Assembly (NCBI RefSeq): GCF_010093205.1
Contig: NZ_PDWN01000001.1
Coordinates: 248,001 to 312,000, forward strand
Direction of reading: 5' to 3'
DNA from: Pseudoxanthomonas daejeonensis
Lineage (GTDB): Bacteria > Pseudomonadota > Gammaproteobacteria > Xanthomonadales > Xanthomonadaceae
Length of the DNA stretch: 64,000 nt
Part shown: in pieces, positions 1 to 64,000 of the stretch
How the letters are laid out: each line of letters opens with the position of its first letter
Position numbering within the stretch: the stretch's first letter is position 1
The notes under the pieces: model-generated
Database searches by the model: none
What the model saw: only the letters and a program-made list of their open reading frames with translations
Told to the model about the DNA's origin: nothing
Made by a program: the position numbers and the translations under genes

Positions 1-428
1 CGCGAGTCGGACTCGGGGGCCTGGCCCACGGCCTGGGTCTGCGCGTCGGACGCAGGGGGTTGTTGCGTCGGCTGGGCCGCCTGCGCTTGCCCGGTTTCCT
101 GCGGCGCGTAGGCGACCCCCTGGGCCAACGATGGCACCAGGACCGGAACGGCCGCGCCGCGCGCGCGCGCGTTGGCCAGTATTTCCTCGTTCAATGCAGC
201 CTGCAGCTGCGCCATTCCCCGGGTCTGTTCGCCCAGCTCGTCGCGCAGCTCCTCTATCCGCCGGGACTGCTGGTTGATCCGGCTCTGCAGCGCATCCAGC
301 CGGGCCTCGGGCGTAGCTCCACCCGCGGTGTCACCCGAAGACGCTTCCTGCGCACCAACCTGTCCACAGACGACCAGGCCGATGGCCAGGGCCAGCGGCG
401 CGGCGGCATTGGGCGACATCCGTTTCAT
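1..428 (-). CDS. FapF-like outer-membrane exporter, N-terminal part (cut by window start)
   Basis: The frame is open from an ATG at 428 to the window edge, giving 142 visible residues and no stop. An AAGGAG ribosome-binding site lies 7 nt before the ATG. A signal peptide (about residues 1-26, ending GQVGAQ) is followed by a predicted coiled coil at about 42-85 (heptad-like LDALQSRINQQ then RRIEELRDELGEQ) and then a Gln/Ala/Pro-rich linker. The barrel that should follow is outside the window. In the Pseudomonas Fap system FapF has a signal peptide, an N-terminal coiled coil and a C-terminal beta-barrel that exports the amyloid subunits. The position here, last after FapD- and FapE-like genes, is the same. 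Seen: signal peptide and coiled coil. Inferred: FapF role. A generic porin or TolC-like protein remains possible. Confidence 0.6.
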   Translation of the reverse strand, partial: MKRMSPNAAAPLALAIGLVVCGQVGAQEASSGDTAGGATPEARLDALQSRINQQSRRIEELRDELGEQTRGMAQLQAALNEEILANARARGAAVPVLVPSLAQGVAYAPQETGQAQAAQPTQQPPASDAQTQAVGQAPESDS

Positions 429-472
429 GGCGCTCTCCTTGGGGCGGGAGCCGGGTGGCGTGGGCATCGGTA

Positions 473-982
473 TCAGGGCGGGCCTGGAACGCGCGCCAAT
501 GCATCGCCAAGCGCACCATAGGAGTTGATGCCCTGGAAGACACCCAATGCACCGGTGCCCACTTCGACATGGGTGACCGTGCGGATACGCTGGCTGTCGA
601 GCGTGTTCTGTATCACCACGCCACCGGCAACACCTGCGGGATCGAAGTGGTTGCCTTCGCCCACCTGGACCACGATGCCCTTGTTGAAATCGGCCAGGGC
701 CTGCGCCTGTCCGGCATCAAGGTCCACCACATCCGGAATCCGCACCGAGACGCTGGCGACCAGCACGTCGTTGACATAGACGACGCGCTCGATCCCGAAC
801 GAGAGCATCTGCCCGGACGGCAGCTGGAAACCGCCGCGCATCTCCGCCAGGCGCGCCGGATCGATCGGCTTCCACGCCCCGCCCAACGGCGTGGACCGGC
901 CATCCCATGCCTGCGCCTGCGCGGACACCGCGGCGCATGCAACAAGCAGCAACGCGGGAAACGATCGACGGACGACGTTCAT
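473..982 (-). CDS. FapE-like exported protein with internal double-glycine motif
   Basis: 169 residues. The start at 982 gives a signal peptide (MNVVRRSFPALLLVACAAVS, cleavage near AQA-QA). At residues 44-51 is RLAEMRGG, which matches the double-glycine leader pattern (Leu at -7, Met at -4, Gly-Gly at -2/-1), followed by a hydrophobic beta-rich segment (FGIERVVYVNDVLVASVSV). A later block, GGVVIQNTLDSQRIRTVT, resembles the VIQN motif of the upstream small protein. The gene lies 4 nt after the C39 peptidase and 44 nt before the FapF-like gene. In Fap operons FapE is a minor extracellular component. Its role here as minor subunit or nucleator is inferred. Unlike Pseudomonas FapC/FapE, no C-terminal Cys-x-x-Cys is present. 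Confidence 0.6.
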   Translation of the reverse strand: MNVVRRSFPALLLVACAAVSAQAQAWDGRSTPLGGAWKPIDPARLAEMRGGFQLPSGQMLSFGIERVVYVNDVLVASVSVRIPDVVDLDAGQAQALADFNKGIVVQVGEGNHFDPAGVAGGVVIQNTLDSQRIRTVTHVEVGTGALGVFQGINSYGALGDALARVPGPP

Positions 983-986
983 GGCT

Positions 987-1685
987 TCAGATGTCCGTGG
1001 GGCCGCGCCTGGGCGCGGTGATGTTGCGCAATCCATCGCGCTGGATGCCCATGTCGAGCGGCGCCGGGGGCGCCGTGCGCCAGTCGTCGGGATTGTTGAA
1101 GCCGGCCTGCTCCCGCCGGTTGTGCACGACGAACAGCACCCGGTTGTCCCATAGCGCTTCGAAGCGAGAACGCGGCATCGCGCGCGTGCCCCGCGCGGGA
1201 TCGCCCAGCAGCACGCGTCCATTGCGCATGCCCTTGACCACCACGAAATGCCGGTACCCGCGATCGTTCAGGAGCACGATCGCCGGAACACCCTCTTCTT
1301 CGAGCTTTTCCAGCGGCAGCTCGAAGCCATCCGCCTCGAAGCCCTTCGTAGCCAGGTATCGGCGCATGTCCAGCAGCGAGAACCCTTCCTTCCGGATCCT
1401 GGCCTGGTCGCCGTTGTCGTACATCTGCACGAAGACGTCCGCTTCGCTGACCGGATGGCCGTACTGGTAGGTCAACAGCGTCGCCGTGGCCGCGGAGCCG
1501 CAACTGAAGTCGTACTGCTGGGGGACCGTGGTACGGAAGCGCGCCTCCTTCAGGCTGACGACGCGCATGCCGTAGGTGCCGCCACCCTGCGGTACGCGGA
1601 TGTCGGTACTGGCGGCCCACGCGCCATGCGCGCACGCGAATGCGCACGCCAGCGCGCCCCACCCCGCCAGGCGCCGATTGCTCAT
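987..1685 (-). CDS. Periplasmic C39-family cysteine peptidase (FapD-like)
   Basis: 232 residues with a signal peptide (cleavage near AWA-AS, residue 25), so it is periplasmic and not fused to an ABC transporter as bacteriocin C39 peptidases are. The catalytic set is complete: oxyanion Gln56 and Cys62 in QQYDFSCGSAA, His146 in RGYRHFVVVKG, and Asp162 in LLGDPARG. The start codon overlaps the stop of the upstream gene (ATGA, 1682-1685), so the two are translationally coupled. C39 peptidases cut after Gly-Gly, and two neighbouring proteins carry RLAxMRGG. In Fap systems FapD is this kind of enzyme and is needed for export. The C-terminal 40 residues are polar and poorly conserved looking. Family assignment is firm; the substrate assignment is inference. 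Confidence 0.8.
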   Translation of the reverse strand: MSNRRLAGWGALACAFACAHGAWAASTDIRVPQGGGTYGMRVVSLKEARFRTTVPQQYDFSCGSAATATLLTYQYGHPVSEADVFVQMYDNGDQARIRKEGFSLLDMRRYLATKGFEADGFELPLEKLEEEGVPAIVLLNDRGYRHFVVVKGMRNGRVLLGDPARGTRAMPRSRFEALWDNRVLFVVHNRREQAGFNNPDDWRTAPPAPLDMGIQRDGLRNITAPRRGPTDI

Positions 1686-2161
1686 TGGCCTGGGTTGGCG
1701 AAGATGACCTGGATGCTCATCCCGTTCTGGATCAGCACGTTGCTGCCGCTGTTCTGGATGACCGTGTTGAGGCCGCTGGCGTTGGAGAAGGCTTCGCCGT
1801 TGATGGAATTGGAACCACTGACGACGTGGTCGGCCGTGTTGTCGTGGACGCTACCATCCACGGAAGTGTTGCTTTCATTCGTCTCTTCGCCACCGCGCAT
1901 GGCGGCCAACCGTTCGATATCGACTGCCTCGCTGCCGGCGAAGCCGGGAACGGATGCTGCAGGGAGAAGCGCCTGCCTAGCGTCCGGCGTTGAGGTCGCC
2001 GTACCCGGCTGCGCTTGAGGGGTTGCCGGATCGATCAGTGGCGCGAGATTCGCGGCAGCTGGATCGTCAGCGGCGAATGCGGGGCCGGAACCGGAAGCCA
2101 GCGCCGCCATCGCGATGCAAAGTGAAAGCGGACCTAGTGAAAGTGGACGGTGCGGATGCAT
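1682..2161 (-). CDS. Small exported amyloid-like protein with double-glycine site
   Basis: 159 residues from the ATG at 2161, chosen because AAGGAG lies 8 nt upstream; an in-frame GTG at 2170 is less likely. A signal peptide (cleavage near AFA-AD, residue 30) precedes a Pro/Ala-rich spacer, then DIERLAAMRGG (Gly-Gly at 90-91). The 68 residues after it are rich in Asn, Ser, Gln and Val (NTVIQNSGSNVLIQNGMSIQ) with no Cys. That tail resembles amyloid-forming repeats such as curlin (Q-x-x-G-x-N-x-x-x-Q) and aligns with the end of the glycine-rich protein encoded next door. The likely role is a FapB-like nucleator or minor fibril subunit that is matured by the C39 peptidase. No close family was recognised by name. 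Confidence 0.65.
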   Translation of the reverse strand: MHPHRPLSLGPLSLCIAMAALASGSGPAFAADDPAAANLAPLIDPATPQAQPGTATSTPDARQALLPAASVPGFAGSEAVDIERLAAMRGGEETNESNTSVDGSVHDNTADHVVSGSNSINGEAFSNASGLNTVIQNSGSNVLIQNGMSIQVIFANPGQ

Positions 2162-2303
2162 GGGACACACTCCTTCCCGAACGCTCCTGCCTGCATGGGC
2201 ACGGCGCCCCGTCGGGATGACGGGACGCCTTGTGCTCGTGCGATGGATGCATCGGGGTTTCCAGGCCCCGATGCACGTGGGAGCGCCTAAGGGCTTATGG
2301 CCA

Positions 2304-3701
2304 CTACGGGCCTACGGTCAGGTTGGCCTGCACGGTGATGCCCTGCTGGATCAGCGACGCAAAGCCGCTGTTCTGGGCCGTCACCATGATGCCCGCCGCC
2401 GACTGCCCAACACTGGTCATCTGGTTGGACATGTCGAAGGTGCCCGCGTTGTTGGCCACAGATCCACCTGCGCCAGCCGCACCGCCTGCACCGCCGGCGC
2501 CGTTGCCACCGGTGTTGGTGCCACCGGTGCCTGCGCCGCCCGTACCCGCTGCGGCCGTGCCGGAACCACCCGCTCCACCACTGCCGCCCGCGCCGCCTGC
2601 TCCGCCCTCGGCGCCGTTGCCGGCCGTTGCGTCGCCATTGCTCGCGGTGGAAGTGGCGCTGCCATTGGTGGCATCGCCATTGGTTGCGGCACCGCCATCA
2701 CCGCCCGTTCCTGCGGTAGCGGTCAGGCTGCCGCCGGCACCGCCCGTGCCCGTGCCGGAACCACCGGTGCCCGTGCCATCGCCTGCGGTCGCCGTGCCAG
2801 CACCACCGGTGCCGGTGCCGTCGCCTGCAGTGCCCGCACCACCGGTCGCGGTGCTCGCACCGCCGGTCGCGCTTGCACCACCGGACGTGCCGTTGCCGGC
2901 GGTGGCGGTACCGCTTCCACTCGTCGCATCGCCCGCCCCACGTTCGCGTACACGACCGCTGTTGGCGTCGGCATTGCCGCCGCTTGCGCCGCTGTCCTGC
3001 GCGCCCGTCGGACCACTGCCCGAAGCGCCGGATCCGCCCAGGGCCGCACTGGCGGCCAGACCATCGCCACCGCCCGCCCAGCCACTTCCGCCAGTGCCAT
3101 TGCCACTGGCGCCACTACCCGTGCCATCGGCACCGTTGGCGCCACGATTGCGAGTGGCGTTGCCGCCATCGCCGCCATTACCCGCGTTGGCGTCCGCGAC
3201 GCTCGCGTCGCCAACCCCCGTCGGGCCGGCCTGGACGTCGCCATTGTTCGCGGTACCGCCACTGCCACCGCTGCCCGCAGTGCCACCACGGCCACCACGG
3301 TCGCCGGCACCTCCGGTGCCGTTGCCACCGTCCCCATCACCACCCCTGCCATCACCACCCAGGGCCAGGCCGCCGTAACCGGCGCCACCTTTCCCACCGT
3401 TGCCACCGTTGGCGTTGCCGTTGTTGTTGGCGACGTTGCCGATGCCATACACGCTCAATCCAGAAACGCTTCCTTCAAGTCGCGTAGTGGCCACAGCGGA
3501 GCTGTGGTTGAAGGAATTCGAGAACGTGGCGGTGGCAGTGCCGCCATTGCTGGCGGCCGCCGTGCCTTGGCCATCTGCATATGCGCTGTAGTCGTTGACC
3601 GTTGTTGGAGTTTCTTCAGGAGTTTCCTGAGCGAAGGCCTGCCCCGACAGGCCCAGTCCGAGCATCACTGCGGATGCCATAAGTGTCTTGCTGATATGCA
3701 T
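2304..3701 (-). CDS. Large glycine-rich secreted protein, putative fibril or adhesin subunit
   Basis: 465 residues with an AGGAG site just before the ATG. A Sec signal peptide (cleavage near AFA-QE, residue 25) is followed by a Ser/Ala/Thr-rich section to about residue 90. Residues 95-415 are almost only Gly, Ala, Thr, Ser, Asn and Asp, built from short units such as GGAGTATAGDGTGTGG (tandem near 290-320). The C-terminal 50 residues are a separate module containing AQNSGFASLIQQGITVQ. There is no Cys and one Trp. It is first in the operon and has no RLAxMRGG motif. By position it corresponds to the main fibril subunit FapC, but the repeats differ from known FapC repeats and look more like a PGRS or glycine-rich surface protein. 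The function is inferred. Confidence 0.6.
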   Translation of the reverse strand: MHISKTLMASAVMLGLGLSGQAFAQETPEETPTTVNDYSAYADGQGTAAASNGGTATATFSNSFNHSSAVATTRLEGSVSGLSVYGIGNVANNNGNANGGNGGKGGAGYGGLALGGDGRGGDGDGGNGTGGAGDRGGRGGTAGSGGSGGTANNGDVQAGPTGVGDASVADANAGNGGDGGNATRNRGANGADGTGSGASGNGTGGSGWAGGGDGLAASAALGGSGASGSGPTGAQDSGASGGNADANSGRVRERGAGDATSGSGTATAGNGTSGGASATGGASTATGGAGTAGDGTGTGGAGTATAGDGTGTGGSGTGTGGAGGSLTATAGTGGDGGAATNGDATNGSATSTASNGDATAGNGAEGGAGGAGGSGGAGGSGTAAAGTGGAGTGGTNTGGNGAGGAGGAAGAGGSVANNAGTFDMSNQMTSVGQSAAGIMVTAQNSGFASLIQQGITVQANLTVGP

Positions 3702-4213
3702 ATCACTCTCCTAGACGTCACCCAAGGGTCAGGGGGGTCCCGAAATTAAGTGACGTGCGTCGCATTGTCCTCGCGAATTGTTAGTCGTCGGAAGGTTGAT
3801 GGTTAGCTTTTGGTGAACCGCATACCGCTCGTCTGCGGCTTTGCAGTCTTCATGTATTCAGCGATGCGAAATCTGCGCACCGGCAGGCAGTGCGTATTCA
3901 CGCTGTTTTGGGCTTCTTTGCGGGTTTCCGGCGAATGCAGGTCGCAGAGAACGGGAGCCGCGCTGTTCGACGATGCATCGAAGACACAAGGAGCCGTCAG
4001 CCATCGTTGCGCGACCGATCGCGCGGATCGGCTTGCTTCGCCGCGCATCGCGGCTTTTCACCGCTGCTCGCCACAACCCGTAGAGCGGGACTCGCCCTGC
4101 TGCGCGCATCGTTTGGAAATGGAAAGCGGCGGCGCGAGCCCTTCGACGGGGAGCCGCCGATCCGCTCAGTGTGGTCCACGCAGGTTTCCGCGCCGGAGCC
4201 CGCGCTGTCCTGC
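3702..4213. other. Intergenic region upstream of the Fap-like operon
   Basis: 512 bp with no convincing coding frame. It lies between the end of the LacI gene and the start of the glycine-rich gene, both on the minus strand, and so must hold the promoter of the Fap-like operon. The 100 bp nearest the operon (about 3740-3860) are noticeably more AT-rich than the surroundings. I could not assign a specific operator. Confidence 0.5.
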
Positions 4214-5224
4214 TCAGGCCGGGGGCACCGGCCCGGTCGACTGACGCAGCTGCAGCGAGTACGGCATGCGTACCATGCGCCCGGCACTGCGGTCGCGGAT
4301 CGCATTGAGCAGCTGAACGGTCGCGACCTGGCCCATGTCGCGGGTGGGCTGCTGCACGGTGGTCAGCGCCGGAAAGATCTGCTGCGAGATCGGCGTGTTG
4401 TCGAAGCCGCACACCGACACGTCGCGCGGCACGCGCAGGCCCAGTTCACTGGCCGCACGCATCACGCCGGCAGCCATGTCGTCGTTGGCGGCGAAGATCG
4501 CCGTGGGGCGTTCGGCAAGGGCCAGCAACTGGCGGCCGGCCGCCAGGCCGGAGTCGAACGAGAACTCGCCGTCGACCACCAGCGCCGGGTCGTAGCGCAG
4601 GCCGGCGCGGCGCAGCGCGCTGCGGTAGCCCGCCATGCGCCATTCGCTGGCGCCATGGTCCGGATGTCCGCGCACGTGGCCGATGCGGCGGTGGCCCAGC
4701 TCGATCAGGTGCGCCATCAGCTCGCACACCGCCTCGTGCTCGTCCAGGGTCACGCCGATGCGTCCTTCACGGCCCTTGGGCGAGATGCACGAGAACGGGA
4801 TGCCGCGCTGGTCGAGGCGATCAAGCAGCGCGTCGCTGTCGGTCAGCGGCGGGGTGAGGATCAGTCCGTCCAGGCGCGAGGACACGACCAGCGAATCGAT
4901 CGCATCGAGGAAATCCGGGCTGTGGTAGCTCACCGGCTGCATCACCATCCCGTAGTGGTGGCTCTCGCAGGCCTCGACCACGCCGGTCAGGATCTCCATC
5001 AGGTAGTTCGGCGACGGGTTGTCGTACAGCAGCGCGACCAGGTAGCTGCGGTTGCCGGCGAGGCTGCGCGCGGAGGGATCGGGGCGATAGTTCATCGCCG
5101 CCACCGTTTCCATGACCTTCGCCCGCGTGGCCTCGCGCACGCCCGGCTCGTTGTTGAGCACGCGCGACACCGTCTTCATGGACACGCCCGCCCGCTGCGC
5201 GACATCCTCGATCCTGACCCGCAT
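4214..5224 (-). CDS. LacI-family transcriptional regulator of a beta-glucoside cluster
   Basis: 336 residues starting at MRVRIEDVAQRAG. The ATG at 5224 has GGAGG 5 nt upstream and places the helix-turn-helix at residues 3-25, as usual in the family; an earlier in-frame start would add 14 odd residues. The DNA-binding part includes VSMKTVSRVLNNEPGV. The rest is a periplasmic-binding-protein-like sugar sensor containing FAANDDMAAGVM and VSVCGFDNTPIS. It ends a minus-strand cluster with a sodium/sugar symporter (38 bp upstream) and a GH3 glucosidase, so the ligand is probably a glucose-containing disaccharide or glucose. A LacI-type palindrome at 9638-9651 upstream of the GH3 gene is its most likely operator. 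Family is certain; ligand is inferred. Confidence 0.88.
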   Translation of the reverse strand: MRVRIEDVAQRAGVSMKTVSRVLNNEPGVREATRAKVMETVAAMNYRPDPSARSLAGNRSYLVALLYDNPSPNYLMEILTGVVEACESHHYGMVMQPVSYHSPDFLDAIDSLVVSSRLDGLILTPPLTDSDALLDRLDQRGIPFSCISPKGREGRIGVTLDEHEAVCELMAHLIELGHRRIGHVRGHPDHGASEWRMAGYRSALRRAGLRYDPALVVDGEFSFDSGLAAGRQLLALAERPTAIFAANDDMAAGVMRAASELGLRVPRDVSVCGFDNTPISQQIFPALTTVQQPTRDMGQVATVQLLNAIRDRSAGRMVRMPYSLQLRQSTGPVPPA

Positions 5225-5262
5225 TACGCCTCCGCCCACTGCATTCTCATGCCCCAGCTGGC

Positions 5263-6825
5263 TCACCAGAAGACCGCGTACAGCGCGACCAGGATCGCGA
5301 TCACGCCCAAACCGGCCATATTGAAGCCTGCCGACGTCGAGTAGTCCACGTCGTCGGTACGGATCAGGTCGCTGCCGGCCTGCTGCGGCCGCGTCGCCAG
5401 CGACACGATCGCCGCGAGCGCCAGCGCCAGCAGGAACACCAGCCCGACGCGATCGATGAACGGAAGCGACGGCCAGGCCAGCTTGAGCACGATCGACAGC
5501 ACGAACGAACCGATCGCCGCGGCCAGCGCGCCGGCCTCGTTGGCGCGCTTCCAGAACAGGCCCAGCACGAAGATCACCACGATGCCCGGGGTGAAGAAGC
5601 CGGTGTATTCCTGGATGTACTGGAACGCCTGGTCGAAGCTGCCCAGCAGGGGGCGCGCGGTCAGGATCGCGAGCAGCACCGATACGGCGGCCGCGATCCG
5701 GCCGACGCGCACCAGGTGCGACTGTTCCGACTGCGGACGCGACTTGGCGTAGAAGTCCAGGGTGAAGATCGTCGCCACCGAGTTGATCTTGGATGCCAGC
5801 GAAGCCACGATCGCCGCCACCAGCGCGGCGAACACCAGGCCCAGGATGCCGGTCGGCAGCAGCCGCATCATCGTCGGGTAGGCCTCATCGGGCTTGGCCA
5901 GGTCCGGCGCCAGCACCACCGCCGCGATACCCGGCACCACCACCACCAGCGGCATCAGCAGCTTGAGGAACGCGGCGAACACCACGCCCTTCTGCGCTTC
6001 GCGGATGTCCTTGGCGGCCAGCGCGCGCTGGATGATGTACTGGTTGAAGCCCCAGTAGCTGACATTCATGATCCACATGCCGCCGATCAGCACGCTGATG
6101 CCCGGCAGGTCCTTGTAGAAGGGATTGTCCTTGCTGAGGATCATCTCGAAGTGTTCGGGATGGGCACTCCACAGCTGCGAGAAGCCGGTGGTGACACTGC
6201 CGCCGCCGATGTGGCTCAGGGTGATGCCGGTGACCAGCAGGCCACCCATCACCAGCAGGGTGACCTGCACGATGTCGGTCAGCGCCACCGCCTTCAGGCC
6301 GCCGTACAGCTGGTAGGCCATCGCGAACACGCCCAGCAGCACCAGCGCCAGCATCTGGTCCATGCCGGTGACCTGGGCCACGGCGATCGAACCCAGCCAC
6401 ATGATCGAGGTCAGGTTCACGAACACGTACAGGCCCAGCCAGAACACCGCCATCAGCGTGCGGATGCGCGTGCCGTAACGCTCTTCCAGGAACTGCGGCA
6501 TCGTGTAGATGCGGTTGCGCAGGAAGATGGGCAGGAAGAACTTGCCGACGATCAGCAGGGTCAGCGCCGCCATCCACTCATAGGAGGCGATCGCCAGGCC
6601 GATCGCGTAGCCGGACCCGGACATGCCGATGATCTGTTCGGCGGAGATGTTCGCCGCGATCAGCGAGGCGCCGATCGCCCACCATGGCAGCGACTTGCTG
6701 GCCAGGAAGTAGTCGCTGGCCGACTTCTGGTGCCCCGCCTTCTCGCGCGAGACCCATTGGGCCAGGGTGAAGATGCCCGCCAGGTAGACGAGCACGATCA
6801 CGATATCCAGTGTTGCCAGCTTCAT
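5263..6825 (-). CDS. Sodium/sugar symporter, SSS (solute:sodium symporter) family
   Basis: 520 residues, the usual length for SSS transporters, with about 14 hydrophobic segments. Typical features include SLIAANISAEQIIGMSGSGY in the early helices, YGGLKAVALTDIVQ, the segment NVSYWGFNQYIIQRALAAKD and a C-terminal region FFTPGIVVIFVLGLFWKRAN. These closely resemble vSGLT-type glucose/galactose transporters. It is an inner-membrane protein that should import monosaccharides released by the GH3 enzyme, using the sodium gradient. It sits between the GH3 gene (136 bp upstream) and the LacI gene. Glucose or galactose as substrate is inferred from similarity and neighbours. Confidence 0.85.
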   Translation of the reverse strand: MKLATLDIVIVLVYLAGIFTLAQWVSREKAGHQKSASDYFLASKSLPWWAIGASLIAANISAEQIIGMSGSGYAIGLAIASYEWMAALTLLIVGKFFLPIFLRNRIYTMPQFLEERYGTRIRTLMAVFWLGLYVFVNLTSIMWLGSIAVAQVTGMDQMLALVLLGVFAMAYQLYGGLKAVALTDIVQVTLLVMGGLLVTGITLSHIGGGSVTTGFSQLWSAHPEHFEMILSKDNPFYKDLPGISVLIGGMWIMNVSYWGFNQYIIQRALAAKDIREAQKGVVFAAFLKLLMPLVVVVPGIAAVVLAPDLAKPDEAYPTMMRLLPTGILGLVFAALVAAIVASLASKINSVATIFTLDFYAKSRPQSEQSHLVRVGRIAAAVSVLLAILTARPLLGSFDQAFQYIQEYTGFFTPGIVVIFVLGLFWKRANEAGALAAAIGSFVLSIVLKLAWPSLPFIDRVGLVFLLALALAAIVSLATRPQQAGSDLIRTDDVDYSTSAGFNMAGLGVIAILVALYAVFW

Positions 6826-6916
6826 CCGCGCTCTCCCCGTCCCATGCAGTCGATGTGTGGAGGACGCGGCCCACCGCGGATGCCGTCATGGCACCCGTGG
6901 CGGAGAAGCTCGGACC

Positions 6917-6952
6917 GGCCCGCGCCGCCGCCCTCCCGGCGCGGCGCAGGCC
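6917..6952 (-). terminator. GC-rich hairpin between GH3 and symporter genes
   Basis: Imperfect inverted repeat (GGCCCGCGCCGCCG against CGGCGCGGCGCAGGCC) about 10 bp after the GH3 stop, without a clear T-run. It may attenuate read-through or stabilise the GH3 message. Confidence 0.35.
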
Positions 6953-6961
6953 CACGTGCGC

Positions 6962-9556
6962 TTACTTCGACTGCGGGCAGGCCAGGATGTGCTGCGCTTC
7001 GCTGACCGCGCCCACCGCGACGCGCGAGATCGACAGCGTCGCTGCCGCATCGCTTTGCAGCTTCAGCAGCGTATCGAGCTTGGCCACATCCGCACCGGAC
7101 GCGGCGAAGCACTTGAGCGGAATCCCCAGCGTGGTCCACTGCCCGGCCGGCAGCTTGGCCAGCGTGTCGAGCAAGGGCAGCGACGTGCCGGCCCCGGCGC
7201 TGGCGGTGAGCGCGCCGCTCGCCGGCAATGCATCCGGGCGCAGGGTCAGCACCAGCAGCAGGTCGCCGTTGGTCTCGCGGGTCAGTTCCTGCGCCGGCTC
7301 GGACAGGATCGTCGCGCTGGCCGCCTGTGCACCGGACCACGTGAAGCGGCGTGCGTCTTCCTGGCGCTCATGGTCGACCGCGCTGATCGCCAGGCTGTTG
7401 TCGGCCAGTGCGACCGGCACGGTGGTGACCGCGGTGGCCGCACCCTTGCCGTCTTCCAGCTTCAGGGCCAGGCCCGGGGCGAGCTGGCCGCGGGCGAAGT
7501 ACACGCCGGCCGGCGCCTGCAGGCCTTCGATGCCCGAGTCTTCCGGCAGCGCCGCCAGGTCGCCCTTGTCGGCGTAGGTCAGGCCATGGCCGAACGCGAA
7601 CTGCGGCTGGTATCCGGGCTTGTTGACCGCTGCATCCACCGCGTTGCGCGGCCAGGAGAAGCTGAGCTTGCCCTTGAAGTCGTGGTCGACGCTGCCATCG
7701 GCCTTGCGCAGCAGCACGTCGGCCACGCCCGCGCCTTCCGAGCCCGGCAGCCACGCCGCGACGAAGGCATCGGAAGCGTTGATCTCGCGGTTCATCCACA
7801 GCGGACGCCCGGTGATGAACACCGCGACCACCGGGATGCCATCGGCCTTGAGCTTCTTGATCAGCTCCAGGTCGCTGTCGTCGCCCGGATGGAACAGCAG
7901 GTTGGGGATATCGCCCTGGAATTCGGCGTAGGGATTCTCGCCGAACACCACCACCGCCACGTCCGGCTTGGCCTTGTACTTGCCGTCCACCGCCAGCTCG
8001 GCCTGGCCGCCACCGGCCTTGACCGCGCGCGCGATGCCTTCCCAGATCGTGTCGGCGTTGGGGAAGTCGGCGCGCGCGGTGCCGGTGCCCTGCCAGTTCA
8101 GCGTCCAGCCGCCGGTCTGCTTGCTCATGTTGTCGGCGCCATCGCCGACGACCAGCACGCGCTGGTTGGTGCGCAGCGGCAGCACGCCACCGTTGTTCTT
8201 CAGCAGCACCAGCGATTCACGCACCGCCTGGCGGGCGACTTCGCGATGCTCCGGTGCACCGAGCAGTTCGAACTTGCCACCCAGCGCGCGCTGCGACGGC
8301 TTGGGCGCGTCGAACAGCTTCATCAGGAACTTGACCCGCAGGATGCGGCGCACGGCGTCGTCCAGGCGCTCCATCGACAGCGTGCCGTTCTTCGCGGCGG
8401 CCAGCGTCGTGTCGTACATGCCCTTCCAGCTGTCGGGCGCCATCGCCATGTCCAGGCCGGCGGTGAAGGTCGCGGGGCAGTCGTCGTTGGTGCAGCCGGG
8501 AATCTGGCCGTGGCCGTTCCAGTCGCCGACGACGAAGCCGCCGAAGTGCATGCGGCCCTTGAGCACGTCGGTCAGCAGCGGCTGGTGGCCGTGCATCTTG
8601 GTGCCGTGGAAGCTGTTGAACGAGGCCATCACCGACTGCGCGCCGGCTTCGATCGCGGTCTTGTAGCCGGCCGCGTGCACGTCGCGCAGTTCGGCCTCGC
8701 TGACCACGGTATCGCCCTGGTCGCGGCCGTTGGTGGTGCCGCCGTCGCCGACGAAATGCTTCACCGAGACCATCACCCGGTTGTCGCCGAGGAAATCCGG
8801 CGAGCCGACCTTGCCCTGCATGCCTTCGACCATCGCGCGGGCGAAATCGGCCACCACCTGCGGGTTCTCCGAGTAGCCCTCGTAGGCGCGCCCCCAGCGC
8901 ACGTCCTGCGGCACCGCCACGGTCGGCGCGAACGCCCACTCCATGCCGGTGGTGCGGGTCTCCTGCGCGGTGATTTCGCCGATGCGGCGCAGCAGCTCGG
9001 GGTTGCGCGTGGCGCCGAGGCCGACGTTGTGCGGGAACAGGGTCGCGCCCACGACATTGCTCTGGCCGTGCATCGCGTCGATGCCCCAGATCACCGGGAT
9101 CGCCTTGCCGCCGCCGGAGGTGTCCATCGACGCTTCCCAGAACGCGTCGGACAGGGCCAGCCACTGCGCCGGGGTGGCGTTGTACTTGCCGCCGGGATCG
9201 GAGCTGCCGCCGGCCAGGATCGAACCGAGCCGGTACTTGCGCACGTCCTCGGGCGTGATGCTGCCGATGTCGCCCTGGATCAGCTGGCCGACTTTCTCTT
9301 CGAGGGTCATGCTCGCCAGCAGTTCGTCGATCCGCTTCTCCACCGCCGGGTCGGCGGCCACGGGCCAGGCCAGTTCCGGCCATTGCTCCGGGTGGATGCT
9401 GCCGTCGCTCGCGGCAGCCTGCGGGGCATCGGCGGCGGGCGCGTTGACCGGCGCCGGGGCGCGATTGCAGGCGGCCAGCACGGCCAGGGCCAGCGCTGCG
9501 GCCAGGACATTGCGGATGCGGGCGGCAGGCGCGGTCGCGCCGGCGTGGGTGCTCAT
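6962..9556 (-). CDS. GH3 beta-glucosidase / exo-beta-glucanase, lipoprotein
   Basis: 864 residues. The ATG at 9556 has GGAGGAAG 7 nt upstream and gives a lipoprotein signal (LAVLAAC, lipidated Cys30). The GH3 N-terminal domain (about 75-430) has KHFVGDGGTTNGRDQG and the nucleophile motif FVVGDWNGHG (Asp345). The second alpha/beta domain follows (NNGGVLPLRTNQRVLVVGDGAD), and a C-terminal extension of about 170 residues resembles the carbohydrate-binding region of marine ExoP-type enzymes. It releases glucose from the non-reducing end of beta-glucans or cello-oligosaccharides on the outer cell surface or in the periplasm. It leads a cluster with a symporter and LacI regulator, and carries a LacI-type operator 82 bp upstream. 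Confidence 0.9.
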   Translation of the reverse strand: MSTHAGATAPAARIRNVLAAALALAVLAACNRAPAPVNAPAADAPQAAASDGSIHPEQWPELAWPVAADPAVEKRIDELLASMTLEEKVGQLIQGDIGSITPEDVRKYRLGSILAGGSSDPGGKYNATPAQWLALSDAFWEASMDTSGGGKAIPVIWGIDAMHGQSNVVGATLFPHNVGLGATRNPELLRRIGEITAQETRTTGMEWAFAPTVAVPQDVRWGRAYEGYSENPQVVADFARAMVEGMQGKVGSPDFLGDNRVMVSVKHFVGDGGTTNGRDQGDTVVSEAELRDVHAAGYKTAIEAGAQSVMASFNSFHGTKMHGHQPLLTDVLKGRMHFGGFVVGDWNGHGQIPGCTNDDCPATFTAGLDMAMAPDSWKGMYDTTLAAAKNGTLSMERLDDAVRRILRVKFLMKLFDAPKPSQRALGGKFELLGAPEHREVARQAVRESLVLLKNNGGVLPLRTNQRVLVVGDGADNMSKQTGGWTLNWQGTGTARADFPNADTIWEGIARAVKAGGGQAELAVDGKYKAKPDVAVVVFGENPYAEFQGDIPNLLFHPGDDSDLELIKKLKADGIPVVAVFITGRPLWMNREINASDAFVAAWLPGSEGAGVADVLLRKADGSVDHDFKGKLSFSWPRNAVDAAVNKPGYQPQFAFGHGLTYADKGDLAALPEDSGIEGLQAPAGVYFARGQLAPGLALKLEDGKGAATAVTTVPVALADNSLAISAVDHERQEDARRFTWSGAQAASATILSEPAQELTRETNGDLLLVLTLRPDALPASGALTASAGAGTSLPLLDTLAKLPAGQWTTLGIPLKCFAASGADVAKLDTLLKLQSDAAATLSISRVAVGAVSEAQHILACPQSK

Positions 9557-9637
9557 GCTGGATCTTCCTCCGGTCGGTGGAGCGCCCGCGTCCCCGGGCG
9601 CCTTGCGGCAGTGACGGGCGCAGAGGCTTGTCAGAAA

Positions 9638-9651
9638 TGGCAGCGCTGTCA
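9638..9651. promoter_or_regulatory. LacI-type operator upstream of the GH3 gene
   Basis: TGGCAGCGCTGTCA is palindromic at 12 of 14 positions with a central CG, the layout of LacI-family operators. It lies 82 bp before the GH3 start. The 10-mer CAGCGCTGTC recurs in the sir2/aldolase divergent region. Confidence 0.5.
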
Positions 9652-9942
9652 ACCGGACAGGGTCCCGCCGTGGCCTGACTTCCCGGCGCGTTCCGGGTCG
9701 CGACGTGGACGTGCGTGCGGGCCGAGCCCGTAAATCCCGGCGCTGACGGTCAATTGGACCCACCAGCGACTGCATGGACGCGACACCGCGAAATCGCACC
9801 CCGACCCGCAAACCTGCTGCATCGCAACAGCCGATTTGCGGCATCCGCTGCTGCCTGGCCACCCGATCCATGCCCCCTCCGCTCGCCCGCCCGCGGCCAC
9901 GGCAGGGGCGTCCAAACCGGCGTCCGCACCCGCATCGCCCGC

Positions 9943-9972
9943 CCGGCAAGGCTTGCCGGCTTCCGAAGCCGG
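9943..9972. repeat. Two overlapping 17-bp palindromes
   Basis: CCGGCAAGGCTTGCCGG (9943-9959) and CCGGCTTCCGAAGCCGG (9956-9972) are each perfect around one central base and share CCGG. The second sits where the -35 element of the 9985 promoter should be. The rest of the 479-bp gap 9557-10035 shows nothing else apart from the operator at 9638 and the promoter. Confidence 0.55.
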
Positions 9973-9984
9973 GGCGTCCCTCTC

Positions 9985-9990
9985 TATAAT
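9985..9990 (+). promoter_or_regulatory. -10 element (TATAAT) of the cytochrome c gene
   Basis: A perfect TATAAT lies 45 bp before the GTG start at 10036. No good -35 hexamer is visible; that position is occupied by a palindrome. Confidence 0.5.
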
Positions 9991-10035
9991 CGGCGCCAGC
10001 TGTGGCCGGCCGCGCCACTCGCCATAGGATGCGAT

Positions 10036-10554
10036 GTGCGTAATTACGATCTGGAATTCCTGAAGCGCTTCTCGATGGTGATCGGCCTCCTGGCCCTGGT
10101 CACCCTGGGCCTGATCCTGCTGGCCATTTATCTGCATGGCCGGTTGCCCCCGGAAGTCTCGCCGACGGCCGCCAGCCGGACCGCTGCGCGCATTCATCCG
10201 GCCGGCGCGGTCTACGCCGGCGATACCGGTGCCGCCGCCCAGGCCGCCGCCGCCGCCGCCGCGGTCGCCAAGGCCTCCTCGCAGGTCGCCTACGGCGGGA
10301 CCACCGATGGCGCGGTGATCTACCAGAACCTGTGCGGCGCCTGCCACACCAGCGGCGTGGGCAACGCGCCGACCCTGGATCACGCGCACTGGGATGCGCG
10401 CCTCGCCCAGGGCGCCGACACCCTGCACAAGCACGCGATCGAGGGCTTCACCGGCCCCAGCGGCGGGATCATGCCACCCAAGGGCGGCAACCCGGCGCTG
10501 ACCGACGAGCAGGTGAAGGCGACGGTCGACTGGATGCTCGCCAACCTGAAGTAA
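10036..10554 (+). CDS. Membrane-anchored c-type cytochrome (cytochrome c5-like)
   Basis: 172 residues from a GTG at 10036, chosen because it gives (V/M)RNYDLEFLKRF followed directly by a membrane anchor (about 14-34); upstream frame residues look non-coding and a TATAAT sits between. An Ala-rich linker (about 65-85) leads to a class I cytochrome domain with heme motif CGACH (100-104) and the likely axial Met146 in GGIMPPKGG. It faces the periplasm and carries electrons, probably within the respiratory chain. It is a single gene ended by a strong hairpin at 10571. The family is clear; the partner oxidase or reductase cannot be told from this window. Confidence 0.85.
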   Translation: MRNYDLEFLKRFSMVIGLLALVTLGLILLAIYLHGRLPPEVSPTAASRTAARIHPAGAVYAGDTGAAAQAAAAAAAVAKASSQVAYGGTTDGAVIYQNLCGACHTSGVGNAPTLDHAHWDARLAQGADTLHKHAIEGFTGPSGGIMPPKGGNPALTDEQVKATVDWMLANLK

Positions 10555-10570
10555 GCCCCGCGCCATACCT

Positions 10571-10598
10571 GACAACGCCGCCTCCGGGCGGCGTTGTC
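10571..10598 (+). terminator. Terminator hairpin after the cytochrome gene
   Basis: Perfect 12-bp stem (GACAACGCCGCC / GGCGGCGTTGTC) with a TCCG loop, 16 bp past the stop codon, followed by GTTTCC, a weak T-tract. Confidence 0.7.
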
Positions 10599-10620
10599 GT
10601 TTCCGTCCTGGACACCTGCC

Positions 10621-12369
<1,749 letters not shown>

Positions 12370-12464
12370 CTGCGCACCGCGCAGACCCCGATGCCGGAAG
12401 ACGCGCCATGACACTGGCGCCTCCCGCACAACCAACGCCACCGCGCCTGTTGCGCCCCCGGTTC

Positions 12465-12672
12465 GCGGCCTGAAGTCCGCTCCTACAGGGAGCATCATTG
12501 CGCCACGCCTGGAACACACATCTCCACAACCATCTTTACCGCGCCCGCCCTTGCAGGAGCGGGCACGACTGAAGTCCGCCCCTACGAAGAACACCGCTGC
12601 GACGCACCTATTACGCGGCCCAGAGACCCGCTTCTCTGCCCGCTCCCGTAGGAGCGGGCATGACCGCGACAC
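12465..12672. repeat. GTAG-headed REP-type palindromic repeats
   Basis: The 393-bp gap 12370-12762 between convergent nuclease and amidohydrolase genes holds three copies: GCGGCCTGAAGTCCGCTCCT type at 12465, a degenerate pair at 12551-12585, and GTAGGAGCGGGCATGACCGC at 12648-12672. The last is preceded by its own complement, giving an 8-bp stem CCCGCTCC/GGAGCGGG at 12639-12658. The arrangement matches SMAG-like REP elements of this family. Confidence 0.75.
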
Positions 12673-12762
12673 CCACGCCTTCGACACAAGCGACGCCTTC
12701 CGCAATCCCGTGCCGCGTGTCCCGGGCTGCGGCCCGGAAGCCTCGCGGGTTGCCGGGCTTCG

Positions 12763-14091
12763 TCAGCCCGCCGTGCCGTGCAGGTAATCCAGCGACACCT
12801 GCAGCAACGCGCGGAAGCCCACGTCGAGCGACTTCTCGTCGAGCATGAATTCCGGCGAATGGTTGCCCGGCGCGGTCGCCGGATCGATCCCCGGCGCGGT
12901 CGCGCCCACGAAGAAGAACAGCGCCGGCGCCTTCAACCCGTACAGGGAGAAATCCTCCGAGCCCATCTGCAGCGGCGGCTCGAACACGTTGTCGGCGCCG
13001 ACCACGGCCTGCAGGCTGGGCAGCATCTTCGCGGTCAGCGCCGGATCGTTGATCGTCGGCGGATTGCCCTCGCTGTCGGGCACCTTGGCCTCGACCTTGG
13101 CCCCGTGCGCGGCGGCCACGTGTTCGGATACGTTGCGCAGGTCGGCGAAGATCTTCTCGCGCATGCTTTCGTCGAAGGTGCGGATGGTGCCGATCATTTC
13201 CACGTCGTCGGGGATGATGTTGTAGCGGATGCCGCCCTTGATCGCGCCGAAGGTCACCACCGCTGGCAGCTTGGCCAGGTCGGTGCGGCGAGAAACAATG
13301 GTCTGCGCGGTGCCGACCAGGTCGGCGGCGGCCACGATCGGATCCACCCCGCCCCATGGCCGCGAACCATGCGTCTGCCGGCCGACCACCTTGATGCTGA
13401 AACGGTCCGAGGCGGCCATCAACGGTCCGCTGCGCACCGCGATCTGTCCGGCCGGCACGGTCGAGAACACGTGCAGGCCGAACACCGCTTCCGGCTTGAA
13501 GTCCTTGAACAGGCCCTGCGCCAGCATCATCGACGCACCGCCTTCCTCGTCGGCCGGCGGACCTTCCTCGGCCGGCTGGAAGATCAGCATCACTTCGCCG
13601 GGCAGCGTGTCGCGCATCGCGACCAGCGCCTTGGCCACGCCGAGCAGGATGCCGGTGTGCGCGTCGTGGCCGCAGGCATGCATCACGCCGACTGTTTCGC
13701 CGCGGTATTCACCGGTGGCCTTCGAAGCGAACGGCAGGCCCGTGCGTTCGGCCACCGGCAGCGCGTCCATGTCCGCGCGCAACGCGATCTTCGGGCCGGG
13801 CTTGCCGCCCTTGATGATCGCGACCACGCCGTGGTGGGCGATGCCGGTCTTCGGCTCCAGGCCCATCCGACGCAACTCCTCGGCGACCACCCTGGCGGTG
13901 CGTTCCTCGCGGTTGGACAGCTCCGGGTGCTGGTGGAAGTCGCGGCGCCAGTCGATGACCTGCTGCTGCAGCTGCTTGGCGGCGGTGGCCACTTCGGGAC
14001 GTTGCGCGGTGGCGGCGTGGGCCGGGACGGCCGCGGCGAGCGACAGGGCGAACGCCAGCAGGGAAACCTTGGATCGTACGGCCAGGACCAT
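12763..14091 (-). CDS. Secreted M20-family amidohydrolase
   Basis: 442 residues with a signal peptide (cleavage near AHA-AT, residue 27). The M20 dinuclear metal site is visible: DFHQHPELSN, ADMDALP, HACGHDAHTG (Cys140, His142) and QPAEEG (Glu175/176), with a dimerisation domain in the middle (RQTHGSRPWGGVDPI) and a C-terminal GSEDFSLYGLKAPALFFFVG. This is the IAA-amino-acid hydrolase / N-acyl-amino-acid amidohydrolase branch. It should cleave N-acyl groups from amino acids or peptides in the periplasm. The exact substrate cannot be read from the sequence. It is divergent from a TSUP permease gene and convergent with the nuclease gene. Confidence 0.88.
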   Translation of the reverse strand: MVLAVRSKVSLLAFALSLAAAVPAHAATAQRPEVATAAKQLQQQVIDWRRDFHQHPELSNREERTARVVAEELRRMGLEPKTGIAHHGVVAIIKGGKPGPKIALRADMDALPVAERTGLPFASKATGEYRGETVGVMHACGHDAHTGILLGVAKALVAMRDTLPGEVMLIFQPAEEGPPADEEGGASMMLAQGLFKDFKPEAVFGLHVFSTVPAGQIAVRSGPLMAASDRFSIKVVGRQTHGSRPWGGVDPIVAAADLVGTAQTIVSRRTDLAKLPAVVTFGAIKGGIRYNIIPDDVEMIGTIRTFDESMREKIFADLRNVSEHVAAAHGAKVEAKVPDSEGNPPTINDPALTAKMLPSLQAVVGADNVFEPPLQMGSEDFSLYGLKAPALFFFVGATAPGIDPATAPGNHSPEFMLDEKSLDVGFRALLQVSLDYLHGTAG

Positions 14092-14214
14092 CGGGCGACT
14101 CCGGGAAAGGTTGGGTCGATGCTAACGGTTGCGACGCGCCTTGCGGCAACCGCCGCTTAGAATGGCGGCGCACGCCAGGTCCAAGCGCCGGCGTTGTTCC
14201 TTCGCTGGTGGCCC

Positions 14215-15003
14215 ATGCCCGATCTCGCCCTGCAGCTGCTGATGCTGCTGTTCCTCGCCGGCCTGCTGGCCGGCTTCATCGATTCGATCGCCGGCGGCGG
14301 CGGCATGGTCACCCTGCCGGCGATGCTGCTGGCCGGGATCCCGCCGCTGCAGGCGCTGGGTACCAACAAGCTGCAGTCGCTGTTCGGCTCGGCCTCGGCG
14401 AGCTGGTCCTATGCGCGCCACGGGCACGTCGACCTGCGCGCGCAGCTGCCGATGGCGCTGACCGCCGCGGCCGGCGCGGTCGCCGGCGCATTGCTGGCCA
14501 CCATCGTGCCGGGCAGCTGGCTGCGTGCGGTGCTGCCGTTCCTGCTGATCGGCATCGCCCTGTATTTCGCACTCAAGCCCGACATCGGCACGGTCGAGCG
14601 CCACCACCGGATCAGCCCACGCGTGTTCGGCCTGACCTTCGTGCCGGTGCTCGGCTTCTACGACGGCGTGTTCGGACCCGGTACCGGCTCGTTCCTGATG
14701 CTGGGCTTCGTCGGCCTGGCCGGATTCGGCCTGCTCAAGGCCACCGCGCACACCAAGTTCCTCAACTTCGGCTCGAACGTGGGCGCCTTCGCGGTGTTCC
14801 TGGCCTCCGGCGCGGTGCTGTGGAAGGTCGGCCTGGTGATGGGCGCCGGCCAGTTCCTCGGCGCGCAGCTGGGTTCGCGCTTCGCGATGCGCCACGGCAC
14901 GCGGGTGATCAAGCCGCTGCTGGTGATGGTGTCCGTGCTGCTGGCGTTGAAGCTGCTGGCCGATCCGGCGCATCCGCTGCGCAGCTGGATTGCCACGCTG
15001 TAG
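14215..15003 (+). CDS. TSUP-family (TauE/SafE) inner-membrane permease
   Basis: 262 residues with about 8 hydrophobic segments. The ATG at 14215 (MPDLALQLLML) is preferred over a TTG at 14194. The diagnostic N-terminal motif is FIDSIAGGGGMVTLPAMLLAG, repeated in the second half as GFYDGVFGPGTGSFLMLGFV. TSUP proteins move sulfite, sulfonates or other organic anions across the inner membrane; no neighbour tells which. A TAGAAT -10-like element is at 14158. Its TAG stop codon is the second to fourth base of a GTAG repeat, so the element has inserted at, or now supplies, the end of the gene. Confidence 0.85.
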   Translation: MPDLALQLLMLLFLAGLLAGFIDSIAGGGGMVTLPAMLLAGIPPLQALGTNKLQSLFGSASASWSYARHGHVDLRAQLPMALTAAAGAVAGALLATIVPGSWLRAVLPFLLIGIALYFALKPDIGTVERHHRISPRVFGLTFVPVLGFYDGVFGPGTGSFLMLGFVGLAGFGLLKATAHTKFLNFGSNVGAFAVFLASGAVLWKVGLVMGAGQFLGAQLGSRFAMRHGTRVIKPLLVMVSVLLALKLLADPAHPLRSWIATL

Positions 15004-15094
15004 GAGCGGGCATGACCGCGACAGCGGGGGCTGTAGCGGATGAGTACGTCGGTCCTGCCCAGGGTGTCGGTGTCGCGGTCATGCCCGCTCCTAC
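15000..15094. repeat. Perfect 24-bp inverted pair of GTAG repeats
   Basis: GTAGGAGCGGGCATGACCGC plus GACA at 15000-15023 faces its exact complement at 15071-15094 with a 47-nt spacer, between convergent genes. As RNA it could form a long hairpin able to end transcription from both sides. Confidence 0.8.
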
Positions 15095-15117
15095 AAAGAG
15101 CAGACCAGGTTCGCGGG

Positions 15118-15969
15118 TCAGCGGAACACCACCGTCTTGTGCCCGTTGAGCAGGATCCGGTGCTCGACGTGGCGGCGTACCGCGCGCGCCAGTACCTGCG
15201 ACTCGATGTCGCTGCCGACGCGGACCAGGTCGCGTGGCGTCATCGCGTGGTCCACCCGCGCGATGTCCTGCTCGATGATCGGGCCTTCGTCCAGGTCGGG
15301 CGTCACGTAGTGCGCGGTGGCACCGATGATCTTGACCCCGCGCGCGTGCGCCTGGTGGTACGGCTGGGCGCCCTTGAAGCTGGGCAGGAAGCTGTGGTGG
15401 ATGTTGATCGCGCGCCCGGCCAGGGCCTGGCACAGCCGCGGCGACAGGATCTGCATGTAGCGCGCCAGCACCACCAGGTCGATGCGCTCGCGTTCGACCA
15501 GGTCGATGATCGACGCCTCCTGCGCCGCGCGGCTGGAAGCTTCCACCGGCAGGTGCAGGAACGGCACGCCGTAGGACGCCGACAGCGCGGCGAAATCTTC
15601 GTGGTTGGACGCGACCGCGGCGATGTCCACGCGCAGCTGGCGGCTGTGCGCGCGGAACAGCAGGTCGTTCAGGCAATGGCCCTGCCTGCTGACCAGCACC
15701 AGCAGGCGCGCGCGGCGGCGCGCGTCGTGGACCTGCCAGTCCATGCCGAACTCGTCCGCAAGCGTGCCGAAGCGCTCGTGCAACGCCGGCAACGCATCGG
15801 CCGCCGGCAAGTCGAAATGCACGCGCAGGAAGAAGCGCCCGGTTTCCTCGTCGCCGTACTGCTGCGCGTCCAGGATGTTGCAACCCTGGCCGAACAGCAG
15901 TCCCGTGACGCGATAGACGATGCCGGTGCGGTCCGGGCAGGACAGGGCGAGGATGTGTTCATGGCGCAT
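15118..15969 (-). CDS. purU: Formyltetrahydrofolate deformylase
   Basis: 283 residues from the ATG at 15969, the family's usual length. An N-terminal ACT domain (about 1-80, ALSCPDRTGIVYRVTGLLF) precedes a formyltransferase-fold domain with INIHHSFLPSFKGAQPYHQA and ATAHYVTPDLDEGPIIEQD, containing the catalytic Asn/His/Asp. It hydrolyses 10-formyl-THF to formate and THF, balancing one-carbon pools and feeding formate to purine synthesis. A TACCAT hexamer lies 8 nt before the start with no Shine-Dalgarno sequence, so the message may be leaderless. Confidence 0.93.
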   Translation of the reverse strand: MRHEHILALSCPDRTGIVYRVTGLLFGQGCNILDAQQYGDEETGRFFLRVHFDLPAADALPALHERFGTLADEFGMDWQVHDARRRARLLVLVSRQGHCLNDLLFRAHSRQLRVDIAAVASNHEDFAALSASYGVPFLHLPVEASSRAAQEASIIDLVERERIDLVVLARYMQILSPRLCQALAGRAINIHHSFLPSFKGAQPYHQAHARGVKIIGATAHYVTPDLDEGPIIEQDIARVDHAMTPRDLVRVGSDIESQVLARAVRRHVEHRILLNGHKTVVFR

Positions 15970-16038
15970 GGGTGGCCATGGTAGGCGAGCCTGCAACCGC
16001 GCGACGGCTCGGTTGCAGCTGATACCTCCGCGTGCCCG

Positions 16039-17139
16039 TCAGCGCCGCGCGAACACTCCGCGCGCCTCGGGCGGTTCGCAGCGCAGGTACTGCGGCGCCG
16101 GCACGAGCGTGGCGCCGAGCTCGGCCGCTGCATGCCAGGGCCAGCGCGGGTCGTAGAGGATGCCGCGCGCCAGCGCGATCGCATCGGCCTGCCCGTCGAC
16201 GAGCACCGCTTCGGCCTGGCGCGGTTGCGTGATCATGCCGACCGCGATTACCGGCATCCGCACCTGGGCCTTGATCGCTTCGGCGAACGGCAGCTGGTAG
16301 CCGGGGCCGGTGGCGATCTGCTGGCGCGGATCCAGGCCGCCACTGGACACGTGGATGAACTGGCAGCCGCGCGCATCCAGCGCGCGCGCCAGGGCGAGGC
16401 TCTGCCCGATGTCCCAGCCGCCTTCGACCCAGTCGGTGGCCGAGATGCGCATGCCGACCGCGACCTTCGTCGACACCGCCGCGCGCACCGCATCGAATAC
16501 CCGCAGCACCAGCCGCATGCGGTTCTCCAGCGAGCCGCCATAGGCGTCGTCGCGGGTGTTGCTCAGCGGCGAGAGGAACTGGTGCAGCAGGTAGCCGTGC
16601 GCGGCGTGGATTTCCACCAGGTCCAGGCCCAGCCGTTCGGCACGACGCGCAGTGGCGACGAAATGTTCGACCAGCGCATCGATGCCCTCGCCATCCAGCG
16701 CCTGCGGCACCGCATGCGCGTCGTCATAGGCCAGGGCCGACGCCGACACCGTGCTCCAGCCATCGGGGTGGTCGGCCGCGATCGCGCCGCCACCGTCCCA
16801 CGGACGCGGTGTGGACGCCTTGCGCCCGGCATGCGCCAGCTGGATGCCCACGGGCATCGGCGACCAGCGCCGCACCGAGGCCAGCAAAGCGGCGAGCGCG
16901 GCTTCCTGGTCGTCGTTCCACAGTCCCAGGTCGGCGTGGCTGATCCGCCCGCGCGACTCGACCGCGGTCGCTTCGAGGATCAGCAGGCCGGCGCCGGACA
17001 GGGCCAGGTTGCCGAGGTGGATGTGGTGCCAGTCGCTGACGCAGCCGTCGTGCGCCGAGTACTGGCACATCGGGGCAATGACAATGCGGTTGGACAGTTC
17101 GAGCGGACCGAGCGACAGCGGCGAGAACAGCAGGCTCAT
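16039..17139 (-). CDS. NADH:flavin oxidoreductase, Old Yellow Enzyme family (XenA/YqjM-like)
   Basis: 366 residues from the ATG at 17139 (MSLLFSPLSLGPLELSNRIV). FMN-binding TIM barrel with APMCQYSAHDG (the Cys typical of the YqjM/XenA class), VGIQLAHAGRKAS, EIHAAHGYLLHQFLSPLSN, DAYGGSLENRMRL and VGMITQPRQAEAVL. It reduces activated C=C bonds of enones, and often nitro compounds, with NAD(P)H; the physiological substrate is usually unknown. It lies 111 bp after the BASS transporter gene on the same strand and may share its transcript. Confidence 0.9.
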   Translation of the reverse strand: MSLLFSPLSLGPLELSNRIVIAPMCQYSAHDGCVSDWHHIHLGNLALSGAGLLILEATAVESRGRISHADLGLWNDDQEAALAALLASVRRWSPMPVGIQLAHAGRKASTPRPWDGGGAIAADHPDGWSTVSASALAYDDAHAVPQALDGEGIDALVEHFVATARRAERLGLDLVEIHAAHGYLLHQFLSPLSNTRDDAYGGSLENRMRLVLRVFDAVRAAVSTKVAVGMRISATDWVEGGWDIGQSLALARALDARGCQFIHVSSGGLDPRQQIATGPGYQLPFAEAIKAQVRMPVIAVGMITQPRQAEAVLVDGQADAIALARGILYDPRWPWHAAAELGATLVPAPQYLRCEPPEARGVFARR

Positions 17140-17250
17140 GGGCGATGGCGTACTGGTGGGGGAGCGTGGCATTCCAGCGCGCGCGGCGCGGCGCATCAAG
17201 CCCGCCGGTGGATCACTGCTTCGTGGTGCCGCCATCGCGAGAGGGATGGT

Positions 17251-18105
17251 TCAGGCTGCTTTCGGCGCACGCGCCACCAGGCGCAGGAACGGAACCGCGA
17301 CCAGCAGGTTCAGCAGCACCGACAGCAGCACCGCCGCCAGCGCCAGGCGATGTTCGGGGAAGGTGGTGGCGATCACGCCCAGGGCCACGCCGGGATGACG
17401 GGTCGCCGCGGCCAGCGCCAGCGCGGTCCGGTGCTCCGGCGAGGTGCCGCCCAGCAGGTGGCCTGCGGCCAGGCCGCCCAGGATCATCGCCAGCAAGGCC
17501 ACCAGCGTACCGCCGCCCAGCAGGCGCCACATCCCCGGCGCCATGATCGCCACCAGCGCCAGTGCGCAGAGGACGAGCAGCAACATGCCCGCCTTGCGCA
17601 GCGCGAGGGCCACCGCGAACGCGCGGTCGCGCAACAGGCGCTGCACGAGGAAGCCCAGCAGCATCGGCGCGCCGATCGTGAGCAGCAGGGTGATGGCCAC
17701 CCCGCCGGGGGAGATCCGCATTTCCAGGCCGAAGAGGGCTCCGAACAGGTGCAGCCCCAGCGGCATCACCACCAGGGAGGCCAGCGCGGCGGCCACCAGC
17801 AACCCGGTGGTGTAGGCAGCCTCGGCCCCGGCCTGCAGCTGGCGCCTGGGCAGCAAAGGCGGCACCGGCGACAGCGACAGGACCAGCAGGGCGATCTTCA
17901 CGTCCGGCTTGAAGTCGAAGTTGAGCATCAGGGCCAGGGCGATCGCGGGCACGACCACGAACATCGCCACGAACGCGCCAAGCCCCGCACGCCAATGCTG
18001 GAACATGTACCACGTGTCCTGCGGCCGGGAGCGCATCGCCATCGCCATCACGTTGAGGACGACGCTGGCCAGGACCAGCAGTTTCAGGACGGCGAGGAAC
18101 GACAT
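17251..18105 (-). CDS. Bile acid:sodium symporter (BASS) family transporter
   Basis: 284 residues from the ATG at 18105, with GGAG upstream. About 9 hydrophobic segments are present. The region SLSPVPPLLPRRQLQAG and, near the end, ALAAATRHPGVALGVIATTFPE match the conserved discontinuous-helix regions of BASS proteins, where sodium ligands lie. It is an inner-membrane secondary transporter of an organic anion; the substrate cannot be predicted. It is followed by the Old Yellow Enzyme gene and preceded by sir2 on the same strand. Confidence 0.75.
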   Translation of the reverse strand: MSFLAVLKLLVLASVVLNVMAMAMRSRPQDTWYMFQHWRAGLGAFVAMFVVVPAIALALMLNFDFKPDVKIALLVLSLSPVPPLLPRRQLQAGAEAAYTTGLLVAAALASLVVMPLGLHLFGALFGLEMRISPGGVAITLLLTIGAPMLLGFLVQRLLRDRAFAVALALRKAGMLLLVLCALALVAIMAPGMWRLLGGGTLVALLAMILGGLAAGHLLGGTSPEHRTALALAAATRHPGVALGVIATTFPEHRLALAAVLLSVLLNLLVAVPFLRLVARAPKAA

Positions 18106-18234
18106 GCGGTCTCCAGGTGGAGCAGGCCAGGCAGCCGGCATGCCGCCATGCGCGGATCGGCCGTCGACGGCCGGCGGCGTGTCGCACCGGATCATAGGCG
18201 GCAGCGGGTGCTGCCGGCCATCGCGCGGCTTGCC

Positions 18235-19107
18235 TCAGCCGGAGTCGCGCGCGACCCACCCGGCCAGCGCGGCCACGCAGTCGGCTTCCACCTTCAACGA
18301 CAGCAGCTCGTCGGCGCGGGTGCGGCCCAGGTTGAGTGCGGCGACCGGGATGCCCGCCTCGGCCGCCATCCGCGCGAAGCGCAGGCCCGAATAGACCATC
18401 AACGAGGAGCCGACCACCAGCATCGCGTCGCTGCGTCGCAGGTGCGCAACCGCCGCCTCCACGCGTGCCCGCGGCACGCTTTCGCCATAGAACACCACGT
18501 CCGGCTTGAGCAGGCCGCCGCAGCCCACGCAGCCGGGCACCTCGAAGCTGGCGAAGTCCACGCCGTCCAGGTCGGCATCGCCGTCGGGCGCGATCGCGGC
18601 GACATGTCGTTCCCAGCCGGGATTGCGCGCCAGCAGCCGCTGCTGCAATTCCTCGCGCGGATGGCGTGCGCCGCACCCCAGGCACACCACCTGGTCCAGG
18701 CGTCCGTGCAGGTCGATCACCGTGGCGCTGCCGGCCTGCTGGTGCAGGCCGTCCACGTTCTGGGTCACCAGCGCCTCGATCCGGCCTTCGCGCTCAAGCG
18801 TGGCCAGGGCACGGTGCGCGGGATTGGCCCGTGCGGTGGCGAAGCGCGGCCAGCCGGCCAGGCTGCGCGCCCAGTAGCGGCGCCGGGTCGCCGCCTCGCC
18901 GGTGAAGGCCTGGAAGGTCACCGGCTGCGGCCGTTTCCAGCCGCCTTCGGCATCGCGGTAGTCGGGAATGCCCGAGGGCGTGCTGCAGCCGGCGCCGGTG
19001 AGCACGAACAGCCGGCGGTGGCGCTGGACGAACGCGTTCAGCGCTTCGACCTGCACGGCCGTGGCGTTCGCGGCGGCGGTGGAGATCGCGTTGGTGGTAA
19101 TCGCCAT
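18235..19107 (-). CDS. NAD-dependent protein deacylase, Sir2 family
   Basis: 290 residues from the ATG at 19107; an in-frame ATG at 19167 with GAGGAG further upstream is an alternative start. NAD-binding motifs are VLTGAGCSTPSGIPDYRD and VTQNVDGLHQQAG. The catalytic His is in VIDLHGRL. The zinc site is formed by CLGC and CVGCGG, followed by LKPDVVFYGESVP and GSSLMVYSG. The enzyme removes acyl groups from lysine using NAD. It is divergent from class I aldolase, and a LacI-like palindrome lies between the two. Subclass (deacetylase or desuccinylase) is uncertain. Confidence 0.9.
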   Translation of the reverse strand: MAITTNAISTAAANATAVQVEALNAFVQRHRRLFVLTGAGCSTPSGIPDYRDAEGGWKRPQPVTFQAFTGEAATRRRYWARSLAGWPRFATARANPAHRALATLEREGRIEALVTQNVDGLHQQAGSATVIDLHGRLDQVVCLGCGARHPREELQQRLLARNPGWERHVAAIAPDGDADLDGVDFASFEVPGCVGCGGLLKPDVVFYGESVPRARVEAAVAHLRRSDAMLVVGSSLMVYSGLRFARMAAEAGIPVAALNLGRTRADELLSLKVEADCVAALAGWVARDSG

Positions 19108-19169
19108 GCCCCGGTGATGGGGCTTGCCCGCCGCGAGGGCAAGGCCGGATTCGCTCCGGGTGGCCATTG

Positions 19170-19181
19170 GACAGCGCTGTC
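19170..19181. promoter_or_regulatory. LacI-like palindrome in the sir2/aldolase region
   Basis: GACAGCGCTGTC is a perfect 12-bp palindrome with central CG, 75 bp before the aldolase start. It shares CAGCGCTGTC with the GH3 operator at 9638, which suggests the same or a related regulator. Confidence 0.4.
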
Positions 19182-19255
19182 TCCTCTTTTGATGCTGCGA
19201 CGCACGAGGCGGCGCGCTACCATTTCCATTCGCCCATCGCACAGGAACCAGCCGA

Positions 19256-20149
19256 GTGCCCATCCATCAGGAACAGAAGGACCGGATCGCCTCCGGCCAG
19301 GGTTTCATCGCCGCGCTCGACCAGAGCGGCGGCAGCACGCCCAAGGCGCTCCTGCTTTACGGCATCGAGGAGTCGGCCTATTCCAGCGACGCGGAGATGT
19401 TCGGCCTGGTCCACGCGATGCGCAGCCGCATCGTCACCAGCCCGGCGTTCACCGGCGAGCGCGTGCTTGGCGCGATCCTGTTCGAGCGCACGCTCGATGA
19501 CAGCTTCGGCGGGCAGGAAGCGGCGCACTACCTGTGGCAGACCAAGCAGGTCGTGCCGTTCCTGAAGATCGACAAGGGCCTGGAGGACGAGGTCGACGGC
19601 GTGCAGCGGCTCAAGCCGATCCCGGGCCTGGCCGAGCTGCTCGCACGGGCCAAGGCCAAGGGCGTGTTCGGCACCAAGGAGCGCTCGGTCATCAAGGCCA
19701 ACAACCCCGCCGGCATCGCTTCGGTGCTCGACCAGCAGTTCGAGCTGGGCCAGCAGGTGCTCGATGCGGGCCTGGTCCCGATCATCGAACCGGAAGTGGA
19801 CATCAAGGCGCCCGACAAGGCGGCGATCGAGGTCGAGCTGAAGAAGGGCCTGCTGGCGCGGCTGGACAAGGTCGACCCGGCCACGCCGGTCATCCTCAAG
19901 CTGACCCTGCCCAGCGTGGACGGCTACTTCAAGGAGCTGGTCGAGCATCCGTCCGTGCTCAAGGTGGTGGCGCTGTCGGGCGGCTACAGCCGCGACGACG
20001 CCAACGCGAAGCTGGCCCGGAACCCCGGCGTCATCGCCAGCTTCAGCCGCGCGCTGACCGAGGGGCTGAGCGCCCAGCAGGACGACGACAGCTTCAATCG
20101 CACCCTGGACGCGACGGTCGAATCGATCTACCGCGCCTCGATCGCCTGA
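19256..20149 (+). CDS. Class I fructose-bisphosphate aldolase
   Basis: 297 residues from a GTG at 19256 with AGGA upstream. Motifs of the bacterial class I enzyme are FIAALDQSGGSTPKALLLYG, ILFERTLDD, VVPFLKIDKGLEDE (Schiff-base region), GLVPIIEPEVDIKAP and VILKLTLPS with active-site Lys, and VVALSGGYSRDDAN. It splits fructose 1,6-bisphosphate into triose phosphates without a metal ion. The promoter region carries a LacI-like palindrome, so it may be regulated by sugar supply. It is a single gene, ended by a GC-rich hairpin. Confidence 0.92.
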   Translation: MPIHQEQKDRIASGQGFIAALDQSGGSTPKALLLYGIEESAYSSDAEMFGLVHAMRSRIVTSPAFTGERVLGAILFERTLDDSFGGQEAAHYLWQTKQVVPFLKIDKGLEDEVDGVQRLKPIPGLAELLARAKAKGVFGTKERSVIKANNPAGIASVLDQQFELGQQVLDAGLVPIIEPEVDIKAPDKAAIEVELKKGLLARLDKVDPATPVILKLTLPSVDGYFKELVEHPSVLKVVALSGGYSRDDANAKLARNPGVIASFSRALTEGLSAQQDDDSFNRTLDATVESIYRASIA

Positions 20150-20157
20150 GCATTGGC

Positions 20158-20184
20158 CGCCGCCGCGCCACGGCGTGGCGGCGG
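20158..20184 (+). terminator. GC-rich hairpin after the aldolase gene
   Basis: Inverted repeat CCGCCG-CG-CCAC / GTGGCGGCGG with a GGC loop, 9 bp past the stop. There is one two-base bulge and no T-run. Confidence 0.4.
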
Positions 20185-20291
20185 TCCACTACGCGCATCG
20201 CCTGTGCCACGCCATGCAGGCGCTCGCCAGGTCCGTGTGCTTGGCATCACCGGCACGCGGCGCGCCGCACCCCGCTGCTAGGCTGTAGCCC

Positions 20292-20507
20292 GTGAGCGAC
20301 GATCCTTCCCTTTCCGCGGCACGCCTCGCGGACGACCCGCGCCCGCAGCCGCCGGAAAAGCCGCTGCCACAGGAATGCTGCGAGAGCGGCTGCCCGATCT
20401 GCGTCTACGACCTCTATGCCGAGGCGCTGGAGGAATACCGGCAGGCGCTGGCCGCCTGGCTGCAGCGCCATCCGTCCGCCGGCGGCGAAACGCCCGCCCA
20501 CGGATAG
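20292..20507 (+). CDS. Small oxidoreductase-like (Oxidored-like) domain protein
   Basis: 71 residues from a GTG at 20292. A Pro-rich N-terminus leads to LPQECCESGCPICVYDLYAE, the Cys-rich signature of the Oxidored-like family, followed by an amphipathic helix. The four cysteines may bind a metal. The function of the family is not established. There is no Shine-Dalgarno site; TAGGCT ends 7 nt before the start, consistent with a leaderless message. The 212 bp after it (20508-20719) hold nothing I can assign. Confidence 0.75.
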   Translation: MSDDPSLSAARLADDPRPQPPEKPLPQECCESGCPICVYDLYAEALEEYRQALAAWLQRHPSAGGETPAHG

Positions 20508-20719
20508 GCCTGCGGTGTGGGTCGTGTAGATCGCACCCGTCGTTTCGACTCCCGCGCTTCCGCTGAGGGCAGTCGAACGCCGGCACCACCACTGCCGCGC
20601 TCGCGGGCCTTCGCCTGATGCTCGATTCAATGCGCCCGTAGCGCCTCGCCAGCGGATCGGCCTGCGCAATCGGCGTGCACGCCATTTCCGCCGCGGTTGC
20701 AGCGCTCCCCGGGCGGCGC

Positions 20720-21142
20720 CTAAGACGATGCGGGCACGGTGGCGGATGGCAGCGGTGGCGCCGGCGTCGGCTGGCCCAGAGGATCCAGCGCGATCATCAC
20801 GAAGCGGCCGCGCGTGCACAGCTTGCGTTCGCCGGTCAGCAGGTTCTCGGTGATGACCTCCACCTCCACGTTCATCGAGCTGCGCCCGACCTTGGCGATC
20901 GTGGCGACGACCTCGACCAGGTCACCCTTGTGGATGGGCTGGTTGAAGTCGACCTGCTCGGAACGGGCGGTGACCACGGTGCTGCGCGCCCAGCGCGAGG
21001 CGACGATGAAGGCGGCCATGTCCATCCACGCCAGCGCCTGTCCGCCGAACAGCGTGCCCAGGTGGTTGGTGTGGTCGGGGAAGACCATGTGCAGCAGACG
21101 CGCCTCGACCGGGCGCGACTCGGGGCTCGGGACTTCTGACAT
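20720..21142 (-). CDS. Acyl-CoA thioesterase, hotdog fold (YciA-like)
   Basis: 140 residues from the ATG at 21142 with AGGAG 7 nt upstream. The hotdog pattern is clear: MVFPDHTNHLGTLFGGQALAW with the catalytic-type Asn/His and the Asp that follows (MDMAAF), then VDFNQPIHKGDLVEV. It hydrolyses acyl-CoA thioesters to free acids and CoA. The last 20 residues are a Pro/Ser-rich tail. The REP tandem array lies directly upstream, so its promoter is within or before the repeats. Confidence 0.85.
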   Translation of the reverse strand: MSEVPSPESRPVEARLLHMVFPDHTNHLGTLFGGQALAWMDMAAFIVASRWARSTVVTARSEQVDFNQPIHKGDLVEVVATIAKVGRSSMNVEVEVITENLLTGERKLCTRGRFVMIALDPLGQPTPAPPLPSATVPASS

Positions 21143-21228
21143 CGGGTGCTCCTGCGCGGGTACGGCCTCCCGGACCAGCGTAACGCAAGCCCGGATCACG
21201 GTGGCGTATCGGCGCTGCCGTTTCCCAT

Positions 21229-21779
21229 GGGCCTAAAGTTCGTTCTACAGGGGCCTTCGCTGCACCCGCTGTTGTAGGAGCGGGCATGACCGCGACACCG
21301 GCACCTCGGAACCTCCGCGGCGTCGCCTGTGTCCACGGCGTCGGCTTCGCGGCCTGAAGTCCGCTCCTGCAGAGGCATCGCTGCACCCGCTGTTGTAGGG
21401 GCGGGCATGACCGCGACACCGGCACCTCGGAACCTCCGCGGCGTCGCCCGTGTCCACGGCGTCGGCTTCGCGGCCTGAAGTCCGCTCCTACAGAGGCATC
21501 GCTGCACCCGCTGTTGTAGGAGCGGGCATGACCGCGACACCGGCACCCTCGGAACCTCCGCGGCGTCGCCTGTGTCCACGGCGTCGACTTCGCGGCCTGA
21601 AGTCCGCTCCTGCAGAGGCATCGCTGCACCCGCTGTTGTAGGAGCGGGCATGACCGCGACACCGGCACCCTCGGAATCTCCGCGGCGTCGCCTGTGTCCA
21701 CGGCGTCGACTTCGCGGCCTGAAGTCCGCTCCTGCAGGGGTTCGTTTCACCCGTTATAGGAGCGGGCATGACCGCGGCT
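21229..21779. repeat. Tandem array of a ~121-bp unit built from two inverted GTAG repeats
   Basis: About 4.5 copies. The marker GCTGCACCCGCTGTTGTAGG starts at 21259, 21380, 21501 and 21623 (spacing 121, 121, 122), with a degenerate fifth copy near 21741. Each unit contains GTAGGAGCGGGCATGACCGC and, facing it, GCGGCCTGAAGTCCGCTCCT. Units differ by single bases (CGTCGG versus CGTCGA; one A-to-G in the GTAG head). It fills most of the 636-bp gap 21143-21778 and abuts the stop codon of the serine hydrolase. Confidence 0.85.
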
Positions 21780-23074
21780 CAGACGTCGAACGCGAGCAGG
21801 TCCAGGCCGGTGGCCGCGCGCACGACCCGGCGGTACAGCACGTTGCCGTTCGTGGCGTTGGTCGACACCACGATCGCGCGCTGCCGCGCGACGTCGCCCA
21901 GGGCGAAACTCTTGAAGATGCCGCCGTTGCTGCCCGAGTGGTAGAACACCGGCCCGCGCATCGTCGACTCCAGGTTCCAGCCCAGGCCCTTGTCGGTCCA
22001 GCGGCCCGGCACCTCGATCTGCCTTGCCAGCATCGCCGCGCGCGTGGCCGGGCGCAGCTCCCAGGCCGCGGGCTGGTCGTGCACCATCAGCGCCATGAAG
22101 CGGGCGTAGTCCTGGATCGTGCAACGCAGGCTGGCGGCCGCGTTGGCGAGGATGTCGGCGGGCCATGCAACCAGTCCCGCCGGCGCGATCGCCTGCACCT
22201 GCGGCAGCGCGCGCGCGGCATCCGCGTAGCGCCAGTCCGACAGCGCCGTGCCGGTGCGATCGGCCAGCACCTGCGCAGCGCTCCACTGCTCGCGCAGCAT
22301 CTGCGGCGGCATGTCCTCGCTCCCGCCAGGCTCCACGGTCGCGTCCGGCGCGCGGTGGCCGTAGACCGACCGCTCCGCCAGCGCCGGACTCCAGGCGTAG
22401 CTGCTGTCGCGCATGCCGGCCGGCTCGAACAGCAGGCGCCGCATCGTTGCGTCCAGGCTCTCACCGGTGACCGTCTCGACCACGCGCTGCAGCCAGACGA
22501 ACGCTTCACCGGAATAGTCGATGCGCGTCCCTGGCTTTACCGACGGCACCAGTGCTTCGTGCGCCGGGTCCTTGCGCCAGTCCGGCAGTCCCGTGGAATG
22601 GCGCAGCACGTCGCGCACGCTGATCGACTCCACCCACGCCCTGGCCTCGCCGCCACCCAGGTATTCCGGGCGCACGTAGTCCACCAGCGGCTGGTCCAGC
22701 GACAGCTCGCCGCGGTCGACCAGTTGCAGTACTGCGTAGGCGAACACCGGCTTGCTGAGCGAAGCCACCTCGAACAGGGTCGCGTCGGTGACCGGCGTAC
22801 GCCGCTGCGCATGCGTGACCCCGAACCCGCGCGACCAGGCCAACGCGCCGCGCTCGACGACGGCTATTCCGATCCCGGGCACGCCCAGCGCCTGCATCTG
22901 CCGTGGCAGGTCATCGAGGAATGCCGGTGACGGTATCCAGTCCGCATCGTCGTCGCGGCGTGGCGCGGCCCATAGGCCCGCGGGGGCCGCACCCAGTGCC
23001 AGCAGGCCCAGGCCCGAGCCCAGCAACCGGCGACGGGACGCAAGAAGACGTGTGTCGCGGGGATCGATGCGCAT
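21779..23074 (-). CDS. Serine hydrolase, class C beta-lactamase / esterase family
   Basis: 431 residues. The N-terminus SRRRLLGSGLGLLALGAAP looks like a Tat signal, so the enzyme is exported. Active-site motifs are VASLSKPV (Ser105, Lys108), the Tyr motif IDYSGEAF (Tyr187; YSG rather than YxN) and FYHSGSNGG in place of KTG. These are typical of the broad penicillin-binding esterase/D-aminopeptidase-like family rather than of resistance beta-lactamases. The substrate is not predictable. Its 3' end touches the REP array. Confidence 0.85.
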   Translation of the reverse strand: MRIDPRDTRLLASRRRLLGSGLGLLALGAAPAGLWAAPRRDDDADWIPSPAFLDDLPRQMQALGVPGIGIAVVERGALAWSRGFGVTHAQRRTPVTDATLFEVASLSKPVFAYAVLQLVDRGELSLDQPLVDYVRPEYLGGGEARAWVESISVRDVLRHSTGLPDWRKDPAHEALVPSVKPGTRIDYSGEAFVWLQRVVETVTGESLDATMRRLLFEPAGMRDSSYAWSPALAERSVYGHRAPDATVEPGGSEDMPPQMLREQWSAAQVLADRTGTALSDWRYADAARALPQVQAIAPAGLVAWPADILANAAASLRCTIQDYARFMALMVHDQPAAWELRPATRAAMLARQIEVPGRWTDKGLGWNLESTMRGPVFYHSGSNGGIFKSFALGDVARQRAIVVSTNATNGNVLYRRVVRAATGLDLLAFDV

Positions 23075-23166
23075 GACCCATTGGAGCCGCTCGCCAGCCG
23101 CGCTTCAAGCACCGGCCACGCCCGGCCTCGTTGCGTGGCCGCATTGCCCACGGCTAGGCTGCGGGC

Positions 23167-25215
23167 ATGAAACCACTTCGTGTCCTCGCGCTGGTCGCGG
23201 CCATCGCCTCCGCCTCCCTGTCCCCGGCCTTCGCAAAGGAGGCCTTGAAGGCGGAGGACATCTACGCCCTCTCGATGGTGACCGACCCGGTGGTCGCGCC
23301 GGACGGCAGGCGCGTGCTTTTCACCCGCGCCACCTTCGACAGGGCGAAGGACCGCCGCACCGGCGAGCTGTGGCTGGCCCACCTGGACCAACAGGGTACG
23401 GTCGTCGACAAGCGCCTGCTGGTGGGTCGCGACATGGCCCCGCGTGGCGCGGCGTTCTCGCCCGATGGGCGTCGCCTCGCCTACATCGCCAACTCCATCG
23501 ACAAGCCGCAGATCTTCGTGATGGTGCTGGCCGATGGGGTGGGCCAGCCCTTGACGACGGGCGACCTGGACCCGGGCAGCCTGCGCTGGTCGCCCGATGG
23601 CACGCGCATCGCCTTCATCGGCCGCGAGGCCGCCAAGCCCGCATCCATCCCCGGCATGCCCGAGAAGCCCGAGGGCAGCGATGCGGCCGCGGATGCCAAG
23701 ATCATCACCGACCTGTTCTGGCGCGCCGATGGCGCCGGAGAGGTCAAACCGGGGGCCCGCCACCCGTACGTGGTGGACGTGGCTAACGCCACGGTCACGC
23801 GCCTGACCCAGGGCGACACCCACCAGGTCGACGACGAAGGCGTTGCCTGGATGGCGGACGGCAGGCACGTGGTCGGCAGCTACACCGCCGATCCGATCAA
23901 CGGCCCGCTGGAGACCGACCTCTACCTGTACGACGCCGCTGGCAAGGCCCCGAAGAAACGGCTGACGTCACGCGCCGGCCGCGAATTTGCCCCGGAAGTC
24001 TCGCCCGACGGCCGACGCCTCGCCTTCCTCGGCAGCGAAGCCTCCACCGGCTTCTACGACATGCCGCGCCTGTGGACGACCACGCCGGCGCCTGGCGCAC
24101 CCGTCCAGGCCCTCGCCGCCGACCTCGACCGCCCGGTGGCGGGAATCGCGTGGCGCGAAGATGGCGCGGCCATCCACGCCCTGTACAACGACCAGGGCGT
24201 GCAGCGCATCGCGACCATCGATGCCGCCACGGGTGAGCGCACGCCAGTCGTGCCTGTCGTCGGCGGCACGCGGCTCTACCTGCCTTCGTCAGGCGGCCAG
24301 TTCTCCGCCGCGCACGGCACCTTCGCCTATACCTCCGCGTTCACCGACCGGCCCGCCGGGCTGGGCGTGAGCCGCGGCAATGGCGAGAGCGGTGCCATCG
24401 ATTTCAACCGGGCATGGGCCGACAGCAGGACACCTGCGCGGATCGAATCGCTGACCGTGGCCAGTCGTGCCGACGGCCTGCCGGTGCAGGGCTGGATCGC
24501 CTTTCCGCCCGATTTCAAACCCGGCAAGCGCTATCCCCTGATCCTGGACATCCACGGCGGACCAAACACCGACTACGGGCCGTTCTTCTCGATCACGCAC
24601 GGCCTCTATGCGGCGGCGGGCTATATCGTCGTGTTCGCCAATCCGCGCGGCTCGATCGGCTACGGCGACCGTTTCGCCAATGCGATCACCAACGCCTATC
24701 CGGGCCAGGACCACGACGACCTGATGTCGCTCCTGGACGAGGTGGCCCGGCGTCCCTATGCCGACGCGAAGAACCTGTTCATCGGCGGCGGCTCGGGAGG
24801 CGGCGTGCTGACCTTGTGGGCCATCGGCAAGGAGCCGGACAAGTTCCGCGCGGCCGTGGCGCTGCGGCCGGTGGTGGACTGGACCGACCAGGCCACCACC
24901 GCAGACTTTTCTTCTTTCTTCATGAAGCACTGGATGGGCGCCACGCCCTGGGACAAGCCTGACCTCTACTTCCAGCGCTCGCCCTTCAGCCTGGCCGTCC
25001 AGGTGAAGACGCCAACCATGCTGATCACCGGCGAGCAGGATTTCCGCACCCCGATCAGCCAGACCGAGCAGATGTTCGGCGCGCTGAAGATGCGCGGGGT
25101 GGAGGTCGAGATGATCCGCCTGCCCGGCGCCGGCCATGGCATGGGCAGGCCGAGCCAGTGGTTGCAGTCGGTGCTGGCGCCGATCGACTTCTTCGAACGG
25201 CACAAGGCGGAATAG
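23167..25215 (+). CDS. S9-family prolyl oligopeptidase-type serine peptidase
   Basis: 682 residues with a signal peptide (cleavage near AFA-KE, residue 24). A seven-bladed propeller region (about 35-410, with repeated SPDGRR units) precedes an alpha/beta-hydrolase domain. The triad is Ser543 in GGGSGGGVL, Asp625 in GEQDFRTP and His657 in GAGHGM. Such acylaminoacyl- or dipeptidyl-peptidases trim oligopeptides in the periplasm. TAGGCT ends 6 nt before the ATG with no Shine-Dalgarno sequence, so a leaderless mRNA is likely. It is convergent with nrdB, 12 bp away. Confidence 0.9.
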   Translation: MKPLRVLALVAAIASASLSPAFAKEALKAEDIYALSMVTDPVVAPDGRRVLFTRATFDRAKDRRTGELWLAHLDQQGTVVDKRLLVGRDMAPRGAAFSPDGRRLAYIANSIDKPQIFVMVLADGVGQPLTTGDLDPGSLRWSPDGTRIAFIGREAAKPASIPGMPEKPEGSDAAADAKIITDLFWRADGAGEVKPGARHPYVVDVANATVTRLTQGDTHQVDDEGVAWMADGRHVVGSYTADPINGPLETDLYLYDAAGKAPKKRLTSRAGREFAPEVSPDGRRLAFLGSEASTGFYDMPRLWTTTPAPGAPVQALAADLDRPVAGIAWREDGAAIHALYNDQGVQRIATIDAATGERTPVVPVVGGTRLYLPSSGGQFSAAHGTFAYTSAFTDRPAGLGVSRGNGESGAIDFNRAWADSRTPARIESLTVASRADGLPVQGWIAFPPDFKPGKRYPLILDIHGGPNTDYGPFFSITHGLYAAAGYIVVFANPRGSIGYGDRFANAITNAYPGQDHDDLMSLLDEVARRPYADAKNLFIGGGSGGGVLTLWAIGKEPDKFRAAVALRPVVDWTDQATTADFSSFFMKHWMGATPWDKPDLYFQRSPFSLAVQVKTPTMLITGEQDFRTPISQTEQMFGALKMRGVEVEMIRLPGAGHGMGRPSQWLQSVLAPIDFFERHKAE

Positions 25216-25227
25216 GACCCGGCGCGC

Positions 25228-26247
25228 TCAGAACGCGTGGTCGAAACCGACCTCGCCCTGCACGCCGACCTGGTAGGCCGACACCCGGCGCTCGAAGAAG
25301 TTGGTCAACTCCTGCACGTCCTGCAGCTCCATGAACGGCAACGGGTTGCGCACGTCGTAGCGGCGCGGCATGCCCAGCTTGGCGAAGTGCTGGTCGGCGC
25401 AGTGCTGCAGGTACTGGCGCATGTCGCGCGTGGAGATGCCGGCCACGCCGCCCGACAGCACGTCCTCGGCGAACTGCACTTCGCATTCGATCGCCTCTTC
25501 CAGCATGTCGTAGACCTGCTGCTGCATCCGGTCGTCGAACAGGTCCGGCTCCTCCTCGCGCACGGTGCGCACGCACTCGAACGCGAATTCCATGTGGCAG
25601 CTCTCGTCGCGGAACACCCAGTTGGTGCCGCTGGCCAGGCCCGGCAGCAGGCCGCGCGAACGGAAGTAGTAGACGTAGGCGAACGCGGCGAAGAAGAACA
25701 GGCCCTCGATGCACGCGGCGAAGCAGATCTGGTTGAGCAGGAACTGGCGGCGCTGCTCGCGGGTCTCGATCCGGCGCAGGTCCTGGATGGAGTCGATCCA
25801 CTTGAAGCAGAAGTCGGCCTTCTTCTTGATCGCCGGGATGTTCTCCACCGCGGCGAACGCCTTGAAGCGCTCGGACGGGTCGGGCAGGTAGTTGTCGAGC
25901 AGGGTCAGGTAGAACTGCACGTGCAGCGCTTCCTCGTAGAGCTGGCGCGACAGGTACATGCGCGCCTCGGGCGCGTTGAGGTGCTGGTACAGGTTCAGCA
26001 CCAGGTTGTTGGACACGATCGAATCGCCGGTGGCGAAGAACGCGACCAGGCGGTGGATCAGGTGCTGGTCGGCCGGCGTCATCTTCGAATGCAGGTCGGA
26101 GATGTCGATCTGGAAATTGATCTCCTCCACCGTCCAGGTGTTCTTGATCGCGTCGCGATACATGTCATAGAACTGCGGGTAGCGCATCGGGCGCAGGGTC
26201 AGTTCGAAACCGGGGTCGAGCAGCATCTGGCGGTTGTGGGTGGACAT
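25228..26247 (-). CDS. nrdB: Ribonucleotide reductase class I, beta (radical) subunit
   Basis: 339 residues. Ferritin-like fold with the di-iron ligands and radical Tyr seen in QLYEEALHVQFY (Glu106, His109, Tyr113, spaced as Glu115/His118/Tyr122 of E. coli), and later FACIEGLFFF and RDESCHMEF. It generates the tyrosyl radical used by NrdA to reduce ribonucleotides. It is last in the minus-strand cluster nrdA - small ORF - nrdB and so falls under the cobalamin riboswitch upstream of nrdA, if it is co-transcribed. Confidence 0.95.
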   Translation of the reverse strand: MSTHNRQMLLDPGFELTLRPMRYPQFYDMYRDAIKNTWTVEEINFQIDISDLHSKMTPADQHLIHRLVAFFATGDSIVSNNLVLNLYQHLNAPEARMYLSRQLYEEALHVQFYLTLLDNYLPDPSERFKAFAAVENIPAIKKKADFCFKWIDSIQDLRRIETREQRRQFLLNQICFAACIEGLFFFAAFAYVYYFRSRGLLPGLASGTNWVFRDESCHMEFAFECVRTVREEEPDLFDDRMQQQVYDMLEEAIECEVQFAEDVLSGGVAGISTRDMRQYLQHCADQHFAKLGMPRRYDVRNPLPFMELQDVQELTNFFERRVSAYQVGVQGEVGFDHAF

Positions 26248-26350
26248 CGTGTCTGGGTTCTCTGCGAGGGGAACGGCGCGAGGTCGGCACGTCCATGTGC
26301 CTGGAACATCCCTGTTCCGCTTCCTGCCCGTTCCCGTGGTCGGTCGAAGG

Positions 26351-26575
26351 TCAGCGCTCGTAATCGTCGTGCGCGTGCTGGCTGATGTAGGTGGCTAGGC
26401 CCTCGCCGGCTTCGGCAAGGCACTTCATCCGCGCCACCTTCTGGGGGCCGGCGCGGCCCGTGCTGCGGTACTCGTACGGCTCGGCCCGGTTACGGAACCG
26501 GACGAAGATCGAAAGCGCGGTGACCTGGTACGACTCCACGCCTGAATTTCCGGAATGATTGGCGTAGCGGCGCAT
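26351..26575 (-). CDS. Small unknown protein between nrdA and nrdB
   Basis: 74 residues, 39 bp after nrdA and 103 bp before nrdB on the same strand. The pattern is a beta strand (ALSIFVRFRNR), PYEYRS, then a helix and GEGLATYISQH, which recalls KTSC-type small domains, but I cannot confirm this. No strong Shine-Dalgarno site is seen. Codon use looks normal for the region. It could be a conserved operon member or only an open frame; comparison with related nrd operons decides. Confidence 0.5.
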   Translation of the reverse strand: MRRYANHSGNSGVESYQVTALSIFVRFRNRAEPYEYRSTGRAGPQKVARMKCLAEAGEGLATYISQHAHDDYER

Positions 26576-26614
26576 GGTGGCGTTACCGGTGGGGGCTGGG
26601 GATGCGCGACCTGC

Positions 26615-29041
26615 CTACTGGCAGGCCTCGCAAGCTTCGGGGTTCTCCAGCGAACAGGCGACCGCTTCGACCGGCGTGTATTCCGGCTTCGGTGCCACGG
26701 TCGCGGCGTGGCTCACGGTGGTCTTGGCGATCCGCGTCGCCGGGCGCGAGCGCAGGTAGTAGGTGGTCTTGATGCCCTGCTTCCACGCGTACATGTACAT
26801 CGACGACATCGCGCCGATGTTCGGGCTTTCCATGAAAAGGTTCAGTGAGGCCGACTGGTCGATGAAGGCGCCGCGGCCGGCGGCCATGTCGATCAGCACG
26901 CGCATCGGCAGTTCCCAGGCGGTGCGGTAGACCTGCTGCAACGCATCTGGAATGCCGGCGACGCCCTGGATCGAGCCTTCGGCCAGCTTGATCGCGTCGC
27001 GCGTTTCCGGCGTCCACAGGCCCAGCTTCTTCAGCTCGCCGACCAGGTAGCGGTTGACCTGCAGGAAGTCGCCCGACAGCGTCTCGCGCTTGAACAGGTT
27101 GGACACCTGCGGCTCCACGCATTCGTAGCAGCCAGCGATCGAGGCGATCGTCGCGGTCGGGGCGATGGCGATGAGCAGCGAATTGCGCAGGCCGTGCTCG
27201 CGGATGCGCTCGCGCAGCGCGTCCCAGCGCTGGGCGTTCTCGGGCACCACGTTCCAGGCATCGAACTGCAGCTCGCCGGCCGCCGCGCGGGTTTCGGCGA
27301 AGGACGGATGGCGGCCGCGCTCCTGGGCCAGCTCGACCGAGGTCTCCAGCGCATGGAAATAGATCGCCTCGGCGATCTTCGCCGACAGCGCGCGCGCTTC
27401 GGCGCTGTCGAACGGCAGTCGCAGCTTGAAGAACACGTCCTGCAGGCCCATGCAGCCCAGGCCTACCGGGCGCCAGCGCAGGTTGCCGCGACGCGCGGTC
27501 TCGATCGGATAGAAGTTCAGGTCGATCACCCGATCCAGCTGGCGCACAGCCAGGCGCACCGTTTCGGCCAGCCGCTCGAAATCGAAGTAGCCGTCCGCGT
27601 CGAAGTGGTTGCCCAGGTTGATCGAACCCAGGTTGCACACCGCGGTTTCCTCGGCCGAGGTGACCTCCAGGATCTCGGTGCACAGGTTGGACAGGTGGAT
27701 GACGTTGCCTTGGCGCAGGGTCTGGTTGCTGGCGCGGTTGCACTTGTCCTTGAACGTCATCCAGCCGTTGCCGGTCTCGGCCAGGGTGCGCATCATCCGC
27801 GCGTACAACTTGCGCGCGGGAATCGTCCGTTGCGCCTTGCCCTGGGACTCGGCCTGGACGTAGGCGGCCTCGAACGCTTCGCCGTACAGGTCGGTCAGTT
27901 CCGGGACCACGCGCGGGTCGAACAGCGACCACTCCTGGTCGGCCTCGACCCGTTGCATGAACAGGTCGGGAACCCAGTTGGCGAGGTTGAGGTTGTGCGT
28001 GCGCCGCGATTCGTCGCCGGTGTTGTCGCGCAGCTCGAGGAAATCCTCGACGTCGGCGTGCCAGGTCTCCAGGTAGACGCAGGCCGCGCCCTTGCGCTTG
28101 CCGCCCTGGTTGACCGCCGCGACCGAGGAATCGAGCGTCTTCAGCCACGGCACGATGCCGTTGCTGTGGCCATTGGTGGAACGGATCAGCGAGCCGCGCG
28201 AACGCACGCGCGTGTAGCTCACGCCGATCCCGCCGCTGAACTTGGACAGCTGGGCGATGTCGCCGTACTTCTGGTAGATCGACTCCAGCGTGTCCTGCGG
28301 CGAGTCGAGCAGGAAGCACGACGACAGCTGCTCGTGGGTGGTGCCGCTGTTGAACAGGGTCGGCGAGCTGGGCAGGTAGTCGAGCTGGCCCATGCGCCGG
28401 TACAGCGCCAGCACCTCGGGCACGTCCTCGCTCAGTGCGCAGGCGATGCGCAGGAAGAACTGCTGCGGGGTCTCGATCACCTTGCGGGTGTGCGGGTGGC
28501 GCAGCAGGTAGCGGTCGTACAGGGTGCGCAGGCCGAAGTAGTCGAAGCCCTGGTCCAGCGAGGCATCGAGCGCGTCGTTGAGCTTGCGCGCATTGGTCTG
28601 CACGAAGCCGAGCAGGCGCTCGTTGATCAGCCCGACCTCGTGGCCGCGGGTGACCGACTGCGAGAACGCATGGATTTCCTGGCCACTGACTTCCTTGGCG
28701 ATGTACGCCGCCAGCAGGCGCGCGGCCAGGCGGCTGTACTCGGGCTCCTCGCCGGTGAGCAACGCGGCGGTGCGGATCGACAGTTCGTCGAGTTCGCGCG
28801 TGCTGGCGCCGTCGTACAGGCCGGAGATGGTGCGCGTGGCCACGCGCATCGGGTCAACCGCGTGCAGGCCCTCGCAGCAGCGCTGCACCGCGCGCACGAT
28901 CTTGTTGAGGTCCACCGGCTCGCGACTGCCGTTGCGCTTGGTCACGCTCATCGCGGTGGCGGTGGGCGGCGGGGTCAGCAGGAATGCGTCGTTCGGGGAC
29001 GACGCTTCGCCGCCGGCGACGACGGTATCGATCTGGGTCAC
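26615..29041 (-). CDS. nrdA: Ribonucleotide reductase class Ia, alpha (catalytic) subunit
   Basis: 808 residues from a GTG at 29041, preferred because GGAGG lies 7 nt upstream; the ATG at 29059 would put the Shine-Dalgarno site inside the gene. N-terminal ATP-cone (SVTKRNGSREPVDLNKIVRA). Catalytic barrel with SSCFLLDSP and the NLCTEI site (Asn, radical Cys, Glu), the substrate loop IAPTATIASIAGCYE, and C-terminal redox cysteines in CEACQ. It makes deoxynucleoside diphosphates aerobically without B12. A cobalamin riboswitch occupies its leader, about 200 nt upstream. Confidence 0.95.
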   Translation of the reverse strand: MTQIDTVVAGGEASSPNDAFLLTPPPTATAMSVTKRNGSREPVDLNKIVRAVQRCCEGLHAVDPMRVATRTISGLYDGASTRELDELSIRTAALLTGEEPEYSRLAARLLAAYIAKEVSGQEIHAFSQSVTRGHEVGLINERLLGFVQTNARKLNDALDASLDQGFDYFGLRTLYDRYLLRHPHTRKVIETPQQFFLRIACALSEDVPEVLALYRRMGQLDYLPSSPTLFNSGTTHEQLSSCFLLDSPQDTLESIYQKYGDIAQLSKFSGGIGVSYTRVRSRGSLIRSTNGHSNGIVPWLKTLDSSVAAVNQGGKRKGAACVYLETWHADVEDFLELRDNTGDESRRTHNLNLANWVPDLFMQRVEADQEWSLFDPRVVPELTDLYGEAFEAAYVQAESQGKAQRTIPARKLYARMMRTLAETGNGWMTFKDKCNRASNQTLRQGNVIHLSNLCTEILEVTSAEETAVCNLGSINLGNHFDADGYFDFERLAETVRLAVRQLDRVIDLNFYPIETARRGNLRWRPVGLGCMGLQDVFFKLRLPFDSAEARALSAKIAEAIYFHALETSVELAQERGRHPSFAETRAAAGELQFDAWNVVPENAQRWDALRERIREHGLRNSLLIAIAPTATIASIAGCYECVEPQVSNLFKRETLSGDFLQVNRYLVGELKKLGLWTPETRDAIKLAEGSIQGVAGIPDALQQVYRTAWELPMRVLIDMAAGRGAFIDQSASLNLFMESPNIGAMSSMYMYAWKQGIKTTYYLRSRPATRIAKTTVSHAATVAPKPEYTPVEAVACSLENPEACEACQ

Positions 29042-29236
29042 GGTTGTTCCTCCATGCATGGCGCACGCGCCGGCCCATCCCTCGCGGGGCAGCGGAAGCC
29101 GGTGGGTCTTGCCTTGGAGGATGGAAGAGCGGCGTCGCAGGGAGCGAGAACGCGCAGGCGACTGCGCCACTGGCCCTGCTTCACCAGCCATCTCCCCCCG
29201 GAGACTGCACGGCCGGTACCGCGCGGTGTGCATCGC

Positions 29237-29437
29237 GCGGCTGTCGGCAGGTCTTCGGACTCATGGGTGTGGACGGCCGTGCCGTCCTCCTACTTCCGTC
29301 GCTTCCCGGAGCCAGGCGGCTCCAGTGCTCGATGACGGGTTCGTTCCCAATTACCGCTGCGGGGCAGTGCCGGACTGGCGCATGTGCGCGTCACCGGCTT
29401 CCCTTTTGATCCTGTGGCGAGCGGGCCACCGGAACCG
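29237..29437 (-). promoter_or_regulatory. Cobalamin (B12) riboswitch in the nrdA leader
   Basis: Read on the minus strand the region has the B12-element blocks in order: GGGAAGCCGGTG (about 29404-29393), CTGCCCCGCAGCGGTAA (29368-29352), ACCC, a CACTGG block (near 29325), GGGAAG, and the hallmark AGTCCGAAGACCTGCC (29263-29248). Spacing fits the class. It starts about 400 nt and ends about 200 nt before the nrdA start. Cobalamin riboswitches normally switch genes off when adenosylcobalamin is bound. Edges are approximate. Confidence 0.88.
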
Positions 29438-29698
29438 ACGGGCCCAAGATAGTGGGGTCCACACCCATGGTCAACACCAGATATCGCGCTTTCCATATAT
29501 GGAGCCGCGGCGCAAGTGCTGCGTGCTGGCGTACGTGCCGCGAAGCGTCGGCTCAAGGGCCACGACGCGTTTCTCGTTCGGGATCGGACTCCGGACAAGG
29601 ACTCCAACCTGGGAGTGCAGGCAGCACGCGCCTTGCTGCGCATCGCCGCCTGCGCGCGCGCATTGCATGAAGTACGGGCAGCGGGAAACAACCGCGTG

Positions 29699-29760
29699 GC
29701 ATCTGCTCATGGCCGGCCACGCTCATGAGCTCATGACCGGGCACCCCCATAAGCAGATGC
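29699..29760. promoter_or_regulatory. 62-bp symmetrical palindrome upstream of the TonB receptor
   Basis: A 14-bp perfect palindrome TCATGAGCTCATGA (29723-29736) is nested exactly in the centre of an outer inverted repeat whose ends are GCATCTGCT (29699) and AGCAGATGC (29760). The outer arms match at 16 of 24 positions. A run of six T follows at about 29770. The rest of the 804-bp gap 29042-29845 holds the nrdA leader with its riboswitch and the divergent promoters. Confidence 0.6.
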
Positions 29761-29845
29761 TTCTAAGTGATTTTTTCATGCTGCAGTGCAGCTGGCAGAT
29801 TCCCTGCGTCGTTCGCGCATGTCGCGCCGAACCAGGGGTTACCAC

Positions 29846-32830
29846 ATGTCGTTGCGTTCACTCTCCGCTTCCGGACGCGGTCCGGGAGGATGGCCGGCTG
29901 CGGCCCACGATCCGCGCGGTCAGATCACACTGCGCCGCAGCGTGCTGGCGCTGCTGGTGGCCCATGCGTTGTTCCTGCCCGCGATGGCCCAGGGTGAAGA
30001 GGCCGCAGCGGCCAACGTAGACGCGTCCACTGTGGGTGCGACGGTCGACAGCACGGCCGCCGCTGCTGCCACTGCCACGCAGCTGGACGCCGTCACCGTC
30101 ACCGGTTCGCGCATCGCGCGCCTGGACTACGCCAGCAGCAGTCCGCTGACCAGCGTCCCCCGCGAGACCCTGCGCGACACCGGCACCTCTACCCTGGAGG
30201 AAGCGCTGAACCAGCTGCCGCAGCTGGGCATCGGCGCGAACAAGACCAACGCCGGCTGGGGCGGCACCGGCCAGGCCACGCTCAACCTGCGCGGGCTCGG
30301 GCCGCAGCGCAACCTGGTCCTGCTCGACGGCCGCCGGCTGCAGCCGGCCACGACCGACAACGTCGTGGACGTCAACACGATCCCCAGTGCGCTGATCGAG
30401 GACGTGCAGATCATCACCGGCGGCGCGTCGGCGGTGTACGGCTCCGATGCCATCGCCGGTGTGGTCAACATCCGCCTCAAGGAGGACTTCGAGGGCATCC
30501 GCCTGGACAGCCAGTTCGCCCGGTACGGCGAAGGCGATGGCGACACCACCGACGTGGCCCTGACCCTCGGCGGCAACTTCGCCGAAGACCGCGGCAATGC
30601 GGTGCTGTCGCTGTCGTGGTCCGACCGCGAGGGCGTGGACTTCATGGCCCGCGAGTTCTTCCGCAAGGCTCCCGGCGGCACCGACTTCCGGATCCAGACC
30701 GGCACCTACGAACTGGGTTCCAACCTGCCCACCCAGGCGGCGGTCAACCAGGTGTTCGCGCAGTACGGCGCCGCGCCGGGCCGCGTGCCGGTATCGCCAA
30801 CCACCTACCTGGGCTTCAACGACGATGGCACGCTGTTCTCGGCCAACAAGGTGCCGTTCAACTGGCGCGGCCCGGACGGACAGCTCAACAACACAGGTAC
30901 CCAGCTCAACAACCTCAACCAGTTTTCTTTGATCCAGGTGCCGCTGGAGCGCCACGGCGCGTTCGGCCGCGTCACCTACCGCGTCACCGACGACATCCAG
31001 GCCTACGGCCAGTTCAACTGGTCCAGCCTGCATAGCTACGTCGCCGCCGAAGGTGGCAACACCGGCATCAACGTGCCGGTCACCAATCCGTTCGTTCCCG
31101 CGGACCTGCGCACGATCCTGGCCTCGCGCGCCAATCCGAACGCGGACTTCCGCCTGCACAAACGCTTCCAGGAAGCCGGGCCGCGCACCTTCGAGCGCGA
31201 CTTCGACAACTGGCAGTTCCTCGCCGGTGCCAAGGGCAGTCTCGATGCGATCAACGGCTCCTGGGATGCCTACGCCAGCAAGGGCAGCATGCGCGCGCAC
31301 GAGGTCAACAACGGTGCGGTGGTCATCGCCTCGCTGCGCAGCGTGCTGACTGCGGCCGATGGCGGCGCCAGCCTTTGCGCGGGCGGCTACAACCCGTTCG
31401 GCCTGACCGTGCTGTCGCCGGAATGCCGCAACTACCTGGTTGCCGCCACGATCAGCGACACCGAGCTGGACCAGGAGGTCATGGAAGCGAACGTGCAGGG
31501 CGGGCTGTTCGACCTGCCGGCCGGCGAGCTGCGCTTTGCCGCCGGCCTGGGCTGGCGCCGCAACAGCTACGACTTCCAGCCCGACCGCCTGCTCCAGCAG
31601 GGCGGCATCGTCGGCGTGCCGTCGCGGGGGCCCAGCCACGGCAGCACCAGCGTGAGCGAGGTGTATGTCGAAACCCTGGTGCCGGTGCTGTACGACAAGC
31701 CGTTCGCGCACTCGCTGGACGTGGGCCTGGCCTACCGCTACTCCGACTACGACCTGTCCGGCGGCGTGGACACCTACAAGGTCGATTTCAACTGGGCGCT
31801 GATCGAAGACCTGCGCCTGCGCGGCGGCTACCAGCGCGCGGTCCGCGCGCCCAGCGTCGGCGAACTGTTCGTGGCTTCGGAGACCGAATCCAACAGCTAC
31901 GGCCTGGTGGTCAACGGCCAGGGCGACCAGTGCGAAGCGGGCAGCCCATTGCGGCGCGGCGCGACCGCGGCGGCGATCGAGGCGCTGTGCCTGGCCCACG
32001 GCATTCCCGCCGCATTGCTGCCCAGCTACATCGACACCCAGCGCGAGTCGCTGGCCACCCGCGCCGGCAACACCGCGCTGGCGCCAGAGACCGCCGACAC
32101 CTACACCTTCGGCCTGGTCTGGACGCCCGAAGGCACCGGCTTTTCGCTGGCCGCCGACTACTTCGATATCCGCGTGGAAGACGTGATCGGCACGCTGACC
32201 TCCTCGCAGGTACTGGCCGCGTGCTTCAACCAGGACGGCTCCAATCCGAACCTGTCGGTGAACAACTTCTACTGCTCGCTGATCCAGCGCAATCCGGACA
32301 CCGGCCGCATCGACAACATCGACAAGCCCACCTTCAACATGGGCAGCCTGGAAACCAGCGGCGTCGACTTCCAGCTGGACTGGCAGGGCGACATCGGCAA
32401 CGCCGGGCGGCTGTCGGCCGGCTCGGTGGTCAGCTGGGTCGACAAGTACGAAGTGCAGGCGGTGAAGGGCGGCCCGGTCTACGACTACGCCGGCTATGTC
32501 GGCACGCTGCCGACCTGGAAGGCGGTCAGCCAGGTCCGCTACCAGCAAGGGCCCGGCAGCATCGGCCTGCGCTGGCGCTACATCGATGCGATGGAGCACT
32601 CGTCCAAGGTGCTCAATCCCGCCTCGACCACGCCGGCGGTGGACGCCTTCAGCTACTTCGACCTGTTCGGTAGCTGGGATTTCGGCACCCGCCTGCGCCT
32701 GGGCGCGGGCGTCAACAACGTGCTCGACAAGCAGCCCCCACAGGTAGGCGGCACGCCCGGCGCCACCCACAACAGCACCTATGACATCTACGGCCGCCAG
32801 TACTTCGTGGCCCTGACCGTGCAGCTCTGA
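29846..32830 (+). CDS. TonB-dependent outer-membrane receptor (large, substrate unknown)
   Basis: 994 residues from the ATG at 29846. A long N-terminal extension with a signal peptide (about 30-51, ending FLPAMAQ) is followed by the TonB-box region TQLDAVTVTGSRIARLDY, a plug (LNLRGLGPQRNLVLLDGRR, GGASAVYGSDAIAGVVNI) and a 22-strand barrel ending GRQYFVALTVQL. Paired cysteines occur in the extracellular part (SLCAGGYNPF with SPECRNYL, and ACFNQDG with FYCSLIQ). These large receptors carry sugars, peptides or metal complexes. It precedes a secreted dimeric-barrel-like protein by 39 bp and probably forms an operon with it. The substrate is unknown. Confidence 0.88.
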   Translation: MSLRSLSASGRGPGGWPAAAHDPRGQITLRRSVLALLVAHALFLPAMAQGEEAAAANVDASTVGATVDSTAAAAATATQLDAVTVTGSRIARLDYASSSPLTSVPRETLRDTGTSTLEEALNQLPQLGIGANKTNAGWGGTGQATLNLRGLGPQRNLVLLDGRRLQPATTDNVVDVNTIPSALIEDVQIITGGASAVYGSDAIAGVVNIRLKEDFEGIRLDSQFARYGEGDGDTTDVALTLGGNFAEDRGNAVLSLSWSDREGVDFMAREFFRKAPGGTDFRIQTGTYELGSNLPTQAAVNQVFAQYGAAPGRVPVSPTTYLGFNDDGTLFSANKVPFNWRGPDGQLNNTGTQLNNLNQFSLIQVPLERHGAFGRVTYRVTDDIQAYGQFNWSSLHSYVAAEGGNTGINVPVTNPFVPADLRTILASRANPNADFRLHKRFQEAGPRTFERDFDNWQFLAGAKGSLDAINGSWDAYASKGSMRAHEVNNGAVVIASLRSVLTAADGGASLCAGGYNPFGLTVLSPECRNYLVAATISDTELDQEVMEANVQGGLFDLPAGELRFAAGLGWRRNSYDFQPDRLLQQGGIVGVPSRGPSHGSTSVSEVYVETLVPVLYDKPFAHSLDVGLAYRYSDYDLSGGVDTYKVDFNWALIEDLRLRGGYQRAVRAPSVGELFVASETESNSYGLVVNGQGDQCEAGSPLRRGATAAAIEALCLAHGIPAALLPSYIDTQRESLATRAGNTALAPETADTYTFGLVWTPEGTGFSLAADYFDIRVEDVIGTLTSSQVLAACFNQDGSNPNLSVNNFYCSLIQRNPDTGRIDNIDKPTFNMGSLETSGVDFQLDWQGDIGNAGRLSAGSVVSWVDKYEVQAVKGGPVYDYAGYVGTLPTWKAVSQVRYQQGPGSIGLRWRYIDAMEHSSKVLNPASTTPAVDAFSYFDLFGSWDFGTRLRLGAGVNNVLDKQPPQVGGTPGATHNSTYDIYGRQYFVALTVQL

Positions 32831-32869
32831 CTACGCACACCCATCGTCCCACACCCAAGGAGTCACACC

Positions 32870-33376
32870 ATGATCGGCAAGAAACACCTCCTGAGCATCG
32901 TCGCGGCCATCGGCCTGGCGGTGGCCGGCATCCAGGGCGTCGCCGCCCAGGCATTGTCCGGACGCGACCTCCCCGACCGGCCGCGCGTCGGCGTCAGCTA
33001 CTACAAGGTTCCACCCGGCAAGCACGACGAATGGCTGGCGCTCTACAAGAAGTGGCATCGACCGATCATGGAAGCGCAGATCAAGGCCGGTACCACCACC
33101 AGCAGCAACCTGTACGCGTTGCGCAACCACCAGATCGGCTCGCCCTACGATTTCGTGATCATCAGCGTGTCGCCGGCCGAACCCAAGCCGCTGGGCCTGT
33201 CGCGCGGCGAACTGATCAAGAAGCTGTTCCCGGACATCGAAGCCTACGTGGCCGGCGAGAAGCGGCGCTGGGAACTGACCGTCGACCACTGGGATACCAG
33301 CCTGCTGGAGATCGACATCGACGATCCGAACCCGTCCGTGTACTACCCGATCATCGACGGCCGGGTCGTGCGCTGA
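32870..33376 (+). CDS. Secreted small protein, dimeric alpha/beta-barrel-like
   Basis: 168 residues with AAGGAG upstream and a signal peptide (cleavage near VAA-QA, residue 27). The mature part begins with a strand-helix pattern VGVSYYKVPPGKHDEWLALY followed by KWHRPIMEAQIKAG and PYDFVIISVSP, which resembles NIPSNAP/EthD/ABM-type ferredoxin-like domains. No recognised catalytic set is visible. It lies 39 bp after a TonB receptor, so it may handle that receptor's substrate in the periplasm. The fold and role are inferred. A hairpin at 33393 ends the unit. Confidence 0.65.
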   Translation: MIGKKHLLSIVAAIGLAVAGIQGVAAQALSGRDLPDRPRVGVSYYKVPPGKHDEWLALYKKWHRPIMEAQIKAGTTTSSNLYALRNHQIGSPYDFVIISVSPAEPKPLGLSRGELIKKLFPDIEAYVAGEKRRWELTVDHWDTSLLEIDIDDPNPSVYYPIIDGRVVR

Positions 33377-33392
33377 CCTGACCGGAACGGGA

Positions 33393-33420
33393 GGCCGCGG
33401 CGACGCACATCGCCGCGGCC
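33393..33420 (+). terminator. Hairpin after the receptor/secreted-protein operon
   Basis: Perfect 11-bp stem GGCCGCGGCGA / TCGCCGCGGCC with a 6-nt loop, 16 bp past the stop. No T-run follows. Confidence 0.5.
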
Positions 33421-33445
33421 GGCCGCCCTCGCGCACACTGTGCGC

Positions 33446-34081
33446 ATGCGATCCCACCCGCCAAGGTTCCTGCGCCACGCAGCCGGCATTGCCCTCGCCG
33501 GCCTGGCGTGGTTTGTCCTGGTGGCGGTCGCGGTACAGGGCGCACGCCCGGAGTACGACTGGTGGCAGGCGCCGCTGAGTTTCTATCTGTCCGGCCCGAA
33601 CAGCCTGTGGCTGCGCACGGCCTACTACGGCCTGGCCGTGGCGGCAGTGCTCCTGGGCGTGGGGTTGTGGCGCGGGCTGGCTCCATCGGCACGCTACGTG
33701 CTGGCACCTGCCTTGTTCGTCGCCGGCGGCGTGTCTTTGGTGGTGACCGCGACCTGGCCTGGGGCCAGTCCCGATCACGCGGTCGGGGACCTCGATGCGG
33801 TCGTCCACGGGCTGTCGGCGATCGCCAGTTTCCTGTTCGTGGGCGTGGCGATGCTGTTGCAGTCGGCCTCGCTGCATCGTGATCCGCACTGGCGCACGAT
33901 TGCCCCCCTGCTGCTGGCGCTGGCGGCCTTGGCATTCGCCGCCCTGTGGCTGCATGCATTGTGGCGCGAACTGCCGCGCGGCGGCTCGCAGAAGATGGTG
34001 ATCGCCTTGTACCTGTGCTGGCTGTTCGTGGCCGGATGGCACCTTCGGCGGACACCGGCGGCGCTCGACTCCGGAGCGTGA
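33446..34081 (+). CDS. DUF998-type membrane protein
   Basis: 211 residues with six hydrophobic segments. The N-terminal loop GARPEYDWWQAPLSFYLSG is the mark of the DUF998 family. Loop residues PDHAVGDLDAVVHGLSA include His/Asp pairs conserved in such proteins. A GTG at 33440, two codons upstream, is a possible alternative start. The family's function is unknown. The gene stands alone, after the hairpin at 33393 and convergent with zapE. Confidence 0.7.
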   Translation: MRSHPPRFLRHAAGIALAGLAWFVLVAVAVQGARPEYDWWQAPLSFYLSGPNSLWLRTAYYGLAVAAVLLGVGLWRGLAPSARYVLAPALFVAGGVSLVVTATWPGASPDHAVGDLDAVVHGLSAIASFLFVGVAMLLQSASLHRDPHWRTIAPLLLALAALAFAALWLHALWRELPRGGSQKMVIALYLCWLFVAGWHLRRTPAALDSGA

Positions 34082-34191
34082 TCGCCACCGATGCGTCGGG
34101 TAGCTGCGGTCCGCTTGCCATCGCACCACTCGCTCGCGCGGCCCAGCCGGCTGCATGGGACGCAACGGGCCGCATGTCTTCCCGGGTGGCC

Positions 34192-35295
34192 TCAGCCGCG
34201 GTGCGCGCGCGCCAGGTACTCGGCGCTCTGCATCTCGATCAGGCGCGAAGCGGTGCGTTCGAACGCGCCGGCCAGGCGAGTGCCGCTGTACAGCACCACC
34301 GGCGCGGCCGCCGCGGTGCAGACCACGGTGACCTGGCGGTCGTACAGCTCGTCGATCAGGTTGACGAAGCGGCGCGCGGCGTCTTCGTTGCTGGCGTCGA
34401 AGGTCGGGATGCCGCCGACCATCACCACCTGGAATTCGCGCGCGATCTCGATGTAGTCGGTGGTCGAGCGCGGTCCCTCGCACAGCTCGGCGAAGTCGAA
34501 CCAGGCCACGCCATGGCCACGCGCGCGCACCGCGATGCGCCGGCCTTCGATCTGGATGCCGCCCGGCCGTGCCGGGGCGCCCGCGGCCAGCGACTGCCAG
34601 CGCTCGGCCAGCCACGCCTCGCCGCCCGCGTCCAGCGGATGCCGATATACCGGTGAACGGGTCAGCGCGCGCAACCGGTAGTCCTCGCGGCCGTCGGCGG
34701 CCAGCTCCACGCAGTGCTCGCGCAGCTGCGCGATCGCCGGCAGGAAACGCTCGCGCTGGAGGCCATCGCGGTACAGGTTCTGCGGCGCGGTGTTGGAGGT
34801 GGTGAGCAGGGTCACGCCCTCGGCGAACAGGCGCTCCAGCAGCCGGCCGAGCAGCATCGCATCGCCGATGTCGGTGACGAAGAATTCGTCGAGCACCAGC
34901 ACGCGCACGTTCTGGCGCCATTCGCGCGCGATCTTCACCAGCGGATCGGCCTGGCCGGCGTGTTCGCGCAGGTGTTCGTGCACCTCGCGCATGAAGCGGT
35001 GGAAGTGCGTGCGCTGCTTCTGCTCCAGCGGCAGGCCGTCGTAGAACAGGTCGACCAGGAAGGTCTTGCCGCGACCCACGCCGCCCCACAGGTACAGGCC
35101 TTTCACCGGCGCCGGACGTCCGCCCAGGCCCAGCTTCGCGCGCCAGCCGGCCGGCGTGGCCGCCAGCAGCTCGCGCTGGATGCGGTCCAGTTCGCGCAGG
35201 GCCGGATGCTGCGCCGGGTCGTCGCGCCAGCGTCCGGCGGCGGCACCTTCGGCATAGGCCTGCGACGGCAGGCGGGACGCGGCGGCCTCGCTCAT
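34192..35295 (-). CDS. zapE: Cell division protein ZapE, AFG1-like ATPase
   Basis: 367 residues from the ATG at 35295. Walker A is LYLWGGVGRGKTFLVD, followed by the family motif HFHRFMREVHEHL, Walker B VLVLDEFFVTDIGDAMLL, the sensor region TLLTTSNTAPQNLYRDGLQR and C-terminal DLIDELYDR-like residues. In E. coli ZapE acts on FtsZ rings. The start codon overlaps the end of the gene that follows upstream on the same strand by 4 bp (35292-35295), so the two genes are coupled. Confidence 0.93.
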   Translation of the reverse strand: MSEAAASRLPSQAYAEGAAAGRWRDDPAQHPALRELDRIQRELLAATPAGWRAKLGLGGRPAPVKGLYLWGGVGRGKTFLVDLFYDGLPLEQKQRTHFHRFMREVHEHLREHAGQADPLVKIAREWRQNVRVLVLDEFFVTDIGDAMLLGRLLERLFAEGVTLLTTSNTAPQNLYRDGLQRERFLPAIAQLREHCVELAADGREDYRLRALTRSPVYRHPLDAGGEAWLAERWQSLAAGAPARPGGIQIEGRRIAVRARGHGVAWFDFAELCEGPRSTTDYIEIAREFQVVMVGGIPTFDASNEDAARRFVNLIDELYDRQVTVVCTAAAAPVVLYSGTRLAGAFERTASRLIEMQSAEYLARAHRG

Positions 35296-35957
35296 GCCAG
35301 CGGCGGCCACGCCTTCACTTCATGCTGGATCGCACCGCGCAGGTCGATCAGCTTGCGGTGGAAGAAATGGCTGGTGTCGACCATGCGCACCAGCTGCGGC
35401 TTGCGCGGCAGCGCGTCGATCCAGTCATAGACCGCCTGCGCGTCGACGATCTCGTCGGCGTCGCCCTGGATCACCAGCCATGGCACTTCCGGTATGACGA
35501 TGCGGCTGAAATCCCAGCCGCGCCCGGAAACGGGTGGCGCGACGGAAATGAGCGCATCCGGTTGCAGCCCGGCCGCCGCGGACAGGCTGACGTAGGAGCC
35601 GAAGCTGAAGCCCGCCAGCCACAGCGCATCGCCTGCTCGCGCGGCGCGCACCCAGTCGACCACGCAGCGCAGGTCGTCCTGCTCGCCGGATCCGTGGTCG
35701 AAGCCCCCTGCCGACTGGCCGGTACCGCGGAAGTTGAAGCGCACGGTGGTCGCGCCGAGTTCGCGCAGCGCGCGCGCCAGCATGGTCACGACCTTGTTGT
35801 GCATCGTGCCGCCCTCGGTCGGCAACGGATGGCAGACGACTGCGACCAGCGGGCGGGCCTGGTCCGGCTCGGGAAGGTCGACGGCGACTTCGAGCGGTCC
35901 GGCCGGGCCGTCGAGCAGCAGCGTTCCGGAGTCGAGGGGGAAGGGAGGTTGCGGCAT
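35292..35957 (-). CDS. Alpha/beta hydrolase (COG2945-like)
   Basis: 221 residues. Alpha/beta-hydrolase core with VVCHPLPTEGGTMHNKV, VRFNFRGTGQSAGGFDHG, nucleophile elbow GFSFGSYVS, acid region IQGDADEIVDAQAV and terminal DTSHFFHRKL supplying His. This is the small hydrolase family often placed next to zapE in xanthomonads; the substrate is unknown. TACAAT lies 6 nt before the ATG with spacer GGGCGC, the same arrangement as in front of queF, so it is probably leaderless. Confidence 0.85.
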   Translation of the reverse strand: MPQPPFPLDSGTLLLDGPAGPLEVAVDLPEPDQARPLVAVVCHPLPTEGGTMHNKVVTMLARALRELGATTVRFNFRGTGQSAGGFDHGSGEQDDLRCVVDWVRAARAGDALWLAGFSFGSYVSLSAAAGLQPDALISVAPPVSGRGWDFSRIVIPEVPWLVIQGDADEIVDAQAVYDWIDALPRKPQLVRMVDTSHFFHRKLIDLRGAIQHEVKAWPPLA

Positions 35958-36066
35958 GCGCCCATTGTAGGGCGGGGGCCGTCCCGCTGCTTTCGCGCGA
36001 TCACGCCGGGCAACGGGGCGAGGCCCGCTCTACAATCTCGCACCCCCGGTCGGCGCGGCGTCTTCC

Positions 36067-36927
36067 ATGCATTTGATCCTGCTCAGCGTGGCCTGCAGCG
36101 TGCTGGTGTCGGTGCTGCTGAAGCTGGCACCGCGCCGCGGCTGGGACGTGGCGCAGATGGTGACCTGGAACTACCTGGCGGCCGCCTTGCTGTGCGCCTG
36201 GCTGCTGCAGCCGCCGCCGGCGGCGCTGCGCCAGCCCGGCGCGCCCTGGATCGAGCTGCTCGTGCTGGCCGTCGTGTTGCCGACGCTGTTCCTGGTGCTG
36301 GCCGCATCGGTGCGGCATGCGGGCATCGTCCGCACCGACGTGGCCCAGCGCCTGTCGCTGCTGCTGTCGCTGGCGGCGGCCTTCCTGTTCTTCGGCGAAC
36401 GTGCCGGCCCCATGAAGCTGGCCGGCCTGGCGCTGGGCCTGGTCGCCGTGGCCGGCATCCTCGCCCGCCCGGAAAGGGGAGCAATGGCCGATCGCCGCGG
36501 CTGGCTCCTGCTGCTGGTGGTGTGGGCCGGGTTCGCCGCGGTCGACGTGATGCTCAAGCGCCTGGCGATGTCGGGCACGCCGGCGACCGCCGCGCTGCTG
36601 GTCGCCTTCATGCTGGCGTTCGCCGGGATGCTCGCCTGGCAAGGATGGCGGCGCCTGCGCCACGGCGTGCGACCCGGGCTGCGCCACATTGCCGCCGGTG
36701 TACTGCTGGGCGTGCTCAACTTCGGCAACATCGTGTTCTACGTGCGCGCCCACCAGGCGCTACCGGGCAGCCCGGCCGTGGTGTTCGCCACGATGAATAT
36801 CGGCGTGGTCCTGCTGGGCACGGCGGTGGGGGTGCTCGCGTTCGGCGAGAAGACCTCACGCCTGAATCGCCTCGCCATCGTCCTGGCGGTGGCGGCGATC
36901 GCGCTGATCGCGCTGGCGCCGCGCTGA
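36067..36927 (+). CDS. EamA/DMT-superfamily inner-membrane transporter
   Basis: 286 residues with 10 hydrophobic segments in two repeats, as in EamA drug/metabolite transporters. Helix 4-5 region VRTDVAQRLSLLLSLAAAFLF and the second-repeat FVYVRAHQAL-like and FATMNIGVVLLGTAVGVLAFGE segments fit the family. It probably exports a small metabolite. A TACAAT -10-like element sits at 36031. Nothing in the context indicates the substrate. Confidence 0.8.
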   Translation: MHLILLSVACSVLVSVLLKLAPRRGWDVAQMVTWNYLAAALLCAWLLQPPPAALRQPGAPWIELLVLAVVLPTLFLVLAASVRHAGIVRTDVAQRLSLLLSLAAAFLFFGERAGPMKLAGLALGLVAVAGILARPERGAMADRRGWLLLLVVWAGFAAVDVMLKRLAMSGTPATAALLVAFMLAFAGMLAWQGWRRLRHGVRPGLRHIAAGVLLGVLNFGNIVFYVRAHQALPGSPAVVFATMNIGVVLLGTAVGVLAFGEKTSRLNRLAIVLAVAAIALIALAPR

Positions 36928-37009
36928 GCTCGCTGCCGGCGGATCGTGGGCTGCGCGCGGGCCCGCCGCAGCCGGCTGCGGTTCGGGCATGCGCGACTAG
37001 AATGGGCGC

Positions 37010-37837
37010 ATGAGCACTCCGCACGATTCCAGCCTGGGCCGCGAGGTCGCCTACCCGACCGGGTACGACCGCACCCTGCTGTTCCCGATCCCGCGCGCAG
37101 GCGCACGCGCCGAACTCGGCCTGGCCGGCGGCGCAGCGCTGCCGTTCGCCGGCCACGACCGCTGGCATGCGTACGAGCTGGGCTGGCTTGACGGGCGCGG
37201 CAAGCCGCGCGCGGCCGCCGCGACCCTGCAGGTACCCGCCAGCTCGCCGAACCTGGTCGAATCCAAGTCGCTCAAGCTCTACCTCAACTCGCTCAACGGC
37301 GTGCGCTTCGACAGCGACGATGCGCTGCGTGCGCGGATCATCGAGGACCTGTCGGCCTGTGCCGGCGCGGCCGTCGCCTTCGATTTCGGGTTGCCGCCGA
37401 TGGCGGGCGGGCGCGACGCTGGCGAGGGCCAGTCGCTGGATGCGATCGAAGCGGACTTCGACGCCTACGGGCCGCCCGACGCCGCGTACCTGTCGGCCGA
37501 TGGCGAAACCACCGTCGACGAGTACCTGCGCTCGGACCTGCTCAAGTCCAACTGCCCGGTCACCGGCCAACCGGACTGGGCCAGCGTGCACCTTCGCTAT
37601 CGCGGTCCGCGCATCGATCGTACCGGGCTGCTGCGCTACCTGGTGAGCTTCCGCGAGCACGCCGAGTTCCATGAGCAGTGCGTGGAGCGCATCTTCCTCG
37701 ACGTGCTGCAGCGGTGTCGTCCCGCCAGCCTGTCGGTGGAGGCGCGTTACACGCGACGCGGCGGACTGGACATCAACCCCTGGCGCGGCAGCGTCGGCAT
37801 GCCGCCCCCGCCTGCATTGCGTGACCTGCGCCAGTAA
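37010..37837 (+). CDS. queF: NADPH-dependent 7-cyano-7-deazaguanine reductase
   Basis: 275 residues, the long bimodular form found in gammaproteobacteria. NADPH-binding motif [15 protein letters not shown] is in the first half. The catalytic Cys182 and Asp189 are in [11 protein letters not shown], with [14 protein letters not shown] after it. It reduces preQ0 to preQ1 for queuosine in tRNA. TAGAAT ends 6 nt before the ATG, with no Shine-Dalgarno sequence, indicating a leaderless mRNA. Confidence 0.95.
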
Positions 37838-37951
37838 CTCGGGCACGCGGCGGCGAAAAACAATAAAGACTTCACGAGCCTGAGATGCTTTGTTAACAGG
37901 CGCTGTGAGACCGTGGCCGCGCTTCCCCAACTCCCCACAAGGGCCACGCGC

Positions 37952-38251
37952 ATGGGTACCGGAAACAAGCCGGACTTCTCCAACGTGCAGGGCGGCGCGC
38001 GCAGCACCGAAACCGAACGCCCGGATTTCTCCAACGTGCAGGGTGGCGTCACCTCGACCGAGGAGATCGTCAATCCGCCGGAGCAGACCTATACGGTCGA
38101 GAAGGGCGATTCATTGTCGAAGATCGCCAAGCAGTTCTACGGCAAGGCCAGTGCGTGGCCGCAGATCTTCGAGGCCAACCGCGACCAGCTCGACGATCCG
38201 GACCGGATCAAGCCGGGCCAGGTGCTGAAGATCCCGCCTGCACAGGCCTGA
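37952..38251 (+). CDS. Small LysM-domain protein
   Basis: 99 residues from the ATG at 37952. The N-terminus carries a duplicated unit PDFSNVQGG (residues 6-14 and about 24-32) with no signal peptide. A C-terminal LysM domain (TYTVEKGDSLSKIAKQFYGK to IKPGQVLKIP) binds peptidoglycan-type glycans. It resembles the LysM part of BON/LysM (YgaU/Kbp) proteins but lacks a BON domain. It precedes a lipoprotein gene by 56 bp and probably shares its transcript, which ends at the terminator at 38842. Confidence 0.82.
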   Translation: MGTGNKPDFSNVQGGARSTETERPDFSNVQGGVTSTEEIVNPPEQTYTVEKGDSLSKIAKQFYGKASAWPQIFEANRDQLDDPDRIKPGQVLKIPPAQA

Positions 38252-38307
38252 CCTCCCAGGACCGTTCATACGGATCGGCCTTCCCGAACAACAAGGACCT
38301 CCCCGAC

Positions 38308-38796
38308 ATGAGCCGCACCCGACTGCTGTACCCGCTCTCTGCCGCGCTGGCCACCGCGCTGGTTCTTTCGGCCTGCAAGAAGCCCGAACCCACGCCGGCC
38401 CCCGCGCCGACCGCGACCACGCCTGCGCCGATCACGCCGGCTCCCGCCGCCGCGCCGACCGCCAGCGTCACCGCGCTGGACCTGGGCAACAGCGTCGGCG
38501 CCGACAATCGCGTCGCCGCACCCGCCACCACGTTCGCACCGAAGGACACCATCTACGCCTCGGTCACGACCCGCACCAGCGATGCCGCGGCGACGGTGCC
38601 CGGCAGGCTCGGCGCGAAGTGGACCTTCCAGGATGGCCAGACCGTGCATGAGGACAGCCGCGACCTGAGCCTCACCGGTGACGGCACCACCGCTTTCCAG
38701 ATCAGCAAGCCGGACGGTTTCCCGCCCGGTCGCTACAAGGTCGAAATCTCCCTCGACGGCACGGTCGTCCAGTCGAAGGAGTTCGAGGTGAAGTAG
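38308..38796 (+). CDS. Putative lipoprotein of unknown function
   Basis: 162 residues. The lipobox ALVLSAC places the lipidated Cys at 23. A Pro/Ala/Thr-rich linker (about 25-50) leads to a compact beta-rich domain (about 55-162) ending VEISLDGTVVQSKEFEVK. The pattern resembles immunoglobulin-like domains that sit on the outer membrane. No enzyme motif is seen. It follows the LysM gene and is ended by a strong terminator. Confidence 0.78.
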   Translation: MSRTRLLYPLSAALATALVLSACKKPEPTPAPAPTATTPAPITPAPAAAPTASVTALDLGNSVGADNRVAAPATTFAPKDTIYASVTTRTSDAAATVPGRLGAKWTFQDGQTVHEDSRDLSLTGDGTTAFQISKPDGFPPGRYKVEISLDGTVVQSKEFEVK

Positions 38797-38841
38797 GGAC
38801 GCTCTCTCTCCTGTCTCTCTCCCAGCAGGGTGAGCAAGCTT

Positions 38842-38871
38842 GGGCGCGGTGCGAACCGCGCCCGTTTTTTT
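38842..38871 (+). terminator. Rho-independent terminator
   Basis: 9-bp perfect stem GGGCGCGGT / ACCGCGCCC with GCGA loop and seven T, 46 bp past the lipoprotein stop. Confidence 0.9.
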
Positions 38872-38935
38872 GCACGTCGCCCTTGATTCGTCGCAGCATG
38901 GCCGCCATGGATCTGGTTCGAACAAGGGAGTGAAC

Positions 38936-39706
38936 ATGAGCCGCGACCCGCTCCAGCCGTCGAGTGCCGCCGAGCGCGACCGTCGCCGGCTCCTGCTCGC
39001 CTTCAACCTCAGCCTGGGTTTCATCGGCCTGCTGCTGCTGGTATTCGTCCTGCAACCACGCCTGCCCGTCGGCGCGCTGGCGGTATCGCCTCGCGATCCG
39101 GCTGCATTGCTGGGCCTGCTCACCGCCCCCTTGTTGCATGGTTCGGTCGCGCACCTGGCCGCCAACGCGACCGCGCTGCTCATCCTGGGCACGCTGGCCG
39201 GCAGCGTCTATCCGCGCGCCACTTCGCGTGCACTGCCCCTGATGTGGCTGGGCTCGGGCCTGGGCGCGTGGCTGCTCGGCGAAGACGGCACCCGCCACCT
39301 CGGCGCCAGCGGCGTGACCCACGGCCTGATGTTCCTGGTGGTCACCCTGGGTCTGTTGCGCCGCGACCGCCCGTCCATCGCCGCGGGCATGATCGTGATG
39401 CTGTTCTACGGCGGCTCGGTACTGGCGGTACTGCCGCATGGCGATGGCATCTCCTGGCAGTCGCACCTGGGTGGCGCGGTGGCCGGCGTGCTGTCCGGCT
39501 TCCTGTTCCGTCGCCTCGATCCGATGCCACCGCGCAAGCGCTACAGCTGGGAGGTCGAGGAAGAACAGCGCGAGGCGCGCGATCACACCGAGCTCGAACC
39601 CCCGCCAGCCGAGCATGTGCCGGTGCTGTGGCAACGCCGCGAGGATCCGGCAACGGGCAAGGTCCTGAACTTCCCGCCGCGGCCCCCGCAACCGCCACCG
39701 GAATGA
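38936..39706 (+). CDS. Rhomboid-family intramembrane serine protease
   Basis: 256 residues from the ATG at 38936 with GGGAG upstream. Six hydrophobic segments are seen. The Ser is in HLGASGVTHG (Ser125), the His in WQSHLGGAVAG, and LLHGSVAHLAANATAL provides the conserved helix-2 His/Asn. It cuts membrane proteins within the bilayer. The soluble 50-residue tail is acidic and Pro-rich (EVEEEQREARDHTELEPPP), which is unusual for short bacterial rhomboids and may be a regulatory or docking region. Confidence 0.87.
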   Translation: MSRDPLQPSSAAERDRRRLLLAFNLSLGFIGLLLLVFVLQPRLPVGALAVSPRDPAALLGLLTAPLLHGSVAHLAANATALLILGTLAGSVYPRATSRALPLMWLGSGLGAWLLGEDGTRHLGASGVTHGLMFLVVTLGLLRRDRPSIAAGMIVMLFYGGSVLAVLPHGDGISWQSHLGGAVAGVLSGFLFRRLDPMPPRKRYSWEVEEEQREARDHTELEPPPAEHVPVLWQRREDPATGKVLNFPPRPPQPPPE

Positions 39707-39914
39707 GACCGACACGCCAGCGCCACGCGCGCCAGCAAGACAGACGCGCCATGACGCGACCGGCCACGCCTGGTCCGGAAGGATGTCCGGATCCTGTCTC
39801 GCGGCGCTGCATTTGCAGCCACCCGCCCGCCATCGGCAGCGACACGCGGCGAGGTTGAGGACGCGGAGGTGGGAGCGCCTATAGTGGCCGGCCTGCAATC
39901 GTGATCGGAACGGC

Positions 39915-41101
<1,187 letters not shown>

Positions 41102-41105
<4 letters not shown>

Positions 41106-41986
41106 AGCGCCTTCAACCACCGATCCGGATGCCCCGCGCGAAGGCGCGGGCATTTCCCGCGCTGCTGGGCGCCCTGCTGCTGGCCGGCTGCACCAGTGCT
41201 CCTGCACCGCGCGCGGCGGAGGCGGCGCCCGCACCGGCAGCGGTGCCGGAAATCCGGCCCGGCGTCCCGGCCGGCTACCTGACCGCCGCCGCGATTCCCG
41301 ACAGCCTCGCGCTGGTGCCGGCGCCGCCGGCGGCCGGAAGCGCGGCCCTGGCGCAGGACCATGCCGTGATGAAAGCCGCGCTGGCGTTGCGCGGCACGCC
41401 GCGTTTCCAGCAGGCCACGCAGGATGCCGACCTGGACTTTCCGTTCGCCGCCGGCACCTTCGCCTGCGCACTGGGCGTGGGCCTCGACGCCCAGCACACG
41501 CCGGCGACCGTGCGCCTGCTGCAACGCACGCTGATGGATGCGGCGATCTCCACCCGTGCCGCCAAGGAGCGCTACCAGCGCACGCGGCCGTTCGTGGAGA
41601 ACGCCGCACCGACCTGCACCCCCAACGACGAAGCCGCATTGCGCGGCAATGGTTCCTATCCGTCCGGGCACGTCGCGATCGGCTGGACCTGGGCACTGGT
41701 GCTCTCGCAGGTCGCGCCCGAGCGCACCGACGCGCTGCTCGCGCGCGGACGCAACTTCGGCGAGAGCCGGCTGGTATGCAATGTCCACTGGCAGAGCGAC
41801 ATGCTGCAGGGACGCTTCATGGCCTCGGGCACGTTCGCGCGGCTGCAGGCCGATCCGGTCTTCCGCGCCGATGTAGCCGCAGCGACGAGGGAGCTGGCCG
41901 ATGCCCGCGCGCAGGGCCTGCCCCCGGGGCGCGACTGTGCGGCCGAGGCCGCCGCGCTGGCGCAGCCGCTGCAGGGCGCGCTCTAG
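41102..41986 (+). CDS. Class A-type acid phosphatase (PAP2 family), lipoprotein
   Basis: 294 residues. The lipobox LLLAGC gives the lipidated Cys at 29. The PAP2 signature is complete: KERYQRTRPF, GSYPSGHVAIGW and SRLVCNVHWQSD, with both catalytic His. It removes phosphate from a range of monoesters in the periplasm. It is translationally coupled to the GH18 gene, an odd pairing that may reflect a shared need to release nutrients from polymers. Confidence 0.9.
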
Positions 41987-42107
41987 CCGGGCGACCCGTC
42001 ACGGGTGATCGCCGCGGCGCAGGAAAGCCCTGCCCGGCATCGACGAAGTCGCAGCAGACGCTCCCGCAGGTGCGCTTGGTGCGGGCGCCCGGGTCGGGCG
42101 CAGGCCG

Positions 42108-42419
42108 TCATCCGGCCGGTGGCAAGGCGCAGTAGCGATCGAAGGCCTCGACGGTGTTGTCGAAACCCTTCGCCTGCGCCAGTTCCCACGGACGCTCGCA
42201 CCGGGCGGTATGCCCGCACCAGCGGTAGCCCGCGGCAGGAAGACAGCCGTGCCCGTCGCGATCACCGCCGATGGGTCGTGGCGCCTCGGTCGCGGCCGGC
42301 GGCGCGGGCGCCACGGGCGGTGTGCCACATCCGCCCGCGAGCACGCCGGCTACCAGCATGGCGCCGGCAACCCACGGCTTCACCCGGGACCGGGCGAACA
42401 TAGTTGGAGTCGCACCCAT
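42108..42419 (-). CDS. Small Cys-rich lipoprotein
   Basis: 103 residues from the ATG at 42419 with GAGGG 6 nt upstream. The lipobox VLAGGC is followed by a Pro/Ala linker and a domain with five cysteines: HGCLPAAGYRWCGHTARCERPW and the terminal RYCALPP. The spacing (Cys-x8-Cys-x5-Cys) is orderly and implies disulfides. I do not recognise the family. It is followed upstream by two other small exported proteins on the same strand. Confidence 0.65.
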   Translation of the reverse strand: MGATPTMFARSRVKPWVAGAMLVAGVLAGGCGTPPVAPAPPAATEAPRPIGGDRDGHGCLPAAGYRWCGHTARCERPWELAQAKGFDNTVEAFDRYCALPPAG

Positions 42420-42452
42420 CGATTGCCCTCGCTTGTGCATGCGGCGCACCCG

Positions 42453-42770
42453 TCAGCCCTTCGGATCGGCGACCGAGATCGACGCGTGGCGCTCGCGGGC
42501 GCCACGGGCGATCCGGCACTCCACCTTCACGTCGCGGCCTTCCACGCGCAGGCGGCCCTCGACCGAAAGCGTGTTGCCGCGATCGCTGTATGACGCGCTC
42601 CACTGGTAGGTGGTCTCGCCGCGAGCGGTGTAGCGGGCTTCGGCCTCCTGCCGGCACCACGGCACCAGTTCGCTGGCCTGGTGGATCTCGCGCTCGTGGC
42701 TGTCCGGATCGTGGGCCAGCGCGGGCAGTGCAAGCCACAGCAGCAGTCCGGTGCCGATCACCTTGCGCAT
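42453..42770 (-). CDS. Small secreted protein of unknown function
   Basis: 105 residues from the ATG at 42770 with GGAGG 5 nt upstream. A signal peptide ends at ALPALA-HD (residue 19). The mature part has a helix with ASELVPWCRQEAEARY and a beta-rich second half (TTYQWSASYSDRGNTLSVEG), with Cys39 and Cys85 likely disulfide-bonded. No known domain is recognised. Similar short hypothetical exported proteins are common in xanthomonads. Confidence 0.65.
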   Translation of the reverse strand: MRKVIGTGLLLWLALPALAHDPDSHEREIHQASELVPWCRQEAEARYTARGETTYQWSASYSDRGNTLSVEGRLRVEGRDVKVECRIARGARERHASISVADPKG

Positions 42771-42822
42771 GGTCGCCTCCACGGGATGGTGTTCCCGCGA
42801 TCTTATCGCCATGTCGGAGCTG

Positions 42823-43392
42823 TCACGGCGTCGCCGCACCCGATGGCGCTTCGGCCGGCTGCAGCCAGCGTCCATGGCGCATCGCCAGCTTGACCATTTC
42901 GTCCTGGAAGGCGGGGTCGCCCCGCTGGACAGTCTTGTGCAGCTCGGCGCGGTCGATGAAGAACTGTTCGAAGCCACCCGGCGTGATGGTGAGCAGCAAC
43001 CGCACCGGCTGCGCGGTGCGATTGCCCTGCGCATGCGCGGCACCGGGCGGGATGGTGACGTAGGAGCCGGCCGGATAATCGCGCGTGCCTTCCGCGCTGC
43101 TCAGGGTGAGCGTGCCTTCGGCGACGTAGTAGCGCTCCTCCATCGCGTCGTGCCGGTGCCAGGGGGTCTGGTAGCCCGGACCCTCGACCAGCTCGATCAC
43201 CGCGAAGCGACCGTCCTGCGATTCGGCGGGAACCAGCAGCCGGTAGACGCCGGCGTCGTAAGGCACCGGCGGCGTGGATTCGATCGTCCGCGCGGCCACC
43301 TGCGCCTGCGATTGCGCCGGTGTCGCAGCCTGGGCCATGGACGCCAGCAACATGGGCGCCAGTGCGGCGGCCAAGACGGTCATGCTCTTCAT
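42823..43392 (-). CDS. Secreted cupin-domain protein
   Basis: 189 residues from the ATG at 43392. A signal peptide ends near AQA-AT. The cupin barrel has motif 1 TPWHRHDAMEERYYVAEG (metal-ligand His, His, Glu) and motif 2 PAGSYVTIPPGAAHAQGN with the last His. It may bind a metal and act on, or sense, a small molecule in the periplasm. The C-terminal helix (QDEMVKLAMRHGRWLQ) is extra to the core. The substrate is unknown. Confidence 0.85.
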   Translation of the reverse strand: MKSMTVLAAALAPMLLASMAQAATPAQSQAQVAARTIESTPPVPYDAGVYRLLVPAESQDGRFAVIELVEGPGYQTPWHRHDAMEERYYVAEGTLTLSSAEGTRDYPAGSYVTIPPGAAHAQGNRTAQPVRLLLTITPGGFEQFFIDRAELHKTVQRGDPAFQDEMVKLAMRHGRWLQPAEAPSGAATP

Positions 43393-43489
43393 CGTGGCTC
43401 GCCCCTTCACAGTTGGTGTGACCAACGCGCATCGCATCCGTGCGCGGTCACCAGGTCCGGCCAGGACAGCGAGGGCCGGATCGCGTCCC

Positions 43490-43966
43490 TCAACCCGGCA
43501 ATGGCAGTCCGCTGAAACCCTTCACCGTGCGCAGCACGAAGCTGGAGTTCACGTCGGCGACGCCTGAGGCGTTGAGCAACCGGTCCAGCAGGAAGCGCGA
43601 GAAGTGCTCGAGGTCGCGCACGTACACCTGCAGCAGGTAGTCCATGTCGCCGGTGAGCGCGTGGCAGGCCACCACTTCGTCCCAGTCCTGCACCGCCGCG
43701 ATGAAGCGTTCGATCCCCGCGGCGCCGTGCTTTTCCAGCTGCACGCGGACGAAGGCCTGCAGGCCCAGGCCCAGCACCTGCGGATCCAGCCGCGCGCTGT
43801 AGCCGGCGACCACGCCGGTGGCCTCGAGCCGCTGGATCCTGCGCAGGCAGGCCGAGGGCGACAGGTTCACCTGCGCGGCCAGGTCGGCGTTGCTGGCGCG
43901 CCCTTCGCGTTGCAGCAAGGCCAGCAGGCGCAGGTCAGTGCGGTCGAACGTGGGTGCATCGGCCAT
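43490..43966 (-). CDS. Lrp/AsnC-family regulator, divergent from phhA
   Basis: 158 residues from the ATG at 43966. The N-terminal helix-turn-helix is DLRLLALLQREGRASNADLA then LSPSACLRRIQRLEATGVV. The C-terminal RAM ligand domain is LQAFVRVQLEKHG through HALTGDMDYLLQVYVRD. The divergent phhA gene starts 124 bp away across a symmetrical operator block. It is most likely the sensor of phenylalanine or tyrosine that controls phhA and itself, as in Pseudomonas-type circuits where other regulators do this job. Confidence 0.9.
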   Translation of the reverse strand: MADAPTFDRTDLRLLALLQREGRASNADLAAQVNLSPSACLRRIQRLEATGVVAGYSARLDPQVLGLGLQAFVRVQLEKHGAAGIERFIAAVQDWDEVVACHALTGDMDYLLQVYVRDLEHFSRFLLDRLLNASGVADVNSSFVLRTVKGFSGLPLPG

Positions 43967-43968
43967 TT

Positions 43969-44047
43969 GTTGCTCCGCAACATGTCTTTCGCGCAACAAG
44001 ATTGCATCCAGAGCCAACATTGCTGCAACTTTGCAATCCTGTTGCGC
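43969..44047. promoter_or_regulatory. Symmetrical operator block between lrp-type gene and phhA
   Basis: GCGCAACAAGATTGCA (43991-44006) and TGCAATCCTGTTGCGC (44032-44047) form an inverted repeat matching at 15 of 16 positions. Smaller palindromes GTTGCTCCGCAAC (43969-43981) and TTGCTGCAA (44020-44028) share the GTTGC/GCAAC half-site. This is a fitting target for an octameric Lrp-like protein. Confidence 0.7.
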
Positions 44048-44090
44048 CGCTTCCCCCCTAGGCTGGGACTCCACCGCAGGATCGACCGCC

Positions 44091-44987
44091 ATGTCCGAAG
44101 CCGCCTCCCCGCGCCGCGTCGAACGCGAACAGACCGACAAGGGTTACGTCCCGGTCTACACCACCGCCGTGGTCGAGCAGCCGTGGCTGGACTACAGCGC
44201 CGATGACCACGCCACCTGGGGGACCCTGTACTCGCGCCAGCGCGAACTGCTGGCCGGGCGCGCGTGCGACGAGTTCCTCCAGGCGCAGGACGCGATGGGC
44301 ATGGACGCGCATGCGATCCCGCGCTTCGAGCAGCTCAACGAGGTCCTCGGCGCGGCGACCGGCTGGACCCTGGTCGGCGTGGAAGGCCTGTTGCCCGAGC
44401 TCGACTTCTTCGAACACCTCGCCAACCGCCGCTTCCCGGTGACCTGGTGGATCCGCCGTCCCGAGCAGATCGACTACATCGCCGAGCCGGACCTGTTCCA
44501 CGACCTGTTCGGCCACGTGCCCTTGCTGATGAACCCGATGTTCGCCGACTACATGCAGGCGTACGGCGCCGGTGGGGTGAAGGCGCACGCGATCGGCCCG
44601 GACGCGCTGCAGAACCTGACCCGCCTGTACTGGTACACGGTGGAGTTCGGCCTGATCCGCCAGGCCGATGGATTGCGCATCTATGGCGCCGGCATCGTCT
44701 CGTCCAAGGGCGAATCGCTGCACTCGCTGGAATCGGCCGCACCGAACCGGATCGGATTCGACCTGGAGCGGATCATGCGCACCCGCTACCGGATCGACAC
44801 CTTCCAGAAGACCTACTTCGTGATCGACAGCTTCGAGCAGCTGATGGACGCGACCGCGCCGGACTTCACCCCGATCTACGCACGACTGGCGGCGCAGGAC
44901 ACCCTTCCGGCCGGCGGCATCCACGAAGCCGATCTCGTGTACCAGCGCGGCAGCGGCGAGGGCTGGTCCAGCGACGGGGACGTGTGA
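44091..44987 (+). CDS. phhA: Phenylalanine 4-monooxygenase
   Basis: 298 residues from the ATG at 44091. The iron site is complete: His137 and His142 in LFHDLFGHVPLL and Glu185 in YWYTVEFGL. Pterin-binding and core motifs (GVEGLLPELDFF, WIRRPEQIDYI, GAGIVSSKGESLHSL) match bacterial PhhA. It converts Phe to Tyr with oxygen and tetrahydropterin, the first step of Phe breakdown. The pterin-recycling dehydratase PhhB is not next to it. Its end faces an inverted REP pair. Confidence 0.95.
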   Translation: MSEAASPRRVEREQTDKGYVPVYTTAVVEQPWLDYSADDHATWGTLYSRQRELLAGRACDEFLQAQDAMGMDAHAIPRFEQLNEVLGAATGWTLVGVEGLLPELDFFEHLANRRFPVTWWIRRPEQIDYIAEPDLFHDLFGHVPLLMNPMFADYMQAYGAGGVKAHAIGPDALQNLTRLYWYTVEFGLIRQADGLRIYGAGIVSSKGESLHSLESAAPNRIGFDLERIMRTRYRIDTFQKTYFVIDSFEQLMDATAPDFTPIYARLAAQDTLPAGGIHEADLVYQRGSGEGWSSDGDV

Positions 44988-45103
44988 CCGGGGACGGGAC
45001 GCCTGGCGAGCCATCCTCGTCCCGTCGCGACTGATCCTGACGCCGTCCCTTCGCAACTGTCCCGCCGCCTGCCGCCCCGTTCCCGCTGCCCCTCGCGGCT
45101 GTC

Positions 45104-45237
45104 GTAGGAGCGGGCATGACCGCGACACCGAGGCGGCCACCAGATGCGATGCGTGGTTCCTGCTGGCATGGCCTGCACGCAGGAACGACGGCCGGTGGTT
45201 TTGGCTGTGTCGGTGTCGCGGTCATGCCCGCTCCTAC
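45104..45237. repeat. Perfect 27-bp inverted pair of GTAG repeats
   Basis: The element beginning GTAGGAGCGGGCATGACCGC (45104-45130) faces its exact complement (45211-45237) across 80 nt, between the convergent phhA and FAD-protein genes. The 274-bp gap 44988-45261 holds nothing else. Confidence 0.8.
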
Positions 45238-45261
45238 GGGAAGAGCTGGCGCCTCGGCGGC

Positions 45262-46689
45262 CTAGCCGCCGGCGCCCGCCACTCGCAGCGCCGGCTCGCG
45301 CGCACGCGGTTGGTACGCTTTCGCCGCCACACCATTCCTGAGCAGCTGCTGTGCCAGCTGCCGCGCCGCCACGCGCAGTTCCGGCACCGCCGTGATCTCC
45401 CACAACTGCCCGCGCAGCAGCGGGCCGATGCAGTAGAGGCCGCGCACCGGCGCACCGTGCCGGTCCAGCGCCTCGAACTGGGCGGTCGCGCGCAGGCCCA
45501 GGCCGAGCGGATCGGCGCTGATCGTGCCGGCGTCGCGCAACTGCCCGACCAGCGGATGGCTGGTGCGCTCGATATCGGTATCCAGGCCGGTGGCGCGCAC
45601 CAGCACGTCGTACTGTTCTGCGCTGGCATGCGCCTGGCCCCGGTCGCGGACCAGCACTTCCACGGCCGCTTCGCCCCGGCTCGCCCGCAGCAGGCGACCG
45701 GCGCGGATGCGCAGCTGCCCCTGCGCCTGCAGCGCCTGCAGCTCTTCATGCACGCTGGGCGCGATCCGGTGGCGGACGATCTCCCAGTAGGAGCGCAGGT
45801 GCCGCAGGAAGCGCCCGCGCTGTTCGTCGGGCAACGTCTTCCAGTAGCCCTGCAGGTAGGGACGCAATGCATCCACCAGGCCACGCCAGTCCGGCACGAT
45901 CGGCGCGAGGCTGCGCAGCGCGCGCAGCAGCAGGGCGACATCGGCGCTGTTGAGCGCGTGCAGGACGGTCGGCGGCAGCGCGATCGCCGGCCCCGGTTCG
46001 GGCAGGTGCGGATGCGGCAGCAGGCCGTGGCGCGACAACGCGGTGATCGGGCCCTGGTGTCCGCGACGCAGCAGGGTGACCACGGTGTCGGCCATGGTCA
46101 GGCCGGTGCCGATGATCAGCACGCGCGCATCGTTGGGCACGCGTGCCAGCGCATCCTCGCCGCGCAGGTTGCGCTGCCACGGCCAGGCCACGTACCCGGG
46201 GTCCACGAGCAGGCGCGGCCCCACGCCCTGCAGCCGCTGCGGCGGCAGCGTGCCCACCGCCAGCACCACCTTGTCGGTGAGGAAGTCCGAACCGTCGGCC
46301 AGCGTCACCCGGAACGCCTCGCCTTCGCGGTCGATCGCCACCGCTTCCCGGGCGACCTGGTTGAAGCCGGCCAGCGAGACCTGCGCGGCCGACTGCAGGC
46401 GCGAGTACAGGTATTCGCCATAGACCAGCCGCGGCAGGAAGCTCTCCTCCGCGCGCCGGGTCAGGTTGAGCCAGCGCGCGAACTCGGCCGGCTGGTCCTG
46501 GGTTGCGCCCAGTTCGCGTGCTCGCACGTTGAGCAGGTGCTCCGGCCGGGCCTCGCCGTAGGCCACGCCGCGTCCGTAGCCGTCGGGCGTACCGACCAGG
46601 CACAGGTCCACGCCGGACGGCGCACAGCGCGCCAGTTCGGTGGCCAGCACGCTGCCGCTGAAACCTGCACCGATGATCGTGATCCGCAT
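45262..46689 (-). CDS. FAD/NAD(P)-binding oxidoreductase of unknown substrate (COG4529-like)
   Basis: 475 residues. The FAD-binding GxGxxG is at the very start (ITIIGAGFSGSVLATELAR) with the family motif GYGRGVAYG and HLLNVRARELG; a second nucleotide-binding GTGLTMADTVVTL lies near residue 193. This family (FAD-NAD(P)-binding, related to lysine/ornithine N-hydroxylases in fold) has no settled reaction. The C-terminal 25 residues are Arg/Ala-rich. The gene is divergent from a siderophore-type TonB receptor, so a link to siderophore handling is possible but unproven. Confidence 0.8.
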   Translation of the reverse strand: MRITIIGAGFSGSVLATELARCAPSGVDLCLVGTPDGYGRGVAYGEARPEHLLNVRARELGATQDQPAEFARWLNLTRRAEESFLPRLVYGEYLYSRLQSAAQVSLAGFNQVAREAVAIDREGEAFRVTLADGSDFLTDKVVLAVGTLPPQRLQGVGPRLLVDPGYVAWPWQRNLRGEDALARVPNDARVLIIGTGLTMADTVVTLLRRGHQGPITALSRHGLLPHPHLPEPGPAIALPPTVLHALNSADVALLLRALRSLAPIVPDWRGLVDALRPYLQGYWKTLPDEQRGRFLRHLRSYWEIVRHRIAPSVHEELQALQAQGQLRIRAGRLLRASRGEAAVEVLVRDRGQAHASAEQYDVLVRATGLDTDIERTSHPLVGQLRDAGTISADPLGLGLRATAQFEALDRHGAPVRGLYCIGPLLRGQLWEITAVPELRVAARQLAQQLLRNGVAAKAYQPRAREPALRVAGAGG

Positions 46690-46709
46690 GTCCGCGCCCT
46701 CCTGCCTTT

Positions 46710-46774
46710 GCGAGGACGCAGTAGACCCGCGTCCTCGCCGGGACAGGTAAAGTGCGGGTTATCCGACGCACTTT
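46710..46774. promoter_or_regulatory. Two inverted repeats in a divergent promoter region
   Basis: GCGAGGACGC / GCGTCCTCGC (46710-46738, 10-bp perfect, 9-nt loop) sits just upstream of the FAD gene's ribosome-binding site. AAAGTGCG / CGCACTTT (46749-46774, 10-nt loop) lies between that gene and the receptor. Neither resembles a Fur box. Confidence 0.5.
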
Positions 46775-46914
46775 CCATGGCAACCGTTCGGAAGATGCAC
46801 ATGGCCGATTGGAATGATGGTGATTGGTTCTGAGCCGTCGACTTCGCGTCGAGGTGATGCAGGACACGCGTGCGTGGACATCGGCTCACGTCCGCCCCGC
46901 TTACACTGCAAGAC

Positions 46915-49032
46915 ATGACTCCCCGGATCCGGCGCAACGCCGCCTGCGCGCTCCTTGCCGCCGTCCCTGCACTCGCGTGCGCCACCGATGGCGCCACGCC
47001 GTTGCCACGCGTGATGGTGACCGCCAGGATCGACTCGGCACCGGCCTTCGAACTGCCCGCCTCGCTCGACGCGATCGACCTGGTGGATTCGAAGCGGGCG
47101 CAGGTCAACCTGTCCGAAGTGCTCGGGGGCGTGCCCGGGGTGCTGGCGCGCGACCGCCAGAACTTCGCGCAGGACACCCAGCTTTCGATCCGCGGTTTCG
47201 GCGCGCGCTCGACCTTCGGCGTGCGCGGCGTGCGCCTGTATGCCGACGGGATCCCCGCGACCATGCCCGACGGGCAGGGCCAGCTGTCGCATTTCGCCCT
47301 GGCCGCCGGCGACCGGGTCGAGGTGATGCGCGGGCCGTTCTCCGCGCTGTACGGCAACTCCTCCGGCGGCGTGGTCCAGCTGTGGAGCGCCGACGGTACC
47401 GACCCGGTGCAGGCGGACTTCCGCGGCACCGCCGCACACTATGGAACCGTGTCCGCCAGCGCTCGCGTACGCGGGTTTGCCGGCGCCACCGGCTACCACC
47501 TGGCGGCATCGGCGTTCGATACCGACGGCTATCGCGAGCACAGCGCGGCACGGCGCGAGTCGGCCAACCTGAAGCTGCATCGGGACTTTGACGGCGGCGG
47601 CCGGCTGGAGCTGGTCGGCAACCATTTCAACGCACCGCATGCCCAGGATCCGCTGGGCTTGAACCGGGCACAGGTACGGGCCGATCCCCGCCAGGCCACC
47701 GCGGCCGCATTGCAGTTCGACACGCGCAAGTCGGTCGGCCAGGACCAGCTGGGCGCCAGCTGGCGGCAACCGCTGGGCCGGACCGGACAGTTGCGCGTGA
47801 CCGGCCACGGTGGCGCCCGCGATGTGGTCCAGTACCTGGCGGTGCCGGTCGCCGCCCAGGCCAGCACGCTCAGTGGCGGCGGCGTGGTCGACCTGGACAG
47901 CACCTACGGCGGCATGGACGTGCGCGCGAGCTGGCAGGGCCAGGCCGGCGCCGGCACGCTCGAGTTCACCCTTGGCGCCAGCGCCGACCGCCAGCGCCAG
48001 CAGCGGCGCGGCTACGAGAACTTCGTCCGCGATGGCGGCGCCACCACGACCGGCGTGCGTGGCGCACTGCGCCGTGACCAGCGCGACGTGGTCGACAGCT
48101 TCGACCAGTACGCGCAGGCGTGGTGGGAGTTCGCCCCACGCTGGTCGCTCCAGGCCGGCGCGCGCCACAGCACGGTGCGGTTCCGTTCTACCGACCACTA
48201 CGTCAATGCAGGCAACCCCGACGACAGCGGCGGGGTGGAGTACGCGCAGACCACGCCGGTGGCCGGCCTGGCCTTCGCGGTACACGAAGACCTGCGCCTG
48301 TACGCATCGGCCGGGCGCGGCTTCGAGACCCCGACCTTCAACGAGCTGGCCTACCGCGCCGATGGCGGCGCCGGGCTGGCATTCGACCTGCGCCCCGCAG
48401 TCAGCCGCAACCTCGAGTTCGGCATGAAGTGGCGCAAGGCCACCGGCGCGGCGCTGGAAGCGGCGCTGTTCCGCGCCGACACCGACGACGAACTGGCGGT
48501 CGCGCGCAACAGCGGCGGGCGCAGCAGCTATCGCAACGTCGGCCGTGCGCGTCGGCAGGGCGGCGAGCTCTCCGCACGCCTGCCGTTGGCGGACGCATGG
48601 TCGCTGCAGGTGGCCGCGACCTGGCTGGACGCGCACTTCCGCGACGCATTCCCGGTCTGTGCCGGCACCTGCGCCACGCCGAACGCGATGGTCGCCGCCG
48701 GCACCGGCATTCCCGGCGTTCCGCAGCGCTTCGGCCAGGTCCGCCTTCAATGGCAGGACGCAGCGTGGGAAGCGGCGCTGGAGACTTCCGCGGTCGGCGC
48801 GGTGCCGGTCGATGATCGCGGCACCGAATCGTCACCCGGTTATGGATTGCTGCACGTTGAAGCGGCGCGCACCTGGACGCCGGGACGCGGCCGCCTGCGC
48901 GGCTTCGCGCGCATCGACAACCTGCTGGACCGGCACTACATCGGGTCGGTGATCGTCAACGAAGCCAACGGCCGCTTCTACGAACCCGGCGCCGGTCGCA
49001 GCCTGCTGCTGGGCATCGAATGGCAGCCATGA
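46915..49032 (+). CDS. TonB-dependent receptor, siderophore/iron-complex type
   Basis: 705 residues from the ATG at 46915. Signal peptide to about residue 23 (ALACA), TonB-box region LPRVMVTARID, plug with LSEVLGGVPGVLARDRQN, LSIRGFGARSTFGVRGVRLY, VEVMRGPFSALYGNSSGGV, and a barrel ending GRSLLLGIEWQP. The short plug and barrel length fit ferric-siderophore or FecA/PupB-like receptors; the absence of an N-terminal signalling domain excludes the FecA-type sensor. TACACT ends 7 nt before the ATG with no Shine-Dalgarno sequence. The substrate is inferred only. Confidence 0.87.
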   Translation: MTPRIRRNAACALLAAVPALACATDGATPLPRVMVTARIDSAPAFELPASLDAIDLVDSKRAQVNLSEVLGGVPGVLARDRQNFAQDTQLSIRGFGARSTFGVRGVRLYADGIPATMPDGQGQLSHFALAAGDRVEVMRGPFSALYGNSSGGVVQLWSADGTDPVQADFRGTAAHYGTVSASARVRGFAGATGYHLAASAFDTDGYREHSAARRESANLKLHRDFDGGGRLELVGNHFNAPHAQDPLGLNRAQVRADPRQATAAALQFDTRKSVGQDQLGASWRQPLGRTGQLRVTGHGGARDVVQYLAVPVAAQASTLSGGGVVDLDSTYGGMDVRASWQGQAGAGTLEFTLGASADRQRQQRRGYENFVRDGGATTTGVRGALRRDQRDVVDSFDQYAQAWWEFAPRWSLQAGARHSTVRFRSTDHYVNAGNPDDSGGVEYAQTTPVAGLAFAVHEDLRLYASAGRGFETPTFNELAYRADGGAGLAFDLRPAVSRNLEFGMKWRKATGAALEAALFRADTDDELAVARNSGGRSSYRNVGRARRQGGELSARLPLADAWSLQVAATWLDAHFRDAFPVCAGTCATPNAMVAAGTGIPGVPQRFGQVRLQWQDAAWEAALETSAVGAVPVDDRGTESSPGYGLLHVEAARTWTPGRGRLRGFARIDNLLDRHYIGSVIVNEANGRFYEPGAGRSLLLGIEWQP

Positions 49033-49159
49033 GCCCGGCACCGCCACCACGCCGGCTCGGGCGCGCACGATCGCAGGTATAGTCGGCGCGCAAGCTGCTC
49101 CGCGGATCAACCGCGCCATCATCGCGGCTCCGCGGTCCCGCCACGGACCTGGGGATCCC

Positions 49160-49987
49160 ATGCCATACGCGTCGCGTCGCACCAAGTGCATGCTGCTGGC
49201 CGCATTTTCGCTGTTGCCAGGCGCCGCCTCCGCCGTCGAACCGCTGGACACCTTCAGCGTCAGCATCGGCGGCTACGTCACCCGCTTCGACACCCGCGTG
49301 CGCGCCGACGGCGCGTCCTTCGACGGCACCCCCATCGACCTGTCGCGGGACCTCGGCCTGGACAAGGACGACACGATCGGCTTCCTCGGCGTGAGCTGGC
49401 GCCCCTTCGGCCGGCACGAGGTCGGCCTGCTGTATTTCCAGAACGGCGTGGAAAGCGAGAAGCGCCTGGAGCGCGACATCGTGTTCGAGGACCACCTCTA
49501 CCAGGCCTCCGCCACCGTGCGTGGGCACTACGACGTGGATGCGGTCGAGGCCTACTACACCTGGTGGGGCTTCTCGGAGGAGACGTGGGCGCTGGGGCCG
49601 CGCGTGGGCCTGACCTGGTACCGGATCGAGCTGGGCATCGAACTGGAAGCGGACGTCAACGGCCGGCCGGTCGGCAGCGGCGGGCTGGAGGACGCCGTCA
49701 GCGCCGACCTGCCCGCGCCGACGCTGGGCGCCGCGTGGCGCTGGACCCCGGCCGAGGACTGGCGGATCGTCGCCGACGCCGGCTGGTTCTCCACCGAGAT
49801 CAACGGGATCGACGGCGACGTCACCTACGTGCGAACTGGCCTGGAGTGGTTCCCGCGGGATCGGATCGGCGTGCTGCTGGACTACACCCTGAGCAACATC
49901 AACGCGCGCACCGATCGCGACGCGTTCACCGGCCACCTGGAACTGCGCAACAGCGGCCTGCGCCTGGGCGCGATCTACCGGTTCTGA
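49160..49987 (+). CDS. Outer-membrane beta-barrel protein (OmpW/OmpA-like fold)
   Basis: 275 residues with a signal peptide (cleavage near ASA-VE, residue 25). The mature part alternates polar and aromatic residues and ends in Arg-Phe (LRLGAIYRF), the usual C-terminal signature for barrel assembly. Strands such as TIGFLGVSWRPFGRHEVGLL, ALGPRVGLTWYRIEL and DRIGVLLDYTLSNINA suggest 8-10 strands. The function is unknown. It follows the iron-type receptor by 127 bp on the same strand and may be separate. Confidence 0.75.
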   Translation: MPYASRRTKCMLLAAFSLLPGAASAVEPLDTFSVSIGGYVTRFDTRVRADGASFDGTPIDLSRDLGLDKDDTIGFLGVSWRPFGRHEVGLLYFQNGVESEKRLERDIVFEDHLYQASATVRGHYDVDAVEAYYTWWGFSEETWALGPRVGLTWYRIELGIELEADVNGRPVGSGGLEDAVSADLPAPTLGAAWRWTPAEDWRIVADAGWFSTEINGIDGDVTYVRTGLEWFPRDRIGVLLDYTLSNINARTDRDAFTGHLELRNSGLRLGAIYRF

Positions 49988-50140
49988 CACACGCCCGGTG
50001 GCCATGGGGCTCGGTCACAGGGGAAACGGTCGAGGCCGCGACAGTGGCCTGATAGCATTGCGCGTGCGGTTCGCGCCCCTTTCCGCCCTGCATCACGCGG
50101 GCGCCGACATGCCTCCCCCTAACGAAAACAGAGCCAAGCC

Positions 50141-51343
50141 GTGTCCTTCTTCTCGAACGTCGAACTGGTACCGGGCGATCCGATCCTGGGCCTGACCGAG
50201 GCCTACAACGCCGACTCCCGCACCACCAAGGTCAACCTGGGCGTTGGCATCTACTACGACGAGCAGGGGCGCATCCCGCTGCTCAAGGCGGTGCAGCAGG
50301 TCGAGCAGTCGCTCGCCGCCGCCGCCCGCCCGCGCGGTTACCTGCCGATCGACGGCCTGCCGGCGTACACCCAGGCCACCCGGGAGCTCCTGTTCGGCAA
50401 GGATTCGCCCCTGCTGGCGGCGGGCCGCGTGGCCACCACCCAGACCGTGGGCGGCAGCGGCGCGCTGCGCGTGGGCGCCGAGCTGCTGCGCAAGCTGCTG
50501 CCGCACGCCACCGTGGCGCTGAGCAACCCGAGCTGGGAGAACCACCGCGCGGTGTTCGGCGCGGCCGGCTTCGAGGTGATGGACTACACCTACTTCGACG
50601 CGGCCAGCCATGGCCTGGATTTCGCCGGCATGCTCGCCGACCTGGGCAAGCTGCAACCGGGCACCACCGTGCTGCTGCATGCGTGCTGCCACAACCCGAC
50701 CGGCGCCGACCTGAGCGTGGCGCAATGGAAGCAGGTCGCCGTGCTGCTCAAGGAACGGCAGCTGTTCCCGTTCGTCGACATGGCCTACCAGGGCTTCGAC
50801 AAGGGCATCGCCGAGGACGCCGCCGCGATCGGAATCCTGGTCGACGCCGGCATCGACAGCTTCGTCGTCGCCAGCTCCTATTCCAAGTCGTTCTCGCTGT
50901 ACGGCGAGCGCGTGGGCGCGCTGTCGATCGTCGCGCCGACCGCCGACGAGGCCAAGGCCGTGCAGTCGCAGATCAAGCGCATCATCCGCACCATCTACTC
51001 CAGCCCGTCGGCGCACGGCGCCTCGCTGGTGGCCGGCGTGCTGACCAGCCCGGAACTGCGTGCGGTGTGGGAAGCGGAACTGACCGGCATGCGCGAGCGC
51101 ATCCACGCCCTGCGCGATGGACTGGTCCACAACCTGGCCGCGCTTGGCCATCCGGAGTTCGAATTCATCCGCCGCCAGGCCGGCATGTTCTCGTACTCGG
51201 GCCTGAGCAAGGCCCAGGTCGACCGGCTGCGCGACGAGTTCGGCATCTACGCGGTGGGCACCGGCCGCATCTGCGTGGCCGCGCTCAACCAGGGCAACCT
51301 GGAATACGTGGCCAAGGCAGTGGCCGCGGTGAGCCGCGGCTGA
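50141..51343 (+). CDS. tyrB: Aromatic amino acid / aspartate aminotransferase (class I)
   Basis: 400 residues from a GTG at 50141. PLP lysine Lys249 in SSYSKSFSLYGERVG, with Asp213 and Tyr216 in PFVDMAYQGFDKG, Asn of CHNPTGADL, and substrate-binding Arg257 and the Arg of TGRICVAALN. Length and motifs match the TyrB/AspC subgroup. It exchanges amino groups between Tyr/Phe/Asp and 2-oxoglutarate. Tyr formed by PhhA could be its substrate, though the two genes are separate. A strong terminator follows. TyrB versus AspC cannot be settled by eye. Confidence 0.88.
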   Translation: MSFFSNVELVPGDPILGLTEAYNADSRTTKVNLGVGIYYDEQGRIPLLKAVQQVEQSLAAAARPRGYLPIDGLPAYTQATRELLFGKDSPLLAAGRVATTQTVGGSGALRVGAELLRKLLPHATVALSNPSWENHRAVFGAAGFEVMDYTYFDAASHGLDFAGMLADLGKLQPGTTVLLHACCHNPTGADLSVAQWKQVAVLLKERQLFPFVDMAYQGFDKGIAEDAAAIGILVDAGIDSFVVASSYSKSFSLYGERVGALSIVAPTADEAKAVQSQIKRIIRTIYSSPSAHGASLVAGVLTSPELRAVWEAELTGMRERIHALRDGLVHNLAALGHPEFEFIRRQAGMFSYSGLSKAQVDRLRDEFGIYAVGTGRICVAALNQGNLEYVAKAVAAVSRG

Positions 51344-51360
51344 CGCGCGCCGTCGCCGCC

Positions 51361-51391
51361 CCGGAACCCGGCTCCGGTCGGGTTTTTTTTT
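51361..51391 (+). terminator. Rho-independent terminator after the aminotransferase gene
   Basis: Stem AACCCG / CGGGTT (51365-51384) followed by nine T, 20 bp past the stop. Confidence 0.85.
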
Positions 51392-51403
51392 GCTCCTGCC
51401 CGC

Positions 51404-52689
<1,286 letters not shown>

Positions 52690-52695
52690 GCGCCG

Positions 52696-55293
52696 ATGTC
52701 GTTGCACGATTACGACCGCAAGCGCGATTTCGCCGCCACGCCGGAACCGCGCGGCGGCGCGCGCGGACGCGGCGCGGCGCGGCGGCCCATCTTCGTCGTG
52801 CAGCTGCACCACGCGTCCAGTCGCCACTACGATTTCCGGCTGGAAGCCGATGGCGTGCTCAAGAGCTGGGCGGTTCCCAAGGGCCCGTCGCTGCGCCCCG
52901 GCGAGAAGCGCCTTGCCGTGCAGGTCGAGGACCACCCGCTGGACTATGCGGGGTTCCAGGGCGACATCCCGGAAGGCCACTACGGCGCAGGCCACGTCGA
53001 CCTGTTCGACCGGGGTACCTGGGTGATCGAGGGCGATCCGCTGCTGGCGATCGCCAGCGGCAAGCTCGACTTCGAGTTGCACGGCGGCAAGCTGAAGGGC
53101 GCGTGGAAACTGGTACGGACCGGGAAGCAGGCACGGCAGCCGCAGTGGCTGCTGATCAAGCGAAGCGATGCCCACGCCGCCGATACCGAAGCGGACGACC
53201 TGGTCGGCCAGCCTTCGGCCCGGACCCGTGGCGCACGCGGCACGGCGAAACCCCGCACGGCGGCGACGCGCAGCACGCCCTCCGCGCAGCGCGGCCAGCC
53301 GCGGCACAAGACGCCGCGACGGCAGGACGCCCTCTGGCATCGTCGCGCCCTGGCCCTGCCGGGCGCGCGCGATCACCCGCATCCGCCAGGCTTCGCGCCG
53401 GAACTGTGCACGCTGCGCAGCGCGGCGCCGGCCGGTGACGGCTGGCTGCACGAGATCAAGTGGGACGGTTACCGCCTGCTCGCCGAGGTGGTCGATGGCG
53501 TGGTGAAGCTGCGCTCGCGCAACGACCTGGACTGGACGGACCGCGTGCCCGGGGTGGCGCGTGCGGTCGCGGCGCTGCCGGTATCGGATGTGCGCCTGGA
53601 CGGCGAGCTGGTGGTGCTGGACGCGCGCGGCAGCAGCGACTTCTCCGCGCTCCAGCGCGTGCTCGAGGGCAGTTCGCGGCAACCGCTGCGCTACGTCGTG
53701 TTCGACCTTCCCGGGTTGGCCGGCGTGGACCTGGCGGATGCGCCGCTGCTGGAGCGCAAGCAGCTCTTGAAGCAGTTGCTGGGCGACGAGGTCGGCACCC
53801 TCGCCTACAGCGACCATGTGGTGGGACATGGCGCGGAGGTGTTTGCCGCCAGCGGCAAGGCCGGTTTCGAGGGCATCATCAGCAAGCGCGTGGATGCCCG
53901 CTACGCCGCTGGCCGCAGCCAGGACTGGATCAAGGTCAAGCACGAGCAGGGCGACGAATTCGTGGTGGTCGGCTACACCAAGCCCAAGGGCGCGCGCGCG
54001 CATTTCGGTTCGCTGCTGCTGGCCCGGCCCGAGGCCGGCGGCCTGCGCTATGTCGGCCGTGTGGGCAGCGGCCTCGATGACGCCGCGCTGCGCGACATGT
54101 ACCGGCGCATGCGCGCACTGGCGACGGACACGGCGAGCGTGGACTTGCCCGCGCACGTGCCGCTGAGCGTGCGCAACGTGCAGTGGGTGCGGCCGCAACT
54201 GGTGGTGGAGGTGGCGTTTCGTGGCTGGGCCAAGGAAGGCCTGCTGCGCCAGGCCAGCTTCCGCAAGCTTCGGGAGGACAAACGCATGGCCGATCTCACC
54301 ACACCAGGCGCATCGGCTTCGACGCGCACGGGCGCCAGGCCCAAGCGGTCGAAGACCTCGCCGGAGAAGCCGGCGAAGGCGCCTGGCAGGACAGCGCGCA
54401 CCTCGCCCCGGAATGCGACGAAGGCGCCGCCGAAGGATGCGGTAACCATCACCCACCCCGAGCGGGTGGTGTTTCCCGCCGATGGCCTGACCAAGGGCGA
54501 CGTCGCCGCCTACTATCGGGCCATCGCGCCCTGGTTGTTGCGCGACGTCGCGCGACGGCCCCTGTCGCTGGTGCGCTGCCCGGACGGCGTGGCGGGCGAA
54601 TGCTTCTTCCAGAAGCACCACGGCGCCGGTTTCGGCGAGGCGGTGCACGCGTTGCCGCTGCGGCAGAAGAGCGGGGTGGAAGACTACGTCTGGATCGACG
54701 ACGACGCGGGCCTGCTGCAACTGGTGCAGATGAACGTGCTGGAGTTCCACCCCTGGGGCTCGACGGTGGACGATCCCGAACACGCCGACCGGCTCGTGTT
54801 CGACCTGGATCCGGGCGACGGTGTGACCTGGAAGCAGGTGCGCGCAGGCGCACGCGAGGTGCGCGCGCGCCTGCGCGAGGCGGGGCTGGAAGGCTTCCTG
54901 CGCATGAGCGGCGGCAAGGGCCTGCATGTGGTGGTTCCGCTGGTGCCGGCCTCGCCCTGGGAGCAGGCGCGCGATTTCTGCGAGGCGTTCGCCCGCGCGA
55001 TGGAAGCCCACGCACCGGAACGGTGGCTGGCCAGCGCGCGCAAGTCGCAGCGGCAGGGACGCATCTTCCTGGACTGGCTGCGCAACACCCGCGGCGCGAC
55101 CAGCGTGGCCAGCTGGTCGCTGCGTGCACGCGAGCATGCGACCGTCGCCGTGCCCCTGCGCTGGGAGGAGCTGTCGCGCGTCGCCGGCCCGGGCGAATTC
55201 ACCCTGGACAAGGCGCGGCAGCGAGCCGCGCGGCTGCGCAAGGATCCGTGGGATGGCATCGACCGCCTGCGCCAGGCCCTGCCGGAGGGCTGA
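52696..55293 (+). CDS. ligD: Multifunctional NHEJ ligase LigD
   Basis: 865 residues in the order phosphoesterase (about 1-165, VVQLHHASSRHYDFRLE), ATP-dependent ligase (about 235-530, adenylated Lys255 in HEIKWDGYR) and primase-polymerase (about 560-865, LVFDLDPGDGVTWKQV). A basic linker (about 530-565) joins the last two. The phosphoesterase-ligase-polymerase order is the Pseudomonas-type layout. It trims, fills and seals broken ends held by Ku. Confidence 0.96.
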   Translation: MSLHDYDRKRDFAATPEPRGGARGRGAARRPIFVVQLHHASSRHYDFRLEADGVLKSWAVPKGPSLRPGEKRLAVQVEDHPLDYAGFQGDIPEGHYGAGHVDLFDRGTWVIEGDPLLAIASGKLDFELHGGKLKGAWKLVRTGKQARQPQWLLIKRSDAHAADTEADDLVGQPSARTRGARGTAKPRTAATRSTPSAQRGQPRHKTPRRQDALWHRRALALPGARDHPHPPGFAPELCTLRSAAPAGDGWLHEIKWDGYRLLAEVVDGVVKLRSRNDLDWTDRVPGVARAVAALPVSDVRLDGELVVLDARGSSDFSALQRVLEGSSRQPLRYVVFDLPGLAGVDLADAPLLERKQLLKQLLGDEVGTLAYSDHVVGHGAEVFAASGKAGFEGIISKRVDARYAAGRSQDWIKVKHEQGDEFVVVGYTKPKGARAHFGSLLLARPEAGGLRYVGRVGSGLDDAALRDMYRRMRALATDTASVDLPAHVPLSVRNVQWVRPQLVVEVAFRGWAKEGLLRQASFRKLREDKRMADLTTPGASASTRTGARPKRSKTSPEKPAKAPGRTARTSPRNATKAPPKDAVTITHPERVVFPADGLTKGDVAAYYRAIAPWLLRDVARRPLSLVRCPDGVAGECFFQKHHGAGFGEAVHALPLRQKSGVEDYVWIDDDAGLLQLVQMNVLEFHPWGSTVDDPEHADRLVFDLDPGDGVTWKQVRAGAREVRARLREAGLEGFLRMSGGKGLHVVVPLVPASPWEQARDFCEAFARAMEAHAPERWLASARKSQRQGRIFLDWLRNTRGATSVASWSLRAREHATVAVPLRWEELSRVAGPGEFTLDKARQRAARLRKDPWDGIDRLRQALPEG

Positions 55294-55378
55294 CCCGCGC
55301 GGCGCACGCCGGGTGCCGGAAGTCACTTCCTGATCGCCGGCCATTGCCAGGCGCGCGCCACCACCGGAGCATGCGCGC

Positions 55379-56485
55379 ATGCGCCAGATGCTCCGGACCC
55401 TCCTGCAACCGCTCCCGCTCGCCGGGCTGCTGACCCTGCTCACCGTCGGCTATTCGCTGCGCTTCGTCGATCCCGCGCAGCGCCTTCCCGCGGCCGTGCT
55501 GCTGGGTTTCTTCCTGGTGCTGTTCCTGGTGCTGCAGCTGCTGCCCGAGCACCGGCGCATTCCGCAGCACCTGGTCCTGGTGGCGATGCCGCTGGTCGCG
55601 ATGGCTCTCAATGCGTTCTCCGGCAAGGTCGGCACCGCCCAGGTCCTGCTGGTGATCTGGGCCGCCTGCCTGTTCGCGATATGGCCACTACGCGCGGCCA
55701 TCGCCGCCGGACTGCTGGCCAATGCGGGCTTCTACCTCCTGGTGCGTCGATCCGGCTTCGACTCGCCGCTGTCGATGGTGCTGATCAACATGGGCTTCCA
55801 GGGGCTTGCGGCCATCTGCGTGCACTACGCCCGCTCGGCCGAGGGGTCGCGCGACGCGCTGGCCCGGGTCAACGCCGACCTGCTGGCCACCCGGGCCCTG
55901 CTCGCCGACAGCGCGCGCGATGCCGAGCGCCTGCGCGTGGCCCGCGAGCTGCACGACGTCGCCGGGCACAAGCTCACCGCCATGCGCCTGAACCTGCGCG
56001 TGCTGGTCGCCGATCCGGCGCTGGGCGGGCGCGAGGAACTGCGCATCGCCGAATCCCTGTCCGGCGAGCTGCTGGCCGACATCCGCCAGGTCGTGCAGTC
56101 GCTGCGCGATGACCGTGGCCTGGACCTGGCCACCGCCCTGCGCGCGCTCGCCGCCCCCTTCCCGCGCCCGGCGCTGCAACTCACAATCGCACCCGGAGTC
56201 CGGGTCACCGATCCAGCCGTGGCCGAAACCGTACTGCGGCTGGCGCAGGAGGCCCTGACCAACACAGCGCGGCACGCCGGTGCGGACCGGGTATGGCTGC
56301 GGATCGAAACAGAGGACCAGCGTTTGCGCATCGACATCCACGACGACGGCCAGTGCGGCGCGCAGATCCGCGAGGGCAACGGCATGTCCGGCATGCGCGA
56401 GCGGCTTGCTGCCCTGGACGGCACCCTCGAGGTCGGGCGCACCGCCGAGGGCGGCCTGCGCCTGCGGGCCCTGCTCCCGGCATGA
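55379..56485 (+). CDS. Membrane sensor histidine kinase, NarL/DesK type
   Basis: 368 residues. Four to five hydrophobic segments (about 12-150) form an input domain without a large periplasmic loop. The HisKA_3 dimerisation segment is RVARELHDVAGHKLTAM (His192), and the ATPase part has LRLAQEALTNTARHAGA and GNGMSGMRERLAALDG. Its stop overlaps the regulator's start (ATGA). It probably senses a membrane state or a lipid-linked signal. A palindrome GGAAGTCACTTCC at 55318-55330, 48 bp upstream, may be the regulator's binding site. Confidence 0.9.
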   Translation: MRQMLRTLLQPLPLAGLLTLLTVGYSLRFVDPAQRLPAAVLLGFFLVLFLVLQLLPEHRRIPQHLVLVAMPLVAMALNAFSGKVGTAQVLLVIWAACLFAIWPLRAAIAAGLLANAGFYLLVRRSGFDSPLSMVLINMGFQGLAAICVHYARSAEGSRDALARVNADLLATRALLADSARDAERLRVARELHDVAGHKLTAMRLNLRVLVADPALGGREELRIAESLSGELLADIRQVVQSLRDDRGLDLATALRALAAPFPRPALQLTIAPGVRVTDPAVAETVLRLAQEALTNTARHAGADRVWLRIETEDQRLRIDIHDDGQCGAQIREGNGMSGMRERLAALDGTLEVGRTAEGGLRLRALLPA

Positions 56486-57126
56486 GCACGATGGAACGGC
56501 CGCTGCGCGTCGCGCTCGCCGACGACCAGGCCCTGATCCGCGCCGGCCTGCGCGCCCTGCTGGAACGGCTGGGCATCGAGGTCGCATTCGAAGCCGAAGA
56601 CGGCCAGGGCCTGCTGGACGCGCTGCTGATGCAACCGGTGGACGTGGTCCTCAGCGACATCCGCATGCCGGGCGTGGACGGCATCGCCGCCCTGCGCGAA
56701 CTGCGCGACGAAGGCGACCGCACGCCGTTCCTGCTGCTGACCACCTTCGACGACAGCGACCTGCTGCTGCGCGCGCGCGAAGCCGGCGCGCAGGGATTCC
56801 TGCTCAAGGACGCCGCCCCGGAAGACCTGCATGAGGCGATCATGCGCGTGGCGGCCGGCGAAACCCTGCTCGCGCCGGTCAGCACCGACCCGGTGCGCGC
56901 GCGCTACCGCTTCCATGACGAGGCGCCGCCCACCGACACCTTCGGCGAGCGCGAGGTCGCGATCCTGCGCCTGCTCGCCGGCGGCTACTCCAACAAGGAG
57001 ATCGCCCGCAGCCTGTTCCTGGCCGAGGGCACGGTGAAGAACTACGTGTCCACCATCCTGGACAAGCTCGGCACGCGCGACCGCACCCGCGCCGTGCTCA
57101 AGGCGATCACGTTGCGGATCATCTGA
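56482..57126 (+). CDS. LuxR/NarL-family response regulator
   Basis: 214 residues starting in the stop codon of the kinase gene. Receiver domain with LADDQALIRAGL and phosphoacceptor Asp59 in VVLSDIRMPG; Lys in GFLLKDAAPE. The C-terminal LuxR helix-turn-helix is EREVAILRLLAGGYSNKEIA then FLAEGTVKNYVSTILDKLG. It is the partner of the kinase; its targets are unknown and none of the neighbours suggests an export system of the DesR type. Confidence 0.93.
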   Translation: MSTMERPLRVALADDQALIRAGLRALLERLGIEVAFEAEDGQGLLDALLMQPVDVVLSDIRMPGVDGIAALRELRDEGDRTPFLLLTTFDDSDLLLRAREAGAQGFLLKDAAPEDLHEAIMRVAAGETLLAPVSTDPVRARYRFHDEAPPTDTFGEREVAILRLLAGGYSNKEIARSLFLAEGTVKNYVSTILDKLGTRDRTRAVLKAITLRII

Positions 57127-57147
57127 GGCGTACGCGAATCGACGACG

Positions 57148-58197
57148 CTACGCCGTCGATTCCCGGGCTGCGCCCCCCAGCGAGCGGGTGATCGCCGCCG
57201 CGTCCACGTTGCGGAACCGGCATGACACGGTCCCGGACCACAGGGGCGTGAAGTCGTCGCGACCCATCGCTTCGGCACGCGCCCGCAACGGCGCCAGCGC
57301 CTGCGAGGCCCAGGGAAACGGGGGCGGCAGGTCGGACATCGCTCCGAGATCCCGCATCAGCCGGTTGACGATCCCGCGTGCCGGGCGGCCACTGAACAGG
57401 TTGGTCAGTGCCGTGTCGATCGGGATCCGCTCCAGTGCGGCGCGGTGGACTGCAGTGGTGGTCGCTTCCCTGCACAGCAGGTAGGCGGTGCCGGCCTGGA
57501 CGGCGCACGCGCCCGCTGCGAGCAGGACCTCGACATCGCCATGGTCGCCAATGCCGCCCGCCGCCACGACCGGCACGCGCAACCGTGCACGGAGCTGGAC
57601 CACCAGCTCGCGCGTGGACGGCGGCGGCACGGGCGCCTGCGAGCGGAAGCCGCCACGATGGCCGCCTGCTTCGATGCCCTGGGCGATGACGACGTCGGCG
57701 CCGTTTCGCTCGAGCCAGCGGCCTTCCTCCAGCGAGGTGGCGGACGCGAGGATGGTCGCGCCCCAGGCCTTGATCCGCTGCACCAGGTGGGCCAGTGGCA
57801 AGCCGAAGTGGAAGCTGAGGATCTGCGGACGATGCGGCTCCAGCAGGTCCACCGTCGATGCATCGAGCGGGCGGCGGACACCGGCGCCTGTTTCCGCCGG
57901 AAGTTCAAGGCCCAGCTCGCGGTAGTAGGGCGCCAGCGCCGTGCGCCAGCGCACTTCGTCCGCAGCTCGCGGCGCGGCCATCGCATGGCAGAAGAAGTTG
58001 AGGTTGATGGGCAGGGCCAGCGGCGCGATCCGCCCCAGCAGTTGCCCGAGTGCCCTGGCGTCGAGCAGCGCGCAGGGCACCGAGCCCAGGCCTCCGGCCC
58101 GTGACACGGCAATGGCGAGTTCTTCGTCCTGCACCCCGGCCATGGGCGCCTGGATCACCGGCAGCGCCAGCACGCGCAGGCATTCTGGAAGATTCAC
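57148..58197 (-). CDS. Nitronate monooxygenase-like flavoprotein
   Basis: 349 residues. FMN TIM barrel with PVIQAPMAGVQ, AGGLGSVPCALL, INLNFFCHA, the active-site His in QGIEAGGHRGGF and VVAAGGIGDHGDVEVLLAAGACAVQAGTAYL. It oxidises alkyl nitronates with oxygen to keto compounds and nitrite, and protects against nitronate toxins. It is convergent with the response regulator gene. Some family members are instead enoyl reductases; motifs here favour the monooxygenase. Confidence 0.88.
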   Translation of the reverse strand: MNLPECLRVLALPVIQAPMAGVQDEELAIAVSRAGGLGSVPCALLDARALGQLLGRIAPLALPINLNFFCHAMAAPRAADEVRWRTALAPYYRELGLELPAETGAGVRRPLDASTVDLLEPHRPQILSFHFGLPLAHLVQRIKAWGATILASATSLEEGRWLERNGADVVIAQGIEAGGHRGGFRSQAPVPPPSTRELVVQLRARLRVPVVAAGGIGDHGDVEVLLAAGACAVQAGTAYLLCREATTTAVHRAALERIPIDTALTNLFSGRPARGIVNRLMRDLGAMSDLPPPFPWASQALAPLRARAEAMGRDDFTPLWSGTVSCRFRNVDAAAITRSLGGAARESTA

Positions 58198-58294
58198 CGG
58201 TCGCCCTCCTGCCCCCGCGTCGCGAGTGTATGGGCAAAGCGCGCGCCTGTAGCGAACGTGCTCGCTACCGCCTGTGCGTCGAGGGGGATGCGGA

Positions 58295-58316
58295 ACGGGC
58301 GGCCGAAGCCGCCCGT
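58295..58316 (-). terminator. Hairpin after kdgK
   Basis: 9-bp perfect stem ACGGGCGGC / GCCGCCCGT with a CGAA loop, 25 bp past the kdgK stop, followed on the minus strand by a pyrimidine-rich stretch. Confidence 0.6.
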
Positions 58317-58341
58317 GCCCGGTGATCCGAGACGGTGCGCG

Positions 58342-59358
58342 TCAGCGCTTCACGTCGTAGCGCCCTTCGCCGACCAGCGCCTCGACGTCGGCTTCCGACA
58401 CCAGGTTGAAGTCGCCCGGGATTGAATGCTTCAGGCAGCCGGCAGCCAGGCCGAAGCGGATCGTGCGTTCCGGCGCCCAGCCCTTGATGAGGCCGTGCAG
58501 CACGCCGGCGGCGAAGGCGTCGCCGCCGCCGATGCGGTCCACGATCGGGCCCACTTCCTCCTGCGGCGCCAGCGCGGTGCCCTGGTCGCGGCCGACCAGT
58601 ACGCCCGACAGCGCATGTGCGTCGACGTTGCGCGGTTCGCGGATGGTGCATGCCATCCACTTCAGGTGCGGGAATGCGGCGAAGGCGTCGGCTGCGCCCG
58701 CCTGCACCCGCTCCAGCGCGTCGGCCTGCGGGTATTGGCCGCCGAGCACCACGCCCATGTCGCGGTAGTCGGCGAACAGCAGGTCGGCCTCGGCCATCAG
58801 CTCGGACAGGATCGCCTTCGCATCGCCTTTCCACACTTCCCACAGCTTGGGCCGGAAGTTGCCGTCGAAGGACACCTTGACCCCCATGGCGCGCGCCGCG
58901 CGCGCCGCGGCCAGCGCGGCGGCGGCGGTGTTGGCGCCCAGCGCCGGGGTGACCCCGGACAGGTGCAGCCAGTCGGCGCCCTGCAGCAGCGCCGGCCAGT
59001 CGTAGGCGTCAGCGGCGGCCAGGGCGAAGGCCGAACCCGCCCGGTCGTACAGGACTTCGGCCGGGCGGTGGATCGCACCCGGTGCGAGGAAGTACAGGCC
59101 CATGCGCCCGGGCACCTTGCGGATGCCGCGGGTGTCCAGGCCATGGCGGCGCAACTCGCCGGTTGCCGCTTCGCCCAGCGCGTTGTCGGCCACCGTGCCT
59201 ACCGCCGCCACGCCGTGGCCGAAACAGGACAGCGACACGCCCACGTTGGCCTCCGCGCCGCCGATGCGAACCTCCAGCTGCGGGCTCTGCAGGAGGCGTT
59301 CACGACCCGGCGCGCTCAGGCGCAGCAGCAGTTCCCCGAAACACACGACACGCGCCAT
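58342..59358 (-). CDS. kdgK: 2-keto-3-deoxygluconate kinase, PfkB family
   Basis: 338 residues from the ATG at 59358 with AGGAG upstream. PfkB signature 1 is VRIGGAEANVGVSLSCFG and signature 2 is DRIGGGDAFAAGVLHG with catalytic Asp280. DYDGNFRP-like SFDGNFRPKLW and VLYDRAGSAFALA fit KDG kinases. It phosphorylates KDG for the Entner-Doudoroff pathway, the last step of uronate/pectin breakdown. It is divergent from a TonB receptor, and each carries the same 15-bp operator-like sequence, which supports coordinated control by uronate-derived sugars. Confidence 0.88.
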   Translation of the reverse strand: MARVVCFGELLLRLSAPGRERLLQSPQLEVRIGGAEANVGVSLSCFGHGVAAVGTVADNALGEAATGELRRHGLDTRGIRKVPGRMGLYFLAPGAIHRPAEVLYDRAGSAFALAAADAYDWPALLQGADWLHLSGVTPALGANTAAAALAAARAARAMGVKVSFDGNFRPKLWEVWKGDAKAILSELMAEADLLFADYRDMGVVLGGQYPQADALERVQAGAADAFAAFPHLKWMACTIREPRNVDAHALSGVLVGRDQGTALAPQEEVGPIVDRIGGGDAFAAGVLHGLIKGWAPERTIRFGLAAGCLKHSIPGDFNLVSEADVEALVGEGRYDVKR

Positions 59359-59424
59359 CTTCCCTTCTCCTGAGTGCCGGTTTACGGCACGGATGGTGGC
59401 ATGTCCCACCGCGTGGGCTGCCGC

Positions 59425-59439
59425 TGACCAGCGGTGTCA
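59425..59439. promoter_or_regulatory. Repeated operator-like 15-mer, copy 1 (kdgK side)
   Basis: TGACCAGCGGTGTCA, 66 bp before the kdgK start. Identical to the copy at 59537 and one base different from that at 62558. The CGGTGTCA half looks like a LacI-family half-site. Confidence 0.55.
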
Positions 59440-59536
59440 ATTCTAGCCGGCCGGACGCGGATCACCAGATGGCGTCGGACCATCCCTTGCTGCGCTGCAA
59501 GATGATGCGGCTGGCGGCAGGTGTTAGCTTCCCGTT

Positions 59537-59551
59537 TGACCAGCGGTGTCA
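59537..59551. promoter_or_regulatory. Repeated operator-like 15-mer, copy 2 (first receptor)
   Basis: TGACCAGCGGTGTCA, 60 bp before the receptor start, just after the -10-like GTTAGCTT. The block GCTGCGCTGCAAGATG begins 48 bp upstream at 59489, as it does before copy 3. Confidence 0.6.
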
Positions 59552-59611
59552 TCCGTTGGACCTGAGCCATTCCGACCTTCGCGATTCACCGTATTTCCTT
59601 TGGGAGGGGAT

Positions 59612-62395
59612 ATGCACACCCGGAACACTCGCCGGAAGACACCGGTTACCCTGCTGGCCGCCTCGATCGGCCTCGCGCTTTACATGCCGTCCTCGTTCGC
59701 CCAGGAAGCCGCTGCGGCGCAGGATCCGGCGCCGCAGGCGACCGCCGAAGTGGCGACCGACCTGGACACCATCGTCGTCACCGGCTACCGCGCCAGCCTC
59801 GAGCGTGCGCAGGACATCAAGCGCGGCGAGATCGGCATGGTCGATGCGGTCGTCGCCCAGGACATCGGCAAGTTCCCGGACCTGAACCTGGCCGAGTCGC
59901 TGCAGCGCATCCCCGGCGTGGTCATCAGCCGTGACGGCGGCGAAGGCCGCCAGATCACCGTCCGCGGCCTGGGCCCGGATTTCACCCGCGTGCGCCTGAA
60001 CGGGCTGGAAGCGCTGAGCACGGTCGGCAGCACCGACGGCCAGGGCGGCACCAACCGCGGCCGCGGCTTCGATTTCAACGTGTTCGCTTCGGACCTGTTC
60101 TCGCAGCTGGTGGTGCGCAAGACCGCATCGGCCGACGTGGACGAAGGTTCGCTGGGCGCCACGGTCGACCTGCGCACCGCGCGCCCGTTCGACTATGACG
60201 GCTTCACCGCCGTCACCAACGTGCAGGCCAGCTGGAACGACGCCGCCGGCGCCGCCAGCCCGCGCTTCGCCGGCATCATTGCCGACACCTGGGCCGACGG
60301 CAAGTTCGGCGCGCTGCTCTCGGTCGCCTACTCCGAGCGCGAGACGGTCGAGGAAGGCTCCGGCACGGTGCGCTGGGCAAACGGCCCGGCCAACGGCGGC
60401 TTCAACCCGAACTCGGCGTTCAAGCCGGCGCTGCAGGCCGACGTCTTCGCGCCGCGCTTCCCGCGCTACACGCTGATGGAGCACGACCAGCAGCGCCTGG
60501 GCGTGACCGGCGCGCTGCAGTTCCGCCCGACCGACAGCACCCAGTTCAACCTGGACATGCTGTACTCGAAGATCGACGCCGAGCGCCGCGAGAAGTACAT
60601 CGAGGCCAACGGCCTGAGCAAGACCGGCGCGGCCGGCAAGTCGCAGATCCTGGTCAACGACGGCGTCGTCCAGAACGGCGGCCTGGTCTACGCGCAGATG
60701 GACAACGTCGACATCCGCGCCGAACACCGCTACGACGAGTGGGCGACCGAGTTCCACCAGATCAGCCTCGATGGCGAACACGAGTTCTCCGACAGCTTCA
60801 CCCTGTCGGGCAAGATCGGCACCTCGAAGTCGGACCACAGCAACCCGGTCCAGGCGACGGTCATGATGGACAAGCTGGACGTCGACGGCTACAGCTACGA
60901 CTACCGCGGCAACATGAACAAGCCGGTGTTCAACTACGGCGTCAGCCCGACCAATCCGAACGGCTGGACCCTGTCCACCATCCGCCTGCGCGAAAACTAC
61001 GTCACCAACGAGTTCGACACCGGCGAGCTGGACTTCAGCTGGGTGTTCGGCCCCTCCTTCACCCTGAAGGGCGGCATCCAGGCCAAGGACTACAGCTTCG
61101 ATTCGATCGAGCGTCGCCGCACCGCGACCGAGACCATCGTGCCGACGTTCCCCGGCGGCACCACCGTCGTGCCGGCCAACATGACCGAGCTGGCCAGCCT
61201 GCGCGGCATGACCGGCAACCCGGGCACCTGGGTCGTCCCGAACTTCGACCAGATTGTGGACCTGTTCGGCGTGCTCAGCGGCGAAGGCACCTTCGCCCTG
61301 TCCAACTACGCGCCCAGCGACCGCAGCGTGGAAGAGGAAGACCGCGGCGCCTGGCTGATGGGCCAGTTCGCGGCCGACCTCGGCTCGATCCCGCTGTCGG
61401 GCAACTTCGGCGTGCGCTACGTCAAGACCAAGCAGTCCTCCACCGGCATCGCCACCGCCAGCGGCGTGCCGACGGCGGTCACGGTCGATCGCGAGTACAG
61501 CGACACCCTGCCGTCGCTGAACCTGGTCGCCGAGCTCACTCCCGACCTGCTGCTGCGCCTCGGCGCCGCCGAAGTCATGTCGCGTCCGGGCCTGGGCAGC
61601 CTGACCCCGGGCGTCACCGTCAGCGTCAGCGGCAGCGCGCGCACGGTCAGCGGCGGCAATCCGCTGCTGGATCCGACCCGCGCCACGACCGCCGACCTGG
61701 GCCTGGAGTGGTACTTCGACGAAGGCGCGATGCTGGGCCTGGCGGTGTTCTACAAGGACATCGACAGCTTCATCCAGAACACCCGCGAATCGCGCGTCTA
61801 CGCCGACAGCGGCCTGCCGGCCAGCCTGCTCGACGGCACCACCGCCACGGTCAACGACGAGTTCGTGTTCACCGTGCCGATCAACACCCCCGGCGGCGAC
61901 CTGACCGGCCTGGAGTTCAACTACACCCAGCCGTTCACCTTCCTGCCGGGCATCTGGCAGAACTTCGGCGTGCAGTTGAACTACACCTACGTCGATTCGG
62001 AGATCCAGTACCTGCTGTCGAGCGGCGTCGCCGCGCAGAAGACCGCGATGACCGGCCAGTCGAAGAATTCGTGGAACGCCACCGTGTTCTACGAAGGCGA
62101 GCGCTTCTCCGGCCGCATCTCGGCGACCAACCGCGACGACTTCCTGATCCAGGTGCCGGGTACCGAGACCGGCTTCAACAGCGCGGCCAACGGCGTTCAC
62201 GGCCAGAGCGGCACCACGGTGCTCGATGCCTCGGTCCGTTACAAGCTGGCCGACAACGTCGAGCTCAGCCTGGAAGGCAGCAACCTGACCAACGAGCCGC
62301 AGGAATCGTGGGTTTCCAACCCCAACGTCTCGCTGCCGCTGGAATACAGCGAGACCGGCCGCACCTTCCTGCTGGGCATGCGCTACACGTTCTGA
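59612..62395 (+). CDS. TonB-dependent receptor, Xanthomonas/Caulobacter type (carbohydrate)
   Basis: 927 residues from the ATG at 59612 with GGGAGGGG 2-3 nt upstream. Signal peptide about 1-34 (ending SSFAQ), TonB-box region LDTIVVTGYRASLERAQDIK, plug with DIGKFPDLNLAESLQRIPGV, GEGRQITVRGLGPDFTRVRL and DEGSLGATVDLRTARPFDYD, barrel ending RTFLLGMRYTF. These motifs define the receptor group that imports plant polysaccharide fragments. Its neighbour kdgK points to uronate-containing oligosaccharides. A paralogous receptor gene follows. Confidence 0.92.
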   Translation: MHTRNTRRKTPVTLLAASIGLALYMPSSFAQEAAAAQDPAPQATAEVATDLDTIVVTGYRASLERAQDIKRGEIGMVDAVVAQDIGKFPDLNLAESLQRIPGVVISRDGGEGRQITVRGLGPDFTRVRLNGLEALSTVGSTDGQGGTNRGRGFDFNVFASDLFSQLVVRKTASADVDEGSLGATVDLRTARPFDYDGFTAVTNVQASWNDAAGAASPRFAGIIADTWADGKFGALLSVAYSERETVEEGSGTVRWANGPANGGFNPNSAFKPALQADVFAPRFPRYTLMEHDQQRLGVTGALQFRPTDSTQFNLDMLYSKIDAERREKYIEANGLSKTGAAGKSQILVNDGVVQNGGLVYAQMDNVDIRAEHRYDEWATEFHQISLDGEHEFSDSFTLSGKIGTSKSDHSNPVQATVMMDKLDVDGYSYDYRGNMNKPVFNYGVSPTNPNGWTLSTIRLRENYVTNEFDTGELDFSWVFGPSFTLKGGIQAKDYSFDSIERRRTATETIVPTFPGGTTVVPANMTELASLRGMTGNPGTWVVPNFDQIVDLFGVLSGEGTFALSNYAPSDRSVEEEDRGAWLMGQFAADLGSIPLSGNFGVRYVKTKQSSTGIATASGVPTAVTVDREYSDTLPSLNLVAELTPDLLLRLGAAEVMSRPGLGSLTPGVTVSVSGSARTVSGGNPLLDPTRATTADLGLEWYFDEGAMLGLAVFYKDIDSFIQNTRESRVYADSGLPASLLDGTTATVNDEFVFTVPINTPGGDLTGLEFNYTQPFTFLPGIWQNFGVQLNYTYVDSEIQYLLSSGVAAQKTAMTGQSKNSWNATVFYEGERFSGRISATNRDDFLIQVPGTETGFNSAANGVHGQSGTTVLDASVRYKLADNVELSLEGSNLTNEPQESWVSNPNVSLPLEYSETGRTFLLGMRYTF

Positions 62396-62420
62396 TCCTG
62401 TCCATGCAGTCGTGATGCAA

Positions 62421-62452
62421 GCCGGGGCGGCCCGACCGCCCCGGCTTTTTTT
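62421..62452 (+). terminator. Rho-independent terminator between the two receptors
   Basis: 10-bp perfect stem GCCGGGGCGG / CCGCCCCGGC with CCCGA loop and seven T, 25 bp past the stop. Confidence 0.93.
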
Positions 62453-62557
62453 GTCCGCCGCCCGCGCGGTCCGGCCCGGCGGAGTGCACCGATCGCGTGC
62501 GTCCAAGGTGCTGCGCTGCAAGATGCCAACCCTCCGGGGCGCTGTTAGTTTTGCCTT

Positions 62558-62572
62558 TGACCATCGGTGTCA
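62558..62572. promoter_or_regulatory. Repeated operator-like 15-mer, copy 3 (second receptor)
   Basis: TGACCATCGGTGTCA, 87 bp before the receptor start. It follows GTTAGTTT and the block GCTGCGCTGCAAGATG at 62510, again 48 bp upstream. GGTGTCATCGACACC overlapping it is itself an inverted repeat. Confidence 0.6.
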
Positions 62573-62659
62573 TCGACACCAGCCATCGCCGGAACCACGG
62601 TATCGCCGTCCGATCCGGCTCCACGCCTGCGCAACGACACTCCTGGGAGGGAAAACCCG

Positions 62660-64000
62660 ATGCAGCATCACGCCAGTCTTCGGAAGACACCGGTTACCTT
62701 GCTTGCCGCCACGATCGCCATGGTGCTTTCCGCACCGGTCGTAGCCCAGGAAGTGGAAGCGCCCACGCCCGGCGGGAACATCGCCGACCTGGACAAGGTG
62801 ACCGTCACCGGCTACCGGCAGAGCCTGCAGAAGTCGCTCGACGAGAAGCGCTTCAGCACCGAGCAGGTGGATGCGATCTTCGCCGAGGACATCGGCAAGT
62901 TCCCCGACCAGAACCTGGCCGAGTCGCTGCAGCGCATCGCCGGCGTGTCGATCGACCGCGAAGGCGGCGAAGGCCAGCGCATCTCGATCCGCGGCCTCGG
63001 TTCGGACTTCACCCGCGTGCGCCTGAACGGCCTGGAGGCGCTGGCCACCGCCGGCACCGGCACCGGTGGCGTCAACCGCAGCCGCGGCTTCGACTTCAAT
63101 ACCTTCGCCTCCGAGCTCTTCAGCCAGGTCAAGGTCAACAAGACCCAGTCGGCGCAGATGGACGAAGGCTCGCTGGGTTCGACCGTGGACCTGCGCGCCT
63201 CGCGCCCGTTCGACTACGACGGCTTCCGTGCGTCGGCCAGCGCCCAGGTCGGCTACGGCGAGCTGACCGAGAAGTTCGACCCGCGCGTCTCGGGCCTGGT
63301 GTCCAACACGTGGGCGGACGGCACCTTCGGTGCGTTGCTGTCGGCGTCCTACAGCAAGCGCAACGTGTACGAGGAAGGCTACAACCCGGTGCGCTGGGAG
63401 CACGGCAACCACCGCAACTCCAACCAGTCCACCGCCGCCAACAACGGCACCTACGGCTTCTGCTCGCCGGTCGGCTACAACCCGCAGACCCCGCGCAACC
63501 CGCTGGCCAACGAGACCCCGGCCGGCAGCGGCTCGCAGGCCAACCAGGACCGCAACAACGGCTGGGGCAGCTTCGGCATCACCTCGACCACCTGCGGCAC
63601 CGGCCTGCCGCGCCCGGCCAACACGCCGGGGAACATCGCCGCCTACGAGACCGCGACCAACGCCTGGCTGCCGCGCTACCCGCGCTACATCCGCACCGCG
63701 CACGAGATCGAGCGCATCGGCGTGACCGGCGCGCTGCAGTGGAAGCCGTCCGACGACACCGTGCTCAGCTTCGACGCAATGTATTCGAGCCTGTCCAAGG
63801 ACCAGCGCGAGGACTCGCTGGGCGCCAACCTGCACCGCGCCGCCAACCTCGGCGGCAAGACCCAGATCGTGGTGCGCGAGGCCGAGGTCGACAGCATGAA
63901 CCGGCTGACCTACGGCGTGTTCGACAACGTCGACTTCCGCACCGAGTCGACCGCGATCGAGGAAAGCACCGAGTTCCAGCAGTACAGCCTGACCCTGGAG
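62660..64000 (+). CDS. Second TonB-dependent receptor of the same type (cut by window end)
   Basis: 447 residues visible, open to the window edge, from the ATG at 62660 with GGGAGGG upstream. The signal peptide (ending SAPVVAQ) matches that of the first receptor over KTPVTLLAA. Plug motifs are LDKVTVTGYRQSLQKSL, DIGKFPDQNLAESLQRIAGV, GEGQRISIRGLGSDFTRVRL and DEGSLGSTVDLRASRPFDYD. It has a longer, Asn-rich extracellular insertion with two cysteines (YGFCSPVGYN and STTCGTGLP) missing from the first copy, suggesting a different ligand. Paralogue of its neighbour, under the same operator-like sequence. Confidence 0.9.
   Translation, partial: MQHHASLRKTPVTLLAATIAMVLSAPVVAQEVEAPTPGGNIADLDKVTVTGYRQSLQKSLDEKRFSTEQVDAIFAEDIGKFPDQNLAESLQRIAGVSIDREGGEGQRISIRGLGSDFTRVRLNGLEALATAGTGTGGVNRSRGFDFNTFASELFSQVKVNKTQSAQMDEGSLGSTVDLRASRPFDYDGFRASASAQVGYGELTEKFDPRVSGLVSNTWADGTFGALLSASYSKRNVYEEGYNPVRWEHGNHRNSNQSTAANNGTYGFCSPVGYNPQTPRNPLANETPAGSGSQANQDRNNGWGSFGITSTTCGTGLPRPANTPGNIAAYETATNAWLPRYPRYIRTAHEIERIGVTGALQWKPSDDTVLSFDAMYSSLSKDQREDSLGANLHRAANLGGKTQIVVREAEVDSMNRLTYGVFDNVDFRTESTAIEESTEFQQYSLTLE

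Follow-up and report, generated by a model that had tools for sequence, protein, structure and literature searches.

The window analysed here is a stretch of 64,000 nucleotides from Pseudoxanthomonas daejeonensis, and at its start lies an operon of five minus-strand ORFs that encode, in order, a Gly-rich protein, a small exported protein, a C39 peptidase, a FapE-like protein and a FapF-like pore (Table 1). The shared strand and the order are those of the original prediction, which had been made from the sequence alone. The small-protein and peptidase genes overlap by ATGA, and the intergenic gaps are 142 bases after gene 1, 4 after gene 3 and 44 after gene 4. The FapF-like gene crosses the window edge; the whole gene is present on the same contig (L003:12428-11046, 460 aa), barrel included. 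Signal peptides, judged by eye, suggest that all five proteins reach the periplasm via Sec.

Table 1. Genes and motifs of the operon in window coordinates
Feature	Position	Strand	Details
Gly-rich exported protein	2304..3701	-	465 aa, 32% Gly
Small exported protein, FapB-like in position	1682..2161	-	159 aa
FapD-type C39 cysteine peptidase, predicted periplasmic	987..1685	-	232 aa; Cys62, His146, Asp162
FapE-like protein	473..982	-	169 aa
FapF-like pore gene, 5' part (142 codons)	1..428	-	signal peptide, coiled coil, linker
RLAAMRGG, predicted FapD site after Gly91	1889..1912	-	small protein residues 84-91
RLAEMRGG, predicted FapD site after Gly51	830..853	-	FapE-like residues 44-51
LANARAR element, possible third FapD site	159..179	-	FapF-like residues 84-90, coiled-coil end

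The gene order had been equated with that of Pseudomonas, which is fapABCDEF (PMC5557850, excerpt). It is similar, but not the same, because FapA is absent (no gene in the operon and no FapA HMM match among the five proteins) and the Gly-rich gene lies ahead of the small one. The genome also has a canonical fapABCDEF operon, at a distance of approximately 85-90 kb.

Peptidase, pore and the two motif-bearing proteins

The peptidase matches Pfam C39 (1.3e-21) and NCBIfam FapD (4.6e-40), and is of the FapD type as proposed, at 137 bits against an equivalog cut-off of 330, which the genome's own canonical FapD (261 bits) does not reach either. The predicted catalytic set is complete, and the Cys/His/Asp triad is kept in 81/81 proteins. 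The prediction had depended on a barrel in the pore protein, and residues 139-459 of the FapF-like protein do align to the solved FapF structures (PDB 5o65/5o67/5o68, best E 3e-27), with a match to NCBIfam FapF of 3.8e-44 (151 bits, cut-off 700). Its coiled coil was judged from sequence together with weak coiled-coil hits. FapF-like proteins were found in 72 of 80 loci.

The FapE-like protein is built of a signal peptide, a spacer, the leader motif, a predicted beta domain, a VIQN element and a C-terminal helix. Its proposed relation to FapE holds across the motif region only, as comparison with the canonical FapE profile (prob 84, E 7.7e-6) aligns 36 columns spanning the motif, and does not extend to NCBIfam FapE, which matches 0/45 FapE-like proteins at E 0.01. 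Against the PDB its domain gives nothing at E <= 0.001 (best hit 1.1), and plasmids searched with a canonical FapE yielded no match. In the small protein a variable N-terminus precedes the leader motif, which is followed by a conserved 68-aa part containing VIQNSGxNVLIQN. The window's own copy matches FapB weakly (E 3.7e-4), and the FapB HMM matches 1/43 small proteins, again weakly. No FapB-like gene was found in loci L139 and L146. Iterated HMMs returned FapE-like and FapB-like proteins together, and each hit was assigned to one group or the other according to whether it lies upstream or downstream of FapD.

The double-glycine motif and its C39 register

Both non-enzyme proteins carry the motif where it had been placed, as DIERLAAMRGG (residues 81-91) in the small protein and as RLAEMRGG in the FapE-like protein. 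A lone occurrence is weak proof, because the loose pattern L..[MLIV].GG is common in shuffles, arising in 11,509/200,000 for the FapE-like protein (5.8%) and 2,059/200,000 for the small protein (1.0%); the strict pattern (hydrophobic -12, L-7, hydrophobic -4, RGG) arises in 168 and 6 per 200,000 respectively, and these shuffle statistics ignore relatedness. The decisive argument against chance is conservation: counting the window and 80 named relatives (80 of 115 relatives were taken in), the double glycine is kept in 81/81 FapE-like and 79/79 small-protein homologues. Homologues lacking GG, which had been named beforehand as evidence against the proposal, thus number 0/81 and 0/79 within the clade.

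The near-invariance extends beyond the glycines. Among aligned FapE-like homologues L-7, R-3, G-2 and G-1 occur in 81/81, V/I/L-12 and M/L/I/V-4 in 74/81 each, and W-15 in 71/81. The small FapB-like proteins have L-7, G-2 and G-1 in 79/79, hydrophobic -12 in 73/79 and R-3 in 72/79, with M/L/V/I at -4 in only 53/79 (Tyr in 17). The motif supplies 4 of the 8 invariant columns in a 45-row alignment and 3 of the 12 in a 43-row alignment. The ComA consensus reads L-12 xxx E-8 L-7, and Arg at -3 is no part of the C39 leader consensus. Here Glu at -8 is outside the seven commonest residues in both proteins, R/T/K leading in FapE-like and R/A/T in FapB-like proteins.

In the solved C39-leader complex the positions concerned are Val-4, Leu-7 and Leu-12 (PMC6363468, excerpt), and the hydrophobic residues at -12, -7 and (mostly) -4 followed by GG, one of the GG/GA/GS endings of C39 substrates, in both proteins are in the register that C39 peptidases read (same excerpt). 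As in PCAT-type processing by ComA, LahT and PCAT1, we find the catalytic Cys/His/Asp, the -12, -7, -4 register and an expected cut after Gly-Gly; unlike in those systems, the enzyme is stand-alone and exported, without an ABC transporter domain, its substrates would arrive by Sec, the motif lies behind a variable N-terminal spacer, Arg is fixed at -3 and Glu is not favoured at -8. AF2 places a short helix right before the GG in both proteins, at 82-88 in the small protein (model poor overall, 58) and at low confidence in the FapE-like protein (pLDDT ~54), where the sole segment of >=3 residues with pLDDT <50 is 50-53 and the folded domain starts at ~60.

A related element lies where the FapF-like coiled coil ends; there LANARAR gives Leu84 at -7, Arg88 at -3 and Ala89 at -2, with Leu79 at -12. 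An element of this kind (hydrophobic -12, L-7, R-3, [GA]-2) is present in 61/73 FapF-like proteins and in 3% of shuffles, the instance nearest the barrel with hydrophobic -12 being tallied where there were several. It ends in AR in 26 of the 61, more often than in GA (15) or GG (11), and was seen in 0/9 Comamonadaceae FapF examined and is absent from one Rubrivivax FapF too. Most of the canonical FapF proteins examined from family and order relatives have Gly-Lys/Arg after the coiled coil, L040-L042 being exceptions, and we base no claim on this.

Outside the clade, GG is found in 1/9 FapB-like motifs read by eye (three further hits, L056, L065 and L066, were left out), the others being RGR, RGM, RGQ, RAK or RAM; two alphaproteobacteria have FapB-like proteins with AGK or AGR, and the FapE-like protein of a distant plasmid locus (L153) has VGR. 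Residue -1 is therefore not always small, as it varies in the outer FapB-like proteins, in the L153 FapE-like protein and in FapF linkers. The core common to these elements is L-7, R-3, [GA]-2, which is by itself unspecific, since L...R[GA] also occurs inside FapD in 50/80.

Canonical FapE has the same element with R/K at -1. On a FapD tree built from 84 of the 124 non-redundant rows, with alternate named loci dropped and a warning of long branches, FapE -1 is G in 54 rows and R/K in 28 and needs one change, and this residue co-segregates with the FapD clade, on one split only. To score the -1 state we used a pattern preferring RG[GRK]; rows L063 and L068 have no FapE past the cut-off, with an RGG protein in L063 at E 1.5e-4. 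Ser64/Ala, Glu117/Arg and Asp119/Arg in FapD are candidates for specificity residues, and as 29 columns differ between the two clades we draw no conclusion from them.

Proposed processing by FapD and its alternatives

We propose, with a probability of about 0.68, that the FapD-type peptidase cuts two proteins after GG, the small subunit and the FapE-like one, and perhaps also the pore, thereby licensing export of a Gly-rich polymer. In this model the operon would be a Fap-type (FapD plus FapF) outer-membrane exporter in which a Gly-rich polymer takes the place of Fap-repeat FapC. Once all five proteins had entered the periplasm by Sec, the peptidase would bind the leader-like short helix (hydrophobic at -12, -7 and usually -4) of the FapB-like and FapE-like proteins, and a cut after Gly-Gly would leave a subunit of 68 residues and a FapE-like domain of 118 residues. 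The site at the FapF coiled-coil end may be cut or bound too, freeing the barrel plug. Processing would then license passage of the Gly-rich protein, itself uncut, and the small subunit would act as starter or cap. The cleavage, its order, the Gly-rich export and any fibre formation are inferences.

FapD processing of FapE, and of the periplasmic part of FapF, has already been proposed in print (PMC5557850 and PMC12822426, excerpts), and in Pseudomonas the first ~70 residues of FapE yielded no peptides (PMC5557850, excerpt). In 2017-2018 the FapD substrate was described as unclear or undetermined (PMC5557850 and PMC6173800, excerpts), and an excerpt of a 2025 review goes no further than 'thought to' on the processing of FapE and FapF by FapD (PMC12822426). 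It is conceivable, and in our view unlikely, that FapD here acts as proposed for Pseudomonas and cuts the FapE-like protein alone (perhaps with the FapF linker), the GG of the FapB-like protein being unused and kept for other reasons. All FapE-like proteins found on the GG branch of the tree carry GG (54 rows; in two others no FapE was found), the FapB-like GG is mainly confined to this clade, and Pseudomonas peptides throughout FapA-D indicate that FapB and FapC are unprocessed (PMC5557850, excerpt); against this, GG and L-7 of the FapB-like protein are invariant despite variable N-terminal surroundings.

The variation at -1, with R/K in canonical FapE, R, K, M or Q in outer FapB-like proteins and R in many FapF, while L-7, R-3 and [GA]-2 mostly persist, would also suit an uncut docking or sorting signal for FapD (as tether or chaperone) or for FapF, the second Gly being clade-specific, and non-catalytic C39-like domains do exist (PMC5557850 and PMC6363468, excerpts). 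We consider this quite unlikely, as the catalytic triad is intact throughout, both glycines are fixed in two different proteins across the clade, and in Pseudomonas the active-site Cys of FapD is required for FapC secretion, which Cys38Ala blocks (PMC5557850, excerpt).

The Gly-rich protein and relation to known systems

The Gly-rich protein, which ends in the C-terminal element QNSGxxSLIQQxxxVQANL, is probably the major exported subunit. An upstream ORF with a similar C-terminus, the feature by which these ORFs were picked, is present in 71/78 loci (17-36% Gly, median 28%), and has no double-glycine leader (L...RGG in 0/71). As for a regular Gly period, the Gly-rich region has no more than a modest excess at spacings of 3 and 5 (0.207 and 0.209; shuffles at 3, mean 0.163, sd 0.014), and we therefore do not claim a polyglycine helix.

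The locus had been described as an amyloid operon of a branch distinct from known Fap, and of these two claims the first finds no support. The Fap repeat, GX4NX3GX6N (PMC3792158, excerpt), is absent (0 matches) from the window's Gly-rich, small and FapE-like proteins, whereas the genome's canonical FapB and FapC contain 3 each, a number reached in 0/2000 shuffles. The FapC HMM at E 0.01 matches 0/16 Gly-rich proteins, and comparison with the FapC profile gave no meaningful match (prob 9). The Gly-rich protein thus lacks HMM, profile or repeat support as a FapC homologue, and the branch does stand apart, with no Fap repeats, no FapA and no FapC match. The absence of Cys-x-x-Cys, cited earlier alongside that of repeats, is uninformative, because the same genome's canonical FapC is also without it. 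That this is an ordinary though diverged Fap amyloid operon with the Gly-rich protein as FapC, as the peptidase, the pore, the FapE relation and the similar gene order might suggest, is very improbable given these results, the absence of FapA and the canonical operon that the genome already has.

With Pseudomonas Fap the locus shares an exported C39 peptidase (FapD), a coiled-coil/barrel pore (FapF), a minor subunit, a single-operon arrangement and the FapE element L/M-xx-M-R-G, as read in canonical operons other than that of Pseudomonas itself; it differs in its Gly-rich major protein, its repeat-free subunits, its lack of FapA, a FapE element with Gly at -1 where the canonical one has Arg/Lys, and a leader motif in the minor subunit too. 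Acinetobacter Fil, a putative pilus, likewise combines a C39 peptidase (NCBIfam FilB, 1.7e-35) with a FapF-like outer-membrane protein (FilC, 4.2e-11), but these matches are far under the curated cut-offs (122.7 of 475 bits and 42.8 of 630 bits respectively), and no other window protein matches a Fil family. In open-access PMC, with subscription papers mostly outside its scope, we recognised no literature on this branch.

The branch has canonical-looking C39 leader motifs, said to be missing from the Pseudomonas proteins, in two components and a related element in a third. The question of the FapD substrate thereby becomes testable by peptide cleavage, with exact residues given for mutation, and the locus suggests a cargo range for FapD/FapF machines that goes beyond Fap amyloid. 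More tentatively, and rather against the odds, a single leader-like code (hydrophobic -12, L-7, R-3, G/A-2) may be shared by minor subunit, FapE-like protein and pore linker, such that one periplasmic peptidase has two roles, maturing the cargo and opening the pore, the cargo being a new Gly-rich, non-Fap extracellular polymer. If true, this would define a periplasmic, protease-licensed class of secretion, of which 'Fap amyloid' would be one sub-branch.

Relationship of the operon to canonical fap

The five genes tabulated below (window 1-3701) belong to the stretch C11:248001-312000 of the organism's own genome. Genes 2 and 3 share an ATGA overlap and the remaining intergenic gaps are 142, 4 and 44 bases, an arrangement consistent with a single operon. 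The FapF-like gene is complete on the contig beyond the window, encoding 460 aa with Phe as the last residue. Signal peptides were assigned by eye; that of the FapE-like protein contains a lipobox-like LVAC (window 982-900), and as this is missing from homologues such as those at loci L029 and L030, an ordinary signal peptide is the likelier reading.

Genes of the Fap-like operon, in order of transcription
Gene	Product	Length (aa)	Region of window	Strand	Remark
1	Gly-rich exported protein	465	2304-3701	-	
2	small exported protein	159	1682-2161	-	
3	C39 peptidase	232	987-1685	-	
4	FapE-like protein	169	473-982	-	
5	coiled-coil FapF-like protein		1-428	-	interrupted by window edge

The peptidase matches both Pfam C39 (1.3e-21) and NCBIfam FapD (4.6e-40; 137 bits, curated cut-off 330). 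The pore protein matches NCBIfam FapF (3.8e-44; 151 bits, curated cut-off 700), and its residues 139-459 align to the solved FapF barrels 5o65, 5o67 and 5o68 (best E 3e-27). A curated family search gave no match for the FapE-like protein, and none of 45 homologues matches the FapE model at E 0.01; its profile aligns with canonical FapE over 36 columns only, which span the motif (probability 84, E 7.7e-6). The small protein matches FapB weakly (3.7e-4), the sole one among 43 homologues to do so. None of 16 Gly-rich proteins matches the FapC model at E 0.01, the Gly-rich profile has no meaningful match to canonical FapB or FapC, and the Gly-rich protein lacks the Fap repeat, of which this genome's canonical FapB and FapC carry three copies each. 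A VIQN element common to residues 120-142 of the FapE-like protein and 131-153 of the small protein (hhalign probability 95) is possibly a common assembly element; it bears a faint likeness to the C-terminal end of the Gly-rich protein (probability 18).

Because a complete fapABCDEF operon lies on the same contig some 85-90 kb away (locus L027, C11:332001-346000, at 10153-4172 on the - strand), the operon described here is a further, diverged system. The six canonical proteins each match their own NCBIfam model (e.g. FapF 5.9e-112, FapD 5.6e-78), all scoring under the curated cut-offs, and the canonical FapE has MRGR in place of the MRGG of the window protein. A leader-helix-like element in canonical FapA (TDEDFATMSSG, SDDEIAGMSSG; L027:9650-10153, L038:9402-9941) raises the possibility that FapA could be one more protein recognised by FapD.

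Synteny and conservation of the leader motif

A scan of genome contigs gave 115 relatives of the peptidase, of which 80 were kept; these span Pseudoxanthomonas, Lysobacter, Luteimonas, Luteibacter, Rhodanobacter, Ralstonia, Cupriavidus, Polaromonas, Variovorax and others. A FapE-like gene lies 3' of the peptidase in all 80 loci, a small-protein gene precedes it in 78, and a FapF-like gene was found in 72. An ORF upstream that carries the C-terminal element, with 17-36% Gly, was found in 71 of 78. The catalytic triad is intact in 81/81. Among 60 genomes searched, own included, 18 have a FapD-type match of some kind and six the window type at at least 74% identity, one of these in two frames. 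In a same-genus genome of 57% completeness the FapD-like gene is broken across two reading frames (L032, G014:C1:3466685-3467379). The system on a MAG contig labelled Akkermansia muciniphila (L133) clusters with Burkholderiales rows, its branch being long; the contig is possibly misbinned. The identical five-gene order occurs on two alphaproteobacterial plasmids, with RGG in the FapE-like proteins; there a 'C39 family peptidase' is flanked by genes annotated as hypothetical and one as 'transporter'.

The original prediction had located RLAxMRGG in the FapE-like and small proteins and assigned the peptidase a full Cys/His/Asp set, and both the motif positions and the catalytic residues held when the sequence was re-read. 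Numbering the last Gly as -1, all 81 FapE-like proteins have L-7, R-3, G-2 and G-1, with W-15 in 71, V/I/L-12 in 74 and M/L/I/V-4 in 74. The 79 small proteins all have L-7, G-2 and G-1, with R-3 in 72, V/L/I-12 in 73 and M/L/V/I-4 in 53, Tyr occupying -4 in 17. In thinned alignments the motif supplies four of eight invariant columns of the FapE-like protein (45 rows) and three of 12 of the small protein (43 rows). The register is that of a solved C39-leader complex (Val-4, Leu-7, Leu-12; PMC6363468). AlphaFold2 places a short helix right before GG in both proteins, at residues 42-48 of the FapE-like protein (pLDDT about 54) and 82-88 of the small protein (about 76, although the rest of that model is poor). 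In the FapE-like model, residues 50-53 are the only stretch of at least three residues with pLDDT under 50, and a confident beta domain starts at about residue 60.

Limits of the double-glycine rule and the FapF linker

In canonical FapE, read in 29 loci (26 distinct strings), position -1 of this element is Arg or Lys, and R-3 together with G-2 is invariant in 16/16. A FapD tree of 84 rows separates every one of the 54 Gly-type rows from the 28 Arg/Lys-type rows with one change (branch support 92/85), although this partition is one split only. Twenty-nine FapD alignment columns separate the two clades, including Ser64/Ala, Glu117/Arg and Asp119/Arg (window numbering), and these three positions are possible specificity residues. 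Small proteins of GG-type systems further away carry RGR, RGM, RGQ, RAK or RAM, with GG in one of nine read, and those of the alphaproteobacterial loci L151 and L152 carry AGK or AGR. Four of the five plasmid loci read encode a FapE-like protein with RGG. That of the fifth (L153, at 4628-5086 on an Indioceanicola profundi plasmid) is distant and has VGR, so that the Gly rule is broken here by a protein from outside the canonical Fap clade. Given this variation at -1, GG in the small protein is a clade property, and the deeper shared core is roughly L-7, R-3, [GA]-2.

A related element ends the coiled coil of the FapF-like protein: hydrophobic-12, L-7, R-3 and [GA]-2 occur together in 61/73 proteins, as against 3% in shuffles, which ignore relatedness. 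Position -12 is hydrophobic in 61/74 instances (background 18%), and the -2/-1 residues are AR (26), GA (15), GG (11), GR (4), AK (2) and three singles. Even L...R[GA] is missing in 10 of the 73, nine from Polaromonas or Variovorax and one from Rubrivivax. Rouse et al. (PMC5557850) describe GG/GA immediately ahead of the FapF barrel and suggest this as a possible place of FapD cutting. The short core is also present within FapD in 50/80 (L...RGG in 1/80), so on its own it is not rare; among 71 Gly-rich proteins, five have the short core and none has L...RGG.

A proposed route of export

The best supported model is that Sec export of the proteins precedes FapD action, that FapD would then cut the FapE-like and small proteins behind GG, and possibly the FapF linker too, and that this cutting would license export of the Gly-rich protein. 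The homologies, the synteny and the conserved motif with its register are observations; cleavage in this system, the order in which it proceeds, the part played by the small subunit and the formation of fibres are inferred. According to PMC5557850, Pseudomonas FapC secretion requires FapD and its Cys38, and the first ~70 residues of FapE yielded no observed peptides. FapE and FapF are the suspected FapD substrates (PMC12822426), larger families for FapD and FapF were already suspected (PMC3792158), and fapD-fapF pairs are known in other phyla (PMC6173800). As far as literature searching shows, the novelty lies in a Gly-rich branch that is widespread, in which two components have invariant leaders of the C39 type and the pore carries a related element.
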